Assembly (NCBI RefSeq): GCF_000813745.1
Contig: NZ_JWLC01000021.1
Location: 1-64,000 of the forward strand
Length of the DNA stretch: 64,000 nucleotides
Direction: 5' to 3'
Source: Leisingera sp. ANG-M1
Lineage (GTDB): Bacteria; Pseudomonadota; Alphaproteobacteria; Rhodobacterales; Rhodobacteraceae
Shown: positions 1 through 64,000 of the stretch, piece after piece
Position numbering within the stretch: the stretch's first letter is position 1
How the letters are laid out: each line of letters starts with the position of its first letter
Notes under the pieces: model-generated
Told to the model about the DNA's origin: nothing
Seen by the model: the letters and a program-made list of their open reading frames with translations, nothing else
The model's database searches: none
Made by a program: the position numbers and the translations under genes

Positions 1-1260
1 GCCGATCGCCCGCAGGTACAGCCCGCGGTCATGGGCAAAGTTCTGCACCAGCTCGCCCACCTTCCAGGACGGATCAAACGGCTCGCGCGTCCTGGCATCC
101 TTCATCAGCTCAAAGCCGCAGAACAGCCCGACACCGCGCACTTCAGCGACCAGCGGATGATCCGCCATCGCGTGGCAGCGGCTCAGGAAGCGGTCGCTCA
201 CCTTGCGCACATGGCCGACCAGGTCGATCTCGTCATAGATGTCCAGCGCCTCCAGCGACACCGCGGCGCCCACCGGGTGCCCCGCATAGGTGTAGCCATG
301 GCCAAAGACGCCGACCTCGTCGGAGTTCTTCATCATGTCGGCGTACATGTCGTCCTTGAACATCAGGGCCGAGACCGGAAAGAAGGCCGCAGACAGCGCC
401 TTGGCGCAGGTGACCATGTCGGGCTTCATGCCCCAGGTCTCCGAGCCCCACATATTGCCGGTGCGCCCGAAGCCGCAGACCACCTCATCAGCCAGGAGCT
501 TGATGTCGTACTTGCGCAGCACCGCCTGCATCTCGCGCCAATAGCCCTCCGGCGGCATCAGCGCGCCGCCGCCCGAGATCGCAGGCTCGGCAAAGAAAGC
601 CGCAATCGTCTCCGGGCCTTCCGACAGGATCAGCTCTTCGAACTTCGCCGCCATCCGCGCCGAGAACTCCTCTTCGCTCTCGCCGTCGATGTGGAAGCGG
701 TAGTAGTTCGGCAGCTCGGTGTGCTTGAACTCCGGCAGCGGCAGGCCGAACTTCGCATGCATATGCGGCTGGCCGGACAGCGACACGGTGGCAATGGTGT
801 TGCCGTGATAGCCGCGCACCCGGCCGATCACCTTGCGCCGCTCCGGCTCGCCCTTGGCGGTATTGGTGTACCACAGCAATTTGATCGCGGTGTCATTGGC
901 CTCGGACCCTGAGCACTGGAACATCGCCCGGGTCATTCCGTTCGGCGCCATCGCCGTCAGCCGTTCGCCCAGCTCCGCCACCTTCGGGTGCGAGCGGTTG
1001 TAAAACGTCGGCGCAAACGGCAGCGTGTTCATCTGCCGCATCGCCGCGCTGGCCAGCCGCTCGTTGTGATAGCCCAGGGACACGCAGCCAAGCCCGGAAA
1101 ACCCGTCGATGATCTCACGCCCCTCGCTGTCATAGATGAACACACCCTTGCCATGGGTGATCATCGTCGGCCCGTTTTCCGCATGCTGGCGCAGGTTCGA
1201 CTGCGGATGCACGTGGTGGGCTTTGTCCTGCTCAATCGAGCGTTTGGCGTCGGCGTTCAT
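1..1260 (-). CDS. Class III aminotransferase (PLP-dependent), 3' end beyond the window
   Basis: The visible 420 codons match omega/class III aminotransferases, which move an amino group from an amine or omega-amino acid to a keto acid such as pyruvate. The cofactor signature is present: LLADEVVCGFGRTG around residues 255-268 (Asp258 contacts the PLP ring nitrogen) and the Schiff-base lysine in CAKALSA at about residue 287. The GSEANDTAIKL substrate/phosphate motif is at about 118-128. The ATG at 1260 follows GGAG at good spacing. The C-terminus (roughly 30-50 residues) lies outside the window. The gene is divergent from a LysR gene and near a demethylation operon, so an aminated product of that pathway is a plausible substrate; this is inference. 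Confidence 0.9.
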   Translation of the reverse strand, partial: MNADAKRSIEQDKAHHVHPQSNLRQHAENGPTMITHGKGVFIYDSEGREIIDGFSGLGCVSLGYHNERLASAAMRQMNTLPFAPTFYNRSHPKVAELGERLTAMAPNGMTRAMFQCSGSEANDTAIKLLWYTNTAKGEPERRKVIGRVRGYHGNTIATVSLSGQPHMHAKFGLPLPEFKHTELPNYYRFHIDGESEEEFSARMAAKFEELILSEGPETIAAFFAEPAISGGGALMPPEGYWREMQAVLRKYDIKLLADEVVCGFGRTGNMWGSETWGMKPDMVTCAKALSAAFFPVSALMFKDDMYADMMKNSDEVGVFGHGYTYAGHPVGAAVSLEALDIYDEIDLVGHVRKVSDRFLSRCHAMADHPLVAEVRGVGLFCGFELMKDARTREPFDPSWKVGELVQNFAHDRGLYLRAIG

Positions 1261-1333
1261 ATCTCGCTCCAAAGGAATTCTTCGCGCCCGATTTCACATT
1301 CATCTTGACTGAAACTCAATCTCGAAGTTTTCT

Positions 1334-1358
1334 CACTTTGATGAATCCAATTCAGGCA
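1334..1358. promoter_or_regulatory. Candidate LysR operator between aminotransferase and lysR
   Basis: The 102-bp divergent gap contains TGAATCCAATTCA, a perfect 5-bp inverted repeat with a 3-bp centre. It is preceded by CACTTTGATGAA, which recurs exactly at 8755-8766 upstream of the MttB-type operon. The site probably lies within the lysR promoter region, as expected for autoregulation. Confidence 0.45.
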
Positions 1359-1362
1359 AACC

Positions 1363-2289
1363 ATGAAACCTTTACTCGACCTGCGCCATCTGCAACTGAT
1401 CCAGGCCATCATCCAAACCGGCCGGATCACCGACGCCGCCAAGCTGCTCGGCGTCACACCTTCGGCCCTGTCGCACCGCCTGCGCGAGGCGGAGCGGCGG
1501 CTGGATGTGCCGCTGTTCACACGGATGCACAAGAAGCTGCGCCGCACCCCCGCCGCGGACTATATGGCGGTGGTGGCCGAGCGCGTGCTCTCCGATCTCA
1601 GCCGCGCTGAAGAAGACGTGCGCCGCATGAACGCCAATGTGCAGCACGTGGTGCGGCTGTCGGTGGAGGCTTACAGCAACTACCGCTGGCTGCCGGCCTT
1701 CATCAAGTTTCTTAAGTCCCGCACCGACGGCATCGATCTGCAGATCATGGCGGGCGCCCGCAGCGATCCGCTGACCGGGGTTCTGAACCGCCATCTTGAT
1801 ATCGCAGTAATGTCGGGCACCGTTGCCCAGGCCGGACTGCGCAGCTTGCCGCTGTTTGAAGACCCTCTGCTTTACATCATGCCGCCAAACCACCGGCTGG
1901 CAGACCGGGAGTTTGTCGAAGGCACCGATATCGTCGGCGAGCCCTTCATCACCTACACCAAAGTGCCGGAGCCCGACCGCGAGTTTGCCCTGCTGTTCCG
2001 CCCGACCGACAGCTATCCGAAATGGGCGGCCACGGTGGAGCTTCCCGAAGCGATTGTCGAGTTGGTGGCCTCCGATCTCGGCACCAGCGTGCTGTCGAAC
2101 TGGGCGCTGCAATCAGCGCTCAACGAAGGCAGGATCGTTGGCGCCCGGGTGACCCAGGACGGCATCTCGGTGCCCTGGTGCGCGGCCATCCGGGCTGAAG
2201 ACATGGAAGATGGCGATCCGATCTATCAGGTTGCGCAGTTGCTGTCGGAATGGTGCAGCCTGCCGGATGCAGGGTTCCACATCGTGTAG
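1363..2289 (+). CDS. LysR-family transcriptional regulator
   Basis: A 308-residue LysR protein. The N-terminal winged helix-turn-helix (residues about 5-65) carries the family pattern RITDAAKLLGVTPSALSHRLREAE. The rest is a periplasmic-binding-like effector domain (residues about 95-300), and the overall look is MetR-like. It is divergent from the aminotransferase, 102 bp away, which is the classic LysR arrangement. Related sequence motifs occur upstream of the demethylase operon (8755-8779) and the oxygenase/ABC operon (14961-14972), so it may control the whole 1-14780 island. The effector is unknown. Confidence 0.92.
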   Translation: MKPLLDLRHLQLIQAIIQTGRITDAAKLLGVTPSALSHRLREAERRLDVPLFTRMHKKLRRTPAADYMAVVAERVLSDLSRAEEDVRRMNANVQHVVRLSVEAYSNYRWLPAFIKFLKSRTDGIDLQIMAGARSDPLTGVLNRHLDIAVMSGTVAQAGLRSLPLFEDPLLYIMPPNHRLADREFVEGTDIVGEPFITYTKVPEPDREFALLFRPTDSYPKWAATVELPEAIVELVASDLGTSVLSNWALQSALNEGRIVGARVTQDGISVPWCAAIRAEDMEDGDPIYQVAQLLSEWCSLPDAGFHIV

Positions 2290-2294
2290 CGGGA

Positions 2295-2316
2295 AAGGGC
2301 GGCTAAAGCCGCCCTT
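2295..2316. terminator. Bidirectional hairpin between convergent genes
   Basis: AAGGGCGGC, loop TAAA, then GCCGCCCTT form a perfect 9-bp stem directly after the lysR stop and before the convergent dehydrogenase stop. The flanking A and T bases make it usable in both directions. Confidence 0.75.
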
Positions 2317-2328
2317 CCGATGCGCGGG

Positions 2329-4743
2329 TCAGCTGCGGGCCCGTGCCATTGCCGGATCGTAAAGGGGCCGGGTGCTGGCCGTTGCTTTGACTGCGCGGCC
2401 GTTCACCATCACCTCATAGCCGCTGTCTGCCAGATCTTTCAGGGTCATGCCCTCTTCCTTGGCCACATAGCCCAGGCCGACGGCACTGCCGGCGGTCCAG
2501 CCATAAGACGCCGAGGTCAGCCGCCCGACGATCCTGCCATCACGCAGAACCGGCTCTTTGCCAAAGATCAGCGCTTCGGGGTCTTCCAGCTTGAAACTCA
2601 GCAGGCGGCTGGCGGTTCCTTCCGCCCGCTTGGCCTCGATCGCGGCCTTGCCGGTGAACTCGGTTGCAAAGTCGCAGGCAAAGACCAGGCCGCTTTCCAC
2701 TGGGCTGTCATGCGGGCCGATGTCATGGCCCCAGTGGCGGAAGCCCTTCTCGATCCGGCAGCTGTCCACCGCCATGCCGCCGCAAAGCCGCGGGGCGCCT
2801 TCGGCTGTCATGACAGCTTCGAATACCGCTTGCGCAAATTCGGCCGGAACATGCAGCTCCCAGCCCAGCTCGCCCACATAGGTGATCCGCTGCGCGCGGA
2901 CCGGGCAGTGGCCCAGATGCAAGTTCTGGAAACTGCCGAAGGGGAAGGCCTCATTCGACAGATCAGCGCCGGTCAAACCTTGCAGGAACGTCCGAGAGCG
3001 CGGCCCCATGACGGCCAGGGTTGCCTCGGACGCGGTCACATTGACCACGCTGACGCCGGAGCCTTCCAGCTGGGTTTTCAGCCAGCTTTCGGTCTGCGGC
3101 TCGGCCCCCGCCGAGGCCATCACCATGAACCGGGTACCCGAGAGCCGCGCCACGGTGACATCCGCCTCGATCCCGCCCTGTTCGTTAAACATATGGGTAT
3201 AGACCAGCGCGCCTGGTTCCACCGCCATATTGGCACCGCAGAGGAGCTGCATCTGCGCTTCGGCCCCCTGCCCGTCAACAATGAACCGGCCAAAGGTCAG
3301 GTCGATCATGCCGAGATCGTTGCGCAAGGCCTCATGTTCGGCTTTCCAGTCGTCAAACCAGGGCTCGCGGCCAAAGCCGTCGGTCATCTCGCGGCCATAG
3401 TACAAGGGTCGCTCCCAGCCGTTGGCGCTGCCGAACTGAGCACCCGCCGCCTTCAGATGGCCGTAGTACGGCGTCCGCCGCAGCCCCCGCGCCTCGGTCT
3501 TGCGCAAATAGGGCCAGTGCATCGCATAGGCATGGCCCAGCGTTTCCGCCGCCTTAGTTGCGGTGTAGCTGCGCGCATTCAGCGCCGGCACGATACGGCG
3601 TGCATCCACATCGGTCAGATCCATGGTCATATGCCCGGCCATGATCCACTCGGCCAGCGCCTTGCCCGCGCCGGGCCCGTTCTGGATGCCGGTCGAGTTG
3701 AAGCCGGCAGCCACCCACAGGCCCTTCACTTCCGTGACCGGCCCCAGGTAGTGCTTGGCGTCCGGGGTAAAACACTCCGGCCCGTTGAAGAACTTGCGGA
3801 TGCCAGACTCCGCCAGCGCCGGAACCCGCTCCATCGCCGCTTCCAGCACCGGGTAGAGGTGTTCCTCGTCGCAGGGCAGCTCGTCGAACTCGAAAGCCTC
3901 CGGCAACCCGCCCTCAGGCAGCCAGGGGGTGGCGTTGGGCTCGGAGCAGCCGATCAGCAGCTTGCCGGCATCTTCCTTGTAATAGGCGTATTCATCCATC
4001 ACCCGCAGCACCGGCAGGTCGCCGGTGACGCCCTCGATGGGATCGGTCACCACATAGTAGTGGTTGGTGTAATGCAGCGGCACCTGCACGCCGTGGCTCA
4101 GGCCGAATTCGCGCGCCCACATGCCGGTGGCGTTGACCACATGTTCCGCCCGCACCAGCCCTTGCGCCGTTTCCACGCCAATGGCCCGGCCGCCCTCGAT
4201 CACCACACGCTCGACCTTGGTGTCCTCAAAGATCTGCGCGCCATTTGTCCGCGCGCCCTTGGCCAGCGCCATGGTGGTGTCGATCGGGTTGGTATAGCCG
4301 TCACCGGGGAACCAGAAGGCGCCCTTGGCATCATGAGCGGAGAGCAGCGGCCAGCGCTCCAGCGCCTCGGCCACGCTGATCTCTTCCGCGCGGATACCGC
4401 AGCCGTGGGCATAATCCACCTTGCGCCGCAGTTCCTCCATCCGCGCATCCGTCAGCGCCAGCGTCATTGAGCCGTTGCGCTTGAAACCGGTGTTCTGGCC
4501 GGTCTCGTCTTCCAGGCTCTCCATCAGGTCAAGGCCGTATTTGGCCAGCGCCGTCATCACCGGCACGCCCTGGGTTTCACTGACCAGCCCGGCGGCGTGC
4601 CAGGTTGTTCCGCTCGTCAGTTTCTTGCGCTCAAACAGCGCCACCGACCACCCCGCTTTCGCGAGGTGGTAAGCCGTTGCACAGCCAACGATGCCGCCGC
4701 CGACGATGGCGACCTGCACGTCCTGGGGAAGGGATTTTGCCAT
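2329..4743 (-). CDS. FAD-dependent oxidoreductase/GcvT fusion (dimethylglycine/sarcosine dehydrogenase-like), copy 2
   Basis: 804 residues, the usual length of dimethylglycine or sarcosine dehydrogenases. The N-terminal half is a DAO-type FAD domain with a GGGIVGCATAYHL dinucleotide motif (about 12-24) and TSGTTWHAAG. The His of the latter aligns with the histidine that carries covalent FAD in mitochondrial dimethylglycine dehydrogenase. The C-terminal half (about 430-800) is a folate-binding GcvT domain that would capture the released one-carbon unit as methylene-tetrahydrofolate. The start lies 4 nt after the stop of an 805-residue paralogue, so the two are co-transcribed. The exact N-methyl substrate cannot be read from sequence. 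Confidence 0.9.
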   Translation of the reverse strand: MAKSLPQDVQVAIVGGGIVGCATAYHLAKAGWSVALFERKKLTSGTTWHAAGLVSETQGVPVMTALAKYGLDLMESLEDETGQNTGFKRNGSMTLALTDARMEELRRKVDYAHGCGIRAEEISVAEALERWPLLSAHDAKGAFWFPGDGYTNPIDTTMALAKGARTNGAQIFEDTKVERVVIEGGRAIGVETAQGLVRAEHVVNATGMWAREFGLSHGVQVPLHYTNHYYVVTDPIEGVTGDLPVLRVMDEYAYYKEDAGKLLIGCSEPNATPWLPEGGLPEAFEFDELPCDEEHLYPVLEAAMERVPALAESGIRKFFNGPECFTPDAKHYLGPVTEVKGLWVAAGFNSTGIQNGPGAGKALAEWIMAGHMTMDLTDVDARRIVPALNARSYTATKAAETLGHAYAMHWPYLRKTEARGLRRTPYYGHLKAAGAQFGSANGWERPLYYGREMTDGFGREPWFDDWKAEHEALRNDLGMIDLTFGRFIVDGQGAEAQMQLLCGANMAVEPGALVYTHMFNEQGGIEADVTVARLSGTRFMVMASAGAEPQTESWLKTQLEGSGVSVVNVTASEATLAVMGPRSRTFLQGLTGADLSNEAFPFGSFQNLHLGHCPVRAQRITYVGELGWELHVPAEFAQAVFEAVMTAEGAPRLCGGMAVDSCRIEKGFRHWGHDIGPHDSPVESGLVFACDFATEFTGKAAIEAKRAEGTASRLLSFKLEDPEALIFGKEPVLRDGRIVGRLTSASYGWTAGSAVGLGYVAKEEGMTLKDLADSGYEVMVNGRAVKATASTRPLYDPAMARARS

Positions 4744-4747
4744 GTCC

Positions 4748-7165
4748 TTAGCCCCGCAGCCGGTCGTTTTCAGGATCGTAGAACGGCACCGTGGCGACAG
4801 TAGCCTTCACCGGTTGGCCCAGAACTTCGATGTCAAAGACATCGCCCGGCTGCGCCTCGACCGTCAGATATCCCAGGGCAATTCGTTTATCGATCCGGAA
4901 CCCGGTGCCGCCCGAGCTGACATAGCCCACCGGCTTGCCATCGCGGCAGATTGGATCGGAAGACAGCGCATCCGCGCCATGACCTTCCAGCACAAAGGCG
5001 GTGAAGTGGTAGTCCTTGGGCTGCTCTGCTTGGCGCAGAAACGCATCGCGGCCAACAAAGCTGTCTTTCTTCTTGCTGACGAACCGGTCAAGCCCCGCAT
5101 CAAAGGCGGTGTATTCGATGCCGAAGTCCGCCCCCCAGCCGTGATAGCCCTTTTCGATCCGCATCGCGTTCAGCGCGTAAGAGCCGAACTCCACTATGCC
5201 TTTGTCCGCGCCCTGCTCCAGGATAGCGCTGTAGACCGCCACCAGATCGGATGAGCGCATATGCAGCTCCCAGCCCAGCTCGCCCACATAAGAGACCCGC
5301 AGCGCAATCACCGGCGCGCCGGCAATGGTGATCTCGCGCACCGACATCCAGGGTGCTGCCTCTTTCGACAGATCGTCTTCTGTCAGCGGCTGCAAAACAT
5401 CACGGGACTTCGGCCCCATCACCATCAGCGCCGCATCAAAAGCCGAGCCGCGGCGCAGGCTCACGCCCTCTTCCGGCAGGAATTGCGACATCCAATCGTG
5501 GTCGCGCTGATCCGCCAGGGTCGGGCCGCACAAGAGGTATTTGTTCTCCTCCAGCCGGGCGATGGTGGCTTCGGACCAGACCTTTCCCTTGGGCGTCAGC
5601 ATATAGCTGAGCTTGACCCGGCCCACCGAGGGCATCGCGCCGCAGAACACATGATTCAGGAACTCGGTTGCCTTGGGGCCTTCGACCTCGTAGCGGGTGA
5701 AGCCGCCGTGATCCATCACGCCGACATTGTCGCGCACGCCTTCGCATTCGGCTTTTACCGCATCGTGCCAGGCTTCGTGATGGAAGCTCAGCTCGCCATC
5801 GTCCTTGACCGCATCGGTTTCAAACCAGAACGCCCGCTCCCAGCCGGCCACCTGGCCGAACACTGCGCCCTTCGATTTCAGCGTATCGTAGAGCGGCGTT
5901 GTCTGCACCGGACGCCCGGCTTTCCACAGACGGTGCGGATAGGGGATTGCATACTGGTTCTCATAAAGCTCGCTGGAGCGTTTGACGGTGTAATCAAACG
6001 TCGCCCATTCTTCGCCAAAGCGGCGCGGATCCCAGAACGACATGTCCCACTCGGTCTCGCCTTCGGTGATCCATTCGGTCAGGGTTTTTGCTGCCGCTGC
6101 CGAATGGGTGATCCCCACCGGGAAGCAGCAGGCGTGGTAGAAGTTCGGCAGGCCGAAGGCCGGGCCACACAAGGGGGCGCCGTCGGGGCTGTAAGGGATC
6201 GGGCCGTTCACAAAGCGGCTGACGCCGGCCTCGCCCAGCAGCGGCACATGCTCAAGCGCTGCTTCCAGGATCTCGGCAATGTCGTCCACACTGTCGGGAT
6301 AGAGCTGGTTTGCAAAGCAGTCCGGCATTCCGTCCAGCCAGGCCGGGCGGCCTTCATGGCCGTAGGAGCCCAGCAGCAGCCCGTTCCGCTCGCGGCGCAG
6401 ATAGTACATGATGTCCGGGTCACGGACGAGCGGGAAGTTCTCAGGGTTCGCTTCCAGCTCGGGCAGGCTGTCGGTGACCAGATACTGGTGCTCCAGTGTG
6501 ACGACGGGCAGTTTCTGGCCGACCATCTCACCCACGACACGGCCATAGTAGCCGCCTGCGTTGATCACGATGTCACAGATCACATTGCCCTTGTCAGTCA
6601 CAACTTCCCATTCGCCCGACGGGCGGCGGTTGATGCCGGTGACCTGGGTAAAGCGCGCAATCTCTGCGCCCAGATCGCGGGACCCCTTGGCCAGCGCCTG
6701 GGTCAGCTGCGAGGGGTCCACATCGCCCTCGTAAGGGTCGAGAATACCGCCGATAATGCTGTCGCCCGAGCTGAAGTAGGGATGCATACCGTCCATTTCA
6801 GACGGGGTCAGCATCGCCATGTCATAGCCCAGCCCCTTGGAGATCCCTACCAGGTGCTGGAACAGGTCCATCCGCTCCTGCGTATGCGCAGGCCAGAAGG
6901 CGCCGGTGTGGCGGTAGGTGATCGGGTAATCCACCTCCTCCGCCAGATCCTTGTAGAGCCGCCAGGCGTAGTTGCCCGCGCGCATGCCGCCCCAGCTGTT
7001 GGCATAGGTCGGAATATTGCCCGCCGCATGCCAGGTCGAGCCCGAGGTGAGCTCGTTCTTCTCGATCAGGAGCGTATCGGTCACGCCTGCCTTGGCCAGG
7101 TGGTAAAGGGTCGAGACGCCAACGGCGCCGCCCCCGATAATGACAACTTTGGCTTGAGTTTTCAT
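4748..7165 (-). CDS. FAD-dependent oxidoreductase/GcvT fusion (dimethylglycine/sarcosine dehydrogenase-like), copy 1
   Basis: 805 residues with the same architecture as its downstream neighbour: an FAD domain with IGGGAVGVSTLYHLA (about 10-24) and the covalent-flavin type motif TSGSTWHAAGN (about 41-51), then a GcvT/folate domain. The two proteins are clearly diverged paralogues, not a recent copy. It sits 4 nt downstream of an MttB-family methyltransferase. A reasonable model is stepwise oxidative demethylation: MttB removes one methyl from a quaternary amine, and the two dehydrogenases remove the next ones, passing them to folate. This order is inferred from operon order only. Confidence 0.9.
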   Translation of the reverse strand: MKTQAKVVIIGGGAVGVSTLYHLAKAGVTDTLLIEKNELTSGSTWHAAGNIPTYANSWGGMRAGNYAWRLYKDLAEEVDYPITYRHTGAFWPAHTQERMDLFQHLVGISKGLGYDMAMLTPSEMDGMHPYFSSGDSIIGGILDPYEGDVDPSQLTQALAKGSRDLGAEIARFTQVTGINRRPSGEWEVVTDKGNVICDIVINAGGYYGRVVGEMVGQKLPVVTLEHQYLVTDSLPELEANPENFPLVRDPDIMYYLRRERNGLLLGSYGHEGRPAWLDGMPDCFANQLYPDSVDDIAEILEAALEHVPLLGEAGVSRFVNGPIPYSPDGAPLCGPAFGLPNFYHACCFPVGITHSAAAAKTLTEWITEGETEWDMSFWDPRRFGEEWATFDYTVKRSSELYENQYAIPYPHRLWKAGRPVQTTPLYDTLKSKGAVFGQVAGWERAFWFETDAVKDDGELSFHHEAWHDAVKAECEGVRDNVGVMDHGGFTRYEVEGPKATEFLNHVFCGAMPSVGRVKLSYMLTPKGKVWSEATIARLEENKYLLCGPTLADQRDHDWMSQFLPEEGVSLRRGSAFDAALMVMGPKSRDVLQPLTEDDLSKEAAPWMSVREITIAGAPVIALRVSYVGELGWELHMRSSDLVAVYSAILEQGADKGIVEFGSYALNAMRIEKGYHGWGADFGIEYTAFDAGLDRFVSKKKDSFVGRDAFLRQAEQPKDYHFTAFVLEGHGADALSSDPICRDGKPVGYVSSGGTGFRIDKRIALGYLTVEAQPGDVFDIEVLGQPVKATVATVPFYDPENDRLRG

Positions 7166-7169
7166 GGTC

Positions 7170-8678
7170 TTATACTTTCAGAAGCTCGGGCAGATGAATC
7201 GGCAGGCGGGCGCGGATCGCGGCCTCGGCTGCCGCAGGCAGATGGTCCGGCGCGGGCATGGCTTCGATCTCAGCCACCCGGGCCAGCGCCCGGTCCCAAA
7301 CCGTCAGCGCGCCGCTGTCCAGCCAGTCGTTCACGCTTTGGCGGTCGCCAAGTTTGGGATAGACATATTCCTTGGTCATCAGGTCCAGGGTCTGCCCGGT
7401 ACCCAGGAAATGCCCCTCGCCAGTCACCACCTGCTCGATCATGTCGAGATCGATGGCGCCGTCGAACATCTCCACCCCGCGCACCGAGCGCAGGATCGCG
7501 CCGCACATGTCGTTGTCGATCACCAGCGCCTCTTTGCTGGCCGCCATGATCGAGCCGAGCATGCCAACGCTGAGGTTGATCATATCCGCCCCGCCCTGCG
7601 CCGCCAGCGCGATGGTGTAGCCTTTCTCATAGCCCGACTGTGCGTCCGCGGTCTTGGCATCGGTCATGCCGGCCGAAACGGTAGACGGCAGGCCGAGGTT
7701 CAGCAGCAGCTGCGCGGCGGCGGCATTGGCTACCGCCGCTTCGCCCGAGCCGCCGGTCATCGCGCCGGTGCGCAGGTCCGAGATGAACGGCAGGAAGGCC
7801 AGGATGCAGGGGAAGCCTGGCTGCATCATGTTGACCAGCACCAGCCCCGCCAGCGATTCCGCCAGGCCCTGCGCCAAAGCACCGGCCAAAGCCGCCGGGC
7901 TGGTCGCACCTGCCTGCGCCGCCGAACAGATCTGCAGCGGCATCCCCAGGCGCACGCACTCCCGCATCACGCCGCAGGCTTCTTCGGCCAGGGTCAAGGG
8001 CGGCACCACGTGGCAGATTGAGGCAAAGCAGAACGGCTGCGCCTTGAACGCCCCCTCGCCGCCCAGGGCCTGGTCGAACATTTCGATTACCGGTGCCACA
8101 TTATCCGGTTCAAAGAAGCTGGTGCCGATCGGCTTTGAAGTTGCCTTCATCGCCGCAAAGGCGGTGTTGATGTCCAGCGTCAGCGGAACCTCAAGATCGC
8201 GCGCCACAACCGGACGCAGGCTGTAATGGATGCTGTCGCAGGCATCGACAATGCGCATCAGTCCGTAAAGATCCTGCAGCGTCGAATCGCGGAACGTCTG
8301 GGTTGCCGCATCCAGCACCTGCACCGCGGCGCCGCCGGTGCCGATATGCACCCGGCCGCCGCCAACCTCGATCCCCCGGTCGCGTTTGAAACCCGGCAGT
8401 TCGACCCGCTTGCAGGCCTTGGCAATCATATCCTCGACCAAGCTGCGCGGGAAGGTGATCCGCCCGTCCGCCCGTGCCACCGCCCCGTTGGCCAAGGCGA
8501 GTTCGCGAATGTCTTCAGGAGCTTGCGACACACCGATCCGTTTCAGGATCTCAAAAGCCGTGTCGGTGATATACGCAAGCTTGCTGTCATCCAGCGGCAT
8601 AAAGCGGCCGCCCGCAGGCGGTTGGGTCAGCTGTGGCGCAGAGGCGCTAGTGCCCCGTTTAGATCGTGTTCGCCGCAT
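7170..8678 (-). CDS. MttB-family (non-pyrrolysine) methyltransferase
   Basis: A 502-residue member of the trimethylamine methyltransferase superfamily, recognisable by the glycine-rich barrel strands (for example GSGEAAVANAAAAQL and LNLGLPSTVSAGMTDAKTADAQSGYEK). There is no in-frame amber codon, so it is of the non-pyrrolysine type; characterised members such as MtgB demethylate glycine betaine or related quaternary amines to a corrinoid protein. No corrinoid protein gene is visible nearby, so the methyl acceptor is open. The ATG at 8678 follows GAGG with 8-nt spacing. It is the first gene of a three-gene operon with the two FAD/GcvT fusions. Confidence 0.9.
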   Translation of the reverse strand: MRRTRSKRGTSASAPQLTQPPAGGRFMPLDDSKLAYITDTAFEILKRIGVSQAPEDIRELALANGAVARADGRITFPRSLVEDMIAKACKRVELPGFKRDRGIEVGGGRVHIGTGGAAVQVLDAATQTFRDSTLQDLYGLMRIVDACDSIHYSLRPVVARDLEVPLTLDINTAFAAMKATSKPIGTSFFEPDNVAPVIEMFDQALGGEGAFKAQPFCFASICHVVPPLTLAEEACGVMRECVRLGMPLQICSAAQAGATSPAALAGALAQGLAESLAGLVLVNMMQPGFPCILAFLPFISDLRTGAMTGGSGEAAVANAAAAQLLLNLGLPSTVSAGMTDAKTADAQSGYEKGYTIALAAQGGADMINLSVGMLGSIMAASKEALVIDNDMCGAILRSVRGVEMFDGAIDLDMIEQVVTGEGHFLGTGQTLDLMTKEYVYPKLGDRQSVNDWLDSGALTVWDRALARVAEIEAMPAPDHLPAAAEAAIRARLPIHLPELLKV

Positions 8679-8754
8679 TTGCGCATCCTCATTGGTGTTT
8701 GTCTTGGCGGCATCTTAAAAACACAGAAGTGTTAGCTCAATTCCATTATTTGCA

Positions 8755-8779
8755 CACTTTGATGAACGAAATTCACTCA
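8755..8779. promoter_or_regulatory. Candidate regulator site upstream of the MttB-type operon
   Basis: The gap upstream of the operon holds CACTTTGATGAA directly followed by CGAAATTCACTCA. The first part is repeated exactly before the LysR gene (1334-1345). The last twelve bases, GAAATTCACTCA, are repeated exactly at 14961-14972 before the oxygenase/ABC operon. Confidence 0.5.
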
Positions 8780-8794
8780 AAGATCTGCGAGTCG

Positions 8795-8822
8795 CCTCAG
8801 CCGCAATATCCTGCGGCTGAGG
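8795..8822 (-). terminator. GC hairpin at the end of the ABC transporter operon
   Basis: CCTCAGCCGC and GCGGCTGAGG form a perfect 10-bp stem with an 8-nt loop, 14 nt beyond the ATPase stop codon on the minus strand. There is no long T tract, so it may be a transcript-stabilising end rather than a strong intrinsic terminator. Confidence 0.65.
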
Positions 8823-8835
8823 AAAGCAAGAGGCC

Positions 8836-10473
8836 TCAGCCCTGCGCCGCCGCGCGGTCCGCCAGCACCCGGTCCAGCCAGGCCGGATCCATTTCGGGGA
8901 CCGACGACAGCAGCAAATCGGTATAGGGCGCATGCGGCGGCGAGAAGATCGCCTCTTTGGCACCCTGCTCCACAACCCTGCCCTGCTGCATCACCACCAC
9001 CTCATCCGCGATCGCGCGCACGGTCGAGATGTCGTGGGTGATGAACATATAGGCCAGATCATGCTCCTTCTGCAGCTTGTCCAGCAGCCGCAGAATGCCC
9101 TCCGCCACCAGCTGGTCCAGCGCCGAAGTCACCTCGTCGCAAATCACCAGCTTGGGCGAGGCTGCCAGCGCCCGGGCAATGCCGATCCGCTGCTTCTGCC
9201 CGCCCGACAGCTCGGACGGCAGCCGGTTCATGTACTGATCCGGCTCCAGCTCGATGTCGGCCAGCAGCGCCCGGATCTCCTGGGTCAGCTGCTTGCCCCT
9301 CAGCCCGCGGTAATAGGTCATCGGGCGGCCGATGATATCCTTGATCCGCTGCTTGGGATTCAGCGCGGTATCGGCCATCTGATAGATCATCTGCACCGCC
9401 TGCAGCTCGGCCTTGCTGCGCTTGCGGAATTCCGGCGCCAGCGGCGCGCCGTTCAGCAGAATCTCGCCCTGCACCGGCGGCAGCAACCCCATCAGGCTGC
9501 GCGCAGTGGTCGATTTTCCCGATCCGCTTTCCCCGACAACGGCCACGGTGCGGCCTGCGTGGAAATCCATCGAGATGTCATTCAGCACCGGACGCGCTGT
9601 GCCAGGGTATTGCGCGGTCACGTTTTTCAGCGATACCACCGGCACCTGGGCCTCGGCCACCGGCGCCTTTTGGGCCGCCTTGAAGGACCGCACCGCCCAA
9701 AGCGACTTGGTATACTCCTCTTTGGGGTCGTTCAGCATGGTTGCGGTATCTGCAGCCTCGACCTCTTCGCCATAGCGCAGCACCATGATCCGGTCCGCCA
9801 TCTGGGCCACAACCGCCAGGTCATGGGTGATATAGATCGCCGAGGTGCCGAACTCCTCCACGATATTGCGGATCGCAGACAGCACCTCGATCTGGGTGGT
9901 CACATCCAGCGCCGTGGTCGGCTCGTCAAAAATGATCAGGTCCGGGCGGCAGGCCATGGCCATCGCGGTCATCGCGCGCTGCAGCTGGCCGCCGGACACC
10001 TGATGCGGATAGCGGAAGCCGATTTCCTCGGGGTTCGGCAACTGCAGCTGGCGGTAAAGATCAATTGCGTCCTTTTCCGCCTCCTCGCGCTGCATCAGCC
10101 CCCGGCGAACCGGGAATTCCGCATGCTGGCTGATCAGCTTGAAGGCCGGGTTGAAACTGGCCGCCGCCGATTGCGCCACATAGGCAATCCGGGTTGAACG
10201 CAGATCGCGGCAGGTCTCGCGGCTGGCGCCGGTCAGCTCAATCCCGTCAAAGTGCACGGTGCCGCCGGAAAACCGGCAGCCATCACGCACATGGCCCATG
10301 GCGCCCAGGCCGATGGTGGATTTACCGGCGCCGCTTTCGCCGATCAGCCCCAGCACCTCGCCCTTGCCCAGGGTCAGGTTGACGCCTTTGACAATCGGCT
10401 TCCAACGGTCCTCGGACAGGCCTTCGATCTGCAGGTTCTGCATCACCAGCAGCGGGGTTTGTGTATCTGTCAT
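8836..10473 (-). CDS. Dipeptide/oligopeptide-type ABC transporter ATPase, two fused nucleotide-binding domains
   Basis: 545 residues holding two complete ABC domains, equivalent to fused DppD and DppF. The first has Walker [10 protein letters not shown] (about 43-51) and signature [11 protein letters not shown]. The second has GESGSGKST (about 315-323) and signature [15 protein letters not shown]. Walker B motifs [12 protein letters not shown] and [12 protein letters not shown] are both intact. It energises import through the two permeases encoded immediately upstream. The family carries peptides, opines and other amino-acid conjugates, so a methylated amino-acid conjugate would fit the neighbouring demethylation genes, but this is not shown by sequence. 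Confidence 0.93.
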
Positions 10474-10483
10474 TGTAAGCCCC

Positions 10484-11311
10484 TCAGGTTTTCAGGCCAC
10501 TGGCCTTGTGCAGCATCCAGTCGACGATAAAGTTCACCGCAACTGTCAGCAGTCCGATGGCGGCCGCCGGGATCAGCGGCGTCAGATCGCCAAAGGTGAT
10601 CAGCGAGGCATTCTCGCGCACCATCGAGCCCCAGTCCGCGGCCGGCGGCTGAATACCCAGGCCCAGGAACGACAGGCCCGAGATGGTCAGGAATACAAAG
10701 CAGAACCGCAGCCCGAACTCCGCCACCAGCGGCGGCGCCGCATTGGGCAGGATCTCCTTGCGCATGATCCACCACAGGCCCTCGCCCCGGACCTGCGCTG
10801 CCTCGACGTAGTCCATCACCACGACCCCCATCGCGACAGCGCGGGCAATCCGGTAGACAAAGGTGGCATAGATCAGCGCGATCACCCCGATCAGGCTGGT
10901 GACCGACGCGCCGAAAATGGTCAGCAGCAGCAGCGCAAAGATCAGCGTTGGGATCGAAATCACCACATCCACCGCCCGCGACAGCACCTGATCGACCCAG
11001 CCCTGCAGCACCGCGGCAAAGAACCCCGCCGCGCTGCCGACGGCAAAGGCGATCATCGTGGTCACCAGCGCGATGCCGATGGTGTTGCGGGCGCCATAGA
11101 TCATCCGCGTTGCCATGTCCCGGCCCAGGCTGTCGGTGCCCAGCCAGTTCACGGCGGACCAGGGCTCGTATTCATAGCCCACCACTTCGCTTTCGCCAAA
11201 AGGCGCCAGCAGCGGCGCGAAAACCGCCACGAAGATGTAGAACAACACGACCGCGATGCCGAATTTTGCGGTCAGCGGCGCCTTGCGCAGCTCATGAAGG
11301 ATCGCGTTCAT
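10484..11311 (-). CDS. ABC transporter permease, DppC type
   Basis: 275 residues with an N-terminal OppC-like segment and a BPD_transp_1 domain of about five to six membrane helices. The coupling-loop EAA motif is visible as YVEAAQVRGEGLWWIMRKEILPN (written here over about residues 178-200). The start lies 2 nt after the DppB-type gene, so the permease pair is translated together. It forms one half of the inner-membrane channel of the peptide-type importer. Confidence 0.92.
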   Translation of the reverse strand: MNAILHELRKAPLTAKFGIAVVLFYIFVAVFAPLLAPFGESEVVGYEYEPWSAVNWLGTDSLGRDMATRMIYGARNTIGIALVTTMIAFAVGSAAGFFAAVLQGWVDQVLSRAVDVVISIPTLIFALLLLTIFGASVTSLIGVIALIYATFVYRIARAVAMGVVVMDYVEAAQVRGEGLWWIMRKEILPNAAPPLVAEFGLRFCFVFLTISGLSFLGLGIQPPAADWGSMVRENASLITFGDLTPLIPAAAIGLLTVAVNFIVDWMLHKASGLKT

Positions 11312-11313
11312 GG

Positions 11314-12270
11314 TTATTTCCTGTGCAGCAGGCGCGGGTTGGACGCGATCGAGATCAGATCGGACGCCAGGTTGAAGAGGATATATGTGGCGGCAAACAG
11401 CAGGCAGGCGGTCTGCACGACAGTAAAGTCCCGCTTGGCCACGCTATCGACCAACAGCTGCCCCATGCCCGGATAGACAAAGACCACCTCGACGATCACT
11501 ACGCCGACGATCAGATAGGCCAGGTTGATGGCGATCACGGTCACGATGGGCGCAATGGCGTTGGGCAGCGCGTGTATCACGATCAGGCGGCGCTGGCTCG
11601 CGCCCTTCAGCTGTGCCATTTCGATAAAGGGCAGCGCCAGCAGGTTGATCAGCGACGCCCGCGTCATCCGCATCATATGGGCGGTGACGATCAGCGTCAG
11701 TGTCAGCGCCGGCAGGAAGGTGCGGTAGATCCGGTCGCCCAGGCTGGCGTCCTCGGACAGGTTGGCAATCGACGGGAACATGCCCAGCTCAACCGCAAAC
11801 AGCCACACCAGGATATAGCCGACAAAAAACTCGGGCACCGAGATTGCTGTCAGCGTTGCCACGTTGATCGACTTGTCCAGAAAGGTCTCGCGGTAGAGCG
11901 CCGCAATCACCCCCAGAAGCACCGCCAGCGGCACCGAGATCACGGCAGCAAAGCCCGCCAGGAAGAAGGTGTTGTACATCCGCTCGCTGATCAGATCCTT
12001 GATCGGAAGGCCCGAGATCAGCGAATTGCCCAGATCCCCCTGCAAAAACCCGCCAAGCCAGCTCAGATAACGGGTATGTGCAGGCTGATCCAATCCCAGC
12101 TCGCGGCGGAAGGCGGCCAGGTTCTCCGGCGTTGCAGACTGCCCCAGCACCTGCTGGGCCACGTCGCCGGGCAACAGCTCGATCGACAGGAAGATCACAA
12201 GCGACACGACAAACAAGGTCAGAAGGCCAAGCGCCAGCCGCTGGACGAAAAGCCTGAGTAGATAGTGCAT
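11314..12270 (-). CDS. ABC transporter permease, DppB type
   Basis: 318 residues with the typical DppB start (a membrane helix in the first 30 residues, then the FLPGDVA-like segment seen here as LLPGDVAQQVLG), and about six helices in total. The EAA coupling loop is around MAQLKGASQRRLIVIHALPN. It pairs with the DppC-type permease encoded next. A 65-bp gap containing a strong hairpin separates it from the upstream binding-protein gene. Confidence 0.92.
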   Translation of the reverse strand: MHYLLRLFVQRLALGLLTLFVVSLVIFLSIELLPGDVAQQVLGQSATPENLAAFRRELGLDQPAHTRYLSWLGGFLQGDLGNSLISGLPIKDLISERMYNTFFLAGFAAVISVPLAVLLGVIAALYRETFLDKSINVATLTAISVPEFFVGYILVWLFAVELGMFPSIANLSEDASLGDRIYRTFLPALTLTLIVTAHMMRMTRASLINLLALPFIEMAQLKGASQRRLIVIHALPNAIAPIVTVIAINLAYLIVGVVIVEVVFVYPGMGQLLVDSVAKRDFTVVQTACLLFAATYILFNLASDLISIASNPRLLHRK

Positions 12271-12299
12271 TTGATGTCTCTGAAGCAGAGTTCAGGAAA

Positions 12300-12323
12300 C
12301 TGGCGGGGCCCCTGCCCCGCCAG
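12300..12323 (-). terminator. Intercistronic hairpin between binding protein and permease genes
   Basis: CTGGCGGGG, loop CCCCTG, CCCCGCCAG gives a perfect 9-bp stem 12 nt after the binding-protein stop. Hairpins in this position commonly protect the binding-protein mRNA and lower expression of the downstream permeases. Confidence 0.7.
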
Positions 12324-12335
12324 CCGTTTCCGGTT

Positions 12336-13883
12336 TTAGGCTTTCCACCAGCGCTCGATAGCCTTGTAGCCGTCCAGCGCCCAGTTCGAGGCCACGTCTT
12401 CGCCATGCGCCACATCGGCGCGGCGGGCATAGACGAAGTTGCGGAAGAACGGGATCACCGAGCCGCCCTCATCGCGCAGGATCACCTGCATGTCGCTGTA
12501 CATCTGCGCCCGCTTGCCCTCGTCCAGCTCGGACCGGGCCGCCAGCATCAGCTGCGAGAACGTCTCGTTGCTGAACTGGCTTTCGTTCCAGTCGCCGGTA
12601 TAGGCGGTGGCAAAGATCATGTCCGGCACCGGGCGCGCGCCCCAGGAGCTGGTGAAGAAGGGTTTCTTCATCCACACATCCGACCAGTAGCCATCGCCCG
12701 GCTCGCGCACGACCTGCACGTCCAGGCCCGCAGGCGCCGCGTGCTCGCGGTAGAGCGTCACCGCGTCCACCGCGCCGGCAAACAGCGAGTCCGACACGCT
12801 GAGCGATACGCTCAGGCTGTCCAGTCCGGCTTCCTTCAGATGGAATTTCGCCTTGTCCGGGTCATAGGCGCGCTGTTCGATCGAGGCGTCGTAGAACGGC
12901 ATCGAAGGCGCAATCGGGTGGTCGTTCGCCACGGTGCCATGGCCGCGCAGCACCTGCTTGACCAGGGCTTCACGGTCAACGCCGTATTTCAGCGCCAGGC
13001 GCACGTTGTTGTCCTGGAACGGCGCCTGTGAGCTTTGCATGGCAAAGGTCGGGTGGAAGCCGCCCGAGATCGACTCGATCTCGACGTTCTTGTCGCGGCC
13101 CAGCAGGCCCAGCGTCTTGTATTCAGCGGACTGTACCGCGTCGATCTCGCCGGTGACCAGCGCCGTGGTGGCCGCGCCGCTGTCGGAGATCAGCAGCACT
13201 TCGACGGTGTCAAAGTTGGCCGCGCCCTCTTTCCAGTAGTCCGGGTTGCGCTTCAGCACGGTTTTTACACCCGGCTTCCAGCTGTCCAGCACATAACCGC
13301 CGGTGCCGGTGCCTGACATGTCCAGCGCGCCGTCAGCGCCGACCGGCATGATCTGGAAGTGATAGTCTGACAGGATGAACGGGAAGTCCGCATTCGGTGC
13401 CGACAGGCTGAAAACCACGGTATCGCTGCCGTCGGCGGTGATGTTCTCAACACCCGCCAGCAGCGATTTCGCGCCCGAGGTCGACTCTTCGCCGCGGTGC
13501 AGGTCCAGCGAGGCAATGACATCTTCCGGCGCCAGCGATTTGCCGTTGTGGAAGGTCACGCCCTGGCGCAGCTTGAATACCCAGGTCTGGGCGTCGTCCG
13601 ACGACCAGCTGGTGGCCAGTTCCGGCTTCAGCTTGTTGTCAGACCCGATCTCGGTCAGGTTGTTGCGCAGCGCCCAGCCGACCATGATCTGCTGCGAGCC
13701 GCTGGCCTCAGCCGGGTTCAGCGTGTCGCTGGTGCCGCCCTGGTTCACCGACAGGCGGAAAACGCCGCCCTTCTGCGGCTGCGCCTGCGCCGCCCGGGGC
13801 ATCTGGCTCAGGCCAGCCAGCGCAACCGAGCCCGCCAGAAAGCCGCGTCGGCCGATCTGAAGGCTGGATCCGAATTTCGTCAT
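12336..13883 (-). CDS. ABC transporter periplasmic substrate-binding protein (SBP_bac_5 family)
   Basis: 515 residues from the ATG at 13883. The N-terminus has a twin-arginine signal, IGRRGFLAGSVALAGL, with a likely cleavage after AAQA. The mature part is a family 5 (DppA/OppA-like) binding protein, for example GVTFHNGKSLAPEDV, the sequence typical of this fold. A TTG 21 nt upstream also lies in frame, but the ATG is preceded by AGGGGAGGAG and is the better start. Export already folded through Tat is common for such proteins in Rhodobacteraceae. It delivers the ligand to the DppBC-type permease encoded just downstream. Confidence 0.93.
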   Translation of the reverse strand: MTKFGSSLQIGRRGFLAGSVALAGLSQMPRAAQAQPQKGGVFRLSVNQGGTSDTLNPAEASGSQQIMVGWALRNNLTEIGSDNKLKPELATSWSSDDAQTWVFKLRQGVTFHNGKSLAPEDVIASLDLHRGEESTSGAKSLLAGVENITADGSDTVVFSLSAPNADFPFILSDYHFQIMPVGADGALDMSGTGTGGYVLDSWKPGVKTVLKRNPDYWKEGAANFDTVEVLLISDSGAATTALVTGEIDAVQSAEYKTLGLLGRDKNVEIESISGGFHPTFAMQSSQAPFQDNNVRLALKYGVDREALVKQVLRGHGTVANDHPIAPSMPFYDASIEQRAYDPDKAKFHLKEAGLDSLSVSLSVSDSLFAGAVDAVTLYREHAAPAGLDVQVVREPGDGYWSDVWMKKPFFTSSWGARPVPDMIFATAYTGDWNESQFSNETFSQLMLAARSELDEGKRAQMYSDMQVILRDEGGSVIPFFRNFVYARRADVAHGEDVASNWALDGYKAIERWWKA

Positions 13884-13910
13884 TTTGGGTCTCCTCCCCT
13901 GCAAAATGCG

Positions 13911-14780
13911 TTAGTTGATTTCCGCCAACTGGCGGTCCCGCGCGTAGTGGTCCGGATGGGCCTCGCCCCAGATCCGGATAGCTTTGTCCGATGTCGCGAT
14001 GTCCTCCGGGTCGGTCACATAGCTCAGCAGCAGGCTCTGCCGCTCGCCGCCTTCGGGCGCTGTGACCCGGTGCAAGGTGTAGCCGCCGCGGAACAGCTGC
14101 AGATCGCCAGGGCGCAGCTTCAGGCTCCGCAGATTGCTGCGGTCCCCGTCCAGAACCTGCTTCACCGCATCGTAATTCTCGTCTTCCCGGCTGCGCAGGT
14201 TCGGCACATATTCGAACGCGCCGCCCTCTTCGGTCTGCTTCAGGCCGAACGAGACGGTGAAATCATTGTTGTCGAAATGCCAGGCAAATTCGCAGCCCTC
14301 CGGCTGCACGTTCACATTGGTGCAGGCATAGGGATCGCGGTAGGTGTAGAGCTTCTCATACCCCAGCGCCTCAGCCACGAAGCGGCACAGGTCCGGGTTC
14401 TGGAACACCGACCAGATCACCCCGCCGCGGGCAAACTTGTCGCCGCGCACCATGCCATGGCGGCGCGGTGAAAACCGGTTCAGCGGATGGTCCGCAGGCG
14501 TGCCTTCGGGCGGCTGCGAAAAATAGGGGTTCAGGCTGGCTTCATGGAAGACTGCATCTGGCGCTAGGGCCTCAGCTTCGGCTTGCATCGCGGCAAGGGT
14601 TTCCGGCCTGACAAAGTTCGCAAGCTGCGCGCAGTTGACGGTGTTCAGCCCCTCAACCGCTGCCGCCAGCATATCCTTGTAAGCCGCGGATTCTGGCTTA
14701 TTCAAAGGATACGCAGCGACGTCGAACAGATCTTCGGTTGAAAAATCCGGCGGCACCGGTTTGGCTTCTGAAGCAGGCAT
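13911..14780 (-). CDS. 2-oxoglutarate/Fe(II) oxygenase, HalD/BesD-like family with an intact HxD
   Basis: 289 residues from the ATG at 14780, chosen because GGAGAGGGGAA precedes it; a longer reading adds 32 residues of unlikely coding sequence. The double-stranded beta-helix carries the iron triad: H168 and D170 in AWHFDNND, and H237 in TLHRV. R247 in ERQSLLLSY is placed to bind 2-oxoglutarate. The general sequence style resembles the HalD/BesD amino-acid halogenase family. The true halogenases have Gly in place of the Asp, so this one should hydroxylate. It is first in an operon with a peptide-type ABC importer (7 nt gap is seen before the next possible start), so it likely acts on the imported compound. 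Confidence 0.72.
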   Translation of the reverse strand: MPASEAKPVPPDFSTEDLFDVAAYPLNKPESAAYKDMLAAAVEGLNTVNCAQLANFVRPETLAAMQAEAEALAPDAVFHEASLNPYFSQPPEGTPADHPLNRFSPRRHGMVRGDKFARGGVIWSVFQNPDLCRFVAEALGYEKLYTYRDPYACTNVNVQPEGCEFAWHFDNNDFTVSFGLKQTEEGGAFEYVPNLRSREDENYDAVKQVLDGDRSNLRSLKLRPGDLQLFRGGYTLHRVTAPEGGERQSLLLSYVTDPEDIATSDKAIRIWGEAHPDHYARDRQLAEIN

Positions 14781-15449
14781 TTCCCCTCTCCCCCCGTATT
14801 TCCCTGGCCAGGGACGGGTTGTCGCACGGCGCAGAGATTCATTGATAAGCAATTGAAAGGAAACGGCTTTACCCAAACCCGGGATCCGGCCGAACGCAGG
14901 GAGCAGTATTTGCGGAGACTTGTGTTATTTCAATTTAATAATAGGAGCATTAACATGAGAGAAATTCACTCATAAACATGCTGTCAGCCAGCGTTAATTT
15001 GATGGCTGGCCTGGTTCAAATAATGACCCGCTAGAAACACACCCTCATAGGTTTATAGCCCAGGAAGTCGGGAATGAATAAACCTGCGCGGGGGAGGTGT
15101 TGCAAACTATGACGACAACACTTTGTTAATATGTGATTTCTCACCTACCCTTCCAAGCGACCATCCATTTCCCCTCCCAGTGGCCAGCCTCTCAGCAGCC
15201 TTCACAAACCCCCTTCAATGCTATCGGAAGCAGAGTGCCGCCAGGAGCCAGCATTGACTGCTGGCGGTCCCCGCATGCCAGGGGCTTGTGCGGCGTCTTC
15301 CGCTGCCCCGGATGCCTCCTTTCGCACCCAAAGCTGTCATGGGCTGGCAAAGCGCCGCACCTAGAGAGACCCGAAGGGTGCTTAGACCGCCCTTCCGAAT
15401 CACACCGAACTCACCTTGCCCAGGCGCACAGGCTGAAAGAGTCTCACCG
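14781..15449. other. 669-bp gap without a supported gene; promoter region of the oxygenase/ABC operon
   Basis: The first 200 bp are AT-richer than the surroundings and should hold the oxygenase promoter and the repeated 12-base motif at 14961-14972. The remainder has open frames on both strands but none has a convincing ribosome site, family match or codon pattern. I see no RNA gene or repeat in it. Confidence 0.6.
14955..14972. promoter_or_regulatory. Candidate regulator site upstream of the oxygenase/ABC operon
   Basis: ATGAGAGAAATTCACTCA here matches ATGAACGAAATTCACTCA at 8762-8779 in 16 of 18 positions, with the last twelve identical. It lies about 180 bp upstream of the oxygenase ATG. 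Confidence 0.5.
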
Positions 15450-16835
15450 TCAGTCTGGCGGGCAGGCCGCTGCGCGCAAGGCAGCTGTAATCTCTTCCTC
15501 GGTCAGCACGCCCATTTCGGTCAGCACTTCCGAAAACAGCTTGCCCTCTGCTTCTGCCTCCTTGACGAGTTTTGCAACCTTCCCGTAGCCGAACCGGGGT
15601 ACAAAAACGGTGGCCAGCGCCGAGGACCCCATCAGGTTTTCCAGCGCCTGCTCTTCGCGCGCGCAGATCCCGGAAATGCACTTGTCTGCAAAGATCCGGC
15701 AGCCGCGGGTCAGGAGATCCATGCTGTCAAACAGGCGCGAGGCGATCACTGGCTCGAAATGGTTGATCTCGAGCTGGCCGCCAAGCGCGGCCATGGAGAC
15801 CGCTGTGTCACTACCGGCCACCGCATAGGCTGCCTGCTGCATCATCATCGGCAGCACCGGGTTGATCTTGCCCGGCATGATCGAGGAGCCGGGCTGCACC
15901 GCGGGCAATTTGATCTCACCGATACCTGATTTGCTGCCGGAAGAAAGAATGATCAGGTCGAGGCTGATCTTGCCGATCACCTCGGCTGCGATGCGCAGTT
16001 CCGAGGAGACGCGGGCAAAACTGTCAGCGTTCTGCATGCCGTCGAACATATCGTCCGCCGGGCGCAGCGGCATGTTCAGGCTGGCCGACAGGTGGCGGTA
16101 GACGGCTGCCCTGTAGCCGGGCTGCGCGCCGAGGCCGGTGCCGATGGCGGTGCCGCCAAGCGGCAGCACCTGCAGGTCTGCCACCGCGGCCTCGACCTTG
16201 TCCCGGGCGCGGGAGATGGCGGCCCCATAGCCGCCGAACTCCTGCCCCAATGTCATCGGCTGGGCAGCTTGCATGCAGGTGCGGCCGATTTTCAGGACAT
16301 CCGCGAACTCTTCCGCCTTGGTCTGGAAGGCGTCCGCAAGGTGGCCAAGGGCGGCGGTCAGGACGGGGGCTTTTTCCAGCACCGCGAGTTTCACCGCCGA
16401 GGGCACCACGTCGTTGGTGGACTGGCCGGTGTTGACGTGGTCGTTGGGGCTGAGGTGCTGGTATTCGCCAGGCGCGTGCCCGAGGATCTGCAGGGCGCGG
16501 TTGGCGATCACCTCGTTGGTGTTCATGTTGATCGAGGTACCGCCGGAGCCCTCCAGCATGTTCACCACAAACTGGCCGTGATGCTGACCGGCAAGGATTT
16601 CATCGCAGGCGGCGGCGATGGCTTCGCTCTGGTCTGGCTGCAGCACGCCGATCTCGCCATTGGCTTGCGCCGCGGCTTTCTTGATGGCGGCCAGGGCACG
16701 GATGAAGGCGGGTTCGCTGGCGATGCTGAGCGGTGAAATGTCGAAATTCTCGGTCGCGCGCAGGGTGTTGACGCCATAGAGCGCGGTGTCGGGCAACGCG
16801 CGGGTGCCGATGCTGTCGGTCTCGGAACGGGGCAT
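15450..16835 (-). CDS. aspA: Aspartate ammonia-lyase
   Basis: 461 residues, the normal length of aspartase, which converts L-aspartate to fumarate and ammonia. The fumarase/aspartase superfamily signature GSSIMPGKINPV (about 316-327) contains the catalytic Ser318 on its flexible loop. GTSINMNTNEVI (about 99-110) and STNDVVPSA (about 139-147) complete the active site. Fumarase C shares the fold, but the EGSGGTSINMNTNEV pattern and the asparaginase gene only 3 nt upstream favour aspartase. It is last in an operon whose products would turn an imported asparagine/aspartate-like compound into fumarate. Confidence 0.88.
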   Translation of the reverse strand: MPRSETDSIGTRALPDTALYGVNTLRATENFDISPLSIASEPAFIRALAAIKKAAAQANGEIGVLQPDQSEAIAAACDEILAGQHHGQFVVNMLEGSGGTSINMNTNEVIANRALQILGHAPGEYQHLSPNDHVNTGQSTNDVVPSAVKLAVLEKAPVLTAALGHLADAFQTKAEEFADVLKIGRTCMQAAQPMTLGQEFGGYGAAISRARDKVEAAVADLQVLPLGGTAIGTGLGAQPGYRAAVYRHLSASLNMPLRPADDMFDGMQNADSFARVSSELRIAAEVIGKISLDLIILSSGSKSGIGEIKLPAVQPGSSIMPGKINPVLPMMMQQAAYAVAGSDTAVSMAALGGQLEINHFEPVIASRLFDSMDLLTRGCRIFADKCISGICAREEQALENLMGSSALATVFVPRFGYGKVAKLVKEAEAEGKLFSEVLTEMGVLTEEEITAALRAAACPPD

Positions 16836-16838
16836 GTC

Positions 16839-17384
16839 TCAGGCCTCCTCAAAAGTCAGGGTGGAGTGGTTCTTGCGCACGCCGGGCAGCGCCAGGATGC
16901 GGTTGTGAAAGCTGATGTAGGCGCCGGGCGGCAGCAGCCGCAGGGCCAGGAGTGCCTCGGTCACGTTCTGGGCAGCGTCAGAGCCGGTGACGGCGTAAGG
17001 CACCATGGCGCCGGTGAAGACGACTGGCACCGGGATGCTGTCCATCTGCGCACAAAGGGTCTCTCCGCTGGCAGCCATGCTGTCGGTGCCGTGGGTGACC
17101 AGCACGGCGTCGTGGGTCTTGGCGGCCTCTGCCACGGCCTGGGCGATCCGGCTGCGGTCCTGGTCTGTGATGTCCAGCGAGTCCTTCTGCATCAGGTCGA
17201 GATAGGTGAATTGCAGGTCATCGAGGCGCAGGGTCTCGATCAGCTCCTTGATTTTGCGCTCGAAGTTGAACAGCCGGGCCTCATTTGGATGGTAGCTTTT
17301 GGCAATGGTGCCGCCGGTCATGATGACGGCCACCGAAAGCGGACCTGCGCGAAAGGCCGCGCGGCCATGGGGCATGGGGGGCAT
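16839..17384 (-). CDS. Single-domain asparaginase-like protein
   Basis: 181 residues only, about half of a type I/II asparaginase. It holds the complete N-terminal domain: T26 in TGGTIAKS (nucleophile, equivalent to Thr12 of E. coli AnsB), T100-D101 in THGTDSM (Thr89-Asp90), and K171 in VRKNHSTLTF (Lys162). The C-terminal domain, which supplies a residue from the neighbouring subunit in the classic enzyme, is absent, and the next gene starts only 3 nt after the stop. The reading frame is intact, so this looks like a natural short form and not a decay product. Likely role: release of ammonia from asparagine or a related amide, giving aspartate for the aspartase encoded downstream. Confidence 0.8.
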   Translation of the reverse strand: MPPMPHGRAAFRAGPLSVAVIMTGGTIAKSYHPNEARLFNFERKIKELIETLRLDDLQFTYLDLMQKDSLDITDQDRSRIAQAVAEAAKTHDAVLVTHGTDSMAASGETLCAQMDSIPVPVVFTGAMVPYAVTGSDAAQNVTEALLALRLLPPGAYISFHNRILALPGVRKNHSTLTFEEA

Positions 17385-17427
17385 GGGTCTTTCCGTTCGG
17401 TTGAAATTCTGGCAGGGCGGCGCGGCT

Positions 17428-18732
17428 CTAAAGTCCGGTGATCAGTTCCGGCAGCCACAATGCCAGCGAGGGGATGAAGGTGGACAGCATCACCACCGGG
17501 AAATAGGCGAAGAACACGAAGACCAGGGTGGGTTTCATCACTTTGGCCAGGGTGGTCTGGCCGATCAGCGTGCCGAAATAGAGGATCGGGGCCGTAGGGG
17601 GCGTGATCAGTCCCATTCCGAGGTTGACGCCGATGATGGCGGCGAAGTGGACGGGGTGGACGCCGGCCTCGGTCACAACCGGCAGCAGGAGAGGTGCGGC
17701 CAGCAGGATGCCGGAGACATCCTCCATGAACATGCCGATCATCAAGAGGAAGGCGTTGACCAGCAGCAGGAGCACGATCGGGTTTTCGGAGATTGCCAGC
17801 ATCGAGGTGAGGATCTGCTGCGGCACCTCCTCCAGCGTCAACACGCGGGCCAGCATGTTGGCAGTGAAGATCACCAGCATCAGAACGGCCGTTACTTGGG
17901 CGGACTTCCAGACCACGTCGTAGAAGGATTTGAAGGTGAGCTCGCGGTAGATCAGGAAGGCGACCGGCAGCGCATAGACCACGGCAACGGCAGCGGCCTC
18001 GGTTGGGGTGGTGATGCCGCCGTAGATGAAGCCGAGGATGATCATTGGCATCGCCAGGCCGAATCCGGCTTCGCGCGAGCGCTGGAAGACGGTTTTCATC
18101 TGCAGGTTAAGGGGCTGAGGTTCGGCCACAGCGATGTCCATCTTGCGGGTCAGCACCATGTTCCAGAAGGAAAACAGCGCAATCAGGATCAGCGCGGGGA
18201 TCAGCGGCGCCAGGAAGCTGGCCGCGATCGAGGTGCCGGTGACCCAGCCGTAGAGGATCATGGTGGCGCTTGGCGGGATCAGCAGCGCCAGCACCGCCGA
18301 ACAGCTGACCAGCGAGGTGGCATAGCCGCGGTCGTAGCCTTGTTCCACCATGCGCGGAATGGCGATGGAGCCGATGGCGGCCACGGCAGAGGAGGCCATG
18401 CCCGAGATTGCGCCGAAGATGGCGGTGGTGATCACGGTGACCACACCCAGGCCCGAGCGGTAGCGGCCGAGGATGCTGTCGGCCAGATCCAAGAGCCGCT
18501 TTGCGATGCCTCCCTGGGTCATGATGCCGCCTGCCAGGATGTAAAGCGGGATCGCCAGCAGCACCACCGAGGAGACCTTGGAATAGCCGGAAGTGATCAG
18601 GAAGGTGGTGGAGTTGTAGTCGCCGAAGATGATCAGGAAGGCGGCGGCGGCGACAAAGGTCATGGCGACCGGCACGCCGAGGATCATCAGTGTCACCAAG
18701 AGGGCGACATCCAGCAGGATCAGGGTGCTCAT
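17428..18732 (-). CDS. TRAP transporter large permease subunit (DctM family)
   Basis: 434 residues with about twelve membrane helices and the DctM pattern, including the N-terminal GVPVAMTFV region and the C-terminal GLITPPTAPILYFGTLIG. It forms the sodium-driven transmembrane channel of the TRAP system. Its start overlaps the stop of the DctQ-type gene by 4 nt, so the subunits are translationally coupled. Confidence 0.94.
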   Translation of the reverse strand: MSTLILLDVALLVTLMILGVPVAMTFVAAAAFLIIFGDYNSTTFLITSGYSKVSSVVLLAIPLYILAGGIMTQGGIAKRLLDLADSILGRYRSGLGVVTVITTAIFGAISGMASSAVAAIGSIAIPRMVEQGYDRGYATSLVSCSAVLALLIPPSATMILYGWVTGTSIAASFLAPLIPALILIALFSFWNMVLTRKMDIAVAEPQPLNLQMKTVFQRSREAGFGLAMPMIILGFIYGGITTPTEAAAVAVVYALPVAFLIYRELTFKSFYDVVWKSAQVTAVLMLVIFTANMLARVLTLEEVPQQILTSMLAISENPIVLLLLVNAFLLMIGMFMEDVSGILLAAPLLLPVVTEAGVHPVHFAAIIGVNLGMGLITPPTAPILYFGTLIGQTTLAKVMKPTLVFVFFAYFPVVMLSTFIPSLALWLPELITGL

Positions 18733-19262
18733 TTTGCGGTCTCCTCAGCGGGCGTGTGCCGGATGGCGGCGCGCAGGCTGTCGTAGAATTCGAGCAGGAA
18801 GTAGAAGGCGGTGAGGGCGAGCCCTGCAAACATGGTGCCGTAGATCCAGATCATCGGGACCCTGAGCTCGGTCGATTTGGTGTTCATGCGTTCGGTGAAG
18901 ACCAGGAGGTCCCACATCACCACTAGGATGTAGATCGTCAGCACCGCAGCCAGCAGACGGGTGAAGGCATGCACACCGGCGGTGATGCGGCCTTCGCCGA
19001 AGATGGTGTCGACCAGGCTGGCGGAGATATGGCTGCGCTCATGCGTGGCGTAGGCAGAGCCCACGAAATACATGATGACGCCGGCGAAACTGGCGAACTC
19101 CTCGATGCCGAACAGCGAGTAGTTGAACAGATACCGCGTCACCACCTGCAGGAAGACCGCGATGGTGAAGGCGATGCTGGTGACGAACATCATCAGGCGC
19201 TGGATCTTCAGCTTGAGCTGCCAGATGGGATTTTGGATTTGGGTTTGCCGTTCTTGAAGCAT
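18729..19262 (-). CDS. TRAP transporter small permease subunit (DctQ family)
   Basis: 177 residues with four predicted membrane helices and the DctQ pattern LFNYSLFGIEEFASFAGV near residues 47-64. It pairs with the large subunit encoded by the overlapping downstream gene. Confidence 0.92.
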   Translation of the reverse strand: MLQERQTQIQNPIWQLKLKIQRLMMFVTSIAFTIAVFLQVVTRYLFNYSLFGIEEFASFAGVIMYFVGSAYATHERSHISASLVDTIFGEGRITAGVHAFTRLLAAVLTIYILVVMWDLLVFTERMNTKSTELRVPMIWIYGTMFAGLALTAFYFLLEFYDSLRAAIRHTPAEETAK

Positions 19263-19318
19263 GGGTCCCTCCCGCGCGGGCGGTCCGGAGGGCGGGCGCC
19301 CTCCGGGGTCTTTTCTGG

Positions 19319-20338
19319 TTACTTGCCGTAGTGGCTCTGGATCAGCTCATAGAGCTCGTCGCCGATTTCCGGTTTCATTTGCGGCCAGGCGTCCTGGCGC
19401 ACAGCGGCGGCCATGGTCTCGATCTCGTCCTTGGAGTAGGTAACCACGGTCACACCGGCATCGCGCAGCTGCTGCAAATAGCCGTTGTCGGCGGCTTCAA
19501 CCGCGTCGAAACGCTCGGTCGCCAGTTCCGCGGCCACTTTGGAGATCGCGGCGAGGTCTTCTTCGGACAGGCTGGCCATGGTGAATGCAGAGCCCAGGAG
19601 CCAGTTGATCTCAAAGTGGTCATTCAGCTGCAGCCAGGTGTCGACAACGCCGTTCCAATCGCGCACCGCGTTCTCCGGCACCCCGCCGACCATGCCGTCG
19701 ATCACGCCGGTCTGGACACCGGTATAAAGCTCGGCCCAGGGCATCGTGGTGGTGGAGTAGCCGAGGCGCTCCAAAAGCGGCTTGTGGGTGCCGACGCCCG
19801 ACGGCCAGACCCGGATCTTCAGGTCGCTGTGATCGGCATCGGGGTTCTTGGGATCGGCCACCGGCTTGCCTACGGCCACGCCGCCGAGGCCAAAGGCATA
19901 GGGTGCCAGCGCCTGGATCTGCTGCGGCTCGATCAGGTCGTTGACGATGTTGAACAGGAAGCCGCCGGTGTTCCAGGCATCCTTGGCGCTGTCGTAGTCA
20001 ACCGCAGTGTAGGGGAACCAGGTCAGCGCCAGGCGGGAGTCGAATTTGGTGGAGACCGACTGGATTGCCAGGTCGACCGAACCCTGGCTCAGCTGTTCGT
20101 AGACTTCCTCCCAGTCGCCGAGCTGGCTGGCGGGGAAAATGCGAATGTTGATGCGGCCGTCGGTTTCAGTTGCGACGCGGGAGGCAAACTCATGCGCCCA
20201 TTTGTCCATGTCGCTTTCCGGCGGCGACAGATGAGACAGGCGCAGGGTGGTTTCGGCTGAGGCAGCAAAGGCGGTGAAGGTGAGGGCCGCGGCGGCGGCA
20301 GCGCCCAAAACCGCGCGGCGGTTGAGGTTCGAGAACAT
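19319..20338 (-). CDS. TRAP transporter periplasmic binding protein (DctP family)
   Basis: 339 residues with a signal sequence containing NRRAVLGAAAAAALTF and ending near ASAE. The mature protein is a DctP-type extracytoplasmic receptor. The segment LKIRVWPSGVGTHKPLLERLG (about 160-180) contains the conserved arginine that usually binds a carboxylate of the ligand. With the racemase, asparaginase and aspartase of the same operon, the ligand is probably an amino acid or amino-acid-like acid. The gene starts about 310 bp downstream of the racemase, after a large repeat structure. Confidence 0.93.
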   Translation of the reverse strand: MFSNLNRRAVLGAAAAAALTFTAFAASAETTLRLSHLSPPESDMDKWAHEFASRVATETDGRINIRIFPASQLGDWEEVYEQLSQGSVDLAIQSVSTKFDSRLALTWFPYTAVDYDSAKDAWNTGGFLFNIVNDLIEPQQIQALAPYAFGLGGVAVGKPVADPKNPDADHSDLKIRVWPSGVGTHKPLLERLGYSTTTMPWAELYTGVQTGVIDGMVGGVPENAVRDWNGVVDTWLQLNDHFEINWLLGSAFTMASLSEEDLAAISKVAAELATERFDAVEAADNGYLQQLRDAGVTVVTYSKDEIETMAAAVRQDAWPQMKPEIGDELYELIQSHYGK

Positions 20339-20560
20339 GGTTTTCCTCCCGTTTCAGGTTCCAAGAAGCGCCGGGAACGGCGGCTCTGAGAAAAGGATAG
20401 GAGAGGAATTCCCGGGCATAATTGTATATATTGGCCCTTTTTCATAATACAGCGGACGTGGAATTCGGCCAGGTTTGAAACAAAAAAGAACCGGCACGCA
20501 GAGCGGCCGGTTCAGTGGGGGAGGAACTATTGTGTGTCTCATCATGTCAGCGAAGTACCG

Positions 20561-20637
20561 CCCGGCTGCAGGCCGGGCTGCGCCGTCCCGCCCCATAGGG
20601 CGGCGCAATTGCGCCACCCCGCGGGACGGCGCAGCCC
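20561..20637. repeat. Composite inverted repeat in the racemase-dctP gap
   Basis: Three perfect inverted repeats occupy 77 bp. CCCGGC/GCCGGG (20561-20577) is followed by a 17-bp arm at 20575-20591 that is exactly complementary to 20621-20637. The enclosed 29 bases contain the palindrome GGCGCAATTGCGCC (20602-20615). In the racemase-to-dctP transcript this would form a long branched hairpin, suited to mRNA end protection or attenuation. Confidence 0.8.
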
Positions 20638-20649
20638 TATTCGTCAGGG

Positions 20650-21699
20650 TCAGAGCCCCGGAATCACATGCTCGATTTCGGTGCCCCAGGTGTCTGCCAT
20701 CGTGTAGCCGAGCTGGTAGGGGTCGCTTGGATCGGCGCCCAGCTGCATGGTGGCGTAGATCCAGGCGCGGCCTGACAGGCGCGGCAGGATGGCGGGGCGG
20801 TTGCCAACCTCGGTGGTGCCCAGGATCGAGGCAGTGAATTCGGAATTGATGGTGGAGCGCATTTTGAACTCCTGCCCGGGCCGAGCCTGGCCCTTGGTGT
20901 GCATCACCGCCAGCCGGGCCGCGGTGCCGGTGCCGCAAGGGGAGCGGTCGACCCGGCCCGGCGGCATGATGGTGGCGTTGCGGTAGAGGGCTTGGCCCGG
21001 GTCCACCTCATCGGTGAACATCAGGAAGTCGATACTGTTGAAGGCAGCGGTCTCCGGGTGCTGAACCGGCAGCTGCTCCTGCGCGGCGGCTTTGATGCGG
21101 GCACCGAGCGACACCATGTCCTGCGCCATGTCCGGTCCGATGCGGAAGCCCAGCTCCTGCGCGCGGGGCAGAACGTAGTAGACGCCGCCAAAGGCTGCAT
21201 CGACGGTGAGGGTGCCAAGTCCCGCGACCTCCAGCGGCGCGTCCAGATGCTCGGCAAAGGCGGGGAAGAAGTCGAGGGTCACCCGCTCGACCCGGCCGCC
21301 GCGGCAGTCTGCCACCGCCTTGACCAGCCCGGCGGCGGTATCAAGCACCACGGTGGTCTGCGGCTCCTGCATCTCCAGCATGCCGGTCTCCAGCAGCACG
21401 GTTGCGACGCACATGGCGTTGGAGCCGGACATCGCGTGGGTGCCATCCGCCTGCATCGGAATAAAGGCCGCATCCGAACCCGGCGCCGCGGGCGGCAGCA
21501 GCAGGTTGGTGGTCATCTGGGCGCAGCCGCGCGGCTCCTTGTTCACAAATTGGCGCAGCGCGTCATTGGCCTGCAGGTACTGCATCTTCTCCAGCGTGCT
21601 GGCGCCCGGGATGTCCAGCACGCCGCCGGTCAGCACCCGGCCAACCTCGCCTTCGGCATGGGCCCCGATCACGGTCACTGTCTTGTTCCAGCGCATCAT
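20650..21699 (-). CDS. Proline racemase-family protein (two-cysteine type)
   Basis: 349 residues of the proline racemase/hydroxyproline epimerase superfamily. Both catalytic cysteines are present: one in SGSNAMCVATVLLETG (about residue 97) and one in DRSPCGTGTAARLA (about 255). This argues for racemase or epimerase chemistry, since dehydratase members replace the first Cys. The usual MCGH context is here AMCVA, so the substrate may differ from proline. AAGGAG precedes two consecutive ATGs (21699 and 21696); either could start. It is first in the TRAP/asparaginase/aspartase operon and divergent from a GlxA-type regulator. Confidence 0.82.
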   Translation of the reverse strand: MMRWNKTVTVIGAHAEGEVGRVLTGGVLDIPGASTLEKMQYLQANDALRQFVNKEPRGCAQMTTNLLLPPAAPGSDAAFIPMQADGTHAMSGSNAMCVATVLLETGMLEMQEPQTTVVLDTAAGLVKAVADCRGGRVERVTLDFFPAFAEHLDAPLEVAGLGTLTVDAAFGGVYYVLPRAQELGFRIGPDMAQDMVSLGARIKAAAQEQLPVQHPETAAFNSIDFLMFTDEVDPGQALYRNATIMPPGRVDRSPCGTGTAARLAVMHTKGQARPGQEFKMRSTINSEFTASILGTTEVGNRPAILPRLSGRAWIYATMQLGADPSDPYQLGYTMADTWGTEIEHVIPGL

Positions 21700-21787
21700 C
21701 ACTCCTTACGTTTTGGCGGAAACTTGCGGAACGCAGCAGTCCAAGAATAGGATAGTCCGGACATTTCCCGGACAGAAAGGCGCGAAA

Positions 21788-22798
21788 ATGGAGTTCTGGA
21801 CCCCGGAGCGGCCCGACGGGCAGGAACCGGATGTGCGCTTTGCCTTCATCCTGACGCCGGCCTTCACCATCCTGCCCCTGGCCGGTTTTGCCGATGCGGT
21901 GCGGCATTCCTCGGACGAGGCGGACCGCAGCCGCCAGATCTTCTGCCACTGGGAGGTGCTGGGGCATGATCTGGCACCGGTGCATTCCAGCACCGGCATG
22001 GCGATCACCCCCTGGAAGACGTATGCCGAGGCCGGGGAGTACGACTATGTCGTTGTTGTCGGCGGACTGATCGACCAGCTGGAGGAGGTGCATCCGGACA
22101 CCTACGCGTTTCTGCGCGCAGAACACGCCAAGGGCACCAAGCTGGTCGGGCTGTGCACCGGCAGTTTTGCGCTGGCCAAAACCGGGCTGCTGGACGGGCG
22201 GCGGGCGGCGATCCATGCGCATCACCGGCCGGAATTCATGCAGATGTTCCCGGATGTGGTGCCGGTGGAGAACGAGCTTTATGTCTCGGAAGGCGATATC
22301 CTGACCTGCCCCGGCGGTACTGCGGCGATCGACCTGGCGGTGGAGATCCTGATCGAACACTGCGGCCGTTCGCGCGGCATGAAGGGGCTGACGGCGCTGG
22401 TGGTGGATGAGCACCGCTCAGCGCATGAGGTGGCGCGGCTGCCCTATCAGGACCTGGAGGAATGCGGCAACTGGCGGGTTGAGCAGGCGGTCAAGATCAT
22501 GCGGCAGAAGCTGCGGGAGCCGGATACGACGGAGCATCTGGCGGAGATGCTGGGCTCCACCGTGCGGCAGCTGAACCGGGTGTTCCTGCAGCACGCCAAG
22601 GCTACGCCGCAGGAGGTCTGGCGCGACATGCGGCTGCAGCACGCGCGCTGGCGGCTGATGAACTCGAAACGCACGATCACCCAGATTTCCTATGAGTGCG
22701 GGTTCTCCGACAGCAGCCATTTCTCGCGCTGGTTCAAAACCAAGTTTGGCGAGACGCCAAAACGCTACCGGGAGCAGCGGCTGGCGAAACAGCGGTAA
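21788..22798 (+). CDS. GlxA-family transcriptional regulator (DJ-1/PfpI-like domain plus AraC HTH)
   Basis: 336 residues from the ATG at 21788, which follows AGAAAGG; a longer open frame exists upstream but overlaps the racemase. The N-terminal half (about 15-200) is a class I glutamine amidotransferase-like sensor domain, with the nucleophile-elbow cysteine in GLCTGSFALAKTGLLDGRRA. The C-terminal about 100 residues are an AraC double helix-turn-helix (ISYECGFSDSSHFSRWFKTKFGETPKRYR). It is divergent from the racemase/TRAP operon with an 88-bp gap, so it most likely controls that operon. GlxA relatives often respond to amino-acid or betaine intermediates. Confidence 0.92.
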   Translation: MEFWTPERPDGQEPDVRFAFILTPAFTILPLAGFADAVRHSSDEADRSRQIFCHWEVLGHDLAPVHSSTGMAITPWKTYAEAGEYDYVVVVGGLIDQLEEVHPDTYAFLRAEHAKGTKLVGLCTGSFALAKTGLLDGRRAAIHAHHRPEFMQMFPDVVPVENELYVSEGDILTCPGGTAAIDLAVEILIEHCGRSRGMKGLTALVVDEHRSAHEVARLPYQDLEECGNWRVEQAVKIMRQKLREPDTTEHLAEMLGSTVRQLNRVFLQHAKATPQEVWRDMRLQHARWRLMNSKRTITQISYECGFSDSSHFSRWFKTKFGETPKRYREQRLAKQR

Positions 22799-22942
22799 GG
22801 AAGGGAAGTCGCCCTTTGCAGGGAAGTTGCCGTCGCCCCCGACACCCACCGAGGCCAGCCCCCTGGCCGGTCCGGCAGCCCGCGATCTGCCGTCTCGGGT
22901 AGCCGCAACCGGCGATGCCCCGGCCACCGGCAGCGCCGGCTC

Positions 22943-23350
22943 TCAGCCGTCCCTGTTCATGCGGGTCTGGCAGATCTCGCGCGCGCGTCCGTGCAGCATT
23001 TCCAGATCCTCCGGTGGAAACTCGGTGTCCGTGTGCTCGGCCATCCACAGCGCCATTTCCAGCAGCACCGGCTCCAGCGCCCGGCCCTTGTCCGTCAGCT
23101 CATAGCTGACCGCCCGGCGGTCGTTCTCGCAGACCTGCCGCGCCAGCACCCCCAAGGACACCAGCCGGCTCAGACGATTGGTCAGCGTGCCGGTGGAGAT
23201 ACCTTCCTCCATCCGCAGAATCTGGCTGAATTGCTTCGGCCCCTGCAGCAAGTCGCGCACGATCAGGAGTGACCAGCAATCACCAAAGAACTCCAACGCG
23301 CCATTCAGAAGGCACTCAGAGCGGCAGATTTCCGGAGAATGATCAGTCAT
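22943..23350 (-). CDS. HxlR-family transcriptional regulator
   Basis: 135 residues from the ATG at 23350. It shows the HxlR pattern: a cysteine near the N-terminus in CRSECLLNGALEFFGDCWSLLIVRDLL, then the winged helix with LTNRLSRLVSLGVLARQ and YELTDKGRAL. Several family members sense electrophiles or oxidants through that cysteine. It is divergent from the RND/LolA-like/barrel operon, and two inverted repeats of the HxlR operator style lie in the 244-bp gap. An upstream in-frame start would add 30 residues that do not fit the family. Confidence 0.9.
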   Translation of the reverse strand: MTDHSPEICRSECLLNGALEFFGDCWSLLIVRDLLQGPKQFSQILRMEEGISTGTLTNRLSRLVSLGVLARQVCENDRRAVSYELTDKGRALEPVLLEMALWMAEHTDTEFPPEDLEMLHGRAREICQTRMNRDG

Positions 23351-23503
23351 TTGCACATGTTCAACAGGCCGGAACCACACCCGGCAGCGCTGCTGTGATG
23401 CCATGAATCGACGCCCGAGGCAATTGCCACGCGGCGGCAAGCGGCCTCTCTGCCTGCCCTCACCGCAATGTGAACCCGGTCACAGACGCTTCGGAAATTA
23501 GCT

Positions 23504-23549
23504 TTACTTTGCGAAGTGAAATTCATATCGCTTCAAAAAGTGAAGCGAT
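23504..23549. promoter_or_regulatory. Candidate HxlR operators in the hxlR-RND divergent gap
   Basis: ACTT-TGCG-AAGT (23506-23517, inside TTTACTTTGCGAAGTGAAA) is a dyad of the kind bound by HxlR/YodB-like regulators. Nine bases further on, ATCGCTTC and GAAGCGAT (23527-23549) form a perfect 8-bp inverted repeat around AAAAAGT. Both share the half-site CTTC/GAAG with AAGTGAA elements. Confidence 0.55.
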
Positions 23550-23594
23550 TCCGCCGCGCGCACAAGCGGCAATCAGACAAGAGGGCGGTGCAAC

Positions 23595-25943
23595 ATGACG
23601 AGACTCCTATTGCGGTACATCGACTTTGTGCTGGCGTGGCGCTTATGGGTGCTGATCGGCATTCTCGCCGTCAGCTTTGCCGCGTCGGCCGGCATGTCGC
23701 GGCTGACGATGGCCAGCGACTACCGGGTGTTTTTCGGGGCCGATAACCCGGACCTGAAGCGCTGGGACGATTTCCAGGCGACATTCTCGAAGAACGACAA
23801 CGTGTTCTTCATCCTGCAATACCCGGAGGGCGAGGCCTTTGACCGCCGGATGGCGGTTGTGATCGAGGATCTGACCGAACGGGCCTGGGCGCTGCCCAAT
23901 GCAACCCGGGTGGATTCGCTCAGCAACTTCCAGCGCACCTGGGTGGATGGCGATTTCCTGGAGGTCGAGGATCTGGTGCTGGGCGCCACGGATCTCAGTG
24001 CAGAGGACCTGCGCGAGCGTTCCGATTTTGCCGTGGGCGAGCCGGCGCTCTACCGCGCGCTGCTGTCCGAGGACCTGCGCACCAACGGTATCAACGTCTC
24101 GATCGAGCTGCAGGGCGATGCCGATGCCGAAGGCCGCCGCACCGCAATTGCCGCCCATGCCATGGCGGATGAGATGCGGGCGAAATACCCGGATCTGAAG
24201 ATCGCGCTGACCGGCTCGATGATCATGAACTACGGCTTTGTGCAATCAGGCGAGGCCGATGCCACCAGCCTGATCCCCGGCATGTACGGGCTGATGCTGG
24301 TGCTGACGCTGGTGATGCTGCGCTCGGTTTCCGGCATGATTGCCACGCTGATCACCATCATCCTGTCGACCACTGTGGCACTGGGGATTGCGGGCCTTCT
24401 GGGGATGCGGCTGGCGCCGGTCACCATCATCGCGCCGAACATCATCCTGACACTGGCGGTTGCCGACTGTATCCATATCATCAGCTCAGTGCAGAAGCAT
24501 CTGCGCACAGGGATGGAAAAACAGGCCGCGATCAAGGAAGCGCTGCGCAAGAACTTCACCGCAGTCTTTGTCACCTCGGCCACCACCGCGGCGGGCTTCC
24601 TGGCGCTGAACTACTCCGACGCGCCGCCGTTCCAGTGGCTGGGCAATATCACTGCCTTTGGCGTGCTGGCTGCCTGGATACTGGCGATCACATTTGTGCC
24701 GGCCTTCCTGTCCTACATGCCGCTGAAACCCGCCGCCGCACCGCGCGAAAGCCGGATGCAGCAGGCGATGGCCGCGCTGGCTGATTTCACCATCCGCCGC
24801 TCGCGCGCCATTCTGGTTGCGGGCACCGTAGGCGCCGCCGCGCTGATCGGCCTCGCGCTGACCAACAGCCTCGACGACCGCTTCTCGCGCTACTTTGACG
24901 AAAGCCTGACCGTGCGCCAGGACATCGACTTTGCGGCTGAAAACCTGCGCGGCCAGGATATCTTCGAATACGAGATCCGCGCCGAGGGCCCGGGCGGCAT
25001 CAGCGACCCGCAGTATCTGACCACTCTGGACAATTTCACCCTGTGGCTGCGCGAACAGCCCGAAGTGGATCAGGTCACCGCTTTCACCGATGTGATCAAG
25101 CGGCTGAACCGGGACATGAACGGCGGCGACCAGGGCTTCTATGCGGTGCCGCAGAACGCCAAGCTGGCGGCGCAGTACCTGCTGCTCTATGAGCTGTCGC
25201 TGCCCTTTGGCCTGGACCTGAACAACCAGATCAACATCGATAAGTCGGCCACCCGCTTGTCCGTGGTGATCACCGATATCAACCTGGAGGGCCAGAACGC
25301 CTTTCACGCCCGGGTTGCCGATTGGGTCGAGGCGAACTCTCCCGACGGCATGATCGAGCCGCCCACCGGCATCTCGCTGATCTTTGCCTCGCTGACCCTG
25401 CGCAATATCGTCGAGATGATCACCGGCAACATGATCGCTGTTGTCACCATCAGCCTGATGATGATGGTCACCCTGCGCAGCTTTGGCATCGGTATGATCT
25501 CGATCATCACCAATGCAGTGCCTGCGATGATCACCTTTGGCCTCTGGGCGGTGTTTGTCGGCCATATCGGTATGGCGGCAGCGGTGATCGGCGCGGCGTC
25601 GCTGGGCATCGTGGTGGATGACAGCGTCCACTTCCTGACCAAGTACCTGCGCGGCCGCCGCGAAAAGGCGCTGAACCGCGAGGATGCGATCCGCTATGCC
25701 TTCGCCGAAGTGGGCGACGCAATTGTCTTCACCTCAATCATCGTTGGCGCAGGCTTTGCGCTGATCGCCTTCTCCACCTTCCAGGTGAACGCCCAGCTGG
25801 GCCTTCTGACCGCGATCACCGTTGCCGTGGCCATGGTGTTCGACTTCCTGGTGCTGCCGGCAATCCTGCTGGCAGGCCGCCGCAAATCCGACGTTCAATC
25901 CAACAATGGAGGCTATGATGCCGCTGCAACCCCTGCTCAGTAA
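23595..25943 (+). CDS. RND superfamily transporter, MMPL/HAE3 type
   Basis: 782 residues with the duplicated RND plan: helix 1, a large periplasmic loop (about 40-215), helices 2-6, helix 7, a second loop (about 435-600), and helices 8-12. Acidic residues in membrane segments (LAVADCIHII and SLGIVVDDSVHFLTKYL) are the proton-relay positions. The length is that of MMPL/HpnN-like exporters that move lipids or hydrophobic molecules, rather than the 1000-residue drug pumps. It overlaps the next gene, a LolA-like periplasmic protein, by 26 nt, and a barrel protein follows, suggesting a trans-envelope lipid or hydrophobic-substrate pathway. Confidence 0.9.
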   Translation: MTRLLLRYIDFVLAWRLWVLIGILAVSFAASAGMSRLTMASDYRVFFGADNPDLKRWDDFQATFSKNDNVFFILQYPEGEAFDRRMAVVIEDLTERAWALPNATRVDSLSNFQRTWVDGDFLEVEDLVLGATDLSAEDLRERSDFAVGEPALYRALLSEDLRTNGINVSIELQGDADAEGRRTAIAAHAMADEMRAKYPDLKIALTGSMIMNYGFVQSGEADATSLIPGMYGLMLVLTLVMLRSVSGMIATLITIILSTTVALGIAGLLGMRLAPVTIIAPNIILTLAVADCIHIISSVQKHLRTGMEKQAAIKEALRKNFTAVFVTSATTAAGFLALNYSDAPPFQWLGNITAFGVLAAWILAITFVPAFLSYMPLKPAAAPRESRMQQAMAALADFTIRRSRAILVAGTVGAAALIGLALTNSLDDRFSRYFDESLTVRQDIDFAAENLRGQDIFEYEIRAEGPGGISDPQYLTTLDNFTLWLREQPEVDQVTAFTDVIKRLNRDMNGGDQGFYAVPQNAKLAAQYLLLYELSLPFGLDLNNQINIDKSATRLSVVITDINLEGQNAFHARVADWVEANSPDGMIEPPTGISLIFASLTLRNIVEMITGNMIAVVTISLMMMVTLRSFGIGMISIITNAVPAMITFGLWAVFVGHIGMAAAVIGAASLGIVVDDSVHFLTKYLRGRREKALNREDAIRYAFAEVGDAIVFTSIIVGAGFALIAFSTFQVNAQLGLLTAITVAVAMVFDFLVLPAILLAGRRKSDVQSNNGGYDAAATPAQ

Positions 25944-26736
25944 ACGTTCCGCCCTGGCCCTGATCACAGGCGCCGCGCTGGCCCTGTCGCCGCTGCCGCT
26001 GCTGGCCCAGGACGCCGCCCAAAAGGGTTATGAGATCGCCGCCCGCTCTGATGTCAGCGACAACGGCTTCCGCGACAGCGCGGTCGACGTGACCATGGAG
26101 CTGAAAAACGCCGCAGGCCAGTCCAGCAGCCGCCAGCTGCGCATCCTGACCCTGGAGCGCGCCAGCGCCAAGGTGGGCGACAAGTCGATCTCGATCTTCT
26201 CGACCCCCGCCGACATCGACGGCACCGCGGTGCTGAGCCACGCCAAGCTGACCGCAAACGACGACCAGTGGATCTACCTGCCCGCAGCGCAGCGAGTGAA
26301 GCGGATCTCGTCCTCCAACAAATCCGGCCCGTTTGTGGGCTCGGAATTTGCCTATGAGGACATCACCGCGCAGGAACTGGGCAAGTTCACCTACAAATGG
26401 ATCGGCACCGAGACCTGCCCCGGCGGCGGCAAATGCGAGGTGGTTGAGCGGGTGCCGGCCTACAAGAACTCAGGCTATTCCAAGCAGGTGGTCTGGTTCA
26501 GCACCAAGCACTGGCAGGCGGAAAAGATCGAATACTACGACCGCGCAGGCAACCACGCCAAGACCATGACCGCCACCGGCATCAAAAAGCGCGGCGGTTT
26601 CTGGCGCCAGGCCAAGCTGCACATGGTGAACCACCGCAACGGCAAGTCCACCAGCCTGAGCTTTGCAAACTGGCGCTTTGCCACCGGTCTGCGCGACGGC
26701 GACTTCCGCTCCAATGCGCTGGAAAGCCTGGACTAA
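25918..26736 (+). CDS. LolA-like outer membrane lipoprotein-sorting protein
   Basis: 272 residues with a signal peptide ending near PLLAQDAA. The mature part matches the LolA-like half-barrel family often encoded beside MMPL/RND transporters, for example QWIYLPAAQRVKRISSSNKSG and GSEFAYEDI. Two ATGs (25915 and 25918) follow GGAGG; the second has the better spacing and is used. The gene begins inside the 3' end of the RND gene, so translation is coupled. A role as periplasmic lipid or lipoprotein carrier is expected from the fold; the cargo is unknown. Confidence 0.88.
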   Translation: MPLQPLLSKRSALALITGAALALSPLPLLAQDAAQKGYEIAARSDVSDNGFRDSAVDVTMELKNAAGQSSSRQLRILTLERASAKVGDKSISIFSTPADIDGTAVLSHAKLTANDDQWIYLPAAQRVKRISSSNKSGPFVGSEFAYEDITAQELGKFTYKWIGTETCPGGGKCEVVERVPAYKNSGYSKQVVWFSTKHWQAEKIEYYDRAGNHAKTMTATGIKKRGGFWRQAKLHMVNHRNGKSTSLSFANWRFATGLRDGDFRSNALESLD

Positions 26737-26755
26737 AGCCTCTCATCAAACCTAT

Positions 26756-26777
26756 TGCCCGGCCGATTGGCCGGGCA
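26756..26777 (+). terminator. GC hairpin after the LolA-like gene
   Basis: TGCCCGGCC, loop GATT, GGCCGGGCA is a perfect 9-bp stem 20 nt after the stop. It is followed by CAAACC-GGA-GGTTTG (another perfect 6-bp stem) inside imperfectly paired CTCTCC and GGGAGAG arms up to about 26835. The structured spacer separates the first two genes from the barrel gene. Confidence 0.6.
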
Positions 26778-26911
26778 GCGCCCGACCCTCTCCGTCAAAC
26801 CGGAGGTTTGCTTTCAGCAAAACGGGAGAGCGCTTACGCACCCACCCAGGGTCAGGCGCCGCCTTCAGTGTTACGCGGCAACCGGCCCTCTATCTTGCCA
26901 GGCTCACTTAG

Positions 26912-28102
26912 ATGCTGAAACACTCACTACTCTTGTCTGCACTGCTGACCGCATCAGCGGCGCAGGCCGAGGCGCCGCGGCTCTCGGGCTACATTGGCGC
27001 CGAGGCCACCTATTTCACCAGCGAAGGTCTCTATCCGGGCCAGCTGGAAGACTTCCAGGGCAGCTTTGTCTTTGCGCCGGAACTGCGCTGGCGCTCGGAC
27101 GACCGGGACACCCAAATCCGCTTCAGTGGCTTTGCCCGCTGGGACAGCGAGGACAGCAACCGCACCCACTGGGACGTGCGCGAAGCCTATATCCGCCGCC
27201 AGATGGGTGACTTTTCGGTGCTTCTGGGCGCCAACAAGGTGTTCTGGGGCGTCACCGAAAGCCGTCATTTGGTTGATGTGATCAACCAGCTCGACCTGCT
27301 GGAATACACTGACGATGACGCCCGCCTAGGCCAGCCGATGCTGGAACTGTCACTCAGCAAGAACTGGGGCACCGTCTCGGCCTTCTTCATGACCGGTTTC
27401 CGCGAGCAGGAGTTCCCCGGCACCGGCGGCCGCCTGCGCGCACCGCTGGTGGTGGATGAAAGCGCCGCCACCTATGGCCATAGCTCCGAGGAATGGGCAC
27501 CGGACACCGCCCTGCGCTATTCCAACACCTTCGGCAGCGTCGACCTCGGCCTCTCGGCCTTCCAGGGCACCTCGCGCGAACCTCTGCTGCTGCCTACCGC
27601 AGGCGGCACGGCGCTGCGGCCCCACTACGCCCGCATCTGGCAGACGGGGATCGACGTGCAATGGACAGGCGACGCAGCCCTGTGGAAGCTGGAAGCCATC
27701 CGCCGCGGCAGCGAGGAATTCGAGACTTTCGAGGCCGCGGTTGGCGGCATCGAATACACTGTCTATCAGATCGGCGGCAGCGACGGCGACCTGGGGCTGA
27801 TTGCCGAATACCTCTATGACGGCCGCGGCGCCGGGGCGCCGGTCACCGCCTTTCAGGACGACGTTTTCCTTGGCGCCCGCTGGACCGCCAATGACAGCAA
27901 TGACACCAGCCTGCTGGCCGGCGGTTTCTATGATCTGGAAGACGGCTCCACCAGCTTCCGCGCCGAGTTCGAGCGGCGGCTGGAGAACGGGCTGCTGCTG
28001 AAAGTCACCGGCCAGGGCTTCGGCCACACCGATGCCGCCAACCCGCTGGATGCGCTGCGCGAGGACGACTTCCTGTCAGTCTCGCTGGAGCACCACTTCT
28101 AA
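26912..28102 (+). CDS. Outer-membrane beta-barrel protein, function unknown
   Basis: 396 residues with a signal peptide (cleavage near AAQAEA). The mature part shows alternating hydrophobic/polar strands through its whole length and ends in LSVSLEHHF; a terminal Phe is the signal for barrel assembly. The segment SFVFAPELRWRSDDRDTQIR and the repeated WGVTES/VFWG strands look like the DUF1302-type or porin-like barrels seen beside RND/LolA-like pairs. It is the third gene of the trio and would be the outer-membrane exit or entry point. I cannot assign a substrate. Confidence 0.75.
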   Translation: MLKHSLLLSALLTASAAQAEAPRLSGYIGAEATYFTSEGLYPGQLEDFQGSFVFAPELRWRSDDRDTQIRFSGFARWDSEDSNRTHWDVREAYIRRQMGDFSVLLGANKVFWGVTESRHLVDVINQLDLLEYTDDDARLGQPMLELSLSKNWGTVSAFFMTGFREQEFPGTGGRLRAPLVVDESAATYGHSSEEWAPDTALRYSNTFGSVDLGLSAFQGTSREPLLLPTAGGTALRPHYARIWQTGIDVQWTGDAALWKLEAIRRGSEEFETFEAAVGGIEYTVYQIGGSDGDLGLIAEYLYDGRGAGAPVTAFQDDVFLGARWTANDSNDTSLLAGGFYDLEDGSTSFRAEFERRLENGLLLKVTGQGFGHTDAANPLDALREDDFLSVSLEHHF

Positions 28103-28109
28103 CCCCAGT

Positions 28110-28128
28110 CCCGGCCCTCATGGCCGGG
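28110..28128. terminator. Bidirectional hairpin between barrel gene and tonB
   Basis: CCCGGCC, loop CTCAT, GGCCGGG is a perfect 7-bp stem in the 31-bp gap between two convergent stops. Confidence 0.7.
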
Positions 28129-28133
28129 GCGGA

Positions 28134-29066
28134 TCACTTGCCCTTGATCCGTACAGAGTAAGTGGTCTTGGCCCCGGCAGGCGGCGGCGGAAACGGCGCT
28201 GCCCGGCGCACCTGTGCCAGCGCGATACTGTCCAGCTTGGCCGAGCCCGAGCTCTTGGCAATCCGCGCCGACCCCAAGGCACCGCTGCCGGTGATGGTGA
28301 AGCGCACCAGCGCCGCACCGCGGATGTTCACCTTCTGCCGCTTCGCCCGCATCACCCGCCGCAAGACCTGCCCGCGGTAATTGTCCGCCGCCGCATTACC
28401 CTGCTGCTTGGCGGCGCCAGGCGCGGAAGCTGCCTGCCCCGCGTTTTTTGCTGCGGTGCCCGTAACGGTGCCCGCCGCTGCATTCGCCTCAGTGTTGTTC
28501 CCGCGCTGCTGTTTCCGGCGGGGCTTGGGGTCAGGTTCCGGCTCAGGCCTTGGTTCTGGTTTTGGTTCGGGTTTGGGCTCCGGCAAAGGCTCCTGAACAT
28601 CCGGCTCAGGCGCTGTTTCAGCCGCTTCGGGCTGTTGCTGCCCGGCAGACTCCGCCTGGAACTGTGGTTGCACCGGGTCGGCGACCTGTTGCGTTTCCAC
28701 CGGTTCAGTCTGCGCAAAGGGCAGAACCGGTTCCGCATTGGCCACCGGGGCCCGCACGGCCACGGCCTCCGTCCGCACCGCTTCCGCCACCAGGGGCTGC
28801 AACTGAAGAACGGGTTGCAGCACCGGCTCCTGAACCGGTTTCTTTGCAACCTCTATCGTTTCCGCTTTCAAAAGCTCGCTGGTTGTCTCGGGCACATCGG
28901 TGCCTTGAACCAAATCGGCAAAGGCATAGCCTTCGGCGGCCAACCCCGTGTTGCCGCCAGCCTGCTCTGCCTGCTCCCCGCTGGCCATATAGGCAAAACC
29001 AGCGTGCCCGGCGGCGGCCGCAAACACTGCGGCCAGGCCCATCAGACGGGACTGCGGCACCCTCAT
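28134..29066 (-). CDS. tonB: TonB family protein of the heme uptake system
   Basis: 310 residues. One N-terminal membrane helix (about 8-28) is followed by a long Pro/Glu-rich periplasmic spacer; Pro-Glu-Pro-Lys repeats lie at about 155-180. The C-terminal TonB domain (about 225-310) contains YRGQVLRRVMRAKRQKVNIRG and the final FPPPPAGAKTTYSVRIKGK, which fits TonB3-type ends. It transmits the ExbBD proton-motive energy to the receptor HmuR. The start overlaps the ExbD stop by 4 nt. It is the last gene of the hmuR-side operon. Confidence 0.92.
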   Translation of the reverse strand: MRVPQSRLMGLAAVFAAAAGHAGFAYMASGEQAEQAGGNTGLAAEGYAFADLVQGTDVPETTSELLKAETIEVAKKPVQEPVLQPVLQLQPLVAEAVRTEAVAVRAPVANAEPVLPFAQTEPVETQQVADPVQPQFQAESAGQQQPEAAETAPEPDVQEPLPEPKPEPKPEPRPEPEPDPKPRRKQQRGNNTEANAAAGTVTGTAAKNAGQAASAPGAAKQQGNAAADNYRGQVLRRVMRAKRQKVNIRGAALVRFTITGSGALGSARIAKSSGSAKLDSIALAQVRRAAPFPPPPAGAKTTYSVRIKGK

Positions 29067-29452
29067 TGCAGCGCCCTTTCCGAGACCAGCAGCACCCGTT
29101 TGGCGCCCGCCGCGCGCAGTGCATTGCCCAGTTTCACCAAGTCGCGCGCGGGCAAGTCCCGGTCCGGCACAATCCGCACCGCCTCGCGTTCGTCATCAGA
29201 TAGCACCGCAGCATAGGCCGCTGCATCCGCCAGAACCTCGCCGCGCAGGGTCAGCCGCCCGTCCGCATGCACCACCAGCGCATCCGGCGGCTCGCGGCGT
29301 TCCAGGTTCTTCGCCTCAATCAGGGTCACATCCTTGTCGAGCGGCACAGCGAGGGTGCCTGCGATCATGAAGAAGATCAGCATCAGAAAGACGATGTTGA
29401 TCAGCGCGATCGTCGGCTCCTTCTGCGCAGCTGCCGGCGGTTTGATGCGCAT
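29063..29452 (-). CDS. exbD: ExbD-type biopolymer transporter, first copy by position
   Basis: 129 residues with one N-terminal helix (EPTIALINIVFLMLIFFMIAG; the Asp of the canonical helix is replaced by Asn at the usual LIDV position, read here as LINIVFLMLIFFM) and a periplasmic domain. It belongs to the ExbD/TolR family that forms the proton channel with ExbB. Its stop and the tonB start overlap by 4 nt, and its start overlaps the other exbD stop by 1 nt. Confidence 0.9.
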   Translation of the reverse strand: MRIKPPAAAQKEPTIALINIVFLMLIFFMIAGTLAVPLDKDVTLIEAKNLERREPPDALVVHADGRLTLRGEVLADAAAYAAVLSDDEREAVRIVPDRDLPARDLVKLGNALRAAGAKRVLLVSERALQ

Positions 29453-29835
29453 CAGCCCAGCACCAGAGTCTGAAGATTGCCCACCTGCCGCAGCTGCGAC
29501 AGCAGGTCGACCAGCCGCTGCGAGGACGCATCCTCCCCGGGGCTGATCAGAACCAGATGGCCGCGGCCCGCCTGCGGCTGCAGCTTGATAAGATCGGCGA
29601 TCCGCTCCAGATCGGCGGGCTGGCCGTTCAGGCTCAGGCTGTCTTCATTCAGCGAGACAAACAGCATCTGCCGCTCACCAGCACCAGCCCCCTGCCCCGC
29701 TGCCATCAGCTCAACCTCGCCGAATTTCGAAAAGGTCGAGGTCAGCATGAAGAACAGGAGGAGCAGGAAGATCACGTCGATGAGCGAGGTCATCGACAGC
29801 CGCCCGCGTTTGATGCCCTGCAGCTTAACCGCCAT
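29452..29835 (-). CDS. exbD: ExbD-type biopolymer transporter, second copy
   Basis: 127 residues from the ATG at 29835. The membrane helix reads SMTSLIDVIFLLLLFFMLTS and keeps the proton-carrying Asp (LIDV). It is therefore the classical ExbD, whereas the adjacent copy has Asn at that position. It overlaps the exbB stop by 11 nt. Paired ExbD genes of this kind are common in heme or siderophore TonB operons of Rhodobacteraceae. Confidence 0.92.
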   Translation of the reverse strand: MAVKLQGIKRGRLSMTSLIDVIFLLLLFFMLTSTFSKFGEVELMAAGQGAGAGERQMLFVSLNEDSLSLNGQPADLERIADLIKLQPQAGRGHLVLISPGEDASSQRLVDLLSQLRQVGNLQTLVLG

Positions 29836-30493
29836 GCGCCACCCGCAGTTCTGCATGGCTGCCGGCCTGGCCCGAAGGCGCAAAGACAACCCGCAGTGCG
29901 CGGTTGGCAAAGACCCGTTCGCGCTGCATCCGCCCGGTCAGCCAGCTGAGCACCAGCGAGGTCGGCATCGCCACCGCCAGCCCCGCCGCAGTGGTCAAAA
30001 GCGCCACCCAGATACCGCCCGCCAGCAGTGCGGGATCCACCGAAGATCCCGCCGACTGCAGCTTTTGAAAGGCTTCGATCATGCCCAGGACGGTGCCGAA
30101 CAGCCCCAGCAAAGGCGCCAGCTGCGCCACCATATCCAGGGCACCCAGCCCGCGCTCCAGTTTTGAGAACCGTTCCTCGGCCTCAGCATCCGCCCGCTCG
30201 GCCAGCAATGGGCCGGTGCCAGCCTCCCGGCCGCCGTCCAGCGCCAGCCGCATCACCGGCACCAGGTAGGATTTGCTTTGGCCAAGCTTGTGCAGGGCGG
30301 CATCAGCCTCGCCCCGGTCCCAGGCTTCAACCGCAGCGGCCAGGGCGCGGTGCTGGCCGACCCGCGCCGCGCGGTACTGCCAGATCTTGTAGAGCACCAG
30401 GGCAGTCGTCAGCACCGAGACCGCCAGCAGGAGCAGAACCACCGGGCCGCCAAGCTCCAGCACCCGTGCCAAGGCATCCTGAACCACTGTCAT
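29825..30493 (-). CDS. exbB: ExbB/MotA-TolQ family proton channel protein
   Basis: 222 residues from the ATG at 30493, which overlaps the upstream stop by 4 nt. Three helices are visible: about 14-34, about 125-150 (LAPLLGLFGTVLGMIEAF, the family core), and about 160-185 (GIWVALLTTAAGLAVAMPTSL). It forms the proton-driven motor with the ExbD proteins. Confidence 0.93.
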   Translation of the reverse strand: MTVVQDALARVLELGGPVVLLLLAVSVLTTALVLYKIWQYRAARVGQHRALAAAVEAWDRGEADAALHKLGQSKSYLVPVMRLALDGGREAGTGPLLAERADAEAEERFSKLERGLGALDMVAQLAPLLGLFGTVLGMIEAFQKLQSAGSSVDPALLAGGIWVALLTTAAGLAVAMPTSLVLSWLTGRMQRERVFANRALRVVFAPSGQAGSHAELRVAHGG

Positions 30494-30921
30494 CCGGCCA
30501 GCTCCATCACCTTGCTGCTGAGGGTGAGCCCGCGCGAACAGGCGCCTTCCGGCAGCCCCTCGCCCGCGCACGTGTCAGCCCCGTTGATCAGAACCCGGCT
30601 GATGCCTTCGCAGGCCTGCGGGAACTGGAACTGCCGCACGCGCAGGCGCCCGGCAGGAAGATCCTGAAAGTCGAGAAGCGTGAGCCGCGCCACCTGCCCC
30701 CGGGCATCGAACAGGACGGTTTCATAAACCGCCTTGCCGATGTCCGCCGCGTGGGCGTTCTGCACTACAAAGGACAGCTTGCAGGCCTCGCCTGCCGGTT
30801 CGGCGGCACTCAGTTCGATGGCAACCCCGGGTTTGGCGGCCTCGCCGGCCGCCGCAGAGTTTGCTGCTGCCAGCACAGCGGCCAGCAGCATGGGTTTCAC
30901 GGATTTCAGTCCAAGTGCCAT
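30490..30921 (-). CDS. Small secreted protein of the heme operon, function unknown
   Basis: 143 residues from the ATG at 30921, which has AGGTG 4-5 nt upstream. The first 25 residues are a signal peptide (ending near NSAAAGE). The mature protein has four cysteines that may pair (CKL, ACEG, TCAG, ACSR). It lies between hmuR (28-nt gap) and exbB (4-nt overlap), so it should take part in TonB-linked uptake. Similar small proteins are seen in such operons, but I know no demonstrated activity. Confidence 0.75.
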   Translation of the reverse strand: MALGLKSVKPMLLAAVLAAANSAAAGEAAKPGVAIELSAAEPAGEACKLSFVVQNAHAADIGKAVYETVLFDARGQVARLTLLDFQDLPAGRLRVRQFQFPQACEGISRVLINGADTCAGEGLPEGACSRGLTLSSKVMELAG

Positions 30922-30949
30922 GTCACACCTCTCGGGTTTTGCAACGGGA

Positions 30950-33046
30950 TCAGAAGGTTTTCGCGATGCTGACCTTGAAGTTCCGGCCAGGCGCGTTCCG
31001 GGTGGCCAGCGACGTCCGGTAAGTTTTATCAAACGCGTTTTCGATGCCGAACCGAATTTCGGTCCCTTCCAAAGCGCCTGTCTGCGGCTTGTAGGTGGCG
31101 CGCAGGTTGTGAATGCCATACCCCGCAACCGCTTCGTTTTGCGGGTTGATGCTGTCAACGCTTGCAGCCAGTTCCCAGCTCAGATCGACGGTCTCGCCAA
31201 AGCGCTTGCCCAGTGTAAGCCGTGCGGAATTTGCCGGAATGCCAGCCCAGCCCGTTTCGGCACCGGAGGTCGTCGTTTGGCTGCCAGTCGACCAATTTGC
31301 GTTCAAGTCGGCGTAAAACCCGTTGGCCAGGCCATAACCTGCCTCAAGCTCAACCCCTTGGATTTCGATCCTGTCGATGGTGCCGCGGCCGCTGGTGGTC
31401 ACGTCCCGCAACGTGGTGTCGTAGACATTGATCTTCGCCTGCACCGTATCGCCTGAGGCAAGGACATCAGCCCCGCTGTAAGACGCGCCTGCTTCAAACC
31501 CGGTTGCCAGTTCCGGGCGGGTCATAAAGGCCGGGTTTTCGAGATCATCGATAATCGGCAGCGATTCCGTGTAGCCCGCACTGCCGAACAGGGCAAAGCC
31601 GGACTGGAATTCATAGCGTACAGACAACCCGCCCATCAGAGCGGAATTGTCATACTCGCCATCCCCGGCATTGCTGGCGCTCGGAGAGGAGAGCTCCGGG
31701 GTGCCGGAGATGTCCTGCATCTCATAACGCAGTTCCGGGGATATGGTCCAAGCGTCGCCGATCGAAATGTCGTCGCTTACAAACAGGGCGAAACGCTTGT
31801 CCGTCCCTGCTGGCGCTGCAGCGGCTTCGAAGGGGCGCTCACGGTGCAGATACTCCACGCCAAAACGCAGATCATGCGACGCGGCGCCGGTCTGCAGGAA
31901 CATGCTGTTCTTCACCGTCAGTTTGGTGATCTCATAGTAATGGTCCGCATCCTGTGTCGAGCTATCATAGGCAGTGCCGGGTGCGGGAGGTGGGCCGAAA
32001 AAGCAACCAGGCGCAATCAGCAGCAGGCCGCCCACGTCGCAGGAGGATGACCCCGTGCGGTATGCCTGCTCGATTGTCTGTTCGGAGTAACTCAGGATAA
32101 CGTCCAAATCGACGAGATCGTTGCCGACGGGATTGTAGTTATAGTTCAACTGCGCGACTTTGGTCCGCACTTCACGGTCGACGTTGCCAAAGGACCCGCT
32201 GGTGGTGGTAAACGTATCATAGGGCACGTCTTGATCGTTAGAAGTTGTATCGGTGAAGGTTGCGGCAATCGAATGCTCCCTCGCATCGCCAAAGGTATAT
32301 TTGCCCTTCACCAGCCAGGACGGGGTGCGGAAGGCGCTGTTGGGTGCAACCGTGCCATCACCATCCTTGTAGTCATCATTATCGCGAACTGTGTAATGCG
32401 CGAGGAATTCCAGATCTTCGGTAGGCATCCAGGCCAGTGTCGTTGACGAATTCCAGCCCTGAGCATTGCTGGAAGCCTCCAGCGACTGACGGACCCGCAG
32501 GCCGATCTCACCGCCAGTAAAATCCGAAGCGTCCTTGGTTTCCAACTCAACAATCCCGCCGACGACACCAGAAGCAAACTCGAAAGAACCATTGATGCCG
32601 CGGCTCACCCGGACTTCACGGAACAGTGCCGGGTCGGTGAACAGCTGGTTGCCGATACGGTAGATTTCTTCGGCCCCGGTGGTGGCGCCATCGATGGCGA
32701 TCAGAACCTTGTTGTCGGTCCCGAAAGTGCTGTTGGCACCAAAACCGCGGATGTTGATGCCGGACCCCTGTGGTGTCGACCCGTTGACCAGTGTCACGCC
32801 CGGCACCGAGTCAATCAGTTCGGCAATCGTGCTGGCTTGGCGGTCATCGATCTCTTCCTGGCTGATCACAGTCACGGCTTTTGCGGTGCTGGTCTGGACC
32901 TCGCGTTTACCTGCCCCCAGCTCAACCGTGCCCAGGAAGTCCTCGTCTTCTATGATCTCCTGCGCTGTCAGGCTGCCTGCGCTGGCCATCAGGCCCAGCA
33001 CCGACACGGTGCTCAGCAGCCGCCAACCCTTGTGGTAAGTCCCCAT
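30950..33046 (-). CDS. hmuR: TonB-dependent heme receptor
   Basis: 698 residues with a signal peptide (to about residue 28, LTAQE), a plug domain (about 50-165, including IRGFGANSTFGTDNKVLIAIDG and GVVGGIVELETK), and a 22-strand barrel that ends in SIAKTF. ENPAFMTRPELATGFEAG (about 505-522) corresponds to the NPNL region of heme receptors. The first gene of the minus-strand operon, it is divergent from hmuSTUV. It brings heme through the outer membrane with energy from TonB-ExbBD. The gene symbol rests on the context and this motif. Confidence 0.9.
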   Translation of the reverse strand: MGTYHKGWRLLSTVSVLGLMASAGSLTAQEIIEDEDFLGTVELGAGKREVQTSTAKAVTVISQEEIDDRQASTIAELIDSVPGVTLVNGSTPQGSGINIRGFGANSTFGTDNKVLIAIDGATTGAEEIYRIGNQLFTDPALFREVRVSRGINGSFEFASGVVGGIVELETKDASDFTGGEIGLRVRQSLEASSNAQGWNSSTTLAWMPTEDLEFLAHYTVRDNDDYKDGDGTVAPNSAFRTPSWLVKGKYTFGDAREHSIAATFTDTTSNDQDVPYDTFTTTSGSFGNVDREVRTKVAQLNYNYNPVGNDLVDLDVILSYSEQTIEQAYRTGSSSCDVGGLLLIAPGCFFGPPPAPGTAYDSSTQDADHYYEITKLTVKNSMFLQTGAASHDLRFGVEYLHRERPFEAAAAPAGTDKRFALFVSDDISIGDAWTISPELRYEMQDISGTPELSSPSASNAGDGEYDNSALMGGLSVRYEFQSGFALFGSAGYTESLPIIDDLENPAFMTRPELATGFEAGASYSGADVLASGDTVQAKINVYDTTLRDVTTSGRGTIDRIEIQGVELEAGYGLANGFYADLNANWSTGSQTTTSGAETGWAGIPANSARLTLGKRFGETVDLSWELAASVDSINPQNEAVAGYGIHNLRATYKPQTGALEGTEIRFGIENAFDKTYRTSLATRNAPGRNFKVSIAKTF

Positions 33047-33165
33047 CTCGCGTCCCTTCGCATCTCATTCGTTCTTCGAACCGGATGCTTGCGTCGGGGC
33101 TGGCGTGGTCGTTTGTCTGTTGATTTCGCGGAATCACAAATTCCGCTTGAGCCTGTTAATAAAGG

Positions 33166-33180
33166 TGATAAAAACAGTCA
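33166..33180. promoter_or_regulatory. Candidate RirA-type iron-responsive operator
   Basis: TGA-TAAAAACAG-TCA fits the TGA-N9-TCA pattern of RirA/iron-Rhodo-box sites and lies midway in the hmuR-hmuS divergent gap, so it could repress both operons when iron is sufficient. A single short match is only suggestive. Confidence 0.5.
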
Positions 33181-33276
33181 ACATAAATTAATACACCGTT
33201 AACCACGGTGGCCAGCCGCTGCGCTCTTTCTGCCGCTGCCAGCCCTTTCCCCGACATCGCACCTGAAAGGGCTGAC

Positions 33277-34329
33277 ATGACAGATTATCCGATGGCGCCG
33301 GCCGCGATCCGCGCAGCCCGTGCTGAACACTCAAACCTGCGCGACCGCGACTTTGCCGACAAGTTCGGCATCTCTGAAGGCCAACTGGTGGCGGCCTACG
33401 CAGGCGAGGGCGTGACCCGCATCTCTGCCCATCCGGACCGCATCATGCCGCGGCTTGCGTCTTTGGGCGAAGTGATGGCGCTGACCCGCAACCAGTCGTG
33501 CGTGATCGAGAAGGTTGGGGTCTACGAGAATTACCACTCCGGCCAGCACGCCTCGATGATCCTGAACGAGGCCATCGACCTGCGGCTGTTCCCCAAGCAT
33601 TTCGTCTCTGCCTTTGCGGTGGAGCGGCAGACAGACAAGGGCACCAAACGCTCGATCCAGATCTTTGACGCGGCGGGTGATGCGGTCCACAAGGTGCATC
33701 TGCGCGAAGCCTCGGACCTGCAGGCCTGGGAGCAGCTGGTCGCAGAACTGGCGCTGCCGGAGCAGAGCCAGGACCTGAAGGTGGAACCGCGCAAACCCGC
33801 CGAGCCGCCCAAGGCCAATCCGGACAAGGCCGAGGCCCTGCGCCGCGAATGGGCCAGGATGACCGACACCCACCAGTTCCTGCGGCTGACCTCCAAGCTG
33901 AAGATGAACCGGCTGGGCGCCTACCGCATCGCCGGCGCGCCGCTGGCGCGAGAACTGGCCCCCGCCGCAGTCAATGAGATGCTGTTTGCAGTGCGCGATC
34001 AGGGCGTCGAGGTGATGATCTTCGTGGGCAACATGGGCTGCATCGAGATCCACGGCGGCCCCGTGAAAACCCTGCGCGAGATGGGGCCCTGGCAAAACAT
34101 CCTCGACCCCGGCTTCGATCTGCACCTGCGGCTCGATCATATAGCCGAGGTCTGGGCAGTCACCAAACCCACCCAGCGCGGCGACGCCATATCGGTTGAG
34201 GCGTTTGACGCCGATGGCGGCATCATCTTCCAGGTCTTCGGCCGCCGTACCGAAGCCAAGGATCACCGCCCCGAATGGAATACCATCGTTGAAAACCTGG
34301 CCGCGCTGCCCGCGAAGGAGACCGCGTGA
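33277..34329 (+). CDS. hmuS: Heme chaperone/degrading factor
   Basis: 350 residues from the ATG at 33277, which is preceded by AAAGG. It has the duplicated HmuS/ChuX fold: two similar halves (about 15-170 and about 200-345), each with the family core (ENYHSGQHASMILNEAIDLRLF and VGNMGCIEIHGGPVKTLREMG). Members bind and in some cases break down cytoplasmic heme to release iron. It is the first gene of hmuSTUV, with a 1-nt TGATG overlap into hmuT. Confidence 0.93.
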   Translation: MTDYPMAPAAIRAARAEHSNLRDRDFADKFGISEGQLVAAYAGEGVTRISAHPDRIMPRLASLGEVMALTRNQSCVIEKVGVYENYHSGQHASMILNEAIDLRLFPKHFVSAFAVERQTDKGTKRSIQIFDAAGDAVHKVHLREASDLQAWEQLVAELALPEQSQDLKVEPRKPAEPPKANPDKAEALRREWARMTDTHQFLRLTSKLKMNRLGAYRIAGAPLARELAPAAVNEMLFAVRDQGVEVMIFVGNMGCIEIHGGPVKTLREMGPWQNILDPGFDLHLRLDHIAEVWAVTKPTQRGDAISVEAFDADGGIIFQVFGRRTEAKDHRPEWNTIVENLAALPAKETA

Positions 34330-35216
34330 TGTCCTTGCTTTCCCGCCTGTATCTGAGCCTGAACCTGCTGATCGCCACGGTCTTTGCAGGGCACATGGCG
34401 TTGGCCGGGACGCCCAGCCGCGTCGTATCGGTCGGCGGCGCGGTGACCGAGATTGTCTATGCCCTCGGCCAGCAGGACCGGCTGATCGCCCGCGACACCA
34501 CTTCCACCTATCCCGAAGCCGCAACCAAACTGCCGGACATCGGCTACCAGCGCGCGCTGGCGCCGGAAGGGGTTCTGTCGGTGGCGCCGGACCTGATCCT
34601 GGCCACCGAAGGCGCCGGGCCGCCGGAAACCCTGGATGTGCTGCAGGAAGCCCGGGTCGCGCTGGTCAGCGTACCCGAAACCTACACAGCAGAGGGGATT
34701 GCCGACAAGATCCGCATCGTCGGCGCGGCTCTGGGGCAGGACAAGGCGGCTGAAGCCCTGGCACAGGACGTGATCACCCAGGTCAACGCCGCCCAGGCCA
34801 GGGCAGCACAGACAGCAAACGGCACGCCCAAGAAGGTTCTGTTTGTGCTCTCCACCCGCGGCGGCAGAGTGATGGCAGGCGGCAGCAACTCGGCCGCGGA
34901 CGCCATCATCGGCCTGGCCGGCGGCGTCAACGCAGCGGCCGGCTTCGAGGGCTACAAGCCGATGACCGACGAGGCCATCACTGAGGCCGCCCCCGACGTC
35001 ATCCTGATGATGACCCGCAGCGGCGACCATGGCATCACCACCGAAGACCTGCTGGCCATTCCGGCAATCCAGCCGACCCCGGCGGCGCAGAACGGCGCCA
35101 TCGTGCGGATGAACGGGCTGCATCTGATCGGTTTCGGCCCGCGCACCGCTTCAGCCATTGCGCAGCTAAGCCAGGAAATCTACGGCGGAGGCAGCCAAAA
35201 TGACGCTGGCCATTGA
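34329..35216 (+). CDS. hmuT: Periplasmic heme-binding protein of the ABC transporter
   Basis: 295 residues from the ATG at 34329, which overlaps the hmuS stop by 1 nt; a GTG one codon earlier is also possible. A signal peptide ends near ALAGTP. The class III binding-protein fold is shown by RVVSVGGAVTEIVYALGQQDRL and the long linking helix. It hands heme to HmuUV. Confidence 0.94.
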   Translation: MSLLSRLYLSLNLLIATVFAGHMALAGTPSRVVSVGGAVTEIVYALGQQDRLIARDTTSTYPEAATKLPDIGYQRALAPEGVLSVAPDLILATEGAGPPETLDVLQEARVALVSVPETYTAEGIADKIRIVGAALGQDKAAEALAQDVITQVNAAQARAAQTANGTPKKVLFVLSTRGGRVMAGGSNSAADAIIGLAGGVNAAAGFEGYKPMTDEAITEAAPDVILMMTRSGDHGITTEDLLAIPAIQPTPAAQNGAIVRMNGLHLIGFGPRTASAIAQLSQEIYGGGSQNDAGH

Positions 35217-36273
35217 CGCGCCCGCCGCAGGGGGCGTGACGGACCGCCGGGTGCAGGCCCGGCGGCTGACAGGCCTGCTGGCGGTTCTGCTGGCGGTGAT
35301 GTCGGTCTTTTCCCTGGCCTGGGGCGCCTCGGGCGCTTCGCTCTGGGGGGCGCTGACCGATCTGGCATCAGGCCGCGAGCTGAGCCGTCTGGACCGGATC
35401 ATCCTCTTTGATATCCGGCTGCCGCGCCTGTTCATGGGGCTGCTTGTGGGCGCAGCGCTGGCGGTCTCCGGCGCAGTGCTGCAAGGCCTGTTCCGCAATC
35501 CGCTGGCCGACCCGGGGATTGTCGGCGTCAGCTCCGGTGCCGGGCTAGCGGCGGTGGCGGCGATCGTGCTGGGCAGCGCGCTGCCCGGCCCTGTCCAGCA
35601 GGCTGCCGGCAGCTATCTGGTGTCTATCGCCGCCTTCCTGGGCAGCTGGATCGCAATCCTGGTCCTCTACCGGATTTCCACCCGCGGCGGCCGGACTTCG
35701 GTGGCCACCATGCTGCTGGCAGGCATCGCGATCGGTGCGCTGGCGGGTGCTGCCACCGGCATGATCACCTATATGGCCGATGACGCACAGCTGCGCGATC
35801 TGACCTTCTGGGGCATGGGCTCGCTGGCCGGCGCCACTTGGACCAAGGTGCTGGCAGCTGCGCCGGTGATCTGCGCCGCGCTGCTCACCGCCCCCTTCCT
35901 GGCCCGCGGCCTGAACGGCCTGGCGCTAGGAGAGGCTGCGGCCGGCCACACCGGCATTCCGGTGCAGCGGGTCAAGAACATCTCCATCCTGACGGTTGCT
36001 GCCGCCACCGGCGCCGCCGTTGCGGTCTCCGGCGGCATTGGCTTTGTCGGTATCGTGGTGCCGCATCTTTTGCGCCTGGCCACCGGCCCGGACCACCACA
36101 GCCTGCTGCCCAACGCAGCCCTGCTGGGCGCGGCGCTGCTGATCGGCGCCGACATGATTTCCCGGGTAATCGTGGCGCCGGCCGAACTGCCCATCGGCAT
36201 CATCACCGCAGTGCTAGGGGCACCTTTCTTCCTGTGGATCCTGCTGCGCCGCTTCGGCCACATGGGGATTTGA
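35200..36273 (+). CDS. hmuU: Heme ABC transporter permease (FecCD family)
   Basis: 357 residues with about ten membrane helices. The FecCD/BtuC family pattern is clear: LPRLFMGLLVGAALAVSGAVLQG, FRNPLADPGIVGVSSGAGLAAV and FVGIVVPHLLRLATG. It overlaps hmuT by 17 nt. Confidence 0.95.
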   Translation: MTLAIDAPAAGGVTDRRVQARRLTGLLAVLLAVMSVFSLAWGASGASLWGALTDLASGRELSRLDRIILFDIRLPRLFMGLLVGAALAVSGAVLQGLFRNPLADPGIVGVSSGAGLAAVAAIVLGSALPGPVQQAAGSYLVSIAAFLGSWIAILVLYRISTRGGRTSVATMLLAGIAIGALAGAATGMITYMADDAQLRDLTFWGMGSLAGATWTKVLAAAPVICAALLTAPFLARGLNGLALGEAAAGHTGIPVQRVKNISILTVAAATGAAVAVSGGIGFVGIVVPHLLRLATGPDHHSLLPNAALLGAALLIGADMISRVIVAPAELPIGIITAVLGAPFFLWILLRRFGHMGI

Positions 36274-36282
36274 GAACACATC

Positions 36283-37059
36283 ATGCAAGTTTTTGATATC
36301 ACTGTAACCCTCGGCCGCCGCACCATCCTGAAGGGCGTGGATTTCGAGGCCAGGCCCGGCCAGGTCACCGCCATCGCAGGCCCCAATGGCTCCGGCAAGA
36401 CCACGCTGCTGCGGGCGATGACCGGCGAGGTGCCCTTTACCGGCCGGGTGCTGCTGAATGGCCAGGACACAAGCGTAATGAAGCCATGGCAGCTCGCGGC
36501 CATCCGCGCCGTTCAGCCGCAAGCCGCCGCCATCGCCTTTCCGTTCACCGTGCTGGAAATCGTCCGCCTTGGCCTCTCAGCCGGTCTCGCTGCCGCAGAG
36601 ACCAGCCTGCCGCTGCAGGCGCTCGAACAAGTGGATCTGGCTGGCTACGCCGGCCGGTTCTATCAGGATCTCTCCGGCGGCGAGCAGCAGCGGGTGCAGC
36701 TGGCCCGGGTGCTGGCACAGGTCTGGGAGCCCGTTGCGGATGGCACCCCGCGCTGGCTGATCCTGGATGAGCCGGTGGCAAGCCTCGACATCGGCCAGCA
36801 GTTCACCGTGATGGACCTGGCCCGCAATTATGCCGCGCGCGGCGGCGGCGTGGTGGCGGTGATGCACGATCTGAACCTGACGGCGATGTTTGCCGACCGC
36901 ATCACCCTGATCCACAACGGCCGGGTGGCCTGCGACGGCTCCCCCGCGGAGGTTCTGACCAGCGAAACCCTTGCCCAGGTTTATGGCTGCCCGGTACCGG
37001 TGAACACGCCGCCGCCTCCCGGAATGCCCTTCCTGCTGCCGCAAGCCCGCAGCGCCTGA
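36283..37059 (+). CDS. hmuV: Heme ABC transporter ATPase
   Basis: 258 residues with Walker A GPNGSGKTT (about 37-45), signature LSGGEQQRVQLARVL, Walker B LILDEPVASLD, and the His switch AVMHDLN. It energises HmuU. It is the last gene of hmuSTUV, and a convergent LysR gene follows after 53 bp. Confidence 0.95.
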   Translation: MQVFDITVTLGRRTILKGVDFEARPGQVTAIAGPNGSGKTTLLRAMTGEVPFTGRVLLNGQDTSVMKPWQLAAIRAVQPQAAAIAFPFTVLEIVRLGLSAGLAAAETSLPLQALEQVDLAGYAGRFYQDLSGGEQQRVQLARVLAQVWEPVADGTPRWLILDEPVASLDIGQQFTVMDLARNYAARGGGVVAVMHDLNLTAMFADRITLIHNGRVACDGSPAEVLTSETLAQVYGCPVPVNTPPPPGMPFLLPQARSA

Positions 37060-37112
37060 GATGCCCCAGGCCGCCGCAAAGGGCCGCCTCCAATGGTCCC
37101 CGCACGCGCCCG

Positions 37113-37982
37113 CTACTGGCCCTGCAGCCAATCGGCAAAGGCCTGCACGCTTTTCCTGGCACCGCCCCGCTGCGGACGGACCAGGAAATAGCCGTAATCC
37201 TCCAGCGCGCGCGGAGACAGGCGAAACAGCTTGCCCTCGGCCGCTTCCTGCCCCGCCAGAGCGTCCATGAGAGCAATGCCCTGCCCATCGATCACGGCCT
37301 GAACCCGCACATTCGGATCCGGGATGATCAGCGTGTCCCGCCGGGTCTGATGCGGCAGGCCCGCAGTGTTCAGCCAGTCGGTCCAGGCATTGCTGTCGTC
37401 ATGATCCCGCAGCAGGGTAAAGCCGGAAATCGCGTGCGCCCAGCCCTGCTGCTCCACCCGCTGCAGTGCCGCTGCGTTGCCCACGGGATAGGCCGGGCAT
37501 GGCATAAACGGCGTGATCTCTCCATCCTCCCACTGCCCGCTGCCCCAGCGGATCGCGATATCCACACCCTGCGCTTCCAGATCGAACAAGCGGATCATCG
37601 GCTGCAGCCGCAGCTGGATATCCGGGTGTTCCTGCATGAAAGCCATCAGCCGCGGCGACAGCCAGCGGGCGGCAAAATAGGTGGAAACCCCCACCGTCAA
37701 GGTTCTGGTCGACACGCCCTTGAGGGCCAGGATTTCGGCCTCGATCTCTTCATAGTGGCTTTGGCAGGCGGCCAGCAGCTTGAGCCCGCCCGGCGTCAGC
37801 TCCACCCCGCGGGCGCTGCGCTGAAACAGGGCAAATCCCAGATCCATCTCCAGCGTTTTGACCTGATAGCTGACCGCGCCTTTGGTCATGTTCAGCGCCT
37901 CCGCCGCATCGGAAAAACTCCGGTAGCGGGCGATCTCGGCAAACAGGCGCAGGCTGTCATGGTGGCGGAATTCTACGGGCAT
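37113..37982 (-). CDS. LysR-family regulator, GcvA-like
   Basis: 289 residues from the ATG at 37982. A GcvA-like winged helix is present at about 8-65 (SFSDAAEALNMTKGAVSYQVKTLEMDLGFALF), followed by an effector domain. It is divergent from the MttB-like/GcvT-like pair with a 107-bp gap, which makes that pair its probable target. A 10-residue longer start at 38012 exists. Confidence 0.9.
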   Translation of the reverse strand: MPVEFRHHDSLRLFAEIARYRSFSDAAEALNMTKGAVSYQVKTLEMDLGFALFQRSARGVELTPGGLKLLAACQSHYEEIEAEILALKGVSTRTLTVGVSTYFAARWLSPRLMAFMQEHPDIQLRLQPMIRLFDLEAQGVDIAIRWGSGQWEDGEITPFMPCPAYPVGNAAALQRVEQQGWAHAISGFTLLRDHDDSNAWTDWLNTAGLPHQTRRDTLIIPDPNVRVQAVIDGQGIALMDALAGQEAAEGKLFRLSPRALEDYGYFLVRPQRGGARKSVQAFADWLQGQ

Positions 37983-38089
37983 GGCTTGAGCGTATAAATT
38001 TCCTGAACGCACAGAGCAAATAAAATCGATTGTTGAACTGACGCTTTCATAAAATATGGACCCTGCAACATTGTCAGGGAGGCGCTCCG

Positions 38090-39640
38090 TTGGGAAATGT
38101 GAACACCCAAATCCATATCACCCAGCGCGGTAAATCGCGCAGAGGGCGGCTGACCCGGCACAATGCGCCGCAGGCAATACCGGTGTATCAGCGCCGCAAG
38201 ATCCCTGCGTACAGCCTGCTGGACGAGACCGCACTTCTGCGCATCGAAGCCCAGGCGGACTGGATCCTGGAACACATCGGCATCGAATTCCGCGGCGACG
38301 GCACGGCGCTGGCGCTCTTTGCCGAAGCCGGGGCCCGTGTCGACGGCGTCCGCGTCCGCTTTGCGCCGGGCCATGTCCGGCAGCTTTGCCAAACCGCCCC
38401 CGCCGAATTCCGGCTGCACGGCCGCGATCCCGCCCGCACGGTCACGCTGGGCGGAGACAATCTGGTGCTGATGCCCGGCTACGGCTCGCCCTTTGTCAGC
38501 GACCTGGATCAGGGCCGCCGCTATGCCACGCTGGAAGACTTCGGAAATTTTGTGAAGCTTGCCCATATGTCGCCCGCCCTGCATCACTCCGGCGGCACCG
38601 TGGTCGAGCCGACGGATATTCCGGTGAACAAGCGGCATCTGGACATGATGCTGGCGCATCTGACCCTGTCGGACAAACCCTTCATGGGCGGCGTCACCTC
38701 GGCGCAGGCCGCCAAGGACAGTGTCGAAATGGCCCGGCTGGCGTTTGGCGTGGAATTCCTGGACCAAAACCCGGTGATGCAGGCCAATATCAACGTCAAT
38801 TCGCCACTGATCTATGACGAGGTGATGTCGGCTTCCTTGCGCATCTATGCAGAGGCCAACCAATGCGTCTGCATCTCGCCCGCCATCTTTGCCGGCGCCA
38901 TGGGGCCGCTCTCCCCCGCTGCCACCGCAGCCCAGACCCTGGCCGAGGCGATGGCGGGCATTGCCCTGACGCAGCTGGTGCGCCCCGGCTGCCCGGTGGT
39001 CTTCGGCAGCTTCCACTCCTCGATGAACCTGCGCACCGGCGCGCTGACCTTCGGCTCTCCGGAAGCCAACCTCACCACCATGGCGCTCAGCCAGCTGGGC
39101 CGCAGGCTGGGGGTGCCTGTGCGCTCGGGCGGCGGCCAGGTCACCGCCTCCAACGCTGCCGACGGCCAGGCGATGCAGGACAGCACCGGCGCGATGTGGG
39201 CGACGCTTCTGTCCGGCGGCCATCAGGTCTGGCACGCAGCGGGCTGGCTCGAAGGCGGGCTGGTGATGTCTTACGAGAAATTCGTGATGGACCTCGACCA
39301 CTGCGGCGCCATGCTGAAGATGCTGCAGGGGTTCGGCACCGATGACGAGGCCTTTGGCCGCGATGCTTACGCCGAGGCAGGGCCGGGCGAAAACTTCCTC
39401 TCCACCGGCCACACCCTGCGCCACTACACCACCGCTAATTTCGAACCCCAGGTGCCCGAAGGCGCCCCCTATGAAACCTGGGACGAAAACGGCCGCCAGA
39501 CCGCAGACCAGCGCGCCGCCGCCCTCTGGCGGCAGATGCTGGCGGAGTATCAGCCGCCGGCAATGCCGGAACACACCCGCACAGCCCTGAAGGAATTCGT
39601 GGCGGCGCGCAAAGCCGCCAAGCCCGACGAATGGTATTAA
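38090..39640 (+). CDS. MttB-family (non-pyrrolysine) methyltransferase, second locus
   Basis: 516 residues of the trimethylamine methyltransferase superfamily without an amber codon. It shares the general fold with the protein at 7170-8678 but is diverged. The start appears to be TTG at 38090, with AGGGAGG 7-8 nt upstream; an in-frame GTG is at 38099. It is followed after 16 nt by a stand-alone GcvT-like protein, so the methyl group may pass to folate directly. Betaines are the likely substrate class. Confidence 0.87.
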   Translation: MGNVNTQIHITQRGKSRRGRLTRHNAPQAIPVYQRRKIPAYSLLDETALLRIEAQADWILEHIGIEFRGDGTALALFAEAGARVDGVRVRFAPGHVRQLCQTAPAEFRLHGRDPARTVTLGGDNLVLMPGYGSPFVSDLDQGRRYATLEDFGNFVKLAHMSPALHHSGGTVVEPTDIPVNKRHLDMMLAHLTLSDKPFMGGVTSAQAAKDSVEMARLAFGVEFLDQNPVMQANINVNSPLIYDEVMSASLRIYAEANQCVCISPAIFAGAMGPLSPAATAAQTLAEAMAGIALTQLVRPGCPVVFGSFHSSMNLRTGALTFGSPEANLTTMALSQLGRRLGVPVRSGGGQVTASNAADGQAMQDSTGAMWATLLSGGHQVWHAAGWLEGGLVMSYEKFVMDLDHCGAMLKMLQGFGTDDEAFGRDAYAEAGPGENFLSTGHTLRHYTTANFEPQVPEGAPYETWDENGRQTADQRAAALWRQMLAEYQPPAMPEHTRTALKEFVAARKAAKPDEWY

Positions 39641-39656
39641 GAAAGGACAACTGAAG

Positions 39657-40748
39657 ATGACCGAAGAACTGAGCCGCACCTCGGCGCTTGCCTCCCGCCA
39701 CACCGCCCTGGGATCGGGGCTGGAGGACTGGAACGGCATGGGCACCGCCTGGAGCTACAACACCAACCCGAATGACGAGCACGACGCGGTGCGCGAACAT
39801 GCCGGCATGTTCGACATGTCGCCGCTGAAAAAGGTTTTTGTCCGCGGCAAGGATGCACAGGCCGTGCTCGACCACCTGACCACCCGCGACCTGTCCAAGG
39901 TGCCGCCGGGCAAGGCTGCCTACCTCTGTGTGCTGACCGAAGCGGGCGGCATTGCTGACGACGCCATTGTCTCCAACAACGGCGGCAATGAGTGGATGAT
40001 CGTGCATGGCTCCGGCGGCACTATGGCGCTGCTCGCGGCCTCCGCCCAAGGCCGCGACGTCTGGCTGGAATTCACCGACGACCTGCACGACGTTTCGGTC
40101 CAAGGCCCCGCCGCACTGGAGATCCTGAACGCCCATTGCGATATCGACCTGGCCGCCCTCGGCTATTTCGAACACACCCCCGCCACCCTGTTTGGCCATG
40201 CCTGCCGGATTTCCCGCACCGGCTACTCGGGCGAGCGCGGCTATGAGATCTTTGCAAGCGCAGCCGTGGTCACGGACATCTGGGACAAGCTGGCCGAGGC
40301 GGGCGTTATGCCCTGCTCCTTCACCGCCCTCGACAAGGTGCGGATCGAGGCGGGGCTGCTGTTCTACGGCTACGACATGACTGAGGAGCATACGCCCTGG
40401 GAGGTTGGCCTCGGCTTCACCGTCAGCAGCGCCAAGGGAGATTTCCGCGGCAAACACGCGGTGATGGCGGCGAAAGGCCGGGAAAAAATCAGCAACGTCT
40501 GCCTCGACATCAACCACTCAGACATGGTTGAGGGCGGCGAGACCCTGCTGCTGGACGGTGAGGAAATCGGGGTGGTCAACAGCCCCTGCTATTCGCACCG
40601 GTTGGGCAAATCCCTGGCGCTGGCCCATATCCGCCCGGGGATCGCAGCCGGAGCTACCCTGCAGGTCAAAAGCGAGGCGCTGGACACTACTGCAACTGTT
40701 GTGAACAGCCCAATCTACGACCCGCAGAAAACCCGCACCCACGGCTGA
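39657..40748 (+). CDS. GcvT-family aminomethyltransferase/folate-dependent demethylase
   Basis: 363 residues, the length of glycine-cleavage T protein and of DmdA-like demethylases. It has the family pattern HAGMFDMSPLKKVFVRGKDA (about 48-67), GYSGERGYEIF (about 188-198) and EAGLLFYGYDMTEEHTPWEVGLGF (about 225-248). The glycine cleavage genes gcvH and gcvP are absent here, so it is not the housekeeping T protein. It sits 16 nt after an MttB-family gene and is expected to accept its methyl group on tetrahydrofolate. It could also be a DmdA-like demethylase; sequence alone does not decide. Confidence 0.85.
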   Translation: MTEELSRTSALASRHTALGSGLEDWNGMGTAWSYNTNPNDEHDAVREHAGMFDMSPLKKVFVRGKDAQAVLDHLTTRDLSKVPPGKAAYLCVLTEAGGIADDAIVSNNGGNEWMIVHGSGGTMALLAASAQGRDVWLEFTDDLHDVSVQGPAALEILNAHCDIDLAALGYFEHTPATLFGHACRISRTGYSGERGYEIFASAAVVTDIWDKLAEAGVMPCSFTALDKVRIEAGLLFYGYDMTEEHTPWEVGLGFTVSSAKGDFRGKHAVMAAKGREKISNVCLDINHSDMVEGGETLLLDGEEIGVVNSPCYSHRLGKSLALAHIRPGIAAGATLQVKSEALDTTATVVNSPIYDPQKTRTHG

Positions 40749-40757
40749 CCGTGGCAC

Positions 40758-40788
40758 GGCCGGAGCGTGAGGAACCCCCGCTCCGGCC
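40758..40788. terminator. Bidirectional hairpin between gcvT-like gene and mdeB
   Basis: GGCCGGAGCG and CGCTCCGGCC form a perfect 10-bp stem with an 11-nt loop in the 47-bp gap between two convergent stops. Confidence 0.8.
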
Positions 40789-40795
40789 AATCTCA

Positions 40796-43183
40796 TCAGC
40801 CGTGGCTCACCGGCATCAGCGCCGCCGTGCGCCCCGCGGTCAGACTGCCCACGGATTTCACAATCGCTTCCCGGTCGATCCGGAAATGCCGCGACAGATC
40901 GCCGATGGTGCCGGTCTGGCCGAAATGCTCTACGCCATGCGGGATCGTCTTGTGCCCCGCCACCGCACCCAGCCAGGCCAGTGTTGCCGGGTGGCCGTCG
41001 ATCACGGTGACCAGCGTGCAATGGGCCGGCAGCTCCCCCAGCAGCCGCTCGATATGCGACAGTGCCGCCGGGTTGCCGCGGGCGCGCTCCCGCTGGGCAG
41101 CGGTCCAGCCCGCGTTCAGCCGATCCGCCGAGGTGACTGCCAGCACCCCCACATCGCGGCGCACCTCGCCGATCATGCCGGCCGCGGCAATCGCCTCATC
41201 GGCAACCGCACCCTGATAGGCGATCACAACCGAGCAGTTGGGCCCGGGCTTGCGCAGCCAGTAGGAACCATCAATGGCCCCCTGCCGGAACGCGTCATCA
41301 ACGCGCTTGCCCGGCTGCTCCAGCGGCTTGGTCGAGAGGCGCAGATAGACCGAGCCGCCGGTTTCATCCCGCAGCCAGGTGCGCTCATCCGGGTCGCCCT
41401 CGCCATCGCGCTGCAGATAGCCAAAGGCCCATTCCATAATCACCGCCAGCTCATCGGCAAAGGCAGGCTCAAAGGCCGCCAGCCCGTCCTGGCTCATCCC
41501 GATCAGGGGCGTGCCGATCGACTGATGCGCGCCGCCTTCGGGCGCCAGCGTGACACCCGAGGGCGTGCCCGCAATCATAAAGCGCGCGTCCTGGTAGCAG
41601 GCATAGTTCAGCGCATCGAGGCCGCGGCAGACAAAGGGGTCATAGACGGTGCCCACCGGGATCACCCGCTTGCCCCACAGACTGTGCGCCAGCCCCGCCG
41701 CCCCCAGAAGCAGGAACAGGTTCATCTCGGCGATACCCAGTTCCAGATGCTGGCCATCCGGGGCAAAGTTCCATTTCGCGGTCGAGGGGATGCGGTGCTC
41801 GATAAACGCATCCTTCTGCGCCTCGCGTGCAAACAGCTTGCGCCGGTTCACCCAGGGCCCCAGCCCAGTGGTGCCGGTCACATCCGGCGAGGTGGTCAGG
41901 ATCCGCGACGCCAAATCGCTCTCGCCCCGGGCCAGCGTGTCCATGATCTTGCCAAAGGCCATCTGGGTCGAGATTTCGCGGGACGTGTCCACAGCCACCG
42001 CAGGCACCGCCAAGGGGGCTTCGGAATAACGCCGCGGGCCTTCCGCAAAGAACGGCACCTGCCCCAGGAATGCCTGCAGCGCAGATACATCGCTGACGGT
42101 GGCAAAAGGCTCCCACTCCTGCCCCTCCGGCACCCCCATATGGGCCTGCCACTCTGCCATTTGCGCCTTGGTCATCAGGCCGCCATGGTTGTCCTTGTGG
42201 CCCGCAATCGGCGTGCCCCAGCCCTTGACCGTATAGGCCAGGAAGCAGACCGGACGGTCATGGTCGATGGCGGCAAAACTCTCTGCCATGGTCTCCACGC
42301 AGTTGCCGCCGAGGTTCTCCATCAGTTCCGCCAGCTCGGCATCGCTGCGCCGTTCGATCAGCGCCGTCACCTCACCCTGGTCGCCCAGATCATCCAGCAG
42401 GCGCTGCCGCCAGACCGCACCGCCCATAAAGGTCAGCGCCGAATACTCCTGGTTCGGGCAGGCATCGATCCAGCCGCGCAAAGCCTCCCCGCCCGGTTCC
42501 TCGAACGCAGCCTGCTGCAGCGCACCGTATTTCACCCGCACCACATCCCAGCCAAAGGCGCCGAACACTTTCTCGACCCGCTCGAACAGGCCTTCACGCA
42601 CGATCCCGTCCAGCGACTGGCGGTTATAGTCGATGATCCACCAAGTGTTGCGCAGGCCGTTCTTCCAGCCCTCTTGCAGCACCTCGTAGATGTTGCCCTC
42701 GTCCAGCTCGGCGTCGCCAACCAGGGCAACCATGCGCCCCAGCCGGGTCTCCGCACCCCAGTCCTTGGCAGCGATGAAATCCTGCACCATCGAGGCCAGC
42801 GCGGTGATGCCCACACCCAGCCCCACTGAGCCGGTGGAGAAATCCACGTCATCCACGTCCTTGGTCCGGCTCGGATAGCTCTGCACCCCGCCAAAGCCGC
42901 GGAAGTTCTGCATTTTTTCCCGGCTCAGGTTGCCCATCAGATACTGCATCGCATGAAACACCGGCGAGGCATGGGGTTTCACCGCCACCCGGTCCTCAGG
43001 CCGCAGCGCCGAGAAATACAGCGCCGTCATGATCGACACCATCGAGGCGGATGAGGCCTGATGCCCGCCCACCTTGATCCCGTCCGGGTTGGGGCGGATG
43101 TGGTTGGCGTTGTGGATCATCCAGTGCGACAGCCACAGCAGCCGCTGCTCGACGGTCTTAAGATGGATCAGGTCCGGGCGCAT
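40796..43183 (-). CDS. mdeB: 2-oxo acid dehydrogenase E1 (AceE-like), probable 2-oxobutyrate decarboxylase
   Basis: 795 residues from the ATG at 43183 (AAGGAGAG upstream). It resembles homodimeric pyruvate dehydrogenase E1 and transketolases. The thiamine diphosphate motif is VALVGDAELDEGNIYEVLQ ... WIIDYNRQSLDG (about residues 145-185); QLGIAEMNLFLLLGA marks the second domain. In Pseudomonas putida the same gene order, mdeR divergent from mdeA-mdeB, encodes methionine gamma-lyase and an E1 for the 2-oxobutyrate it makes. The gene here begins 10 nt after mdeA, so the same role is likely. No E2 or E3 gene is next to it. Confidence 0.82.
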   Translation of the reverse strand: MRPDLIHLKTVEQRLLWLSHWMIHNANHIRPNPDGIKVGGHQASSASMVSIMTALYFSALRPEDRVAVKPHASPVFHAMQYLMGNLSREKMQNFRGFGGVQSYPSRTKDVDDVDFSTGSVGLGVGITALASMVQDFIAAKDWGAETRLGRMVALVGDAELDEGNIYEVLQEGWKNGLRNTWWIIDYNRQSLDGIVREGLFERVEKVFGAFGWDVVRVKYGALQQAAFEEPGGEALRGWIDACPNQEYSALTFMGGAVWRQRLLDDLGDQGEVTALIERRSDAELAELMENLGGNCVETMAESFAAIDHDRPVCFLAYTVKGWGTPIAGHKDNHGGLMTKAQMAEWQAHMGVPEGQEWEPFATVSDVSALQAFLGQVPFFAEGPRRYSEAPLAVPAVAVDTSREISTQMAFGKIMDTLARGESDLASRILTTSPDVTGTTGLGPWVNRRKLFAREAQKDAFIEHRIPSTAKWNFAPDGQHLELGIAEMNLFLLLGAAGLAHSLWGKRVIPVGTVYDPFVCRGLDALNYACYQDARFMIAGTPSGVTLAPEGGAHQSIGTPLIGMSQDGLAAFEPAFADELAVIMEWAFGYLQRDGEGDPDERTWLRDETGGSVYLRLSTKPLEQPGKRVDDAFRQGAIDGSYWLRKPGPNCSVVIAYQGAVADEAIAAAGMIGEVRRDVGVLAVTSADRLNAGWTAAQRERARGNPAALSHIERLLGELPAHCTLVTVIDGHPATLAWLGAVAGHKTIPHGVEHFGQTGTIGDLSRHFRIDREAIVKSVGSLTAGRTAALMPVSHG

Positions 43184-43193
43184 GGCTCTCTCC

Positions 43194-44396
43194 TTATTCG
43201 GCGGCGTGCTGCATCGGCGCGGGCAGGGCCTGCTCCAGATCGGCCAAGATGTCCTCCACCTCTTCCAGGCCCACGGACAGGCGGATGAGGCCGTCGCTGA
43301 TGCCATGCTCGGCCCGCTCTTCCGGAGTATAGGTCGAATGGGTCATCGAGGCCGGATGCTGGATCAGCGTCTCTGCATCGCCCAGCGACACCGCCCGCTG
43401 GATCATCTGCAGACCGTTCATCAGGGCAATGCCGCCCTGCAGCCCGCTCTCGACCTCAAAGGCAATCATCGCGCCGGGCTGGTCCATCTGGCGCTCGGCG
43501 ATGCCATGCTGCGCAAAGCTCTCCAGCCCGGGGAAATGCACCTCCCGCACCGCCGGGTGCGAAGCCAGGAAATCCGCCACCACCCGGGCCGAGGCGCAAT
43601 GACGGTCCATCCGCAGGTTCAGCGTCTTCAGACCCCGCAGGATCAGCATCGCATTGAAAGGCGCCATAACCGCACCGGTCATGTCCTTCATGCCGACCAG
43701 GCGGATCTCGGCAATTTGCTCGGCGCGGCCTGCGACCAGCCCTGCCACCACATCGCCATGGCCGCCCAGGTATTTGGTAGCCGAATGCAGCACGATATCC
43801 GCGCCCAGCTCAATCGGCCGGGTCAGGTAAGGCGTGGAGTAGGTGTTATCCACCACCACCTGCGCCCCCGCCGCATGGGCAATCTCTGCAGCGCCGGCAA
43901 TATCCACCAGCCGCATGTTCGGATTGGCCGGGGTCTCGAAATAGACCACCCGGGTTTTGTCCGAGACCGCCGCGCGCAGGTTTTCCATATCGGTCATATC
44001 CACATGGGTGATGGTCACGCCCCATTTCGACAGCCCGTGGCGCATGAAGGCAAAGGTGCAGCCATAAAGCGTCTTGTCGACAATTACCTCATCGCCGGGC
44101 GACAGCAGCGTCCACAGCACCGCCGTCACCGCGCCCATGCCGCTGGACAAGGCCAGTCCGGCCTCCGCCCCTTCCAATGTGGCAATCCGCTGCTCCAGCA
44201 GATCGCAGGTCGGGTTGGAAATCCGGCTGTAGATATGGCCGGCCCGTTCGCCCGCAAACATCTCGCCGCCGGCCTCAGCCGTTTCAAACGCAAAGGTCGA
44301 GGTCAGATGCAGCGGAGGCGTCAGCGCACCCTCGTTTTCCTGCGGGTCATAGGCGTGGTGGATGGCACGGGTGGCAAAGCCGGGCGTCTTGGTCAT
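43194..44396 (-). CDS. mdeA: Methionine gamma-lyase
   Basis: 400 residues, the length of P. putida methionine gamma-lyase, which it closely resembles throughout (for example LPGFATRAIHH is PGFATRAIHHAYDP here). It cleaves methionine to methanethiol, ammonia and 2-oxobutyrate. The diagnostic cysteine of methionine gamma-lyase, Cys116 in the Pseudomonas enzyme, is C113 in TLYGCTFAF; cystathionine gamma-lyase lacks it. The PLP lysine is K208 in HSATKYL. It is divergent from an Lrp-family gene and 10 nt upstream of an E1 gene. In this organism methionine or related sulfur compounds could feed it. Confidence 0.93.
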   Translation of the reverse strand: MTKTPGFATRAIHHAYDPQENEGALTPPLHLTSTFAFETAEAGGEMFAGERAGHIYSRISNPTCDLLEQRIATLEGAEAGLALSSGMGAVTAVLWTLLSPGDEVIVDKTLYGCTFAFMRHGLSKWGVTITHVDMTDMENLRAAVSDKTRVVYFETPANPNMRLVDIAGAAEIAHAAGAQVVVDNTYSTPYLTRPIELGADIVLHSATKYLGGHGDVVAGLVAGRAEQIAEIRLVGMKDMTGAVMAPFNAMLILRGLKTLNLRMDRHCASARVVADFLASHPAVREVHFPGLESFAQHGIAERQMDQPGAMIAFEVESGLQGGIALMNGLQMIQRAVSLGDAETLIQHPASMTHSTYTPEERAEHGISDGLIRLSVGLEEVEDILADLEQALPAPMQHAAE

Positions 44397-44452
44397 AGCT
44401 GTCTCCTCAATCTCTTTACAGCCATGCTGCGCCTCAATCGCAGGCCATTGAT

Positions 44453-44495
44453 TGCCAATTCTGCCTCAACCTCTATGCTGATTAGCAGAATCTGC
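44453..44495. promoter_or_regulatory. Candidate MdeR/Lrp operator in the mdeA-mdeR gap
   Basis: GCAGA-A-TCTGC (44485-44495) is a perfect dyad just upstream of the mdeR start. A related half-site pair, TGCCAATTCTGCC (44453-44465), lies 20 bp away on the mdeA side. TGCTGATTAGCA (44477-44488) is another near-palindrome overlapping the first. The cluster is the arrangement expected for an Lrp-type activator of divergent genes. Confidence 0.5.
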
Positions 44496-44511
44496 CAAAA
44501 TGAGGCCGAAA

Positions 44512-44970
44512 ATGGACGACAAGGACAGGCAAATCATCCGCGCCCTGCAGCGCGACGGCCGGATGACCAATCAGGAGCTGGCCGAAGCGGTGAACCTGTC
44601 GCCCTCCCCCTGCCTGCGCCGGGTCCGCAACCTTGAAGCCAAGGGTGTGATCCGCGGCTACAGCGCCGAGGTGGACGCCAAGGCCTATGGGATTGCCATC
44701 ACCGTCTTTGTCCGCATCAAGCTGGAACGGCATAATGAAACCGACGTGCAGCACTTCGAGCGCCGGATGCAGATGATCGAGGAAGTGCTGGAATGCCACG
44801 TACTGACCGGCGCCATGGATTACCAACTGCGGGTGCTGGTGCCCGACCTGGAAGCTTACGAGGATTTCATCCGCAACCGCATCCACCCGATTGGCGGCAT
44901 TGCCTCGATCGACACCAGCTTTGTCTACAGCACTGTGAAACGCACCGCGGTGTTTCCGCTGCCAGGCTGA
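44512..44970 (+). CDS. mdeR: Lrp/AsnC-family regulator of methionine catabolism
   Basis: 152 residues from the ATG at 44512; this ATG has AGG 6 nt upstream, while an in-frame ATG 12 nt earlier does not. The Lrp pattern is clear: helix-turn-helix LDDKDRQIIRALQRDGRMT-like (here MDDKDRQIIRALQRDG) to about residue 60, then the RAM effector domain. It is divergent from mdeAB exactly as in Pseudomonas putida mdeR-mdeA-mdeB, hence the symbol. Confidence 0.88.
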   Translation: MDDKDRQIIRALQRDGRMTNQELAEAVNLSPSPCLRRVRNLEAKGVIRGYSAEVDAKAYGIAITVFVRIKLERHNETDVQHFERRMQMIEEVLECHVLTGAMDYQLRVLVPDLEAYEDFIRNRIHPIGGIASIDTSFVYSTVKRTAVFPLPG

Positions 44971-44979
44971 GCACAGCAC

Positions 44980-45459
44980 TCAGCCCGCATACAGCCAAAC
45001 CGCAGGCAAAAGCATCAATGCCAATGAGATCGCGGCCCCCATCGGCATGCTGCCCGGCGCACGCACAACGGCCCAACCTTCCGCTGCGGCAGGCCGGCGC
45101 ACCCGCAGCGCAGCGGCGGCGATCACCACCGCGATCATCGCCGCGCTGAAGCTCCACCCGAAACTGATCAACGCCGGAGACGGCACAAACAGCATCGCCG
45201 CCCCCATCATCTTGACGTCTCCGCCCGCCAGCACCTGCCAGTGAAACAAGGCCGCGCAGAGCAGGAACACCAGAGCCGCCGCCAGCAGCCGCAATCCGAT
45301 TTCCTGCAGCGGCAGCGACGGCGCCGCCAGTACGAACACCGCCGCCAGCCCCAGCACCAGCCAATTCGGTATCCGCAAGTGCCGCAGGTCGCCAATGGCA
45401 GCCCAAACCAGCAGCGGAGCGGCCGCCGCCAGGGGCACGAACCCGTCTAGCCCGTTCAT
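44980..45459 (-). CDS. cpaA: Prepilin peptidase, CpaA/TadV type
   Basis: 159 residues with about five to six membrane helices and the A24 peptidase aspartates: D24 in AIGDLRHLRIPN and the second in AGGDVKMMGA (about residue 80, the GxGD-type site). It processes the Flp prepilin encoded at 52251-52433. It lacks the N-terminal methyltransferase domain of PilD, as expected for CpaA. The start overlaps the LuxR gene stop by 4 nt. Confidence 0.9.
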   Translation of the reverse strand: MNGLDGFVPLAAAAPLLVWAAIGDLRHLRIPNWLVLGLAAVFVLAAPSLPLQEIGLRLLAAALVFLLCAALFHWQVLAGGDVKMMGAAMLFVPSPALISFGWSFSAAMIAVVIAAAALRVRRPAAAEGWAVVRAPGSMPMGAAISLALMLLPAVWLYAG

Positions 45460-46289
45460 GCTGCTGTGCCCCGCCGCGGCGACTGCCCGGCAAAGGTGTC
45501 GACTGAAACCAGATGATAGACCAGCTCGGTCAGGTTTCGTGTCCGCGTCTTGGCATAGATGTTGCGCAGATGGGTGCGCAGGGTGGATTTCGAAATCCCC
45601 AGATCCGTCTGCACCCGCTTGGCCGGCTGGCCCTTGCTCAACAGCACGCAGACCCGGTACTCGGCCCGGCTCAGCTGCGCCGGGTTCTCCATGCTCAGCA
45701 GATGCGCTTCGATCCCGTCATTGCGGCGCAGCCGCCGTTCGCTCAGGCACGCCTCTGTGTACAGCCCGGGCGAACGGTTGGTCCATGTCCGCACCAGCGT
45801 GTCGGAAATGATGTTCAAAAGCGCCTGCTGCACCGCCGCCGGGCGCGACGCAAAATGCAGCTCCAGGAAATCGGTGTGCCGCTTGCCGGACGACAGCGGG
45901 ATAACCGCCAGCTCGGCCAGCCTGCGCGCCGCATGGAACCGGTCCAACGCCGGATCGCCTTCCTGGTCGCTCATGGATTTGTACCAGATCAGCCCTGGCT
46001 TGGCCTTGTCCAGGTAACCGCCCAGAACCGACCGGGCAAAAGACCGGTCCAGCGGCGGGCCTTCACCCGCGGCCGCATCGAAGAAAACTGATCCTGAAGC
46101 CCGGCCCCGGCCGGTCGAAACCCTGCAAACTGCAGCCGCTTCCCCATTAATGGCTGCCGCCAGGGCGCGCAAAGCGTCCCGGAATGGCGCGCAGCCATGA
46201 AGGCACTCACACCATCGCGCAATAGGCGCAATCATTCCGGCCTCAGCGGCCTGGATGGTGCGGGTGTCAAAAAGCGCATTGGTCCCCAT
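45456..46289 (-). CDS. LuxR-family regulator in the tad locus
   Basis: 277 residues from the ATG at 46289, which has GTGGGGGA about 9 nt upstream; an ATG three codons earlier is also usable. The C-terminal about 65 residues are a LuxR helix-turn-helix (LSRAEYRVCVLLSKGQPAKRVQTDLGISKSTLRTHLRNIYAKTRTRN). The N-terminal about 200 residues have no sensor domain I can name and lack an acyl-homoserine-lactone binding pattern. It is placed between tadC and cpaA, so control of pilus genes is likely. Confidence 0.85.
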   Translation of the reverse strand: MGTNALFDTRTIQAAEAGMIAPIARWCECLHGCAPFRDALRALAAAINGEAAAVCRVSTGRGRASGSVFFDAAAGEGPPLDRSFARSVLGGYLDKAKPGLIWYKSMSDQEGDPALDRFHAARRLAELAVIPLSSGKRHTDFLELHFASRPAAVQQALLNIISDTLVRTWTNRSPGLYTEACLSERRLRRNDGIEAHLLSMENPAQLSRAEYRVCVLLSKGQPAKRVQTDLGISKSTLRTHLRNIYAKTRTRNLTELVYHLVSVDTFAGQSPRRGTAA

Positions 46290-46538
46290 AACGCGCATCC
46301 CCCACAGCAAAGTATACTTATTAACCTAGCGCTTTTAGCAGCTTAGCAAGCGCAAAAACCAAACACTCCTTTGTTGCTCCAGTAATGCTGCCGGCTTTTT
46401 TCAAATGCGTCAATAATTTGAATGGAATTGGCCGCTGCCGCTCAAAAACTCAATCACAGGCAGAAAAACTGCTCCTTTTGCCCACAGCCTGCGGGATCAA
46501 TGCAGCTGGTTCCGGCGGATTGTTCAGGCGCGCACGAA

Positions 46539-47540
46539 TCAACCGCCGAGCAGACGGATATAGCGGATCACCACCGGGCCGATGGTTATGGCGATCAGCG
46601 CGGGCAGCATCAGCGAGGCCAGCACCGCCGACATTTTCACCGGCAGCTTGTTGGCCATTTCCTGTGCCCGCATTTCCCGCTGGGCGCGCAGGTCTTCGGA
46701 ATAGGTGGCCAGCGCCGAGGCCATGCTGGTGCCGAACTGCATCGACTGCAGCGCCACATTGGCAAAGGAGCGCGCAGTCTCCACCCCGGTCCGCTGCGCC
46801 ATATCCAGCAATGCATCCTCGCGCTGTCGCCCGGCCTGGATCTGGCGCTGCACGCTTAGAAGCTCAAAAGCCAGATCGGGCGAGACACCGGCCAGCTCAT
46901 TGCCGACACGGGTCATGGCCGCGTCAAAGCCCAGGCCGGAATCCACCGATATCCGCATCAGATCCAGCGCGTTGGGAAACGCCTCTTCGATCCGGCGGCG
47001 GCGGGCAGCGGCGCGGGCATTCAGCACGTAGACCGGGCCGAAATACCCTGCACCCACCAAACTGCTCAGGGCCTGGAACACCTGCAGGCTGGTCCAGCCC
47101 GCAGCGAAACCTGTGACCGGATTGGGCGGCAGCAGACCCGGAGTCCGCCCGGCGGCAATGACCAGCAGCAAAAGGCCCGGCAGCACCAAACCCAGCAGCA
47201 CCCGGATCAGGGTGAATTTGCGCAACGCACCCGCTTGCGAAAACCCGGCCTGGGCCAGCTTGTTTTCCAGCGCTGAGCGTTCCCGCAGATCTGCGGGCAC
47301 AAAGGCTTTCATCAGCCCGCCCGCCTGTTCTGCCGGCGCCTTCAGAATGTTCAGATCGCGGCGCTGGCGGCGGCGGGCCTCCTGCAGCGACAGCAGCCGC
47401 GCAGCGGCCGGGGAGCTCCGCATCAGGCTGCCCGCCAGCCCGAAATAAAGCAGCAGCACCGCCGCCCCCGCCGCTGCGGCGGCCAAGGCTGCGGCCGAAA
47501 GGCCAGTGCGGCTGATGGCTTCGGCAAGCAACTGTTCCAT
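46539..47540 (-). CDS. tadC: Type II secretion F-family protein TadC
   Basis: 333 residues with the T2SSF domain (about 175-300: IEEAFPNALDLMRISVDSGLGFDAAM) and three to four membrane helices. TadC and TadB form the inner-membrane platform of the Flp pilus assembly machine. It starts 14 nt after tadB. Confidence 0.93.
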   Translation of the reverse strand: MEQLLAEAISRTGLSAAALAAAAAGAAVLLLYFGLAGSLMRSSPAAARLLSLQEARRRQRRDLNILKAPAEQAGGLMKAFVPADLRERSALENKLAQAGFSQAGALRKFTLIRVLLGLVLPGLLLLVIAAGRTPGLLPPNPVTGFAAGWTSLQVFQALSSLVGAGYFGPVYVLNARAAARRRRIEEAFPNALDLMRISVDSGLGFDAAMTRVGNELAGVSPDLAFELLSVQRQIQAGRQREDALLDMAQRTGVETARSFANVALQSMQFGTSMASALATYSEDLRAQREMRAQEMANKLPVKMSAVLASLMLPALIAITIGPVVIRYIRLLGG

Positions 47541-47554
47541 AGCGTCTCTCCCCG

Positions 47555-48547
47555 TCAGATCCGGAAGCTGACCAGCTTCTTCAGCACCACCGCATTCAGC
47601 ACCGTCAGCAGGATGATGCCGCCCGCCATCGGCCGGAACAGCGGATCATCCGCCACCCCGGAAAAGTAGTCAGGCGTCAGCACCGAGACCGAGCCGAAGA
47701 TCACCAGCGGCAGCGCCGACAGCAGCCAGGCGGTGAGCCGCCCTTCCGAGGCCAGCGCATGCACTTTCCGCCGCAGGGCGATGCGGTTCCGGATCACCCG
47801 CGCCAGCGTATCCAGCATTCCGGACAAATCACTGCCGGTGCCGTGCTGAATGCTGATGCTGGCCGCCAGATACTGCACGTCCTCCAGGCCGCTCCGCTCG
47901 GCAAACTCCTGCGCTGCGGCGGGCAGGTCCTCGCCGTAGCTCACCTGGTCAAAGATAATCCCCAGTTCCGTGCCCGCCGGATCCGCCATTTCCTGGGCCG
48001 CAATGCCGATGGAGTTGTTCAGCGGATGCCCCGCCCGCAAGCCGCGCGCCATCATCTCCAGCGCATCCGGGAGCTGGTGCACCAGCTTGTCCATCTGCTT
48101 CCCCTGCTGCAGTTTCAGCAAGGCCAGCGGCACGCCAAACCCCAAGACTGCGCCAATCGCAACGGCAAGCCCCGGTGCCGCCAAAGCGGCCACCGCAAAC
48201 GACAGCACCGCCGACAGCACCAGGCACCCAGCCAGAAAAACGCCGGTGCTCAGCGGCACCCCGGCCTGGCGCAGCGCCTTCGGCAGCCCGCCGATCAGCG
48301 GCAACCGCCGCCAGCCCGTCCGCCGCGCGGGCGGCCTCAGCAGCGCCAGCCGCTCGGCCCCGGCACGCCCTTGCGCTATCATCCGCATCCGGCGGCTGCG
48401 CGCCGCGGCAGCAAGGCTTGTGCGGCTCAAAAGCTGGTGCAGCCCCGATGCAATCAGCAGCACGCCAAGAGCCAGGCCGCAGGCAATCGCATATCCGGCC
48501 AGATGCCCGTCCCACCCCCGGGCCGTATTCAGGAGCGCGTCCAGCAT
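47555..48547 (-). CDS. tadB: Type II secretion F-family protein TadB
   Basis: 330 residues with an N-terminal helix, and the T2SSF domain (about 155-275: HQLPDALEMMARGLRAGHPLNNSI) with following helices. It starts directly after the tadA stop, without a gap. Confidence 0.93.
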   Translation of the reverse strand: MLDALLNTARGWDGHLAGYAIACGLALGVLLIASGLHQLLSRTSLAAAARSRRMRMIAQGRAGAERLALLRPPARRTGWRRLPLIGGLPKALRQAGVPLSTGVFLAGCLVLSAVLSFAVAALAAPGLAVAIGAVLGFGVPLALLKLQQGKQMDKLVHQLPDALEMMARGLRAGHPLNNSIGIAAQEMADPAGTELGIIFDQVSYGEDLPAAAQEFAERSGLEDVQYLAASISIQHGTGSDLSGMLDTLARVIRNRIALRRKVHALASEGRLTAWLLSALPLVIFGSVSVLTPDYFSGVADDPLFRPMAGGIILLTVLNAVVLKKLVSFRI

Positions 48548-49933
48548 CTATGCCTCCTCCGGCAAAAACAGGCTCTGGTCGAACACCGCCCCCGCAGCCT
48601 CCAGCAGCGCGGCGCATTGCGGCCGGATGCCAGTGGGAATGAACTCCCCGGCAATGCGGCCATCCGCCGTTTTGCCCTGGCGGCGGAACAGGAAAATATC
48701 CTGCATGGTGATCACGTCGCCCTCCAGGCCTGTCAGTTCGGAAATGCTGACGACCCGGCGCTGGCCATCCGCCAGCCGTGCCAGCTGCACGATGATCTGC
48801 AGCCCCGAGGCGATCTGCGCCCGGATGGCAGGCAAAGGCAGCTCCATCCCCATCATCGAGACCATTTGCTCGATCCGCCCCAGCGCGTCGCGGGCGGAAT
48901 TGGCGTGCACCGTAGTCATCGAGCCGTCATGGCCGGTGTTCATCGCCTGCAGCATGTCAAAGGTCTCGGCCCCGCGCACCTCACCCACGATGATCCGGTC
49001 GGGCCGCATCCGCAGCGCGTTGCGCACCAGGTCGCGCTGGCTGACGGCACCACCGCCCGAGGGGTTCGGCGGCCGCGTTTCCAGCCGCACCACATGCGCC
49101 TGCTGCAATTGCAGCTCGGCAGCGTCCTCGATTGTGACGATCCGCGCCCGCTGGTCGATGCCTGCGGAAATCGCATTCAGCATCGTGGTCTTGCCCGAAC
49201 CGGTGCCGCCGGAAATCAGGATGTTCATCCGCGCCTCGACCAGCGCCTGCAAAAAGGCTGCGGCCTGGGCGTTCAGCGCCTGGCCTGCCACCAGTTTCTC
49301 CAGGGTCAGGGGATCGCGGGAGAATTTGCGGATCGACAGCGACGGCCCGTCAATCGCGCAGGGCCGGATGATTGCATTGACTCGGCTGCCGTCCTCCAGC
49401 CGCGCATCGACCCAGGGATTGCTTTCATCGACCCGCCGCCCGACCCGCGACACCACCTTGTCGATGATCCGCAGCAGGTGCTTTTCATCACGGAACCGCA
49501 CCGCGGTTTGCTCCAGCACTCCGCTGCGCTCGACAAATACTGTCTTGTGGCCGTTGACCAGGATGTCATTCACGCCCGGATCTGCCAGCAGCGGCTCCAA
49601 GGGCCCCAGCCCCAGCACTTCGTCGATCAGCTCATCCACCAGGCGGCGGAATTCATCCGCCCGCAGCGGATTGTTCTCCTCGGACAGCACATCGCTGACC
49701 AGCGCCGCCACTTCGCGGCGCAGCTCTTCGGGCTCCACCTTGTCGATCACGGCCAGGTTCAGGCGCTCGATCACAGCCTCATGCATCCGGCTCTTAAGCT
49801 CGAGAAAGGCAATGAGTTTCAGGTCTTCCGGTGCGGGTTCCGGATCAGCCGCACTCCCGCCCTGCGGCCGCAAGGGCACGATCTTGCCCGCATCGGCAGG
49901 GGTGTCCGTCCGTTTGCCAAAGTTCTTGAACAT
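48548..49933 (-). CDS. tadA: Pilus assembly ATPase TadA/CpaF
   Basis: 461 residues from the ATG at 49933, just inside the open frame. A type II/IV secretion ATPase with Walker A GGTGSGKTTMLNAI (about 255-268), the Asp box in RIVTIEDAAELQLQQ, and the His box/Walker B in RPDRIIVGEVRGAETFDMLQAMNTGHDGSMTT. It powers Flp pilus assembly. It lies 1 nt from cpaE and directly at tadB. Confidence 0.95.
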   Translation of the reverse strand: MFKNFGKRTDTPADAGKIVPLRPQGGSAADPEPAPEDLKLIAFLELKSRMHEAVIERLNLAVIDKVEPEELRREVAALVSDVLSEENNPLRADEFRRLVDELIDEVLGLGPLEPLLADPGVNDILVNGHKTVFVERSGVLEQTAVRFRDEKHLLRIIDKVVSRVGRRVDESNPWVDARLEDGSRVNAIIRPCAIDGPSLSIRKFSRDPLTLEKLVAGQALNAQAAAFLQALVEARMNILISGGTGSGKTTMLNAISAGIDQRARIVTIEDAAELQLQQAHVVRLETRPPNPSGGGAVSQRDLVRNALRMRPDRIIVGEVRGAETFDMLQAMNTGHDGSMTTVHANSARDALGRIEQMVSMMGMELPLPAIRAQIASGLQIIVQLARLADGQRRVVSISELTGLEGDVITMQDIFLFRRQGKTADGRIAGEFIPTGIRPQCAALLEAAGAVFDQSLFLPEEA

Positions 49934-49934
49934 C

Positions 49935-51155
49935 TCAAACCGCCTTTCCATGCGAGGGCTGCTCCGCACCGGCGCGGGCATTCCGGGTTCCGATCAGATC
50001 CAAAGCCATCCGCCGAACCGCCTTGGCCAGCCCCGAGCGCCCTGCCGCTGCGGACAGCGGCACCCCGTGATCCGACGCCGCCGCCGCTGCGGAGGCGTCA
50101 TTGGGCAGCCAGTACCGGAACGGCTTTTGCAGAAGCCTGGCAGCTTCCCTGTGATGGCTCGGAGCGATCAGCGGCTTGCGCTCCCGGCTGATCACAATAT
50201 CAGACTGCAAAGCCGGGCTGGCTTCGCCATAGAAATCCAGCAGCCGCCGGGCCTGGCAGATCGCTGGCACCGAGCTGGCGGTGACCATCAGCAGCCGCTC
50301 CGACGCCTCCAGAACCGGTGACAGCCATTCTGCCAGCGCCCGCGGCAAATCGATCACCACAAAGTCGAACTGCAGCCGCAGATGAGCGATCAACGCCTGC
50401 AGCTGCTCCGGTTTCAAGGCATGCAAAGGGGCGATTTCAGCAGGGGCTGCCAGCACCCAGAGCCCCGGAGCGGCTTCGGTCAGCGACTGTTTGGCAAAGA
50501 CATGGTCCGGGACAATTCCCTTGCTGGCCAGTTCATACAGGCAGCGGTTCGGCGGCAGGTCCAGGAAGCTGCCCACCGCGCCGAACTGCAGATCCAGATC
50601 CAGCAGCGCCGTCCGGAACTCCGGCTGCTGCTGCCGGAAGCCGCGGCGCTGCGTCAGGCAATCGGCCAGGTTGACCGCCAGCGTCGTGGCGCCTGCGCCG
50701 CCGCAGGACTGCGCAACCGGGATCACCATGCCGTCGCGGCTGCCGCTGGCGCCGGCAGGCAGCCCGTCCTGGCTGAGGCACTTGCGGATCGCCGCCGACA
50801 GCTCATCCGCCGAGACCGTGTCGGGCAGCACTTCGCGCACCCCGGCATCGGTCAGGCGGCGCAGTTCGGCAAAGGGCAAGGCGGCATCGGCCAGCGCCAG
50901 GATCCGGGCCGCATTCCCGGTGTGCTGCATGATTCCGCGCACCGCAGCCGCATCCTGTTCCGCGCTGCCCCCGACCCGGAAAATCACCAGGTCGTTGCCG
51001 CTCGCCAGCTGCAGCGCGGTGCCGTTGATGTCCGAAAGCGCCGCCGCGCATTTGTGCACGCCGGTGCCGGGGCAGAATTGCGCCACGCTGGCCACCAGGG
51101 TGCTGATGGCCGGATCCTTGGAGATCACCACGATGGATTGCGTCTCAGCCTGCAT
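49935..51155 (-). CDS. cpaE: Pilus localisation protein CpaE/TadZ
   Basis: 406 residues from the ATG at 51155, preceded by AAGGAAGGG. A receiver-like N-terminal half (about 8-120) is followed by a MinD/ParA-type domain (about 145-380). The deviant Walker A reads SCGGAGATTLAVNLA, so the usual signature lysine near its start is not present. CpaE/TadZ places the pilus machine at a cell pole. The gene is separated from cpaB by a 132-bp gap with a strong hairpin. Confidence 0.88.
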   Translation of the reverse strand: MQAETQSIVVISKDPAISTLVASVAQFCPGTGVHKCAAALSDINGTALQLASGNDLVIFRVGGSAEQDAAAVRGIMQHTGNAARILALADAALPFAELRRLTDAGVREVLPDTVSADELSAAIRKCLSQDGLPAGASGSRDGMVIPVAQSCGGAGATTLAVNLADCLTQRRGFRQQQPEFRTALLDLDLQFGAVGSFLDLPPNRCLYELASKGIVPDHVFAKQSLTEAAPGLWVLAAPAEIAPLHALKPEQLQALIAHLRLQFDFVVIDLPRALAEWLSPVLEASERLLMVTASSVPAICQARRLLDFYGEASPALQSDIVISRERKPLIAPSHHREAARLLQKPFRYWLPNDASAAAAASDHGVPLSAAAGRSGLAKAVRRMALDLIGTRNARAGAEQPSHGKAV

Positions 51156-51180
51156 CGGCCCTTCCTTTCTGCATTTCCGA

Positions 51181-51214
51181 CCAAACCCGGCCCGGATCAG
51201 CGGGCCGGGTTTGG
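51181..51214 (-). terminator. Perfect 14-bp hairpin between cpaB and cpaE
   Basis: CCAAACCCGGCCCG, loop GATCAG, CGGGCCGGGTTTGG. No T tract follows on the minus strand, so it probably attenuates or stabilises the transcript between cpaB and cpaE. In many tad loci the secretin gene cpaC/rcpA sits here; it is absent. Confidence 0.75.
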
Positions 51215-51287
51215 CTCCGCTCTCCGGCGCTGCCTGTTCCGGGACTCCGGGGCCACCCCCTTGCCCCATTCCGGACAGTGCCGAAGT

Positions 51288-52094
51288 TCAGCGGATCTCG
51301 GTTTCCGTAACCTCGGTGCCGCGCCGGATCAGAACGGTCTTGCGCACCGGCACGGCCGCATCGGCCGGCGGCAGATTGCGCAGCACATCGCCCAGCCCGA
51401 TCGACTCCAGCGGCACCTCCTCCGCCGGTGCATCCAGCGTCCGCAATGTGAGGCTAAGCGTGCCCGCCCGCTGCGCCAGCGCCAGCCGCTGGCCCTGCTC
51501 CGGGGTCACTTCAACGGTCACGGTCCGGGCCACCCCCGGAGTTTCAGATTCTTCATTGGCATCCTGGTCCACCCCCACCACACGGGAGTTCTGCAGGATG
51601 GTCACGGTCTTCAGATCATTGCCGCGGCCCTGGGTCAGCAGAATGTCGACCCGGTCGCCGGGCGTCACAAATCCGCCCACCGCGGTCTCGGCGCTCACCT
51701 TGATCGCCATCGCCCGGTGGTCCGGGCGCAGCGTTTGCACAATCGTCACCTTCTCGCCGAACTTGGAAATCCGCGAGGCCCGGATCAGCTCGCCCTGGGC
51801 AATCGCGCGGCGCGCCCGGCGCGGCGGCTTGCCCGTCTCCGGCAACAGCGTGTCATACGCGGTAAAGGTCCCCCCCGGCCGCGCCTCGGCAGGCCAGGCG
51901 ATGGTGGTCAGCGACTGCGCCGTGATAGCCGCACCAAACGCAATGTCCTGCGACGCCACCACAACTTCCACCAGCTCCGGCCCCGCGGTGATGCGAGCGG
52001 CATGCTGGCCGTCCATATAGTCCTTGGCGACATAGGCCGAGCCGCCCGCCAGCGCCAGCCCGGAGATCATGCTCAAAAGCGATGAAATATTCAT
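51288..52094 (-). CDS. cpaB: Flp pilus assembly protein CpaB/RcpC
   Basis: 268 residues from the ATG at 52094 (AAAGG 9 nt upstream). An N-terminal helix (about 5-25) is followed by a SAF domain (about 45-110: VVVASQDIAFGAAITAQSLTTIAWP) and the RcpC region with GDRVDILLTQ. It is periplasmic and helps the outer-membrane secretin. It stands between flp and the machinery genes. Confidence 0.92.
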   Translation of the reverse strand: MNISSLLSMISGLALAGGSAYVAKDYMDGQHAARITAGPELVEVVVASQDIAFGAAITAQSLTTIAWPAEARPGGTFTAYDTLLPETGKPPRRARRAIAQGELIRASRISKFGEKVTIVQTLRPDHRAMAIKVSAETAVGGFVTPGDRVDILLTQGRGNDLKTVTILQNSRVVGVDQDANEESETPGVARTVTVEVTPEQGQRLALAQRAGTLSLTLRTLDAPAEEVPLESIGLGDVLRNLPPADAAVPVRKTVLIRRGTEVTETEIR

Positions 52095-52250
52095 GTCATG
52101 CATCCTTTCCGCGCGGCGGTTTGAACTTGGCCGGGCCGTGCCAGCCCCCGGGAATTTGAATGAAAGGATGCCGCAGCCGCATTGCAGCCGCGGCATTCTT
52201 TGGACGCCCGCCCGCAAGCAGCCCCTGCGGGAAAAGGCTCAAGGCAGTTC

Positions 52251-52433
52251 TTAGGGATCCGGCATCTCGTTGCCGGCCGCAGTCATTGCATCGCCGACAT
52301 TGGTTGCCAGCCCGTTCAGTGCGGCGGTACCCAATGTCACCGCCAGGGCGATGGCAATGCCGTATTCCACAAGTGTCACCCCGCGCTCATCCCGGCGCAG
52401 GCGCGACAGCATCATCTTCAGATAAGCAGTCAT
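52251..52433 (-). CDS. flp: Flp/Fap pilin component
   Basis: 60 residues. The short basic leader ends in RRDERG, followed by VTLVEYGIAIALAV, the Flp class III prepilin motif with its conserved Glu-Tyr pair. CpaA would cut after the Gly. It is preceded by GGGAGA 6 nt from the ATG. It is the pilus building block and the first gene of the tad operon. Confidence 0.94.
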   Translation of the reverse strand: MTAYLKMMLSRLRRDERGVTLVEYGIAIALAVTLGTAALNGLATNVGDAMTAAGNEMPDP

Positions 52434-53003
52434 GTTGTGTCTCCCATCAATTTGAAGCTGGCAAACGCCAGCACAGGTTCAGCTTACCGGCGGCTCGGCA
52501 AGCGGCGCATCGGCGCGCAAGGCCAAAAACTCACCTCTGAATTGTATTTCTCCCCGGCTGCCGGAACTGCCCGGGGTCCTCCTGGCCGACACCCCGCCAG
52601 CTTCAGCGGCACGGACATCCCCGCCCCCAAACTGGCAAGCCAGTCGGATGCAAAGCTGAAAACACCATGATTTTAAGGAGAAAAAACGTGCATCAACGCC
52701 CGGCCTGAACCGGACCAAAGCCAGCCCTGCCGGGCTTTCCAACAGGTTGAGGCTGCCGAAAAGGCTTATCAGCCTATCCCCGCAGCCACTGTTTCCCCAG
52801 CGCGGCCACTACCCGCCTTGCCAAAGGCCTCGCCGAAAACGTTCATCAGCGCCGCCGCGTCCCCTTCGCTTTCCGCATGGTTCGCGCTGCAGGAGCAGAT
52901 GCTGGCAGAAAGCCTCTCCGGCCGTCCCAAAGGGACCGAAAGGCATTGCGTTTCCCTGCCGCCGAAGATGCGCGATAGACTGTTCAGCGGATTGTTCTCT
53001 GCC
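52434..53003. other. 570-bp gap upstream of flp, without a supported protein gene
   Basis: This should hold the flp promoter on the minus strand. On the plus strand, a strong AAGGAG (52675-52680) stands 7 nt before GTG, opening a 7-codon frame that ends at 52708. The same frame reads from an ATG at 52667. A small hairpin, AGCCC-TGCC-GGGCT followed by TTT (52723-52738), comes just after. Apart from this possible tiny frame I see nothing. Confidence 0.5.
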
Positions 53004-54296
53004 TCACGCCAGATGGAGGGCTGCCGCCCGAACGCGGACCCCGCGCGCAATCGCCTCCGCCAGCGCCTCCGGAAAACCTGCCGGCAATCCGGCAAGCGTA
53101 CTCTCCAGAGCCGGCTCAAGCTGCGCCGCAATTTCCGACAATGCTTCCTCCGCCAGGGCCACGCCAAACCCTGCCGCCTTGGCCGCCTGCAAAAAGTGGC
53201 GCGGAACCACTTCGTTGACCCTGTAGTGACCATCAACCGCCATCGCCAGGCGCATGCGGTTTTGGCGGATCTGCCCATCGTCGACTGCCTTCTGCGCGCT
53301 CAGCACATCATAAAGCGGTGTCATCCGGAATCCGCCGGGGCGCAGGGCGACGCTGAAATTCTTGGCATGCCCGTCAGTCGCCCCCAGCAGCCAAAACAGC
53401 ACTTGGGAGCGAAAGAAAGCACGCTGATCGGCCTCAGGCGCATCGCTGGCCGCAAGCAAGCCGATGCTGTCCGTGATCCCCGGCCCGCCGTCCATTTGAT
53501 ACTTCCGGCTGGGCGGCACCGAAAGCGCCTGGCAGAAGTCCTCCTGAGGCAGGCGGATCAGCCGCCCGTCCTTGGTCCAGCGCCGGTCAAATCGCGTCAC
53601 CGCAAGGCTGCGCACATCCTCAAAATCAACGATTTCGGCTTCAGCCGCATCCATACCCATGGCGCGGCAGAAATTCATGCAGAAGAACTCATTCTCGACA
53701 CTGTCGGACAGATCAATTCCGGCAGGCAGAACGCCAAGCTGCGTCTTGAGGATATGGGTCGTAGGGGTCATGCCCGAAGGCCTGATCCATTCATTGTTAT
53801 AGCGCAGCAGCGCCGTTTTCTCCTGCGCGCCCGCAATGGAAATGCGGAAGCTGTCTTCTTCCTCCAGCCCCAGCGGCGCGCTCGCCAGATTGCGCAGCAT
53901 GCGGGCAATTTCAGCACTGGTCACGGGCTCGCCTTCCAGCGCACCGGTCCCGGGAACCTCACCCGGGACAAACTGCAGCGCGCCCACGCAGTCGCGCCCG
54001 ATCTTTTCCAGCATATGCCAGGCATCGGTGCCGCCGGCCCGAACCCGCGCCGCGGCGCGCTCGCGGATTGCCTGATTGTCCGGCAGAAGGTTTTCAAGAT
54101 AGGCGATGACAGGCCCGCCCTGATGCGCATCTTCACGCAAGGGCAGCGACAGCGATACCGGCATGGCGTGCTCCCACGCCAGCCAGTCAGGATCGTAGAC
54201 AAAACTGATCGCGCCAGAGCCGGCGAGGCGCAGCATCCCGACCAGCCGCCCGTTCAGCAGCACCTGCATCTGACCGCCGCGCGCCTGCCCCGCCAT
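53004..54296 (-). CDS. hipA: HipA-type serine/threonine kinase toxin
   Basis: 430 residues, the length of E. coli HipA. It has the HipA pattern: SIAGAQEKTALL (about 153-164, with S153 at the autophosphorylation-loop position), ATDGHAKNFS with catalytic D308, and the DFG-like MTPLYDVLSAQ with metal-binding D330. The E. coli enzyme phosphorylates glutamyl-tRNA synthetase and stops growth. It overlaps hipB by 1 nt (TGATG). All key residues look intact, so it should be active. Confidence 0.92.
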   Translation of the reverse strand: MAGQARGGQMQVLLNGRLVGMLRLAGSGAISFVYDPDWLAWEHAMPVSLSLPLREDAHQGGPVIAYLENLLPDNQAIRERAAARVRAGGTDAWHMLEKIGRDCVGALQFVPGEVPGTGALEGEPVTSAEIARMLRNLASAPLGLEEEDSFRISIAGAQEKTALLRYNNEWIRPSGMTPTTHILKTQLGVLPAGIDLSDSVENEFFCMNFCRAMGMDAAEAEIVDFEDVRSLAVTRFDRRWTKDGRLIRLPQEDFCQALSVPPSRKYQMDGGPGITDSIGLLAASDAPEADQRAFFRSQVLFWLLGATDGHAKNFSVALRPGGFRMTPLYDVLSAQKAVDDGQIRQNRMRLAMAVDGHYRVNEVVPRHFLQAAKAAGFGVALAEEALSEIAAQLEPALESTLAGLPAGFPEALAEAIARGVRVRAAALHLA

Positions 54297-54541
54297 CAGA
54301 AGATATCCTCGATATCCACCGATCCGCCGCGTTCAGCCAGCCGGAACTCCAGCCCCAGCGCAGCCATGACCGCCAGCACTGTGGCCAGCTTGGTTCCGGC
54401 ATCGCCGTTTTCCAGCGACGAGATCGTCGCCACCCGGAGATTGGTGCGCGCGCTGATATCGCTTTGCGTCCAGCCGCGTGCCTTGCGCACCCGCCGGACC
54501 GCTTCACCGAGTTGTTCAGCGGTTCTTGCTGAGAGGTCCAT
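54296..54541 (-). CDS. hipB: HipB-type antitoxin/repressor
   Basis: 81 residues from the ATG at 54541. An XRE helix-turn-helix spans about 8-65 (LGEAVRRVRKARGWTQSDISARTNLRVATISSLENG). The acidic C-terminus (VDIEDIF) is the usual unstructured tail of HipB that is degraded by proteases. It neutralises HipA and represses the operon through the three operators directly upstream. A longer ATG-started reading adds 28 residues that contain those operators and is not the gene. Confidence 0.9.
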   Translation of the reverse strand: MDLSARTAEQLGEAVRRVRKARGWTQSDISARTNLRVATISSLENGDAGTKLATVLAVMAALGLEFRLAERGGSVDIEDIF

Positions 54542-54554
54542 GACGGGGCTCCTT

Positions 54555-54626
54555 TTTACGCCGCAGCGTAACTCGGAGCAATTTACGCTGCAACGTAAAA
54601 ATGCAGAATTTACGCTACAGCGCAAA
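54555..54626. promoter_or_regulatory. Three phased palindromic HipB operators
   Basis: TTACGCCGCAGCGTAA (54556-54571), TTTACGCTGCAACGTAAA (54582-54599) and TTTACGCTACAGCGCAAA (54609-54626) share the dyad TTTACGCN4GCGTAAA-like consensus. Their centres are exactly 27 bp apart. The first is 14 nt from the hipB ATG. The set is the expected HipB cooperative-repression region. Confidence 0.85.
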
Positions 54627-54660
54627 CTACATACCCAGCCGCAACCGCACCCGCCCGGTC

Positions 54661-55482
54661 CTAACCCACAAAAGCCCGTTCCACGACAAAGGTATCAGGC
54701 TTGCTGTTGGCGCCTTCCGCCAGGCCAAAGCCTTCCAGCACCGTCTTGGTCTCCTGCAGCATTGCCATCGACCCGCAGATCATGCCGCGATCCGCGTCCG
54801 GGCTGATCACCGGCACGCCCAGATCCTCAAACAGCTTGCCCGACGTCATCAGATCGGTGATCCGCCCGCGCCGGCCATAGTCCTGCCGCGTCACCGTAGC
54901 ATAGCGGCGCAGCCGCCCTGCAGCGAATTCACCGACCAGCGGATCCTCCAGCACGCCCTTGACCAGCGCCTCGCCATAAGCCAGCTCCGCCACCTCGCGG
55001 CAGGTATGGGTCAGGATCACCTCGTCGAACTTCTCATAGGTCTCGGGATCCCGGATCAGCGAGGCAAAAGGGGCAATCCCGGTTCCGGTCGAGAACATGT
55101 ACAGCCGCTTGCCCGGCAGCAGCGCGTCATTGACCAGGGTTCCGGTCGGCTTCTTGCGCATCAGCACCGTGTCGCCGGGCTGGATCTTCTGCAGTTTGCC
55201 GGTCAGCGGCCCGTCCGGCACCTTGATCGAATAGAACTCGATCTCCTCGTCCCAGGAGGGGCTGGCAATGGAATAGGCCCGGTAGACCGGCTTTTCCGCA
55301 TTCGGCAGGCCGATCATCACAAACTCGCCCGAGCGGAACCGGAAGCTGCCGGGCCGGGTGATGCGGAATTTGAACAGCCGGTCCGTGTAATGTTCGACCG
55401 AGGTGACCGTCTGGGCAAACACCCCGGCCGGAATGGCAAACCCTGCGGGCGCCCCCTGCACGATAGGTTCAATATCTGACAT
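54661..55482 (-). CDS. fpr: Ferredoxin-NADP reductase
   Basis: 273 residues with the ferredoxin reductase fold: FAD-binding RAYSIASPSWDEEIEFYSIKVPDG (about 98-121), and an NADP domain with MFSTGTGIAPFASLIRD and a C-terminal VERAFVG; the aromatic-containing end is of the subclass found in proteobacterial Fpr. It lies 110 bp after the nicotinate-type operon and may be co-transcribed with it. Since the 6-hydroxynicotinate reductase of Eubacterium barkeri uses ferredoxin, an Fpr feeding electrons to it is attractive, though an independent role in redox stress is also possible. Confidence 0.92.
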   Translation of the reverse strand: MSDIEPIVQGAPAGFAIPAGVFAQTVTSVEHYTDRLFKFRITRPGSFRFRSGEFVMIGLPNAEKPVYRAYSIASPSWDEEIEFYSIKVPDGPLTGKLQKIQPGDTVLMRKKPTGTLVNDALLPGKRLYMFSTGTGIAPFASLIRDPETYEKFDEVILTHTCREVAELAYGEALVKGVLEDPLVGEFAAGRLRRYATVTRQDYGRRGRITDLMTSGKLFEDLGVPVISPDADRGMICGSMAMLQETKTVLEGFGLAEGANSKPDTFVVERAFVG

Positions 55483-55592
55483 GTTGTCCTCGCAATGTGG
55501 ATTTCAGACAGGCGCAGAGATCCGGCCCGGGGCCGCCTTGGGTCCCGGGGGTATCAGATGCGCAGCATTGTAAGGTCAGCCGCTGGGCAGAC

Positions 55593-56177
55593 TCAGCGTA
55601 GCCCGTCCTTGCCCTCGGCCTCTTCCGCGGTCAGCCCTCCGACACGCGGCAACGGGCGGCCGCTGTCAGTGAGGGCAATGGCCACCAGGATTTCATCTGC
55701 CCTGGGCGCATCGTTGAAGCGCACTTCAATACCGTCGAAATGCGAGCGCACATAGGCGGCATCCTTATGCCCCAGCGGCACATCCAGATCCTGGCCCATG
55801 CCCCCGCGCTTCTTCGACGACGGCACCAGCGCTGCGCCTTTTTCAACCGCCGCCCGCAGCGGCGCGCCCATCTTGGGGTGCAGCAGCGCTGCGGCATGCT
55901 CCAGCTCGCCGTTTTCGCCGACCATGGCCGCCTTGCCATAGCTCTCCGCTTGCTCCGGCCGGATGCCAAGGGCGGCCACCGCCTTCTGTCCCAACAGCCC
56001 GCCGAGCTCAGCACCGATTTCCATCAGCCCGGACAGATCTTCGACGTACGCGCCGGCGTGCGGATTGCGGATCACCGCAGCCGCCACTGCCTTGCGGGTG
56101 GGCGGCGAAATGTGCCGCCCGCCTTCGCTGTGGGTTTCCTCGACCCAGACACCGGTCTTCCTGATCTCCGCCTTCAT
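55593..56177 (-). CDS. DUF1185 (amino-acid synthesis domain) protein, copy 2
   Basis: 194 residues from the ATG at 56177, which overlaps the preceding stop by 4 nt. It is a paralogue of the neighbouring 193-residue protein, sharing the YVRSHFD and NDAPRADE(I/M)L blocks and the last GLR. The family (also called amino acid synthesis family protein) has no proven reaction. It sits in the nicotinate-type operon, so a heterocycle-intermediate function is likely. Confidence 0.82.
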   Translation of the reverse strand: MKAEIRKTGVWVEETHSEGGRHISPPTRKAVAAAVIRNPHAGAYVEDLSGLMEIGAELGGLLGQKAVAALGIRPEQAESYGKAAMVGENGELEHAAALLHPKMGAPLRAAVEKGAALVPSSKKRGGMGQDLDVPLGHKDAAYVRSHFDGIEVRFNDAPRADEILVAIALTDSGRPLPRVGGLTAEEAEGKDGLR

Positions 56178-56755
56178 CGCAAGCCGTCCTCTCCCTTGAT
56201 TTGCCAGGCCTCCAGCCCGCCCGAACGGGAATGGATGCGCGGCCCCGTTGTCATCACCAGCGCCAGCAGCATCTCGTCCGCCCGCGGGGCGTCGTTCAGC
56301 CCTACTTCCATCGAGTCGAAATGGCTGCGCACATAGGAGGCGTTCACATGGGTCACCGGCACGTCGATGCGGGTGCCCGGGCCGCCCACCTTCTTGGCCG
56401 AGGGCACAATAGCCTTGGAATTGCCGATCAGCTCCCGCATCGCATAGCCGCCGGGCGCGTGCCACAGGGCGCCATGCTCCAGCTCTCCCGCGCCGCCCAC
56501 CAGCGAGGCCTTGCCATAGCCCTCGATCCGGTCAGCTCCGCCCAGGGCGTCCACCAGTTTCCGGGCCATCTCCAGCCCCAACGGCTTCAAATCCTCCATG
56601 AAGCCTTTGATCTCCGGCTCATAGCGGCCGGCAAAGGGGTTTTTGACCACCGCATAGCAGGCGCCGCGCAAGAGCGGTGTCTCCGCCACCGGGCCGCCTT
56701 CGTGATAGATTTCCTCGACGGCCAGGAGCATTTTCCTGACTTTCACTTCAGGCAT
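56174..56755 (-). CDS. DUF1185 (amino-acid synthesis domain) protein, copy 1
   Basis: 193 residues. Its core, SYVRSHFDSMEVGLNDAPRADEMLLALVM (about 138-166), is nearly repeated in the next protein, so the two look like products of tandem duplication and may form a heteromer. It overlaps UPF0280 by 8 nt at its start and the second copy by 4 nt at its stop. Function is not established for the family. Confidence 0.82.
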   Translation of the reverse strand: MPEVKVRKMLLAVEEIYHEGGPVAETPLLRGACYAVVKNPFAGRYEPEIKGFMEDLKPLGLEMARKLVDALGGADRIEGYGKASLVGGAGELEHGALWHAPGGYAMRELIGNSKAIVPSAKKVGGPGTRIDVPVTHVNASYVRSHFDSMEVGLNDAPRADEMLLALVMTTGPRIHSRSGGLEAWQIKGEDGLR

Positions 56756-57623
56756 GGTGAAGCTCCTTTCTGTTGGATATCTGCGGCACCGCCTGCCCCA
56801 GGGCGGCCTGCGCCCCGCGCAGGAACAGCGCCGCGCCCTTGATCAAACCGCGCTTCAGCATTGATTGCGCAACCGCCTGGCCCGCCGAAATGGCGCGGCG
56901 GCAGTCTTCGGGCGCCAGCAGCGGCACATGGGTCACCACCAGACGCGCGCCCAGATCGCTGTCGGGGCTGAGTTCGCAAGCAGGCCGGCGTTGCACGCCC
57001 GGGTGGCCAGGCAGGTCCACCGCATTGGCAATCAGCGTCGCCGCAGCATCCGCCGCTGCCGCAGAGTGCGCCAGAACGGTCACGCTGTCGGCAATGCCCA
57101 GCGAGAAACTGCGCCCGCCTGCACCGCTGGTGGCAATGCCGCCGATGCCGTCGCCCGCGCACACCCGGATCCGGCCCAGGTCCGCGCCGGCCTGTTCCGC
57201 CATGGCGACAGAGAACACTTCGCCGGCCGCTAAAAACAGCGCAATATCGCCGCCGTTGTTGACATAGGCCCGTTGCAGTGGAACGGCGCGGCACATCGCT
57301 GCCAGCACCGCATCAGCCACCGCTCCGGCCACCGCAATCATCGGGGTCGCAAACCCGGCGGCATGGGGAAGGGCCGCCGCCGCCATCCGCCGGGCCACCG
57401 GGTCCTGCAGCTCAGGCGCCTCGGCCTGCAGCGGACTGCGCAGCACCGGCAATTCGGCCACCAGCCCAGGCAGGATGGTCTCAAACCGCTCAACCGCCGC
57501 AGCAAAAGCCGCCTGCCGCGCCGGCGCATCGGCGCCTTCCGCGCCGATGATCAGGTCAATCGGCCCGTGCTGCAGATGCAGCCGCGCGCCGCCGTCCAGA
57601 TATGCCGCTGCCGGACCCTGCAC
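56748..57623 (-). CDS. UPF0280 family protein
   Basis: 291 residues matching UPF0280, whose fold is related to ApbE flavin transferase. GGDIALFL (about 122-129), with its acidic and glycine residues, and GIATSGAGGRSFSLGIADSVTVLA (about 160-183) correspond to family core strands. It is encoded 3 nt after 6-hydroxynicotinate reductase. In view of the ApbE relationship, a role in flavin attachment or maturation of that reductase is an attractive guess, not an established activity. Confidence 0.85.
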   Translation of the reverse strand: MQGPAAAYLDGGARLHLQHGPIDLIIGAEGADAPARQAAFAAAVERFETILPGLVAELPVLRSPLQAEAPELQDPVARRMAAAALPHAAGFATPMIAVAGAVADAVLAAMCRAVPLQRAYVNNGGDIALFLAAGEVFSVAMAEQAGADLGRIRVCAGDGIGGIATSGAGGRSFSLGIADSVTVLAHSAAAADAAATLIANAVDLPGHPGVQRRPACELSPDSDLGARLVVTHVPLLAPEDCRRAISAGQAVAQSMLKRGLIKGAALFLRGAQAALGQAVPQISNRKELHHA

Positions 57624-57626
57624 CGC

Positions 57627-59117
57627 TCAGCTCCCGGGTTTCCAGCGGTAGTTGCGCCGCGCAACCGGGTCGGCATCCGGGTCAATCTGCCCGACCCGCC
57701 GCACATCTTCGGTGATCACCTCATCAACCAGCCGGATGCTGTCCGTATGCCCGCCAAGCGCCTCGTAGTCCGTGCGCCGCATGGTGAACTCGATCGGCGC
57801 CACCAGCGCCGGCGTCGGCACATAGCCAAAGGAGTTCGACGGCATATCCAGCACATCCGCCATCACGGTGATGCCGCCGCCGGGCCAGACATAGGCGTTG
57901 GCACCGCCGCAGGACACATGGGTCAGCGAGTCCTTCACCGAGTTGGTGAGTTTCACCGGATTCTCGGTCACCCCTGCCCGCAGCGATCCCCCCGCCCCGC
58001 CCATGAACAGAACCGAACAGACCGAAGGCTCGCAATTCTCGGTGATCCTGTCCACCGAGACCTGCAGGTCTGCAGGCAGCTCAGCCGGCTGCGGCTCAAG
58101 GTTTTCGTCCAGTTCGAAGTAGGCGTGCTGTTCTCCCGTGGTGGAAACCATCAGCAACCGCAGCCCCTGCCAGGCCACCTTTGCATCGGCTGGCTTCAGA
58201 ATGGTCAGCGGGTCGTCGATATCGGTGCCGCCCCAGCCAGTGCCAGGCTCCGCCACCTGGAAGTAGCGCCCGGGAGTCGAGCGGCGGCCCTTGATCTTGA
58301 TCCCCGTGGGCGGCACGTTCAGCAGCTTGCCGGCCTGATGCTCGGACAGCACCCCGGTGATATGGTCATCCACCACGATCACCTCGTCGACATGCTGCGC
58401 CCATTGCGAGGCAAACATGCCGATGGTGGCCGAGCCGCAGCCAACCCGCATCCGCTGTTCCGTGACCCCGTTCACGATGGGCGCGGCGCCGGCCTGCACC
58501 ACCACCGTGGCGCCGTCGTCGATGGTCAGCTCCACCGCCTCGCAATTGCACAGTTTCAGCAGCGCATCGCAGGTGACGCGGCCTTCCTTCTTGGTGCCGC
58601 CGGTCAGATGCTCGACCCCGCCCAGCGACAGCATCTTGGAGCCGTATTCGCTGGTCATCACATGGCCTACCGGTTCGCCCTGGCAGCGCACGACAGCACG
58701 CTCGTGGCCCAGGAAGCGGTCGGTGTCGATCTTCACCTTCACCCCGCAATAGCTGAAGATCCCTTCGGTCACGACGGTGACCATATCGGCGTCTGCCACT
58801 TTCTGGCTGACGATGAAGGGCGCGGGTTTGTAGTCGGGATAGGTGGTGCCGGCCCCGACCGCAGTGACAAACGGGCGCCTGCCCTGCAGGATATCCCCGT
58901 CCCAGTCGCTGCCATCGGTGCCCTTCAGGAACGGCACTGCCTGGGTGCCGCTTTCGGCCGCGTTTTCGATGATGGTCAGCGGATCCAGCCGCACCAGCTC
59001 ACCGCCGTGGTTGGCATAGCGGTCGCAGGCGCCGGAGCGGCCCTCGGCGATAAAGCACAGCACCGGGCAGGCATCGCAGCGGATCTTTTCGGGTTGCGGG
59101 CGCGGGCTGTCAGCCAT
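57627..59117 (-). CDS. hnr: 6-hydroxynicotinate reductase
   Basis: 496 residues, close in length and pattern to the 6-hydroxynicotinate reductase of Eubacterium barkeri nicotinate fermentation, which reduces 6-hydroxynicotinate to 1,4,5,6-tetrahydro-6-oxonicotinate. An N-terminal cysteine cluster, C14, C17, C21 and C31 (CDACPVLC), should bind an iron-sulfur centre. The rest is a flavoprotein-like domain with EYGSKMLSLGGVEHLTGG and KIKGRRSTPGRYF. The start overlaps the molybdenum-hydroxylase stop by 8 nt. The symbol is taken from the anaerobe; the substrate here is inferred. Confidence 0.85.
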   Translation of the reverse strand: MADSPRPQPEKIRCDACPVLCFIAEGRSGACDRYANHGGELVRLDPLTIIENAAESGTQAVPFLKGTDGSDWDGDILQGRRPFVTAVGAGTTYPDYKPAPFIVSQKVADADMVTVVTEGIFSYCGVKVKIDTDRFLGHERAVVRCQGEPVGHVMTSEYGSKMLSLGGVEHLTGGTKKEGRVTCDALLKLCNCEAVELTIDDGATVVVQAGAAPIVNGVTEQRMRVGCGSATIGMFASQWAQHVDEVIVVDDHITGVLSEHQAGKLLNVPPTGIKIKGRRSTPGRYFQVAEPGTGWGGTDIDDPLTILKPADAKVAWQGLRLLMVSTTGEQHAYFELDENLEPQPAELPADLQVSVDRITENCEPSVCSVLFMGGAGGSLRAGVTENPVKLTNSVKDSLTHVSCGGANAYVWPGGGITVMADVLDMPSNSFGYVPTPALVAPIEFTMRRTDYEALGGHTDSIRLVDEVITEDVRRVGQIDPDADPVARRNYRWKPGS

Positions 59118-61851
59118 TTGTCTTGTCCTTGATTGCCTGGCGCAGGCGCGAGGGCGTCACCGGAACGCGCCGCATCCGCACGCCTGCTGCCTGGGTGATT
59201 GCATTCAGCAGCGCCGGCGCAGTGGGGATCAGCACATGCTCTCCCAGCCCCTTGGCGCCATAGGGGCCATGGGCGTCCGGCACTTCGATAATCAGCGTCT
59301 CGACCGGAGGCACATCGCCGATGGTCGGGATCAGATAATCATGCAGATTCTCGGTGCGCCCCGGCAGGTATTCCTCCATCAGCGCCATGCCCAGCCCCTG
59401 GGCAATGCCGCCCTGCACCTGGCCCTCGACCAGCATCGGGTTGACCGCCTTGCCGACATCATGCGCGGCCACGAAGTGCAGCGGCGTCACGGTGCCAAGC
59501 GCCATATCCACTTCCACCACCGCCAGCTGCGCCGCATAGCCGAACTGCGCATATGGCTCGCCCTGGCCGTTCTCATCCAGCGGCTTGGTCGGCGGGTCAT
59601 AGGTCTCTTCAGCGGCAAAGACATAGCCGTCGCCATCCGCCGGCAGGCTGCCCAGTTCAATCACGTGGTCAGAGGCGCCATCCGCGATGGTAATGGCACC
59701 GCCGCCAAATCCCAGCACAGCCGCCTCCGAGGCATTGGCGTGGCGCAGGATCTGCGCCCGCAGCGCCTCTCCGCTCAGCCGTGCCGCATTGCCCGACACA
59801 AAGGTCTGGCGCGAGGCTGAGGTCTTGCCTGCATCCGGCGTGATATCGGTGTCGCCGCCCAGCAGCTGCAAATCAGCTGCAGAAATCCCCAGCGCGCTGG
59901 CAAAGAGCTGCGCAATCGCCGTATTGGCGCCCTGGCCGATATCCGCAGCCCCCTGATGCAGCACCACGGTGCCGTCGGCGCGGACGCCCGCCTTGATCGT
60001 TGACGGGTTCGGCAGCGAGGTGTTGCCGCAGCCGTACCAGCCCGCCGCCACCCCCACGCCGCGGCGCAAAGGACCGTCAGCCCTGGCATTGAAAGCCTCA
60101 GCCTTAGCACGTTCTTCTGCCCAGGACGGACGCAATGCTTCCAGGCAGGCGCGGGCGCCGACGCCCTGGTCAAACACCTGGCCGCAAACGGTAGGCTCGC
60201 CATCGCGCAACGCATTCAGGATGCGGAACTCCAGCGGGTCGATGCCCAGCTTTTCCGCCAGCTCGTCAAACAGCTGCTCCTGGGCAATCGCCGACTGCGG
60301 CACACCGAAGCCGCGGAAAGCGCCCGCAGGCGGGCAATGCGTATGGATGCCCATAGCCTCGGCGCGGTAATCGCCTATTCTGTATGGACCCGAGGCATGC
60401 ACCGGCACCCGGTTCGCCACCGTCGGCCCCCACGAGGCATAGGCGCCGGTATTGAATTCGCCTTGGAAGTCGAACCCGGAAATCCGCCCATCGCTGGCAG
60501 CGCCGATCTTCAGCCGGATCTCCGCTGGGTGCCGTTTAGTGGTCGACTGCATCGACTCCGCGCGGCTGTAGGCAATGCGGGCCGGACGCCCGGTCTTGAG
60601 CGCCGCCAGCGCCGCATAGGGCTGCACCGAGATATCCAGCTTGGACCCAAATCCGCCGCCCACCCCGGTGGGCACGATGCGGATATCCTTGCGGTCCTTG
60701 CCAAGGATGATCTCCATCGCCTCCAGATCCATCACCGGCGCCTGGGTGCAGGCGTGGACCTCAACCCGGCCCTTCACGATTTCCGCAAAGCCCGCCTCAG
60801 GCTCGATATAGGCGTGTTCGACAAATCCGGTTGAGAAACGCCCCTCCACAACTGCATCCGCCTGCGCGAACCCCGCCTGCGGATCGCCGCAGGCCACAAA
60901 GCCCCGGCACATCACATTGTGTTCGCGGCCCGCATGCAGCTGCGGTGCCTCAGCAGCCTGTGCGGCGGCAACATCGGCCACACTCTCCAACTCCTGCCAA
61001 GCGACAGGGAAATCCTCCGGACGGAAGGCGGCAATCGCGTCTGGTGTGCCCACCACCGCTGCAACCGCCTCGCCGCGGAACCGGGCGGTGCCTTCGGCAA
61101 ACACCGGCTGGTCGGCAAAGTCCGGGATCACCCCGAACCGGTTCTCCCCCGGCACGTCCTCTGCGGTCAAAACCGCCTCGATCCCCTCGGCACACGCGCA
61201 CCAGCCCTCCAGATCGCCAAACGCAAACCGTGCATGGGCAAAAGGCGAGCGGATCACCCTGACCTCCAGCGTGCCGGGCGGTGCCACGTCATCGCCAAAC
61301 AGCTCGGTTCCGCGCAGCTTGGCCGCCCCATCCAGCCGCCGGATTGCATCCCCGGCCAGCCCGCTGCCATGCAGGCCGGCAGGCGCATCCATCACCGCAT
61401 CCAATATCTTGCGGTAACCGGTGCAGCGGCATAGCACGCCGCCAAGCGCCTCCTTGATCTCGTCCTCTCCCGGGCTGGCGTTCTGCCGCAGCAAGGACAC
61501 CGCCGAGACCATCATTCCCGGCGTGCAAATCCCGCATTGCGCGGCGCCATGATCCTGAAACCGCTCCGCCAGCGCCTGCGCCACGCCATCGGTTGCCATC
61601 AGGCCCGCCAAAGTCTCCACCTGCTGCCCTTCGGCCTGCTGCGCCGCCATCAGGCAGGCGCACACCGTCTCGCCATTGACCAGCACCGTGCAAGAACCGC
61701 AATCGCCGGCGTTGCAGCCGGTCTTCACATCCCGCGCGCCCAGCCGTTCGCGCAGCATCTCCGACAGCCGCTCCCCCAGCCGCGGCACCGCCCGCACCGC
61801 CTGGCCGTTCAAGGTAAAGGCCACTGCCGGATTTACCGCCTGATCCTTCAT
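59110..61851 (-). CDS. Molybdenum hydroxylase: fused [2Fe-2S] and molybdopterin subunit (nicotinate dehydrogenase-like)
   Basis: 913 residues from the ATG at 61851. The N-terminal about 160 residues are a xanthine dehydrogenase-type two-cluster [2Fe-2S] domain: CNAGDCGSCTVLVNGETVCACL (about 43-64) and CGICTPGMMVSA ... CRCTGYRKI (about 103-150). The rest is the large molybdopterin domain, with GVGGGFGSKLD (about 420) and PPAGAFRGFGVPQ (about 510) near the cofactor and KGLGEHVLIPTAPALLNAI near the end, where the Glu is the catalytic base position. In other organisms these parts are usually separate genes. It should hydroxylate nicotinate at C6 together with the FAD subunit. Confidence 0.9.
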   Translation of the reverse strand: MKDQAVNPAVAFTLNGQAVRAVPRLGERLSEMLRERLGARDVKTGCNAGDCGSCTVLVNGETVCACLMAAQQAEGQQVETLAGLMATDGVAQALAERFQDHGAAQCGICTPGMMVSAVSLLRQNASPGEDEIKEALGGVLCRCTGYRKILDAVMDAPAGLHGSGLAGDAIRRLDGAAKLRGTELFGDDVAPPGTLEVRVIRSPFAHARFAFGDLEGWCACAEGIEAVLTAEDVPGENRFGVIPDFADQPVFAEGTARFRGEAVAAVVGTPDAIAAFRPEDFPVAWQELESVADVAAAQAAEAPQLHAGREHNVMCRGFVACGDPQAGFAQADAVVEGRFSTGFVEHAYIEPEAGFAEIVKGRVEVHACTQAPVMDLEAMEIILGKDRKDIRIVPTGVGGGFGSKLDISVQPYAALAALKTGRPARIAYSRAESMQSTTKRHPAEIRLKIGAASDGRISGFDFQGEFNTGAYASWGPTVANRVPVHASGPYRIGDYRAEAMGIHTHCPPAGAFRGFGVPQSAIAQEQLFDELAEKLGIDPLEFRILNALRDGEPTVCGQVFDQGVGARACLEALRPSWAEERAKAEAFNARADGPLRRGVGVAAGWYGCGNTSLPNPSTIKAGVRADGTVVLHQGAADIGQGANTAIAQLFASALGISAADLQLLGGDTDITPDAGKTSASRQTFVSGNAARLSGEALRAQILRHANASEAAVLGFGGGAITIADGASDHVIELGSLPADGDGYVFAAEETYDPPTKPLDENGQGEPYAQFGYAAQLAVVEVDMALGTVTPLHFVAAHDVGKAVNPMLVEGQVQGGIAQGLGMALMEEYLPGRTENLHDYLIPTIGDVPPVETLIIEVPDAHGPYGAKGLGEHVLIPTAPALLNAITQAAGVRMRRVPVTPSRLRQAIKDKTNG

Positions 61852-62690
61852 CGCGCATCCTCCCCTGCCGCCTGCAGCAGCGCCCGGCGGCACAGCTCCG
61901 CCGCCGCCTCCAGCCGGTAGCCCGCCGAGCCCCGCACATCGGACACCGGCGCCAGCGGCGCCAAGTGCAGCTCCGGATCAATGGGCAGATCCACCAGCTC
62001 CGAGACCCGCTGCCCGGTAAACTGCGCCTCCAGTCCCGGCAGCCGCTGCGCCACCGGCGAACAGCTGCCAACAGCCAGCGCCGCCCGGGTGATCACGCCT
62101 TGCTCCACGGTCACAACGGCAGCCGCCATCACAATTGAAATCACCAGATGCGTGCGGCTGCCCAGTTTGAGAAACGCCGCCCTGGCCTCCCCTGCCTGGC
62201 GCGGCACATGCACCGCCAGCACAAACTCGTCTGCCGCCAGATCCACCTGCCGCACCCCGGTGATGAAGTCCCGCAGCGCCACCAGCCGCACGCCGCGGTG
62301 CGACACCACTTCTACCTGCGCATCCAAGGCCAGCAGCGGCGGCACGCCATCAGCCGCGGGCGAGGCATTGCAGAGATTGCCGGCCACCGTCGCCCGGTTC
62401 TGGATCTGCCGCGAACCAACCTGCCGCGCCGCCTGTTTCAGCCCGTCAAAACAACCCGGCAGCGGCGTCTGAACAATGTCGGTCCAAGTGGCGGCCGCAC
62501 CGATCCGCCAGCCCTCCGCCGTTTCCTCAACCCCGCGCGCCCCGGCCAACCGGGTGATATCCATCACATCGCCGCATGCCCCTGCCGGCAGGCCTGGAAA
62601 GAAATCGGTGCACCCGGCGATCACCCTCGGCGAACCCCGGGCCAGGATCGAACAGGCCTCCTCAACATCTCTGGGCACCAGATACGGCAC
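61848..62690 (-). CDS. Molybdenum hydroxylase FAD-binding subunit
   Basis: 280 residues of the xanthine dehydrogenase M-subunit type. RVIAGCTDFFPGLPAG (about 20-35) and GSRQIQNRATVAGNLCNASPAAD (about 92-114) bind FAD. It passes electrons from the fused subunit to an acceptor. It overlaps the fused subunit's start by 4 nt and is the first gene of the operon, with the palindrome at 62712-62729 just 21 nt upstream of its ATG. Confidence 0.9.
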   Translation of the reverse strand: MPYLVPRDVEEACSILARGSPRVIAGCTDFFPGLPAGACGDVMDITRLAGARGVEETAEGWRIGAAATWTDIVQTPLPGCFDGLKQAARQVGSRQIQNRATVAGNLCNASPAADGVPPLLALDAQVEVVSHRGVRLVALRDFITGVRQVDLAADEFVLAVHVPRQAGEARAAFLKLGSRTHLVISIVMAAAVVTVEQGVITRAALAVGSCSPVAQRLPGLEAQFTGQRVSELVDLPIDPELHLAPLAPVSDVRGSAGYRLEAAAELCRRALLQAAGEDAR

Positions 62691-62711
62691 GCGCAGCCTC
62701 CCCGCAGCTTT

Positions 62712-62729
62712 TCGTTAGTATACAAACGA
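62712..62729. promoter_or_regulatory. MarR-type operator before the nicotinate-type operon
   Basis: TCGTTAGTATACAAACGA is an 18-bp dyad with one mismatch per half. It lies immediately upstream of the FAD-subunit gene and matches the site before enamidase (63343-63360) in 16 of 18 positions. Confidence 0.75.
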
Positions 62730-62810
62730 TATGGACGCAAAACACCTGAGTCAACACTCTTGGCCGCCAGCCAAGGCGCATCCCGCCAATTGCGGAAACT
62801 CAGCCGGGCT

Positions 62811-63257
62811 TCAGCCCAGCTTCTTCAACAGCTCCAGAAAGGTGTCTTTCTCAGACTCGGTCAGCGGCGCCAGCGTTGCCTCCGAAATCCTGTGCCCGGA
62901 CTCATACAGCTGCGGCACCAGACCGGCATGCTCTTCGGAAATTGACAGCATCAAACGCCGTTTGTCATTGGGGTCAGGCTGCAGCTGCACCAGCCCCTTC
63001 TTGCGCAGCCGGTCCACCACTCCCTTGATGGTGGCCACATCCATCGCGGTCCGCCGCCCCAGCTCGTTTTGCGAACAAGCCCCCCGCTCGGCCAGTTTCA
63101 CCAGCGCCGCAAACTGCGTCGGCGTCAGCTCCAGCGGCGCCAGCTTCTGAAAGATCGCCGCATGCCGCTGCCCGGCCAGCCGCATCAGATAGCCGACCTG
63201 CGCATCCAGCACATAGGCCGGGCGCTGCGTTTCATCTGTTCCGGACGGCTCACTCAC
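62811..63257 (-). CDS. MarR-family transcriptional regulator
   Basis: 148 residues of the MarR family with a winged helix (about 48-105: LTPTQFAALVKLAERGACSQNELGRRTAMDVATIKGVVDRLRKKGLVQ). In Pseudomonas putida the nicotinate-degradation repressor NicR is a MarR protein, so an analogous repressor here fits. It lies between the two operators and between the oxidative operon and enamidase, all probably its targets. Confidence 0.9.
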   Translation of the reverse strand: MSEPSGTDETQRPAYVLDAQVGYLMRLAGQRHAAIFQKLAPLELTPTQFAALVKLAERGACSQNELGRRTAMDVATIKGVVDRLRKKGLVQLQPDPNDKRRLMLSISEEHAGLVPQLYESGHRISEATLAPLTESEKDTFLELLKKLG

Positions 63258-63342
63258 GTCTGCGCTCCTTCAGGCAAGGCTCCCGCTCCCATAAGGCCAA
63301 CCCGGGCGCGCTGCAAACGCAAGCTTGAAATCGCTCCCAAAT

Positions 63343-63360
63343 TCGTTAGCATACAAACAA
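63343..63360. promoter_or_regulatory. MarR-type operator in the marR-enamidase gap
   Basis: TCGTTAGCATACAAACAA, 19 nt upstream of the enamidase ATG, is 16/18 identical to the site at 62712-62729. It is placed to control the plus-strand enamidase gene and probably marR itself. Confidence 0.72.
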
Positions 63361-63379
63361 ACAGCAAAGGGAGGCGCCG

Positions 63380-64000
63380 ATGGACAGCCCGGCAACCAAA
63401 CTGGTGATCAAGAACATTGGCCTCATGCTGACCGGCAAGCTCGAAGCCCCGGTTGCCGACGGCGACTGTGTGATCGCCGTGGACGGCAGGATCACCGCAT
63501 TCGGCTATGAAAAGGACCTCGACACCGAAGGCGCCGCAACCACTGTGGACGCCAAAGGCGTGACACTGGCTCCGGGGCTGATCGACAGCCATATCCACCC
63601 GGTGGTCGGCGACTACACCCCGCGCCAGCAGCAGCTGCACTGGATCGATTCCACCCTGCACGGCGGCGTGACCACGATGATCTCGGCAGGCGAAGTCCAC
63701 ATGCCGGGCCGCCCCAAGGATATCGTCGGCCTCAAGGCAATGGCGATTGCGGCGCAGCGCTGGTATGAAAACTTCCGCCCTTCCGGCGTCAAGGTGCTGG
63801 CCGGCGCGCCGGTGATCGAACACGGCATGGAGGAGCAGGACTTCAAAGACCTGGCCGATGCCGGGGTAAAGTTCCTGGGCGAAGTGGGCCTTGGCACGGT
63901 GAAGGACGGCAAGACCGCCAATCAGATGGTCAACTGGGCCCGCAAATACGGCATCCAGTCCACCATCCACACCGGCGGCCCCTCGATCCCCGGCTCCGGC
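63380..64000 (+). CDS. ena: Enamidase (amidohydrolase), 3' end beyond the window
   Basis: The visible 207 codons match Eubacterium barkeri enamidase, which hydrolyses 1,4,5,6-tetrahydro-6-oxonicotinate to ammonia and 2-formylglutarate. The amidohydrolase metal ligands H71 and H73 are in LIDSHIHPVVGDYTPRQ, and LHGGVTTMISAGEVHMPGRPKD and LGEVGLGTVKDGK are close to the known enzyme. The GGGAGG 7 nt before the ATG is a strong ribosome site. Roughly half the protein lies beyond the edge. It is divergent from marR. Confidence 0.9.
   Translation, partial: MDSPATKLVIKNIGLMLTGKLEAPVADGDCVIAVDGRITAFGYEKDLDTEGAATTVDAKGVTLAPGLIDSHIHPVVGDYTPRQQQLHWIDSTLHGGVTTMISAGEVHMPGRPKDIVGLKAMAIAAQRWYENFRPSGVKVLAGAPVIEHGMEEQDFKDLADAGVKFLGEVGLGTVKDGKTANQMVNWARKYGIQSTIHTGGPSIPGSG

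Follow-up and report, generated by a model that had tools for sequence, protein, structure and literature searches.

A putative nicotinate degradation operon in Leisingera and the association of its 6-hydroxynicotinate reductase with a UPF0280 protein

Which compound is degraded by an operon that encodes a molybdenum hydroxylase and a 6-hydroxynicotinate reductase (Hnr) and is flanked by an enamidase gene, and what is the role of the UPF0280 protein encoded next to the reductase? The DNA analysed here (the window) spans 64,000 bases from the start of contig C14 (234,227 bases), which belongs to a genome of 5.37 Mb. Based on sequence comparisons, we consider it probable that the operon serves to degrade nicotinate reductively, along the route found in Eubacterium barkeri and Azorhizobium; for the UPF0280 protein, we propose a role as a maturation factor of Hnr.

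Operon layout and assignment of the first three steps

The operon consists of seven genes on the minus strand, which run from 62690 to 54661 and are arranged nearly head to tail. The first two code for the molybdenum hydroxylase, namely its FAD subunit (61848..62690; Pfam FAD_binding_5, 4.6e-37, and CO_deh_flav_C) and a fused 2Fe-2S/molybdopterin subunit of 927 residues (59110..61893; Fer2, Fer2_2 and MoCoBD_1/2), which is the proposed nicotinate hydroxylase; Ald_Xan_dh_C is also among the Pfam matches of the hydroxylase. They are followed by Hnr (57627..59117; 496 residues), the UPF0280/COG2122 protein (56748..57623), two PF06684 (DUF1185) proteins, designated a (56174..56755; 3.3e-70) and b (55593..56186; 1e-72), and, after a gap of 110 nt, a ferredoxin-NADP reductase-like flavoprotein (54661..55482; FAD_binding_6 and NAD_binding_1). 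On the other side of the operon, a gene for a MarR-family regulator (62811..63257, minus strand; Pfam MarR, 8.6e-15) precedes the divergent enamidase gene on the plus strand. Of the latter, the 5' part lies in the window (63380..64000); the whole gene spans 63380-64552 on C14 (L002:3381-4553). The same gene order was seen again in many genomes, and the arrangement is therefore not due to chance. The earlier note on this DNA made no mention of the UPF0280 gene and the two PF06684 genes, which separate Hnr from the ferredoxin reductase. MarR matches were obtained repeatedly when neighbourhoods of Hnr were compared; in one locus (L055), a MarR-like match lies between Hnr and UPF0280.

No Pfam or NCBIfam family matches Hnr at an E-value of 0.001, and its name rests therefore on its relatives. 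It is 62-76% identical to the Hnr proteins of 26 named plasmid records, many of which are annotated as 6-hydroxynicotinate reductase; the nearest stem from Sulfitobacter and other alphaproteobacteria. Note that family membership was judged by comparison with these plasmid relatives. The four N-terminal cysteines that the earlier note had pointed out (C14, C17, C21, C31) are invariant in all 28 aligned sequences, and the same is true for C124, C227 and C362, which gives seven invariant cysteines in all. Hnr was found in 44 of 289 genomes sampled from the class (one weak row of 45, G053 with an E-value of 3.8e-4, was dropped) and in 32 of 398 genomes sampled from the phylum. In a separate Hnr search, one short match (G724) was left out before counting.

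The enamidase matches 2VUN, the enamidase of E. barkeri, with an E-value of 6.6e-103 over residues 6-387 of 390. The alignment confirmed that H71, H73, E168, H197, H224 and D280 are conserved, as expected from the earlier claim of intact metal ligands; their function as ligands is suggested by analogy to amidohydrolase chemistry. Pfam, the named relatives and 2VUN thus agree with the previous finding that hydroxylase, Hnr and enamidase are encoded in one cluster, and they support the order of steps assigned to them. The hydroxylase would convert nicotinate to 6-hydroxynicotinate, Hnr would reduce this compound to 1,4,5,6-tetrahydro-6-oxonicotinate, and the enamidase would open the ring to yield 2-formylglutarate and ammonia. 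The electrons for Hnr would probably be supplied by the ferredoxin-NADP-reductase-like protein. Its best NCBIfam match, PRK10926, stays under the cut-off (123.5 versus 390 bits), and of 44 Hnr neighbourhoods that were compared, 13 contain a match to it. These neighbourhoods comprise 40 stretches of at most 19.9 kb, some of which are truncated where the contig ends, plus four stretches of 29 kb from plasmids.

The first three enzymes are shared with E. barkeri, whose nicotinate catabolism was reportedly described by Alhapel in 2006, and the enamidases are homologous over nearly their full length. In E. barkeri, however, the molybdopterin subunit is split (3HRD chains A and B), whereas it is fused to the FeS part in the window. 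The cluster type as such is already known, and the interpretation given in the earlier note is largely sound but not new. A 2012 paper describes the cluster for A. caulinodans, which the earlier note had also named, and for further proteobacteria that putatively degrade nicotinate; strain SG-6C carries a homolog of the E. barkeri reductase in a conserved gene cluster (PMC3511419). Given this description and the 26 plasmid records with Hnr, the surprise that the earlier note expressed was overstated. As in the window, a single cluster in A. caulinodans ORS571 and Bradyrhizobiaceae SG-6C combines the initial three steps with conserved proteins of unassigned function, but the same paper lists a putative nicotinate ABC transporter for their cluster (PMC3511419), whereas the window operon has no Liv-type transporter beside it and Pot-type genes follow past the enamidase. 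Among the compared neighbourhoods, 29 of 44 contain a match to a Liv-type ABC ATPase of at least 35% identity near Hnr; beside the window operon, only ABC ATPases at 25-28% identity were found, and no nicotinate-specific transporter was recognised there. A close counterpart is present on the Sulfitobacter pontiacus plasmid pDSM110277_c (L063), with both hydroxylase subunits, Hnr (76% identical), UPF0280, two PF06684 proteins, MarR, ferredoxin-NADP reductase and an enamidase-like amidohydrolase (84% identical). It differs in the positions of the ferredoxin reductase and the enamidase, and a ring-hydroxylating dioxygenase is additionally encoded there, as is an ABC transporter.

The molybdenum hydroxylase and the substrate of the operon

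The FAD subunit scores below the cut-offs of all eight NCBIfam families matched, and the fused subunit below those of all 22. Xanthine dehydrogenase proper is included here, as its equivalog cut-offs were missed (for example TIGR03311 with 526.8 of 830.45 and pucD with 484 of 783.65). The PDB matches of the fused subunit include chains A, B and D of the nicotinate dehydrogenase 3HRD; the aldehyde oxidoreductase 1DGJ (2.6e-118) outscores the single 3HRD chains. The specificity of the hydroxylase is unreadable from its sequence. This leaves room for the alternative that hydroxylation, reduction and hydrolysis act on a related N-heterocycle, that is, another pyridine carboxylate or a hydroxypyridine, and that nicotinate is not the physiological substrate. 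Varied substrates are also suggested by the ring-hydroxylating dioxygenase that relatives add near Hnr in five of the 44 neighbourhoods. We regard this alternative as quite improbable: The enamidase is a close match, over almost its entire length, to the enzyme that E. barkeri employs in nicotinate catabolism, and SG-6C, which possesses the cluster, is reported in the 2012 paper to degrade 6-hydroxynicotinate (PMC3511419).

The type of hydroxylase found beside Hnr points in the same direction. An enzyme of the xanthine dehydrogenase (XDH) type is present in 31 of the 44 neighbourhoods and one of the NicA/NicB type in ten, never both; with a stricter floor, the numbers are 31 and nine. The NicA/NicB type was defined by similarity to a protein that a Neorhizobium record annotates as NicA/NicB (nicotinate dehydrogenase), an enzyme of different construction whose name refers to the same substrate. 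Since such a protein replaces the XDH-type hydroxylase in ten neighbourhoods, the swap favours nicotinate as the substrate of the route.

Ring opening and the later steps

Enamidase is encoded near Hnr in 15 of the 44 neighbourhoods. In 12 others, HyuA and HyuB were found there, and in none both systems (Fisher p 0.003); these counts did not change with the stricter floor. When enamidase was searched genome-wide (E <= 1e-30), it was present in 19 of 40 Hnr genomes. HyuA was detected near Hnr in 14 of the 40 after the stretches of eleven genomes had been extended; note that HyuA and HyuB were sought near Hnr only and that the extension was confined to enamidase-negative genomes. Neither HyuA nor HyuB has a match in the window, L002 or L142. 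HyuA-type proteins belong to an ATP-dependent lactamase family, and the pair might thus take the place of the enamidase. It might also be an unrelated catabolic pair that happens to be a neighbour of Hnr. The HyuA and HyuB families are widespread and have many paralogs, the compared genomes are not independent of each other, two of the 14 HyuA stretches (G093 and G066) yielded no HyuB, and seven of the 40 genomes show neither enamidase nor HyuA. However, enamidase and HyuA were found together near Hnr in none of the 40 genomes, and the 14 genomes with HyuA contain no enamidase anywhere at E <= 1e-30. Moreover, HyuA-family relatives hydrolyse lactams with ATP, as stated for caprolactamase (PMC8453981). 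Hence, we consider an unrelated pair unlikely and a substitution of the enamidase the better reading. A search of the open-licence literature, which leaves most subscription papers outside, found no paper containing both "6-hydroxynicotin" and "hydantoinase".

The PF06684 proteins, which were assigned as copy a or b according to the window copy that matched best in tblastn, are related to this distribution. Copy b is present in all 15 enamidase neighbourhoods and in six of the 29 others (p 2e-7). As its presence tracks the enamidase, PF06684 b may act on the enamidase product. No PF06684 protein was found in eight of the 44 neighbourhoods. The family has been described structurally, and its link to amino-acid metabolism is no more than a suggestion (PMC2954203).

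The earlier note had placed the later pathway genes past position 64000 on the plus strand, which was not borne out for the next 15 kb. The 15 kb beyond the enamidase contain mostly minus strand genes: a Pot-type ABC transporter, ribokinase-like and ADP-ribosylglycohydrolase-like proteins, a GntR-type regulator, an aminotransferase and an ornithine-cyclodeaminase-like protein. A LuxR-type gene on the plus strand comes next, after which the minus strand encodes a thiolase, an M20 deacylase, CoA-transferase subunits and a class III aminotransferase; some of these names are readings of the sequence without a database match. No gene set for glutarate or hydroxymethylglutarate and none of the E. 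barkeri type was recognised in these 15 kb, and the locus differs in this respect from the fermentation pathway. The carbon would probably pass via glutarate to glutaryl-CoA and to a glutaryl-CoA dehydrogenase encoded elsewhere. Such a gene is located on contig C77 (L131); its best match is 4W9U, named "acyl-CoA dehydrogenase" (1.3e-206), followed by the glutaryl-CoA dehydrogenase 3GNC (9.6e-187). This enzyme also serves the breakdown of lysine and tryptophan. CsiD was not found in the genome. The gene content fits the Azorhizobium route via glutarate without proving it; a THON/glutarate route is reported in the 2012 paper (PMC3511419).

Association of UPF0280 with Hnr

The UPF0280 protein passes the cut-off of NCBIfam NF003322 (371.9 versus 290 bits). 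In the class sample of 289 genomes, the 44 that contain UPF0280 are identical to the 44 that contain Hnr, and neither gene occurs alone; the count overstates the evidence because related genomes are not independent. The NF003322 search yielded 48 genomes, which are the same 44 once four weak partial rows (G143, G109, G099, G121) are removed. The family cut-off is passed in 42 of the 289; in the other two of the 44 (G064, G087), the gene is split at contig ends. Both matches lie on one contig in 43 of the 44 genomes and are separated by at most 207 nt, with a median of 75. Two further searches gave a UPF0280 match less than 1.5 kb from Hnr in 30 of 30 loci each; together, they represent 58 distinct places including that of the window, as two occur twice. 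Among 24 named Hnr stretches, 20 contain enough downstream sequence, and UPF0280 is adjacent in 19 of these. In the exception, L098, the gene is located at another site of the genome; it is likewise present in the genomes to which the four cut-off loci belong (six of six genomes searched, including those of L098 and L103). Likewise, UPF0280 is present in all 44 compared neighbourhoods. Genomes outside the sample may well possess the family but lack Hnr; a control search gave sub-cut-off matches in Methanocaldococcus jannaschii and Methanosarcina acetivorans.

The protein has the fold of the ApbE flavin transferases, and the E. barkeri Hnr is said to contain a covalently bound flavin. We propose that UPF0280 serves the maturation of Hnr as a dedicated factor, most plausibly with respect to the flavin, which it would perhaps attach. 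Compared with the ApbE/Ftp flavin transferases (PF02424), however, it is divergent. Its score of 11.1 bits is below the Pfam gathering score of 25.6, and two of its relatives reach 22.1 and 21.3 bits. With S241, H257 and D285 of V. cholerae ApbE as reference triad, the Ser and the Asp are invariant in all 22 aligned UPF0280 sequences, an equivalence deduced from motifs without structural superposition. Between them, no alignment column has a majority of His. Furthermore, the partner Hnr lacks the target motif D-x-x-[ST]-G-A-[ST]; the nearest resemblance is xHLTGG[STG]K at residues 169-176.

The apparent lack of a conserved His at the triad position would also be compatible with a function of UPF0280 in the sulfur or Fe-S chemistry of Hnr, such as the delivery of a persulfide or a cluster, instead of flavin attachment. 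The seven invariant cysteines of Hnr accord with this possibility, as does the role proposed for COG2122 together with DUF39 in homocysteine synthesis. COG2122 is needed for this synthesis in Desulfovibrio, by a chemistry that is left open (PMC5764234). In locus L127, a COG2122-like gene adjoins DUF39. The comparison of Hnr with that one DUF39 protein gave an hhalign probability of 0.2, and PF01837 gave no match in Pfam scans of Hnr. We regard a function in sulfur chemistry as possible, if somewhat less than probable, and prefer flavin maturation. No paper mentioning "UPF0280" was found in the open-licence literature, which omits most subscription papers.

Two aspects extend the known picture, namely the tie between Hnr and UPF0280 and the exchangeable ring-opening step. 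Taken to their full extent, they would mean that COG2122/UPF0280 acts in the cytosol as a non-canonical flavin transferase or maturase with Hnr as client and, in addition, that HyuA/HyuB replaced the enamidase in many alphaproteobacteria, which would make the route modular; as a joint claim, this is rather doubtful and is advanced tentatively. With the cluster, the number of probable nicotinate degraders grows by one. The exchange of enamidase and HyuA/HyuB, if true, would mean that the same ring can be opened in two different ways. Of greater importance than the cluster is the tight link of UPF0280 to Hnr: Hnr would be a second partner of COG2122, with a defined reaction and, reportedly, a covalent flavin, and the function of COG2122 thereby becomes directly testable.

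Genes beyond the operon end and on contig C77

Past the end of the probable nicotinate operon, a putative Tad/Flp pilus set is located on the minus strand of the window (47555-52217). When the translations were read by eye, its members read like TadB/C-like, CpaF-like, CpaE-like and CpaB-like proteins. On the same strand, and likewise judged from the translations, a HipA-like kinase gene (53004-54296) is placed behind a small HTH gene (54296-54625); the pair (53004-54625) looks like a toxin-antitoxin system of the HipBA type. On C77, another contig of the Leisingera sp. ANG-M1 genome, a long open frame (L141:10874-12424) adjoins the gene for glutaryl-CoA dehydrogenase. Its product, inspected by eye, looks like a relative of the non-pyrrolysine trimethylamine methyltransferase (MttB).

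Hnr loci in other genomes

The Hnr cluster is also present in marine genomes of SAR116 (stretches L100, L101, L108, L109, L113, L117, L119 and L120). In these eight loci Hnr keeps an identity of 62-64%, whereas UPF0280, the proposed Hnr maturation factor, is strongly diverged, with only 29-39% identity in the main matched pieces; the exception is one short piece of L108 with 79%. In the sampled genome G028, the Hnr match (G028:C1:2969823-2971204) consists of two adjoining pieces in different frames, which is a frameshift or a sequencing error of that genome. In a Granulosicoccus MAG, Hnr is directly followed by an open frame (L098:5017-6945) in which a DSDDDGVATAG-like unit is repeated many times in tandem.

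Ring-hydroxylating dioxygenase near Hnr

Five of the 44 Hnr neighbourhoods compared (L148, L149, L150, L066 and L063, the latter from Sulfitobacter pontiacus plasmid pDSM110277_c) contain a match to the alpha subunit of a ring-hydroxylating dioxygenase. Its proximity to Hnr suggests that in these five neighbourhoods an additional substrate feeds into the pathway.
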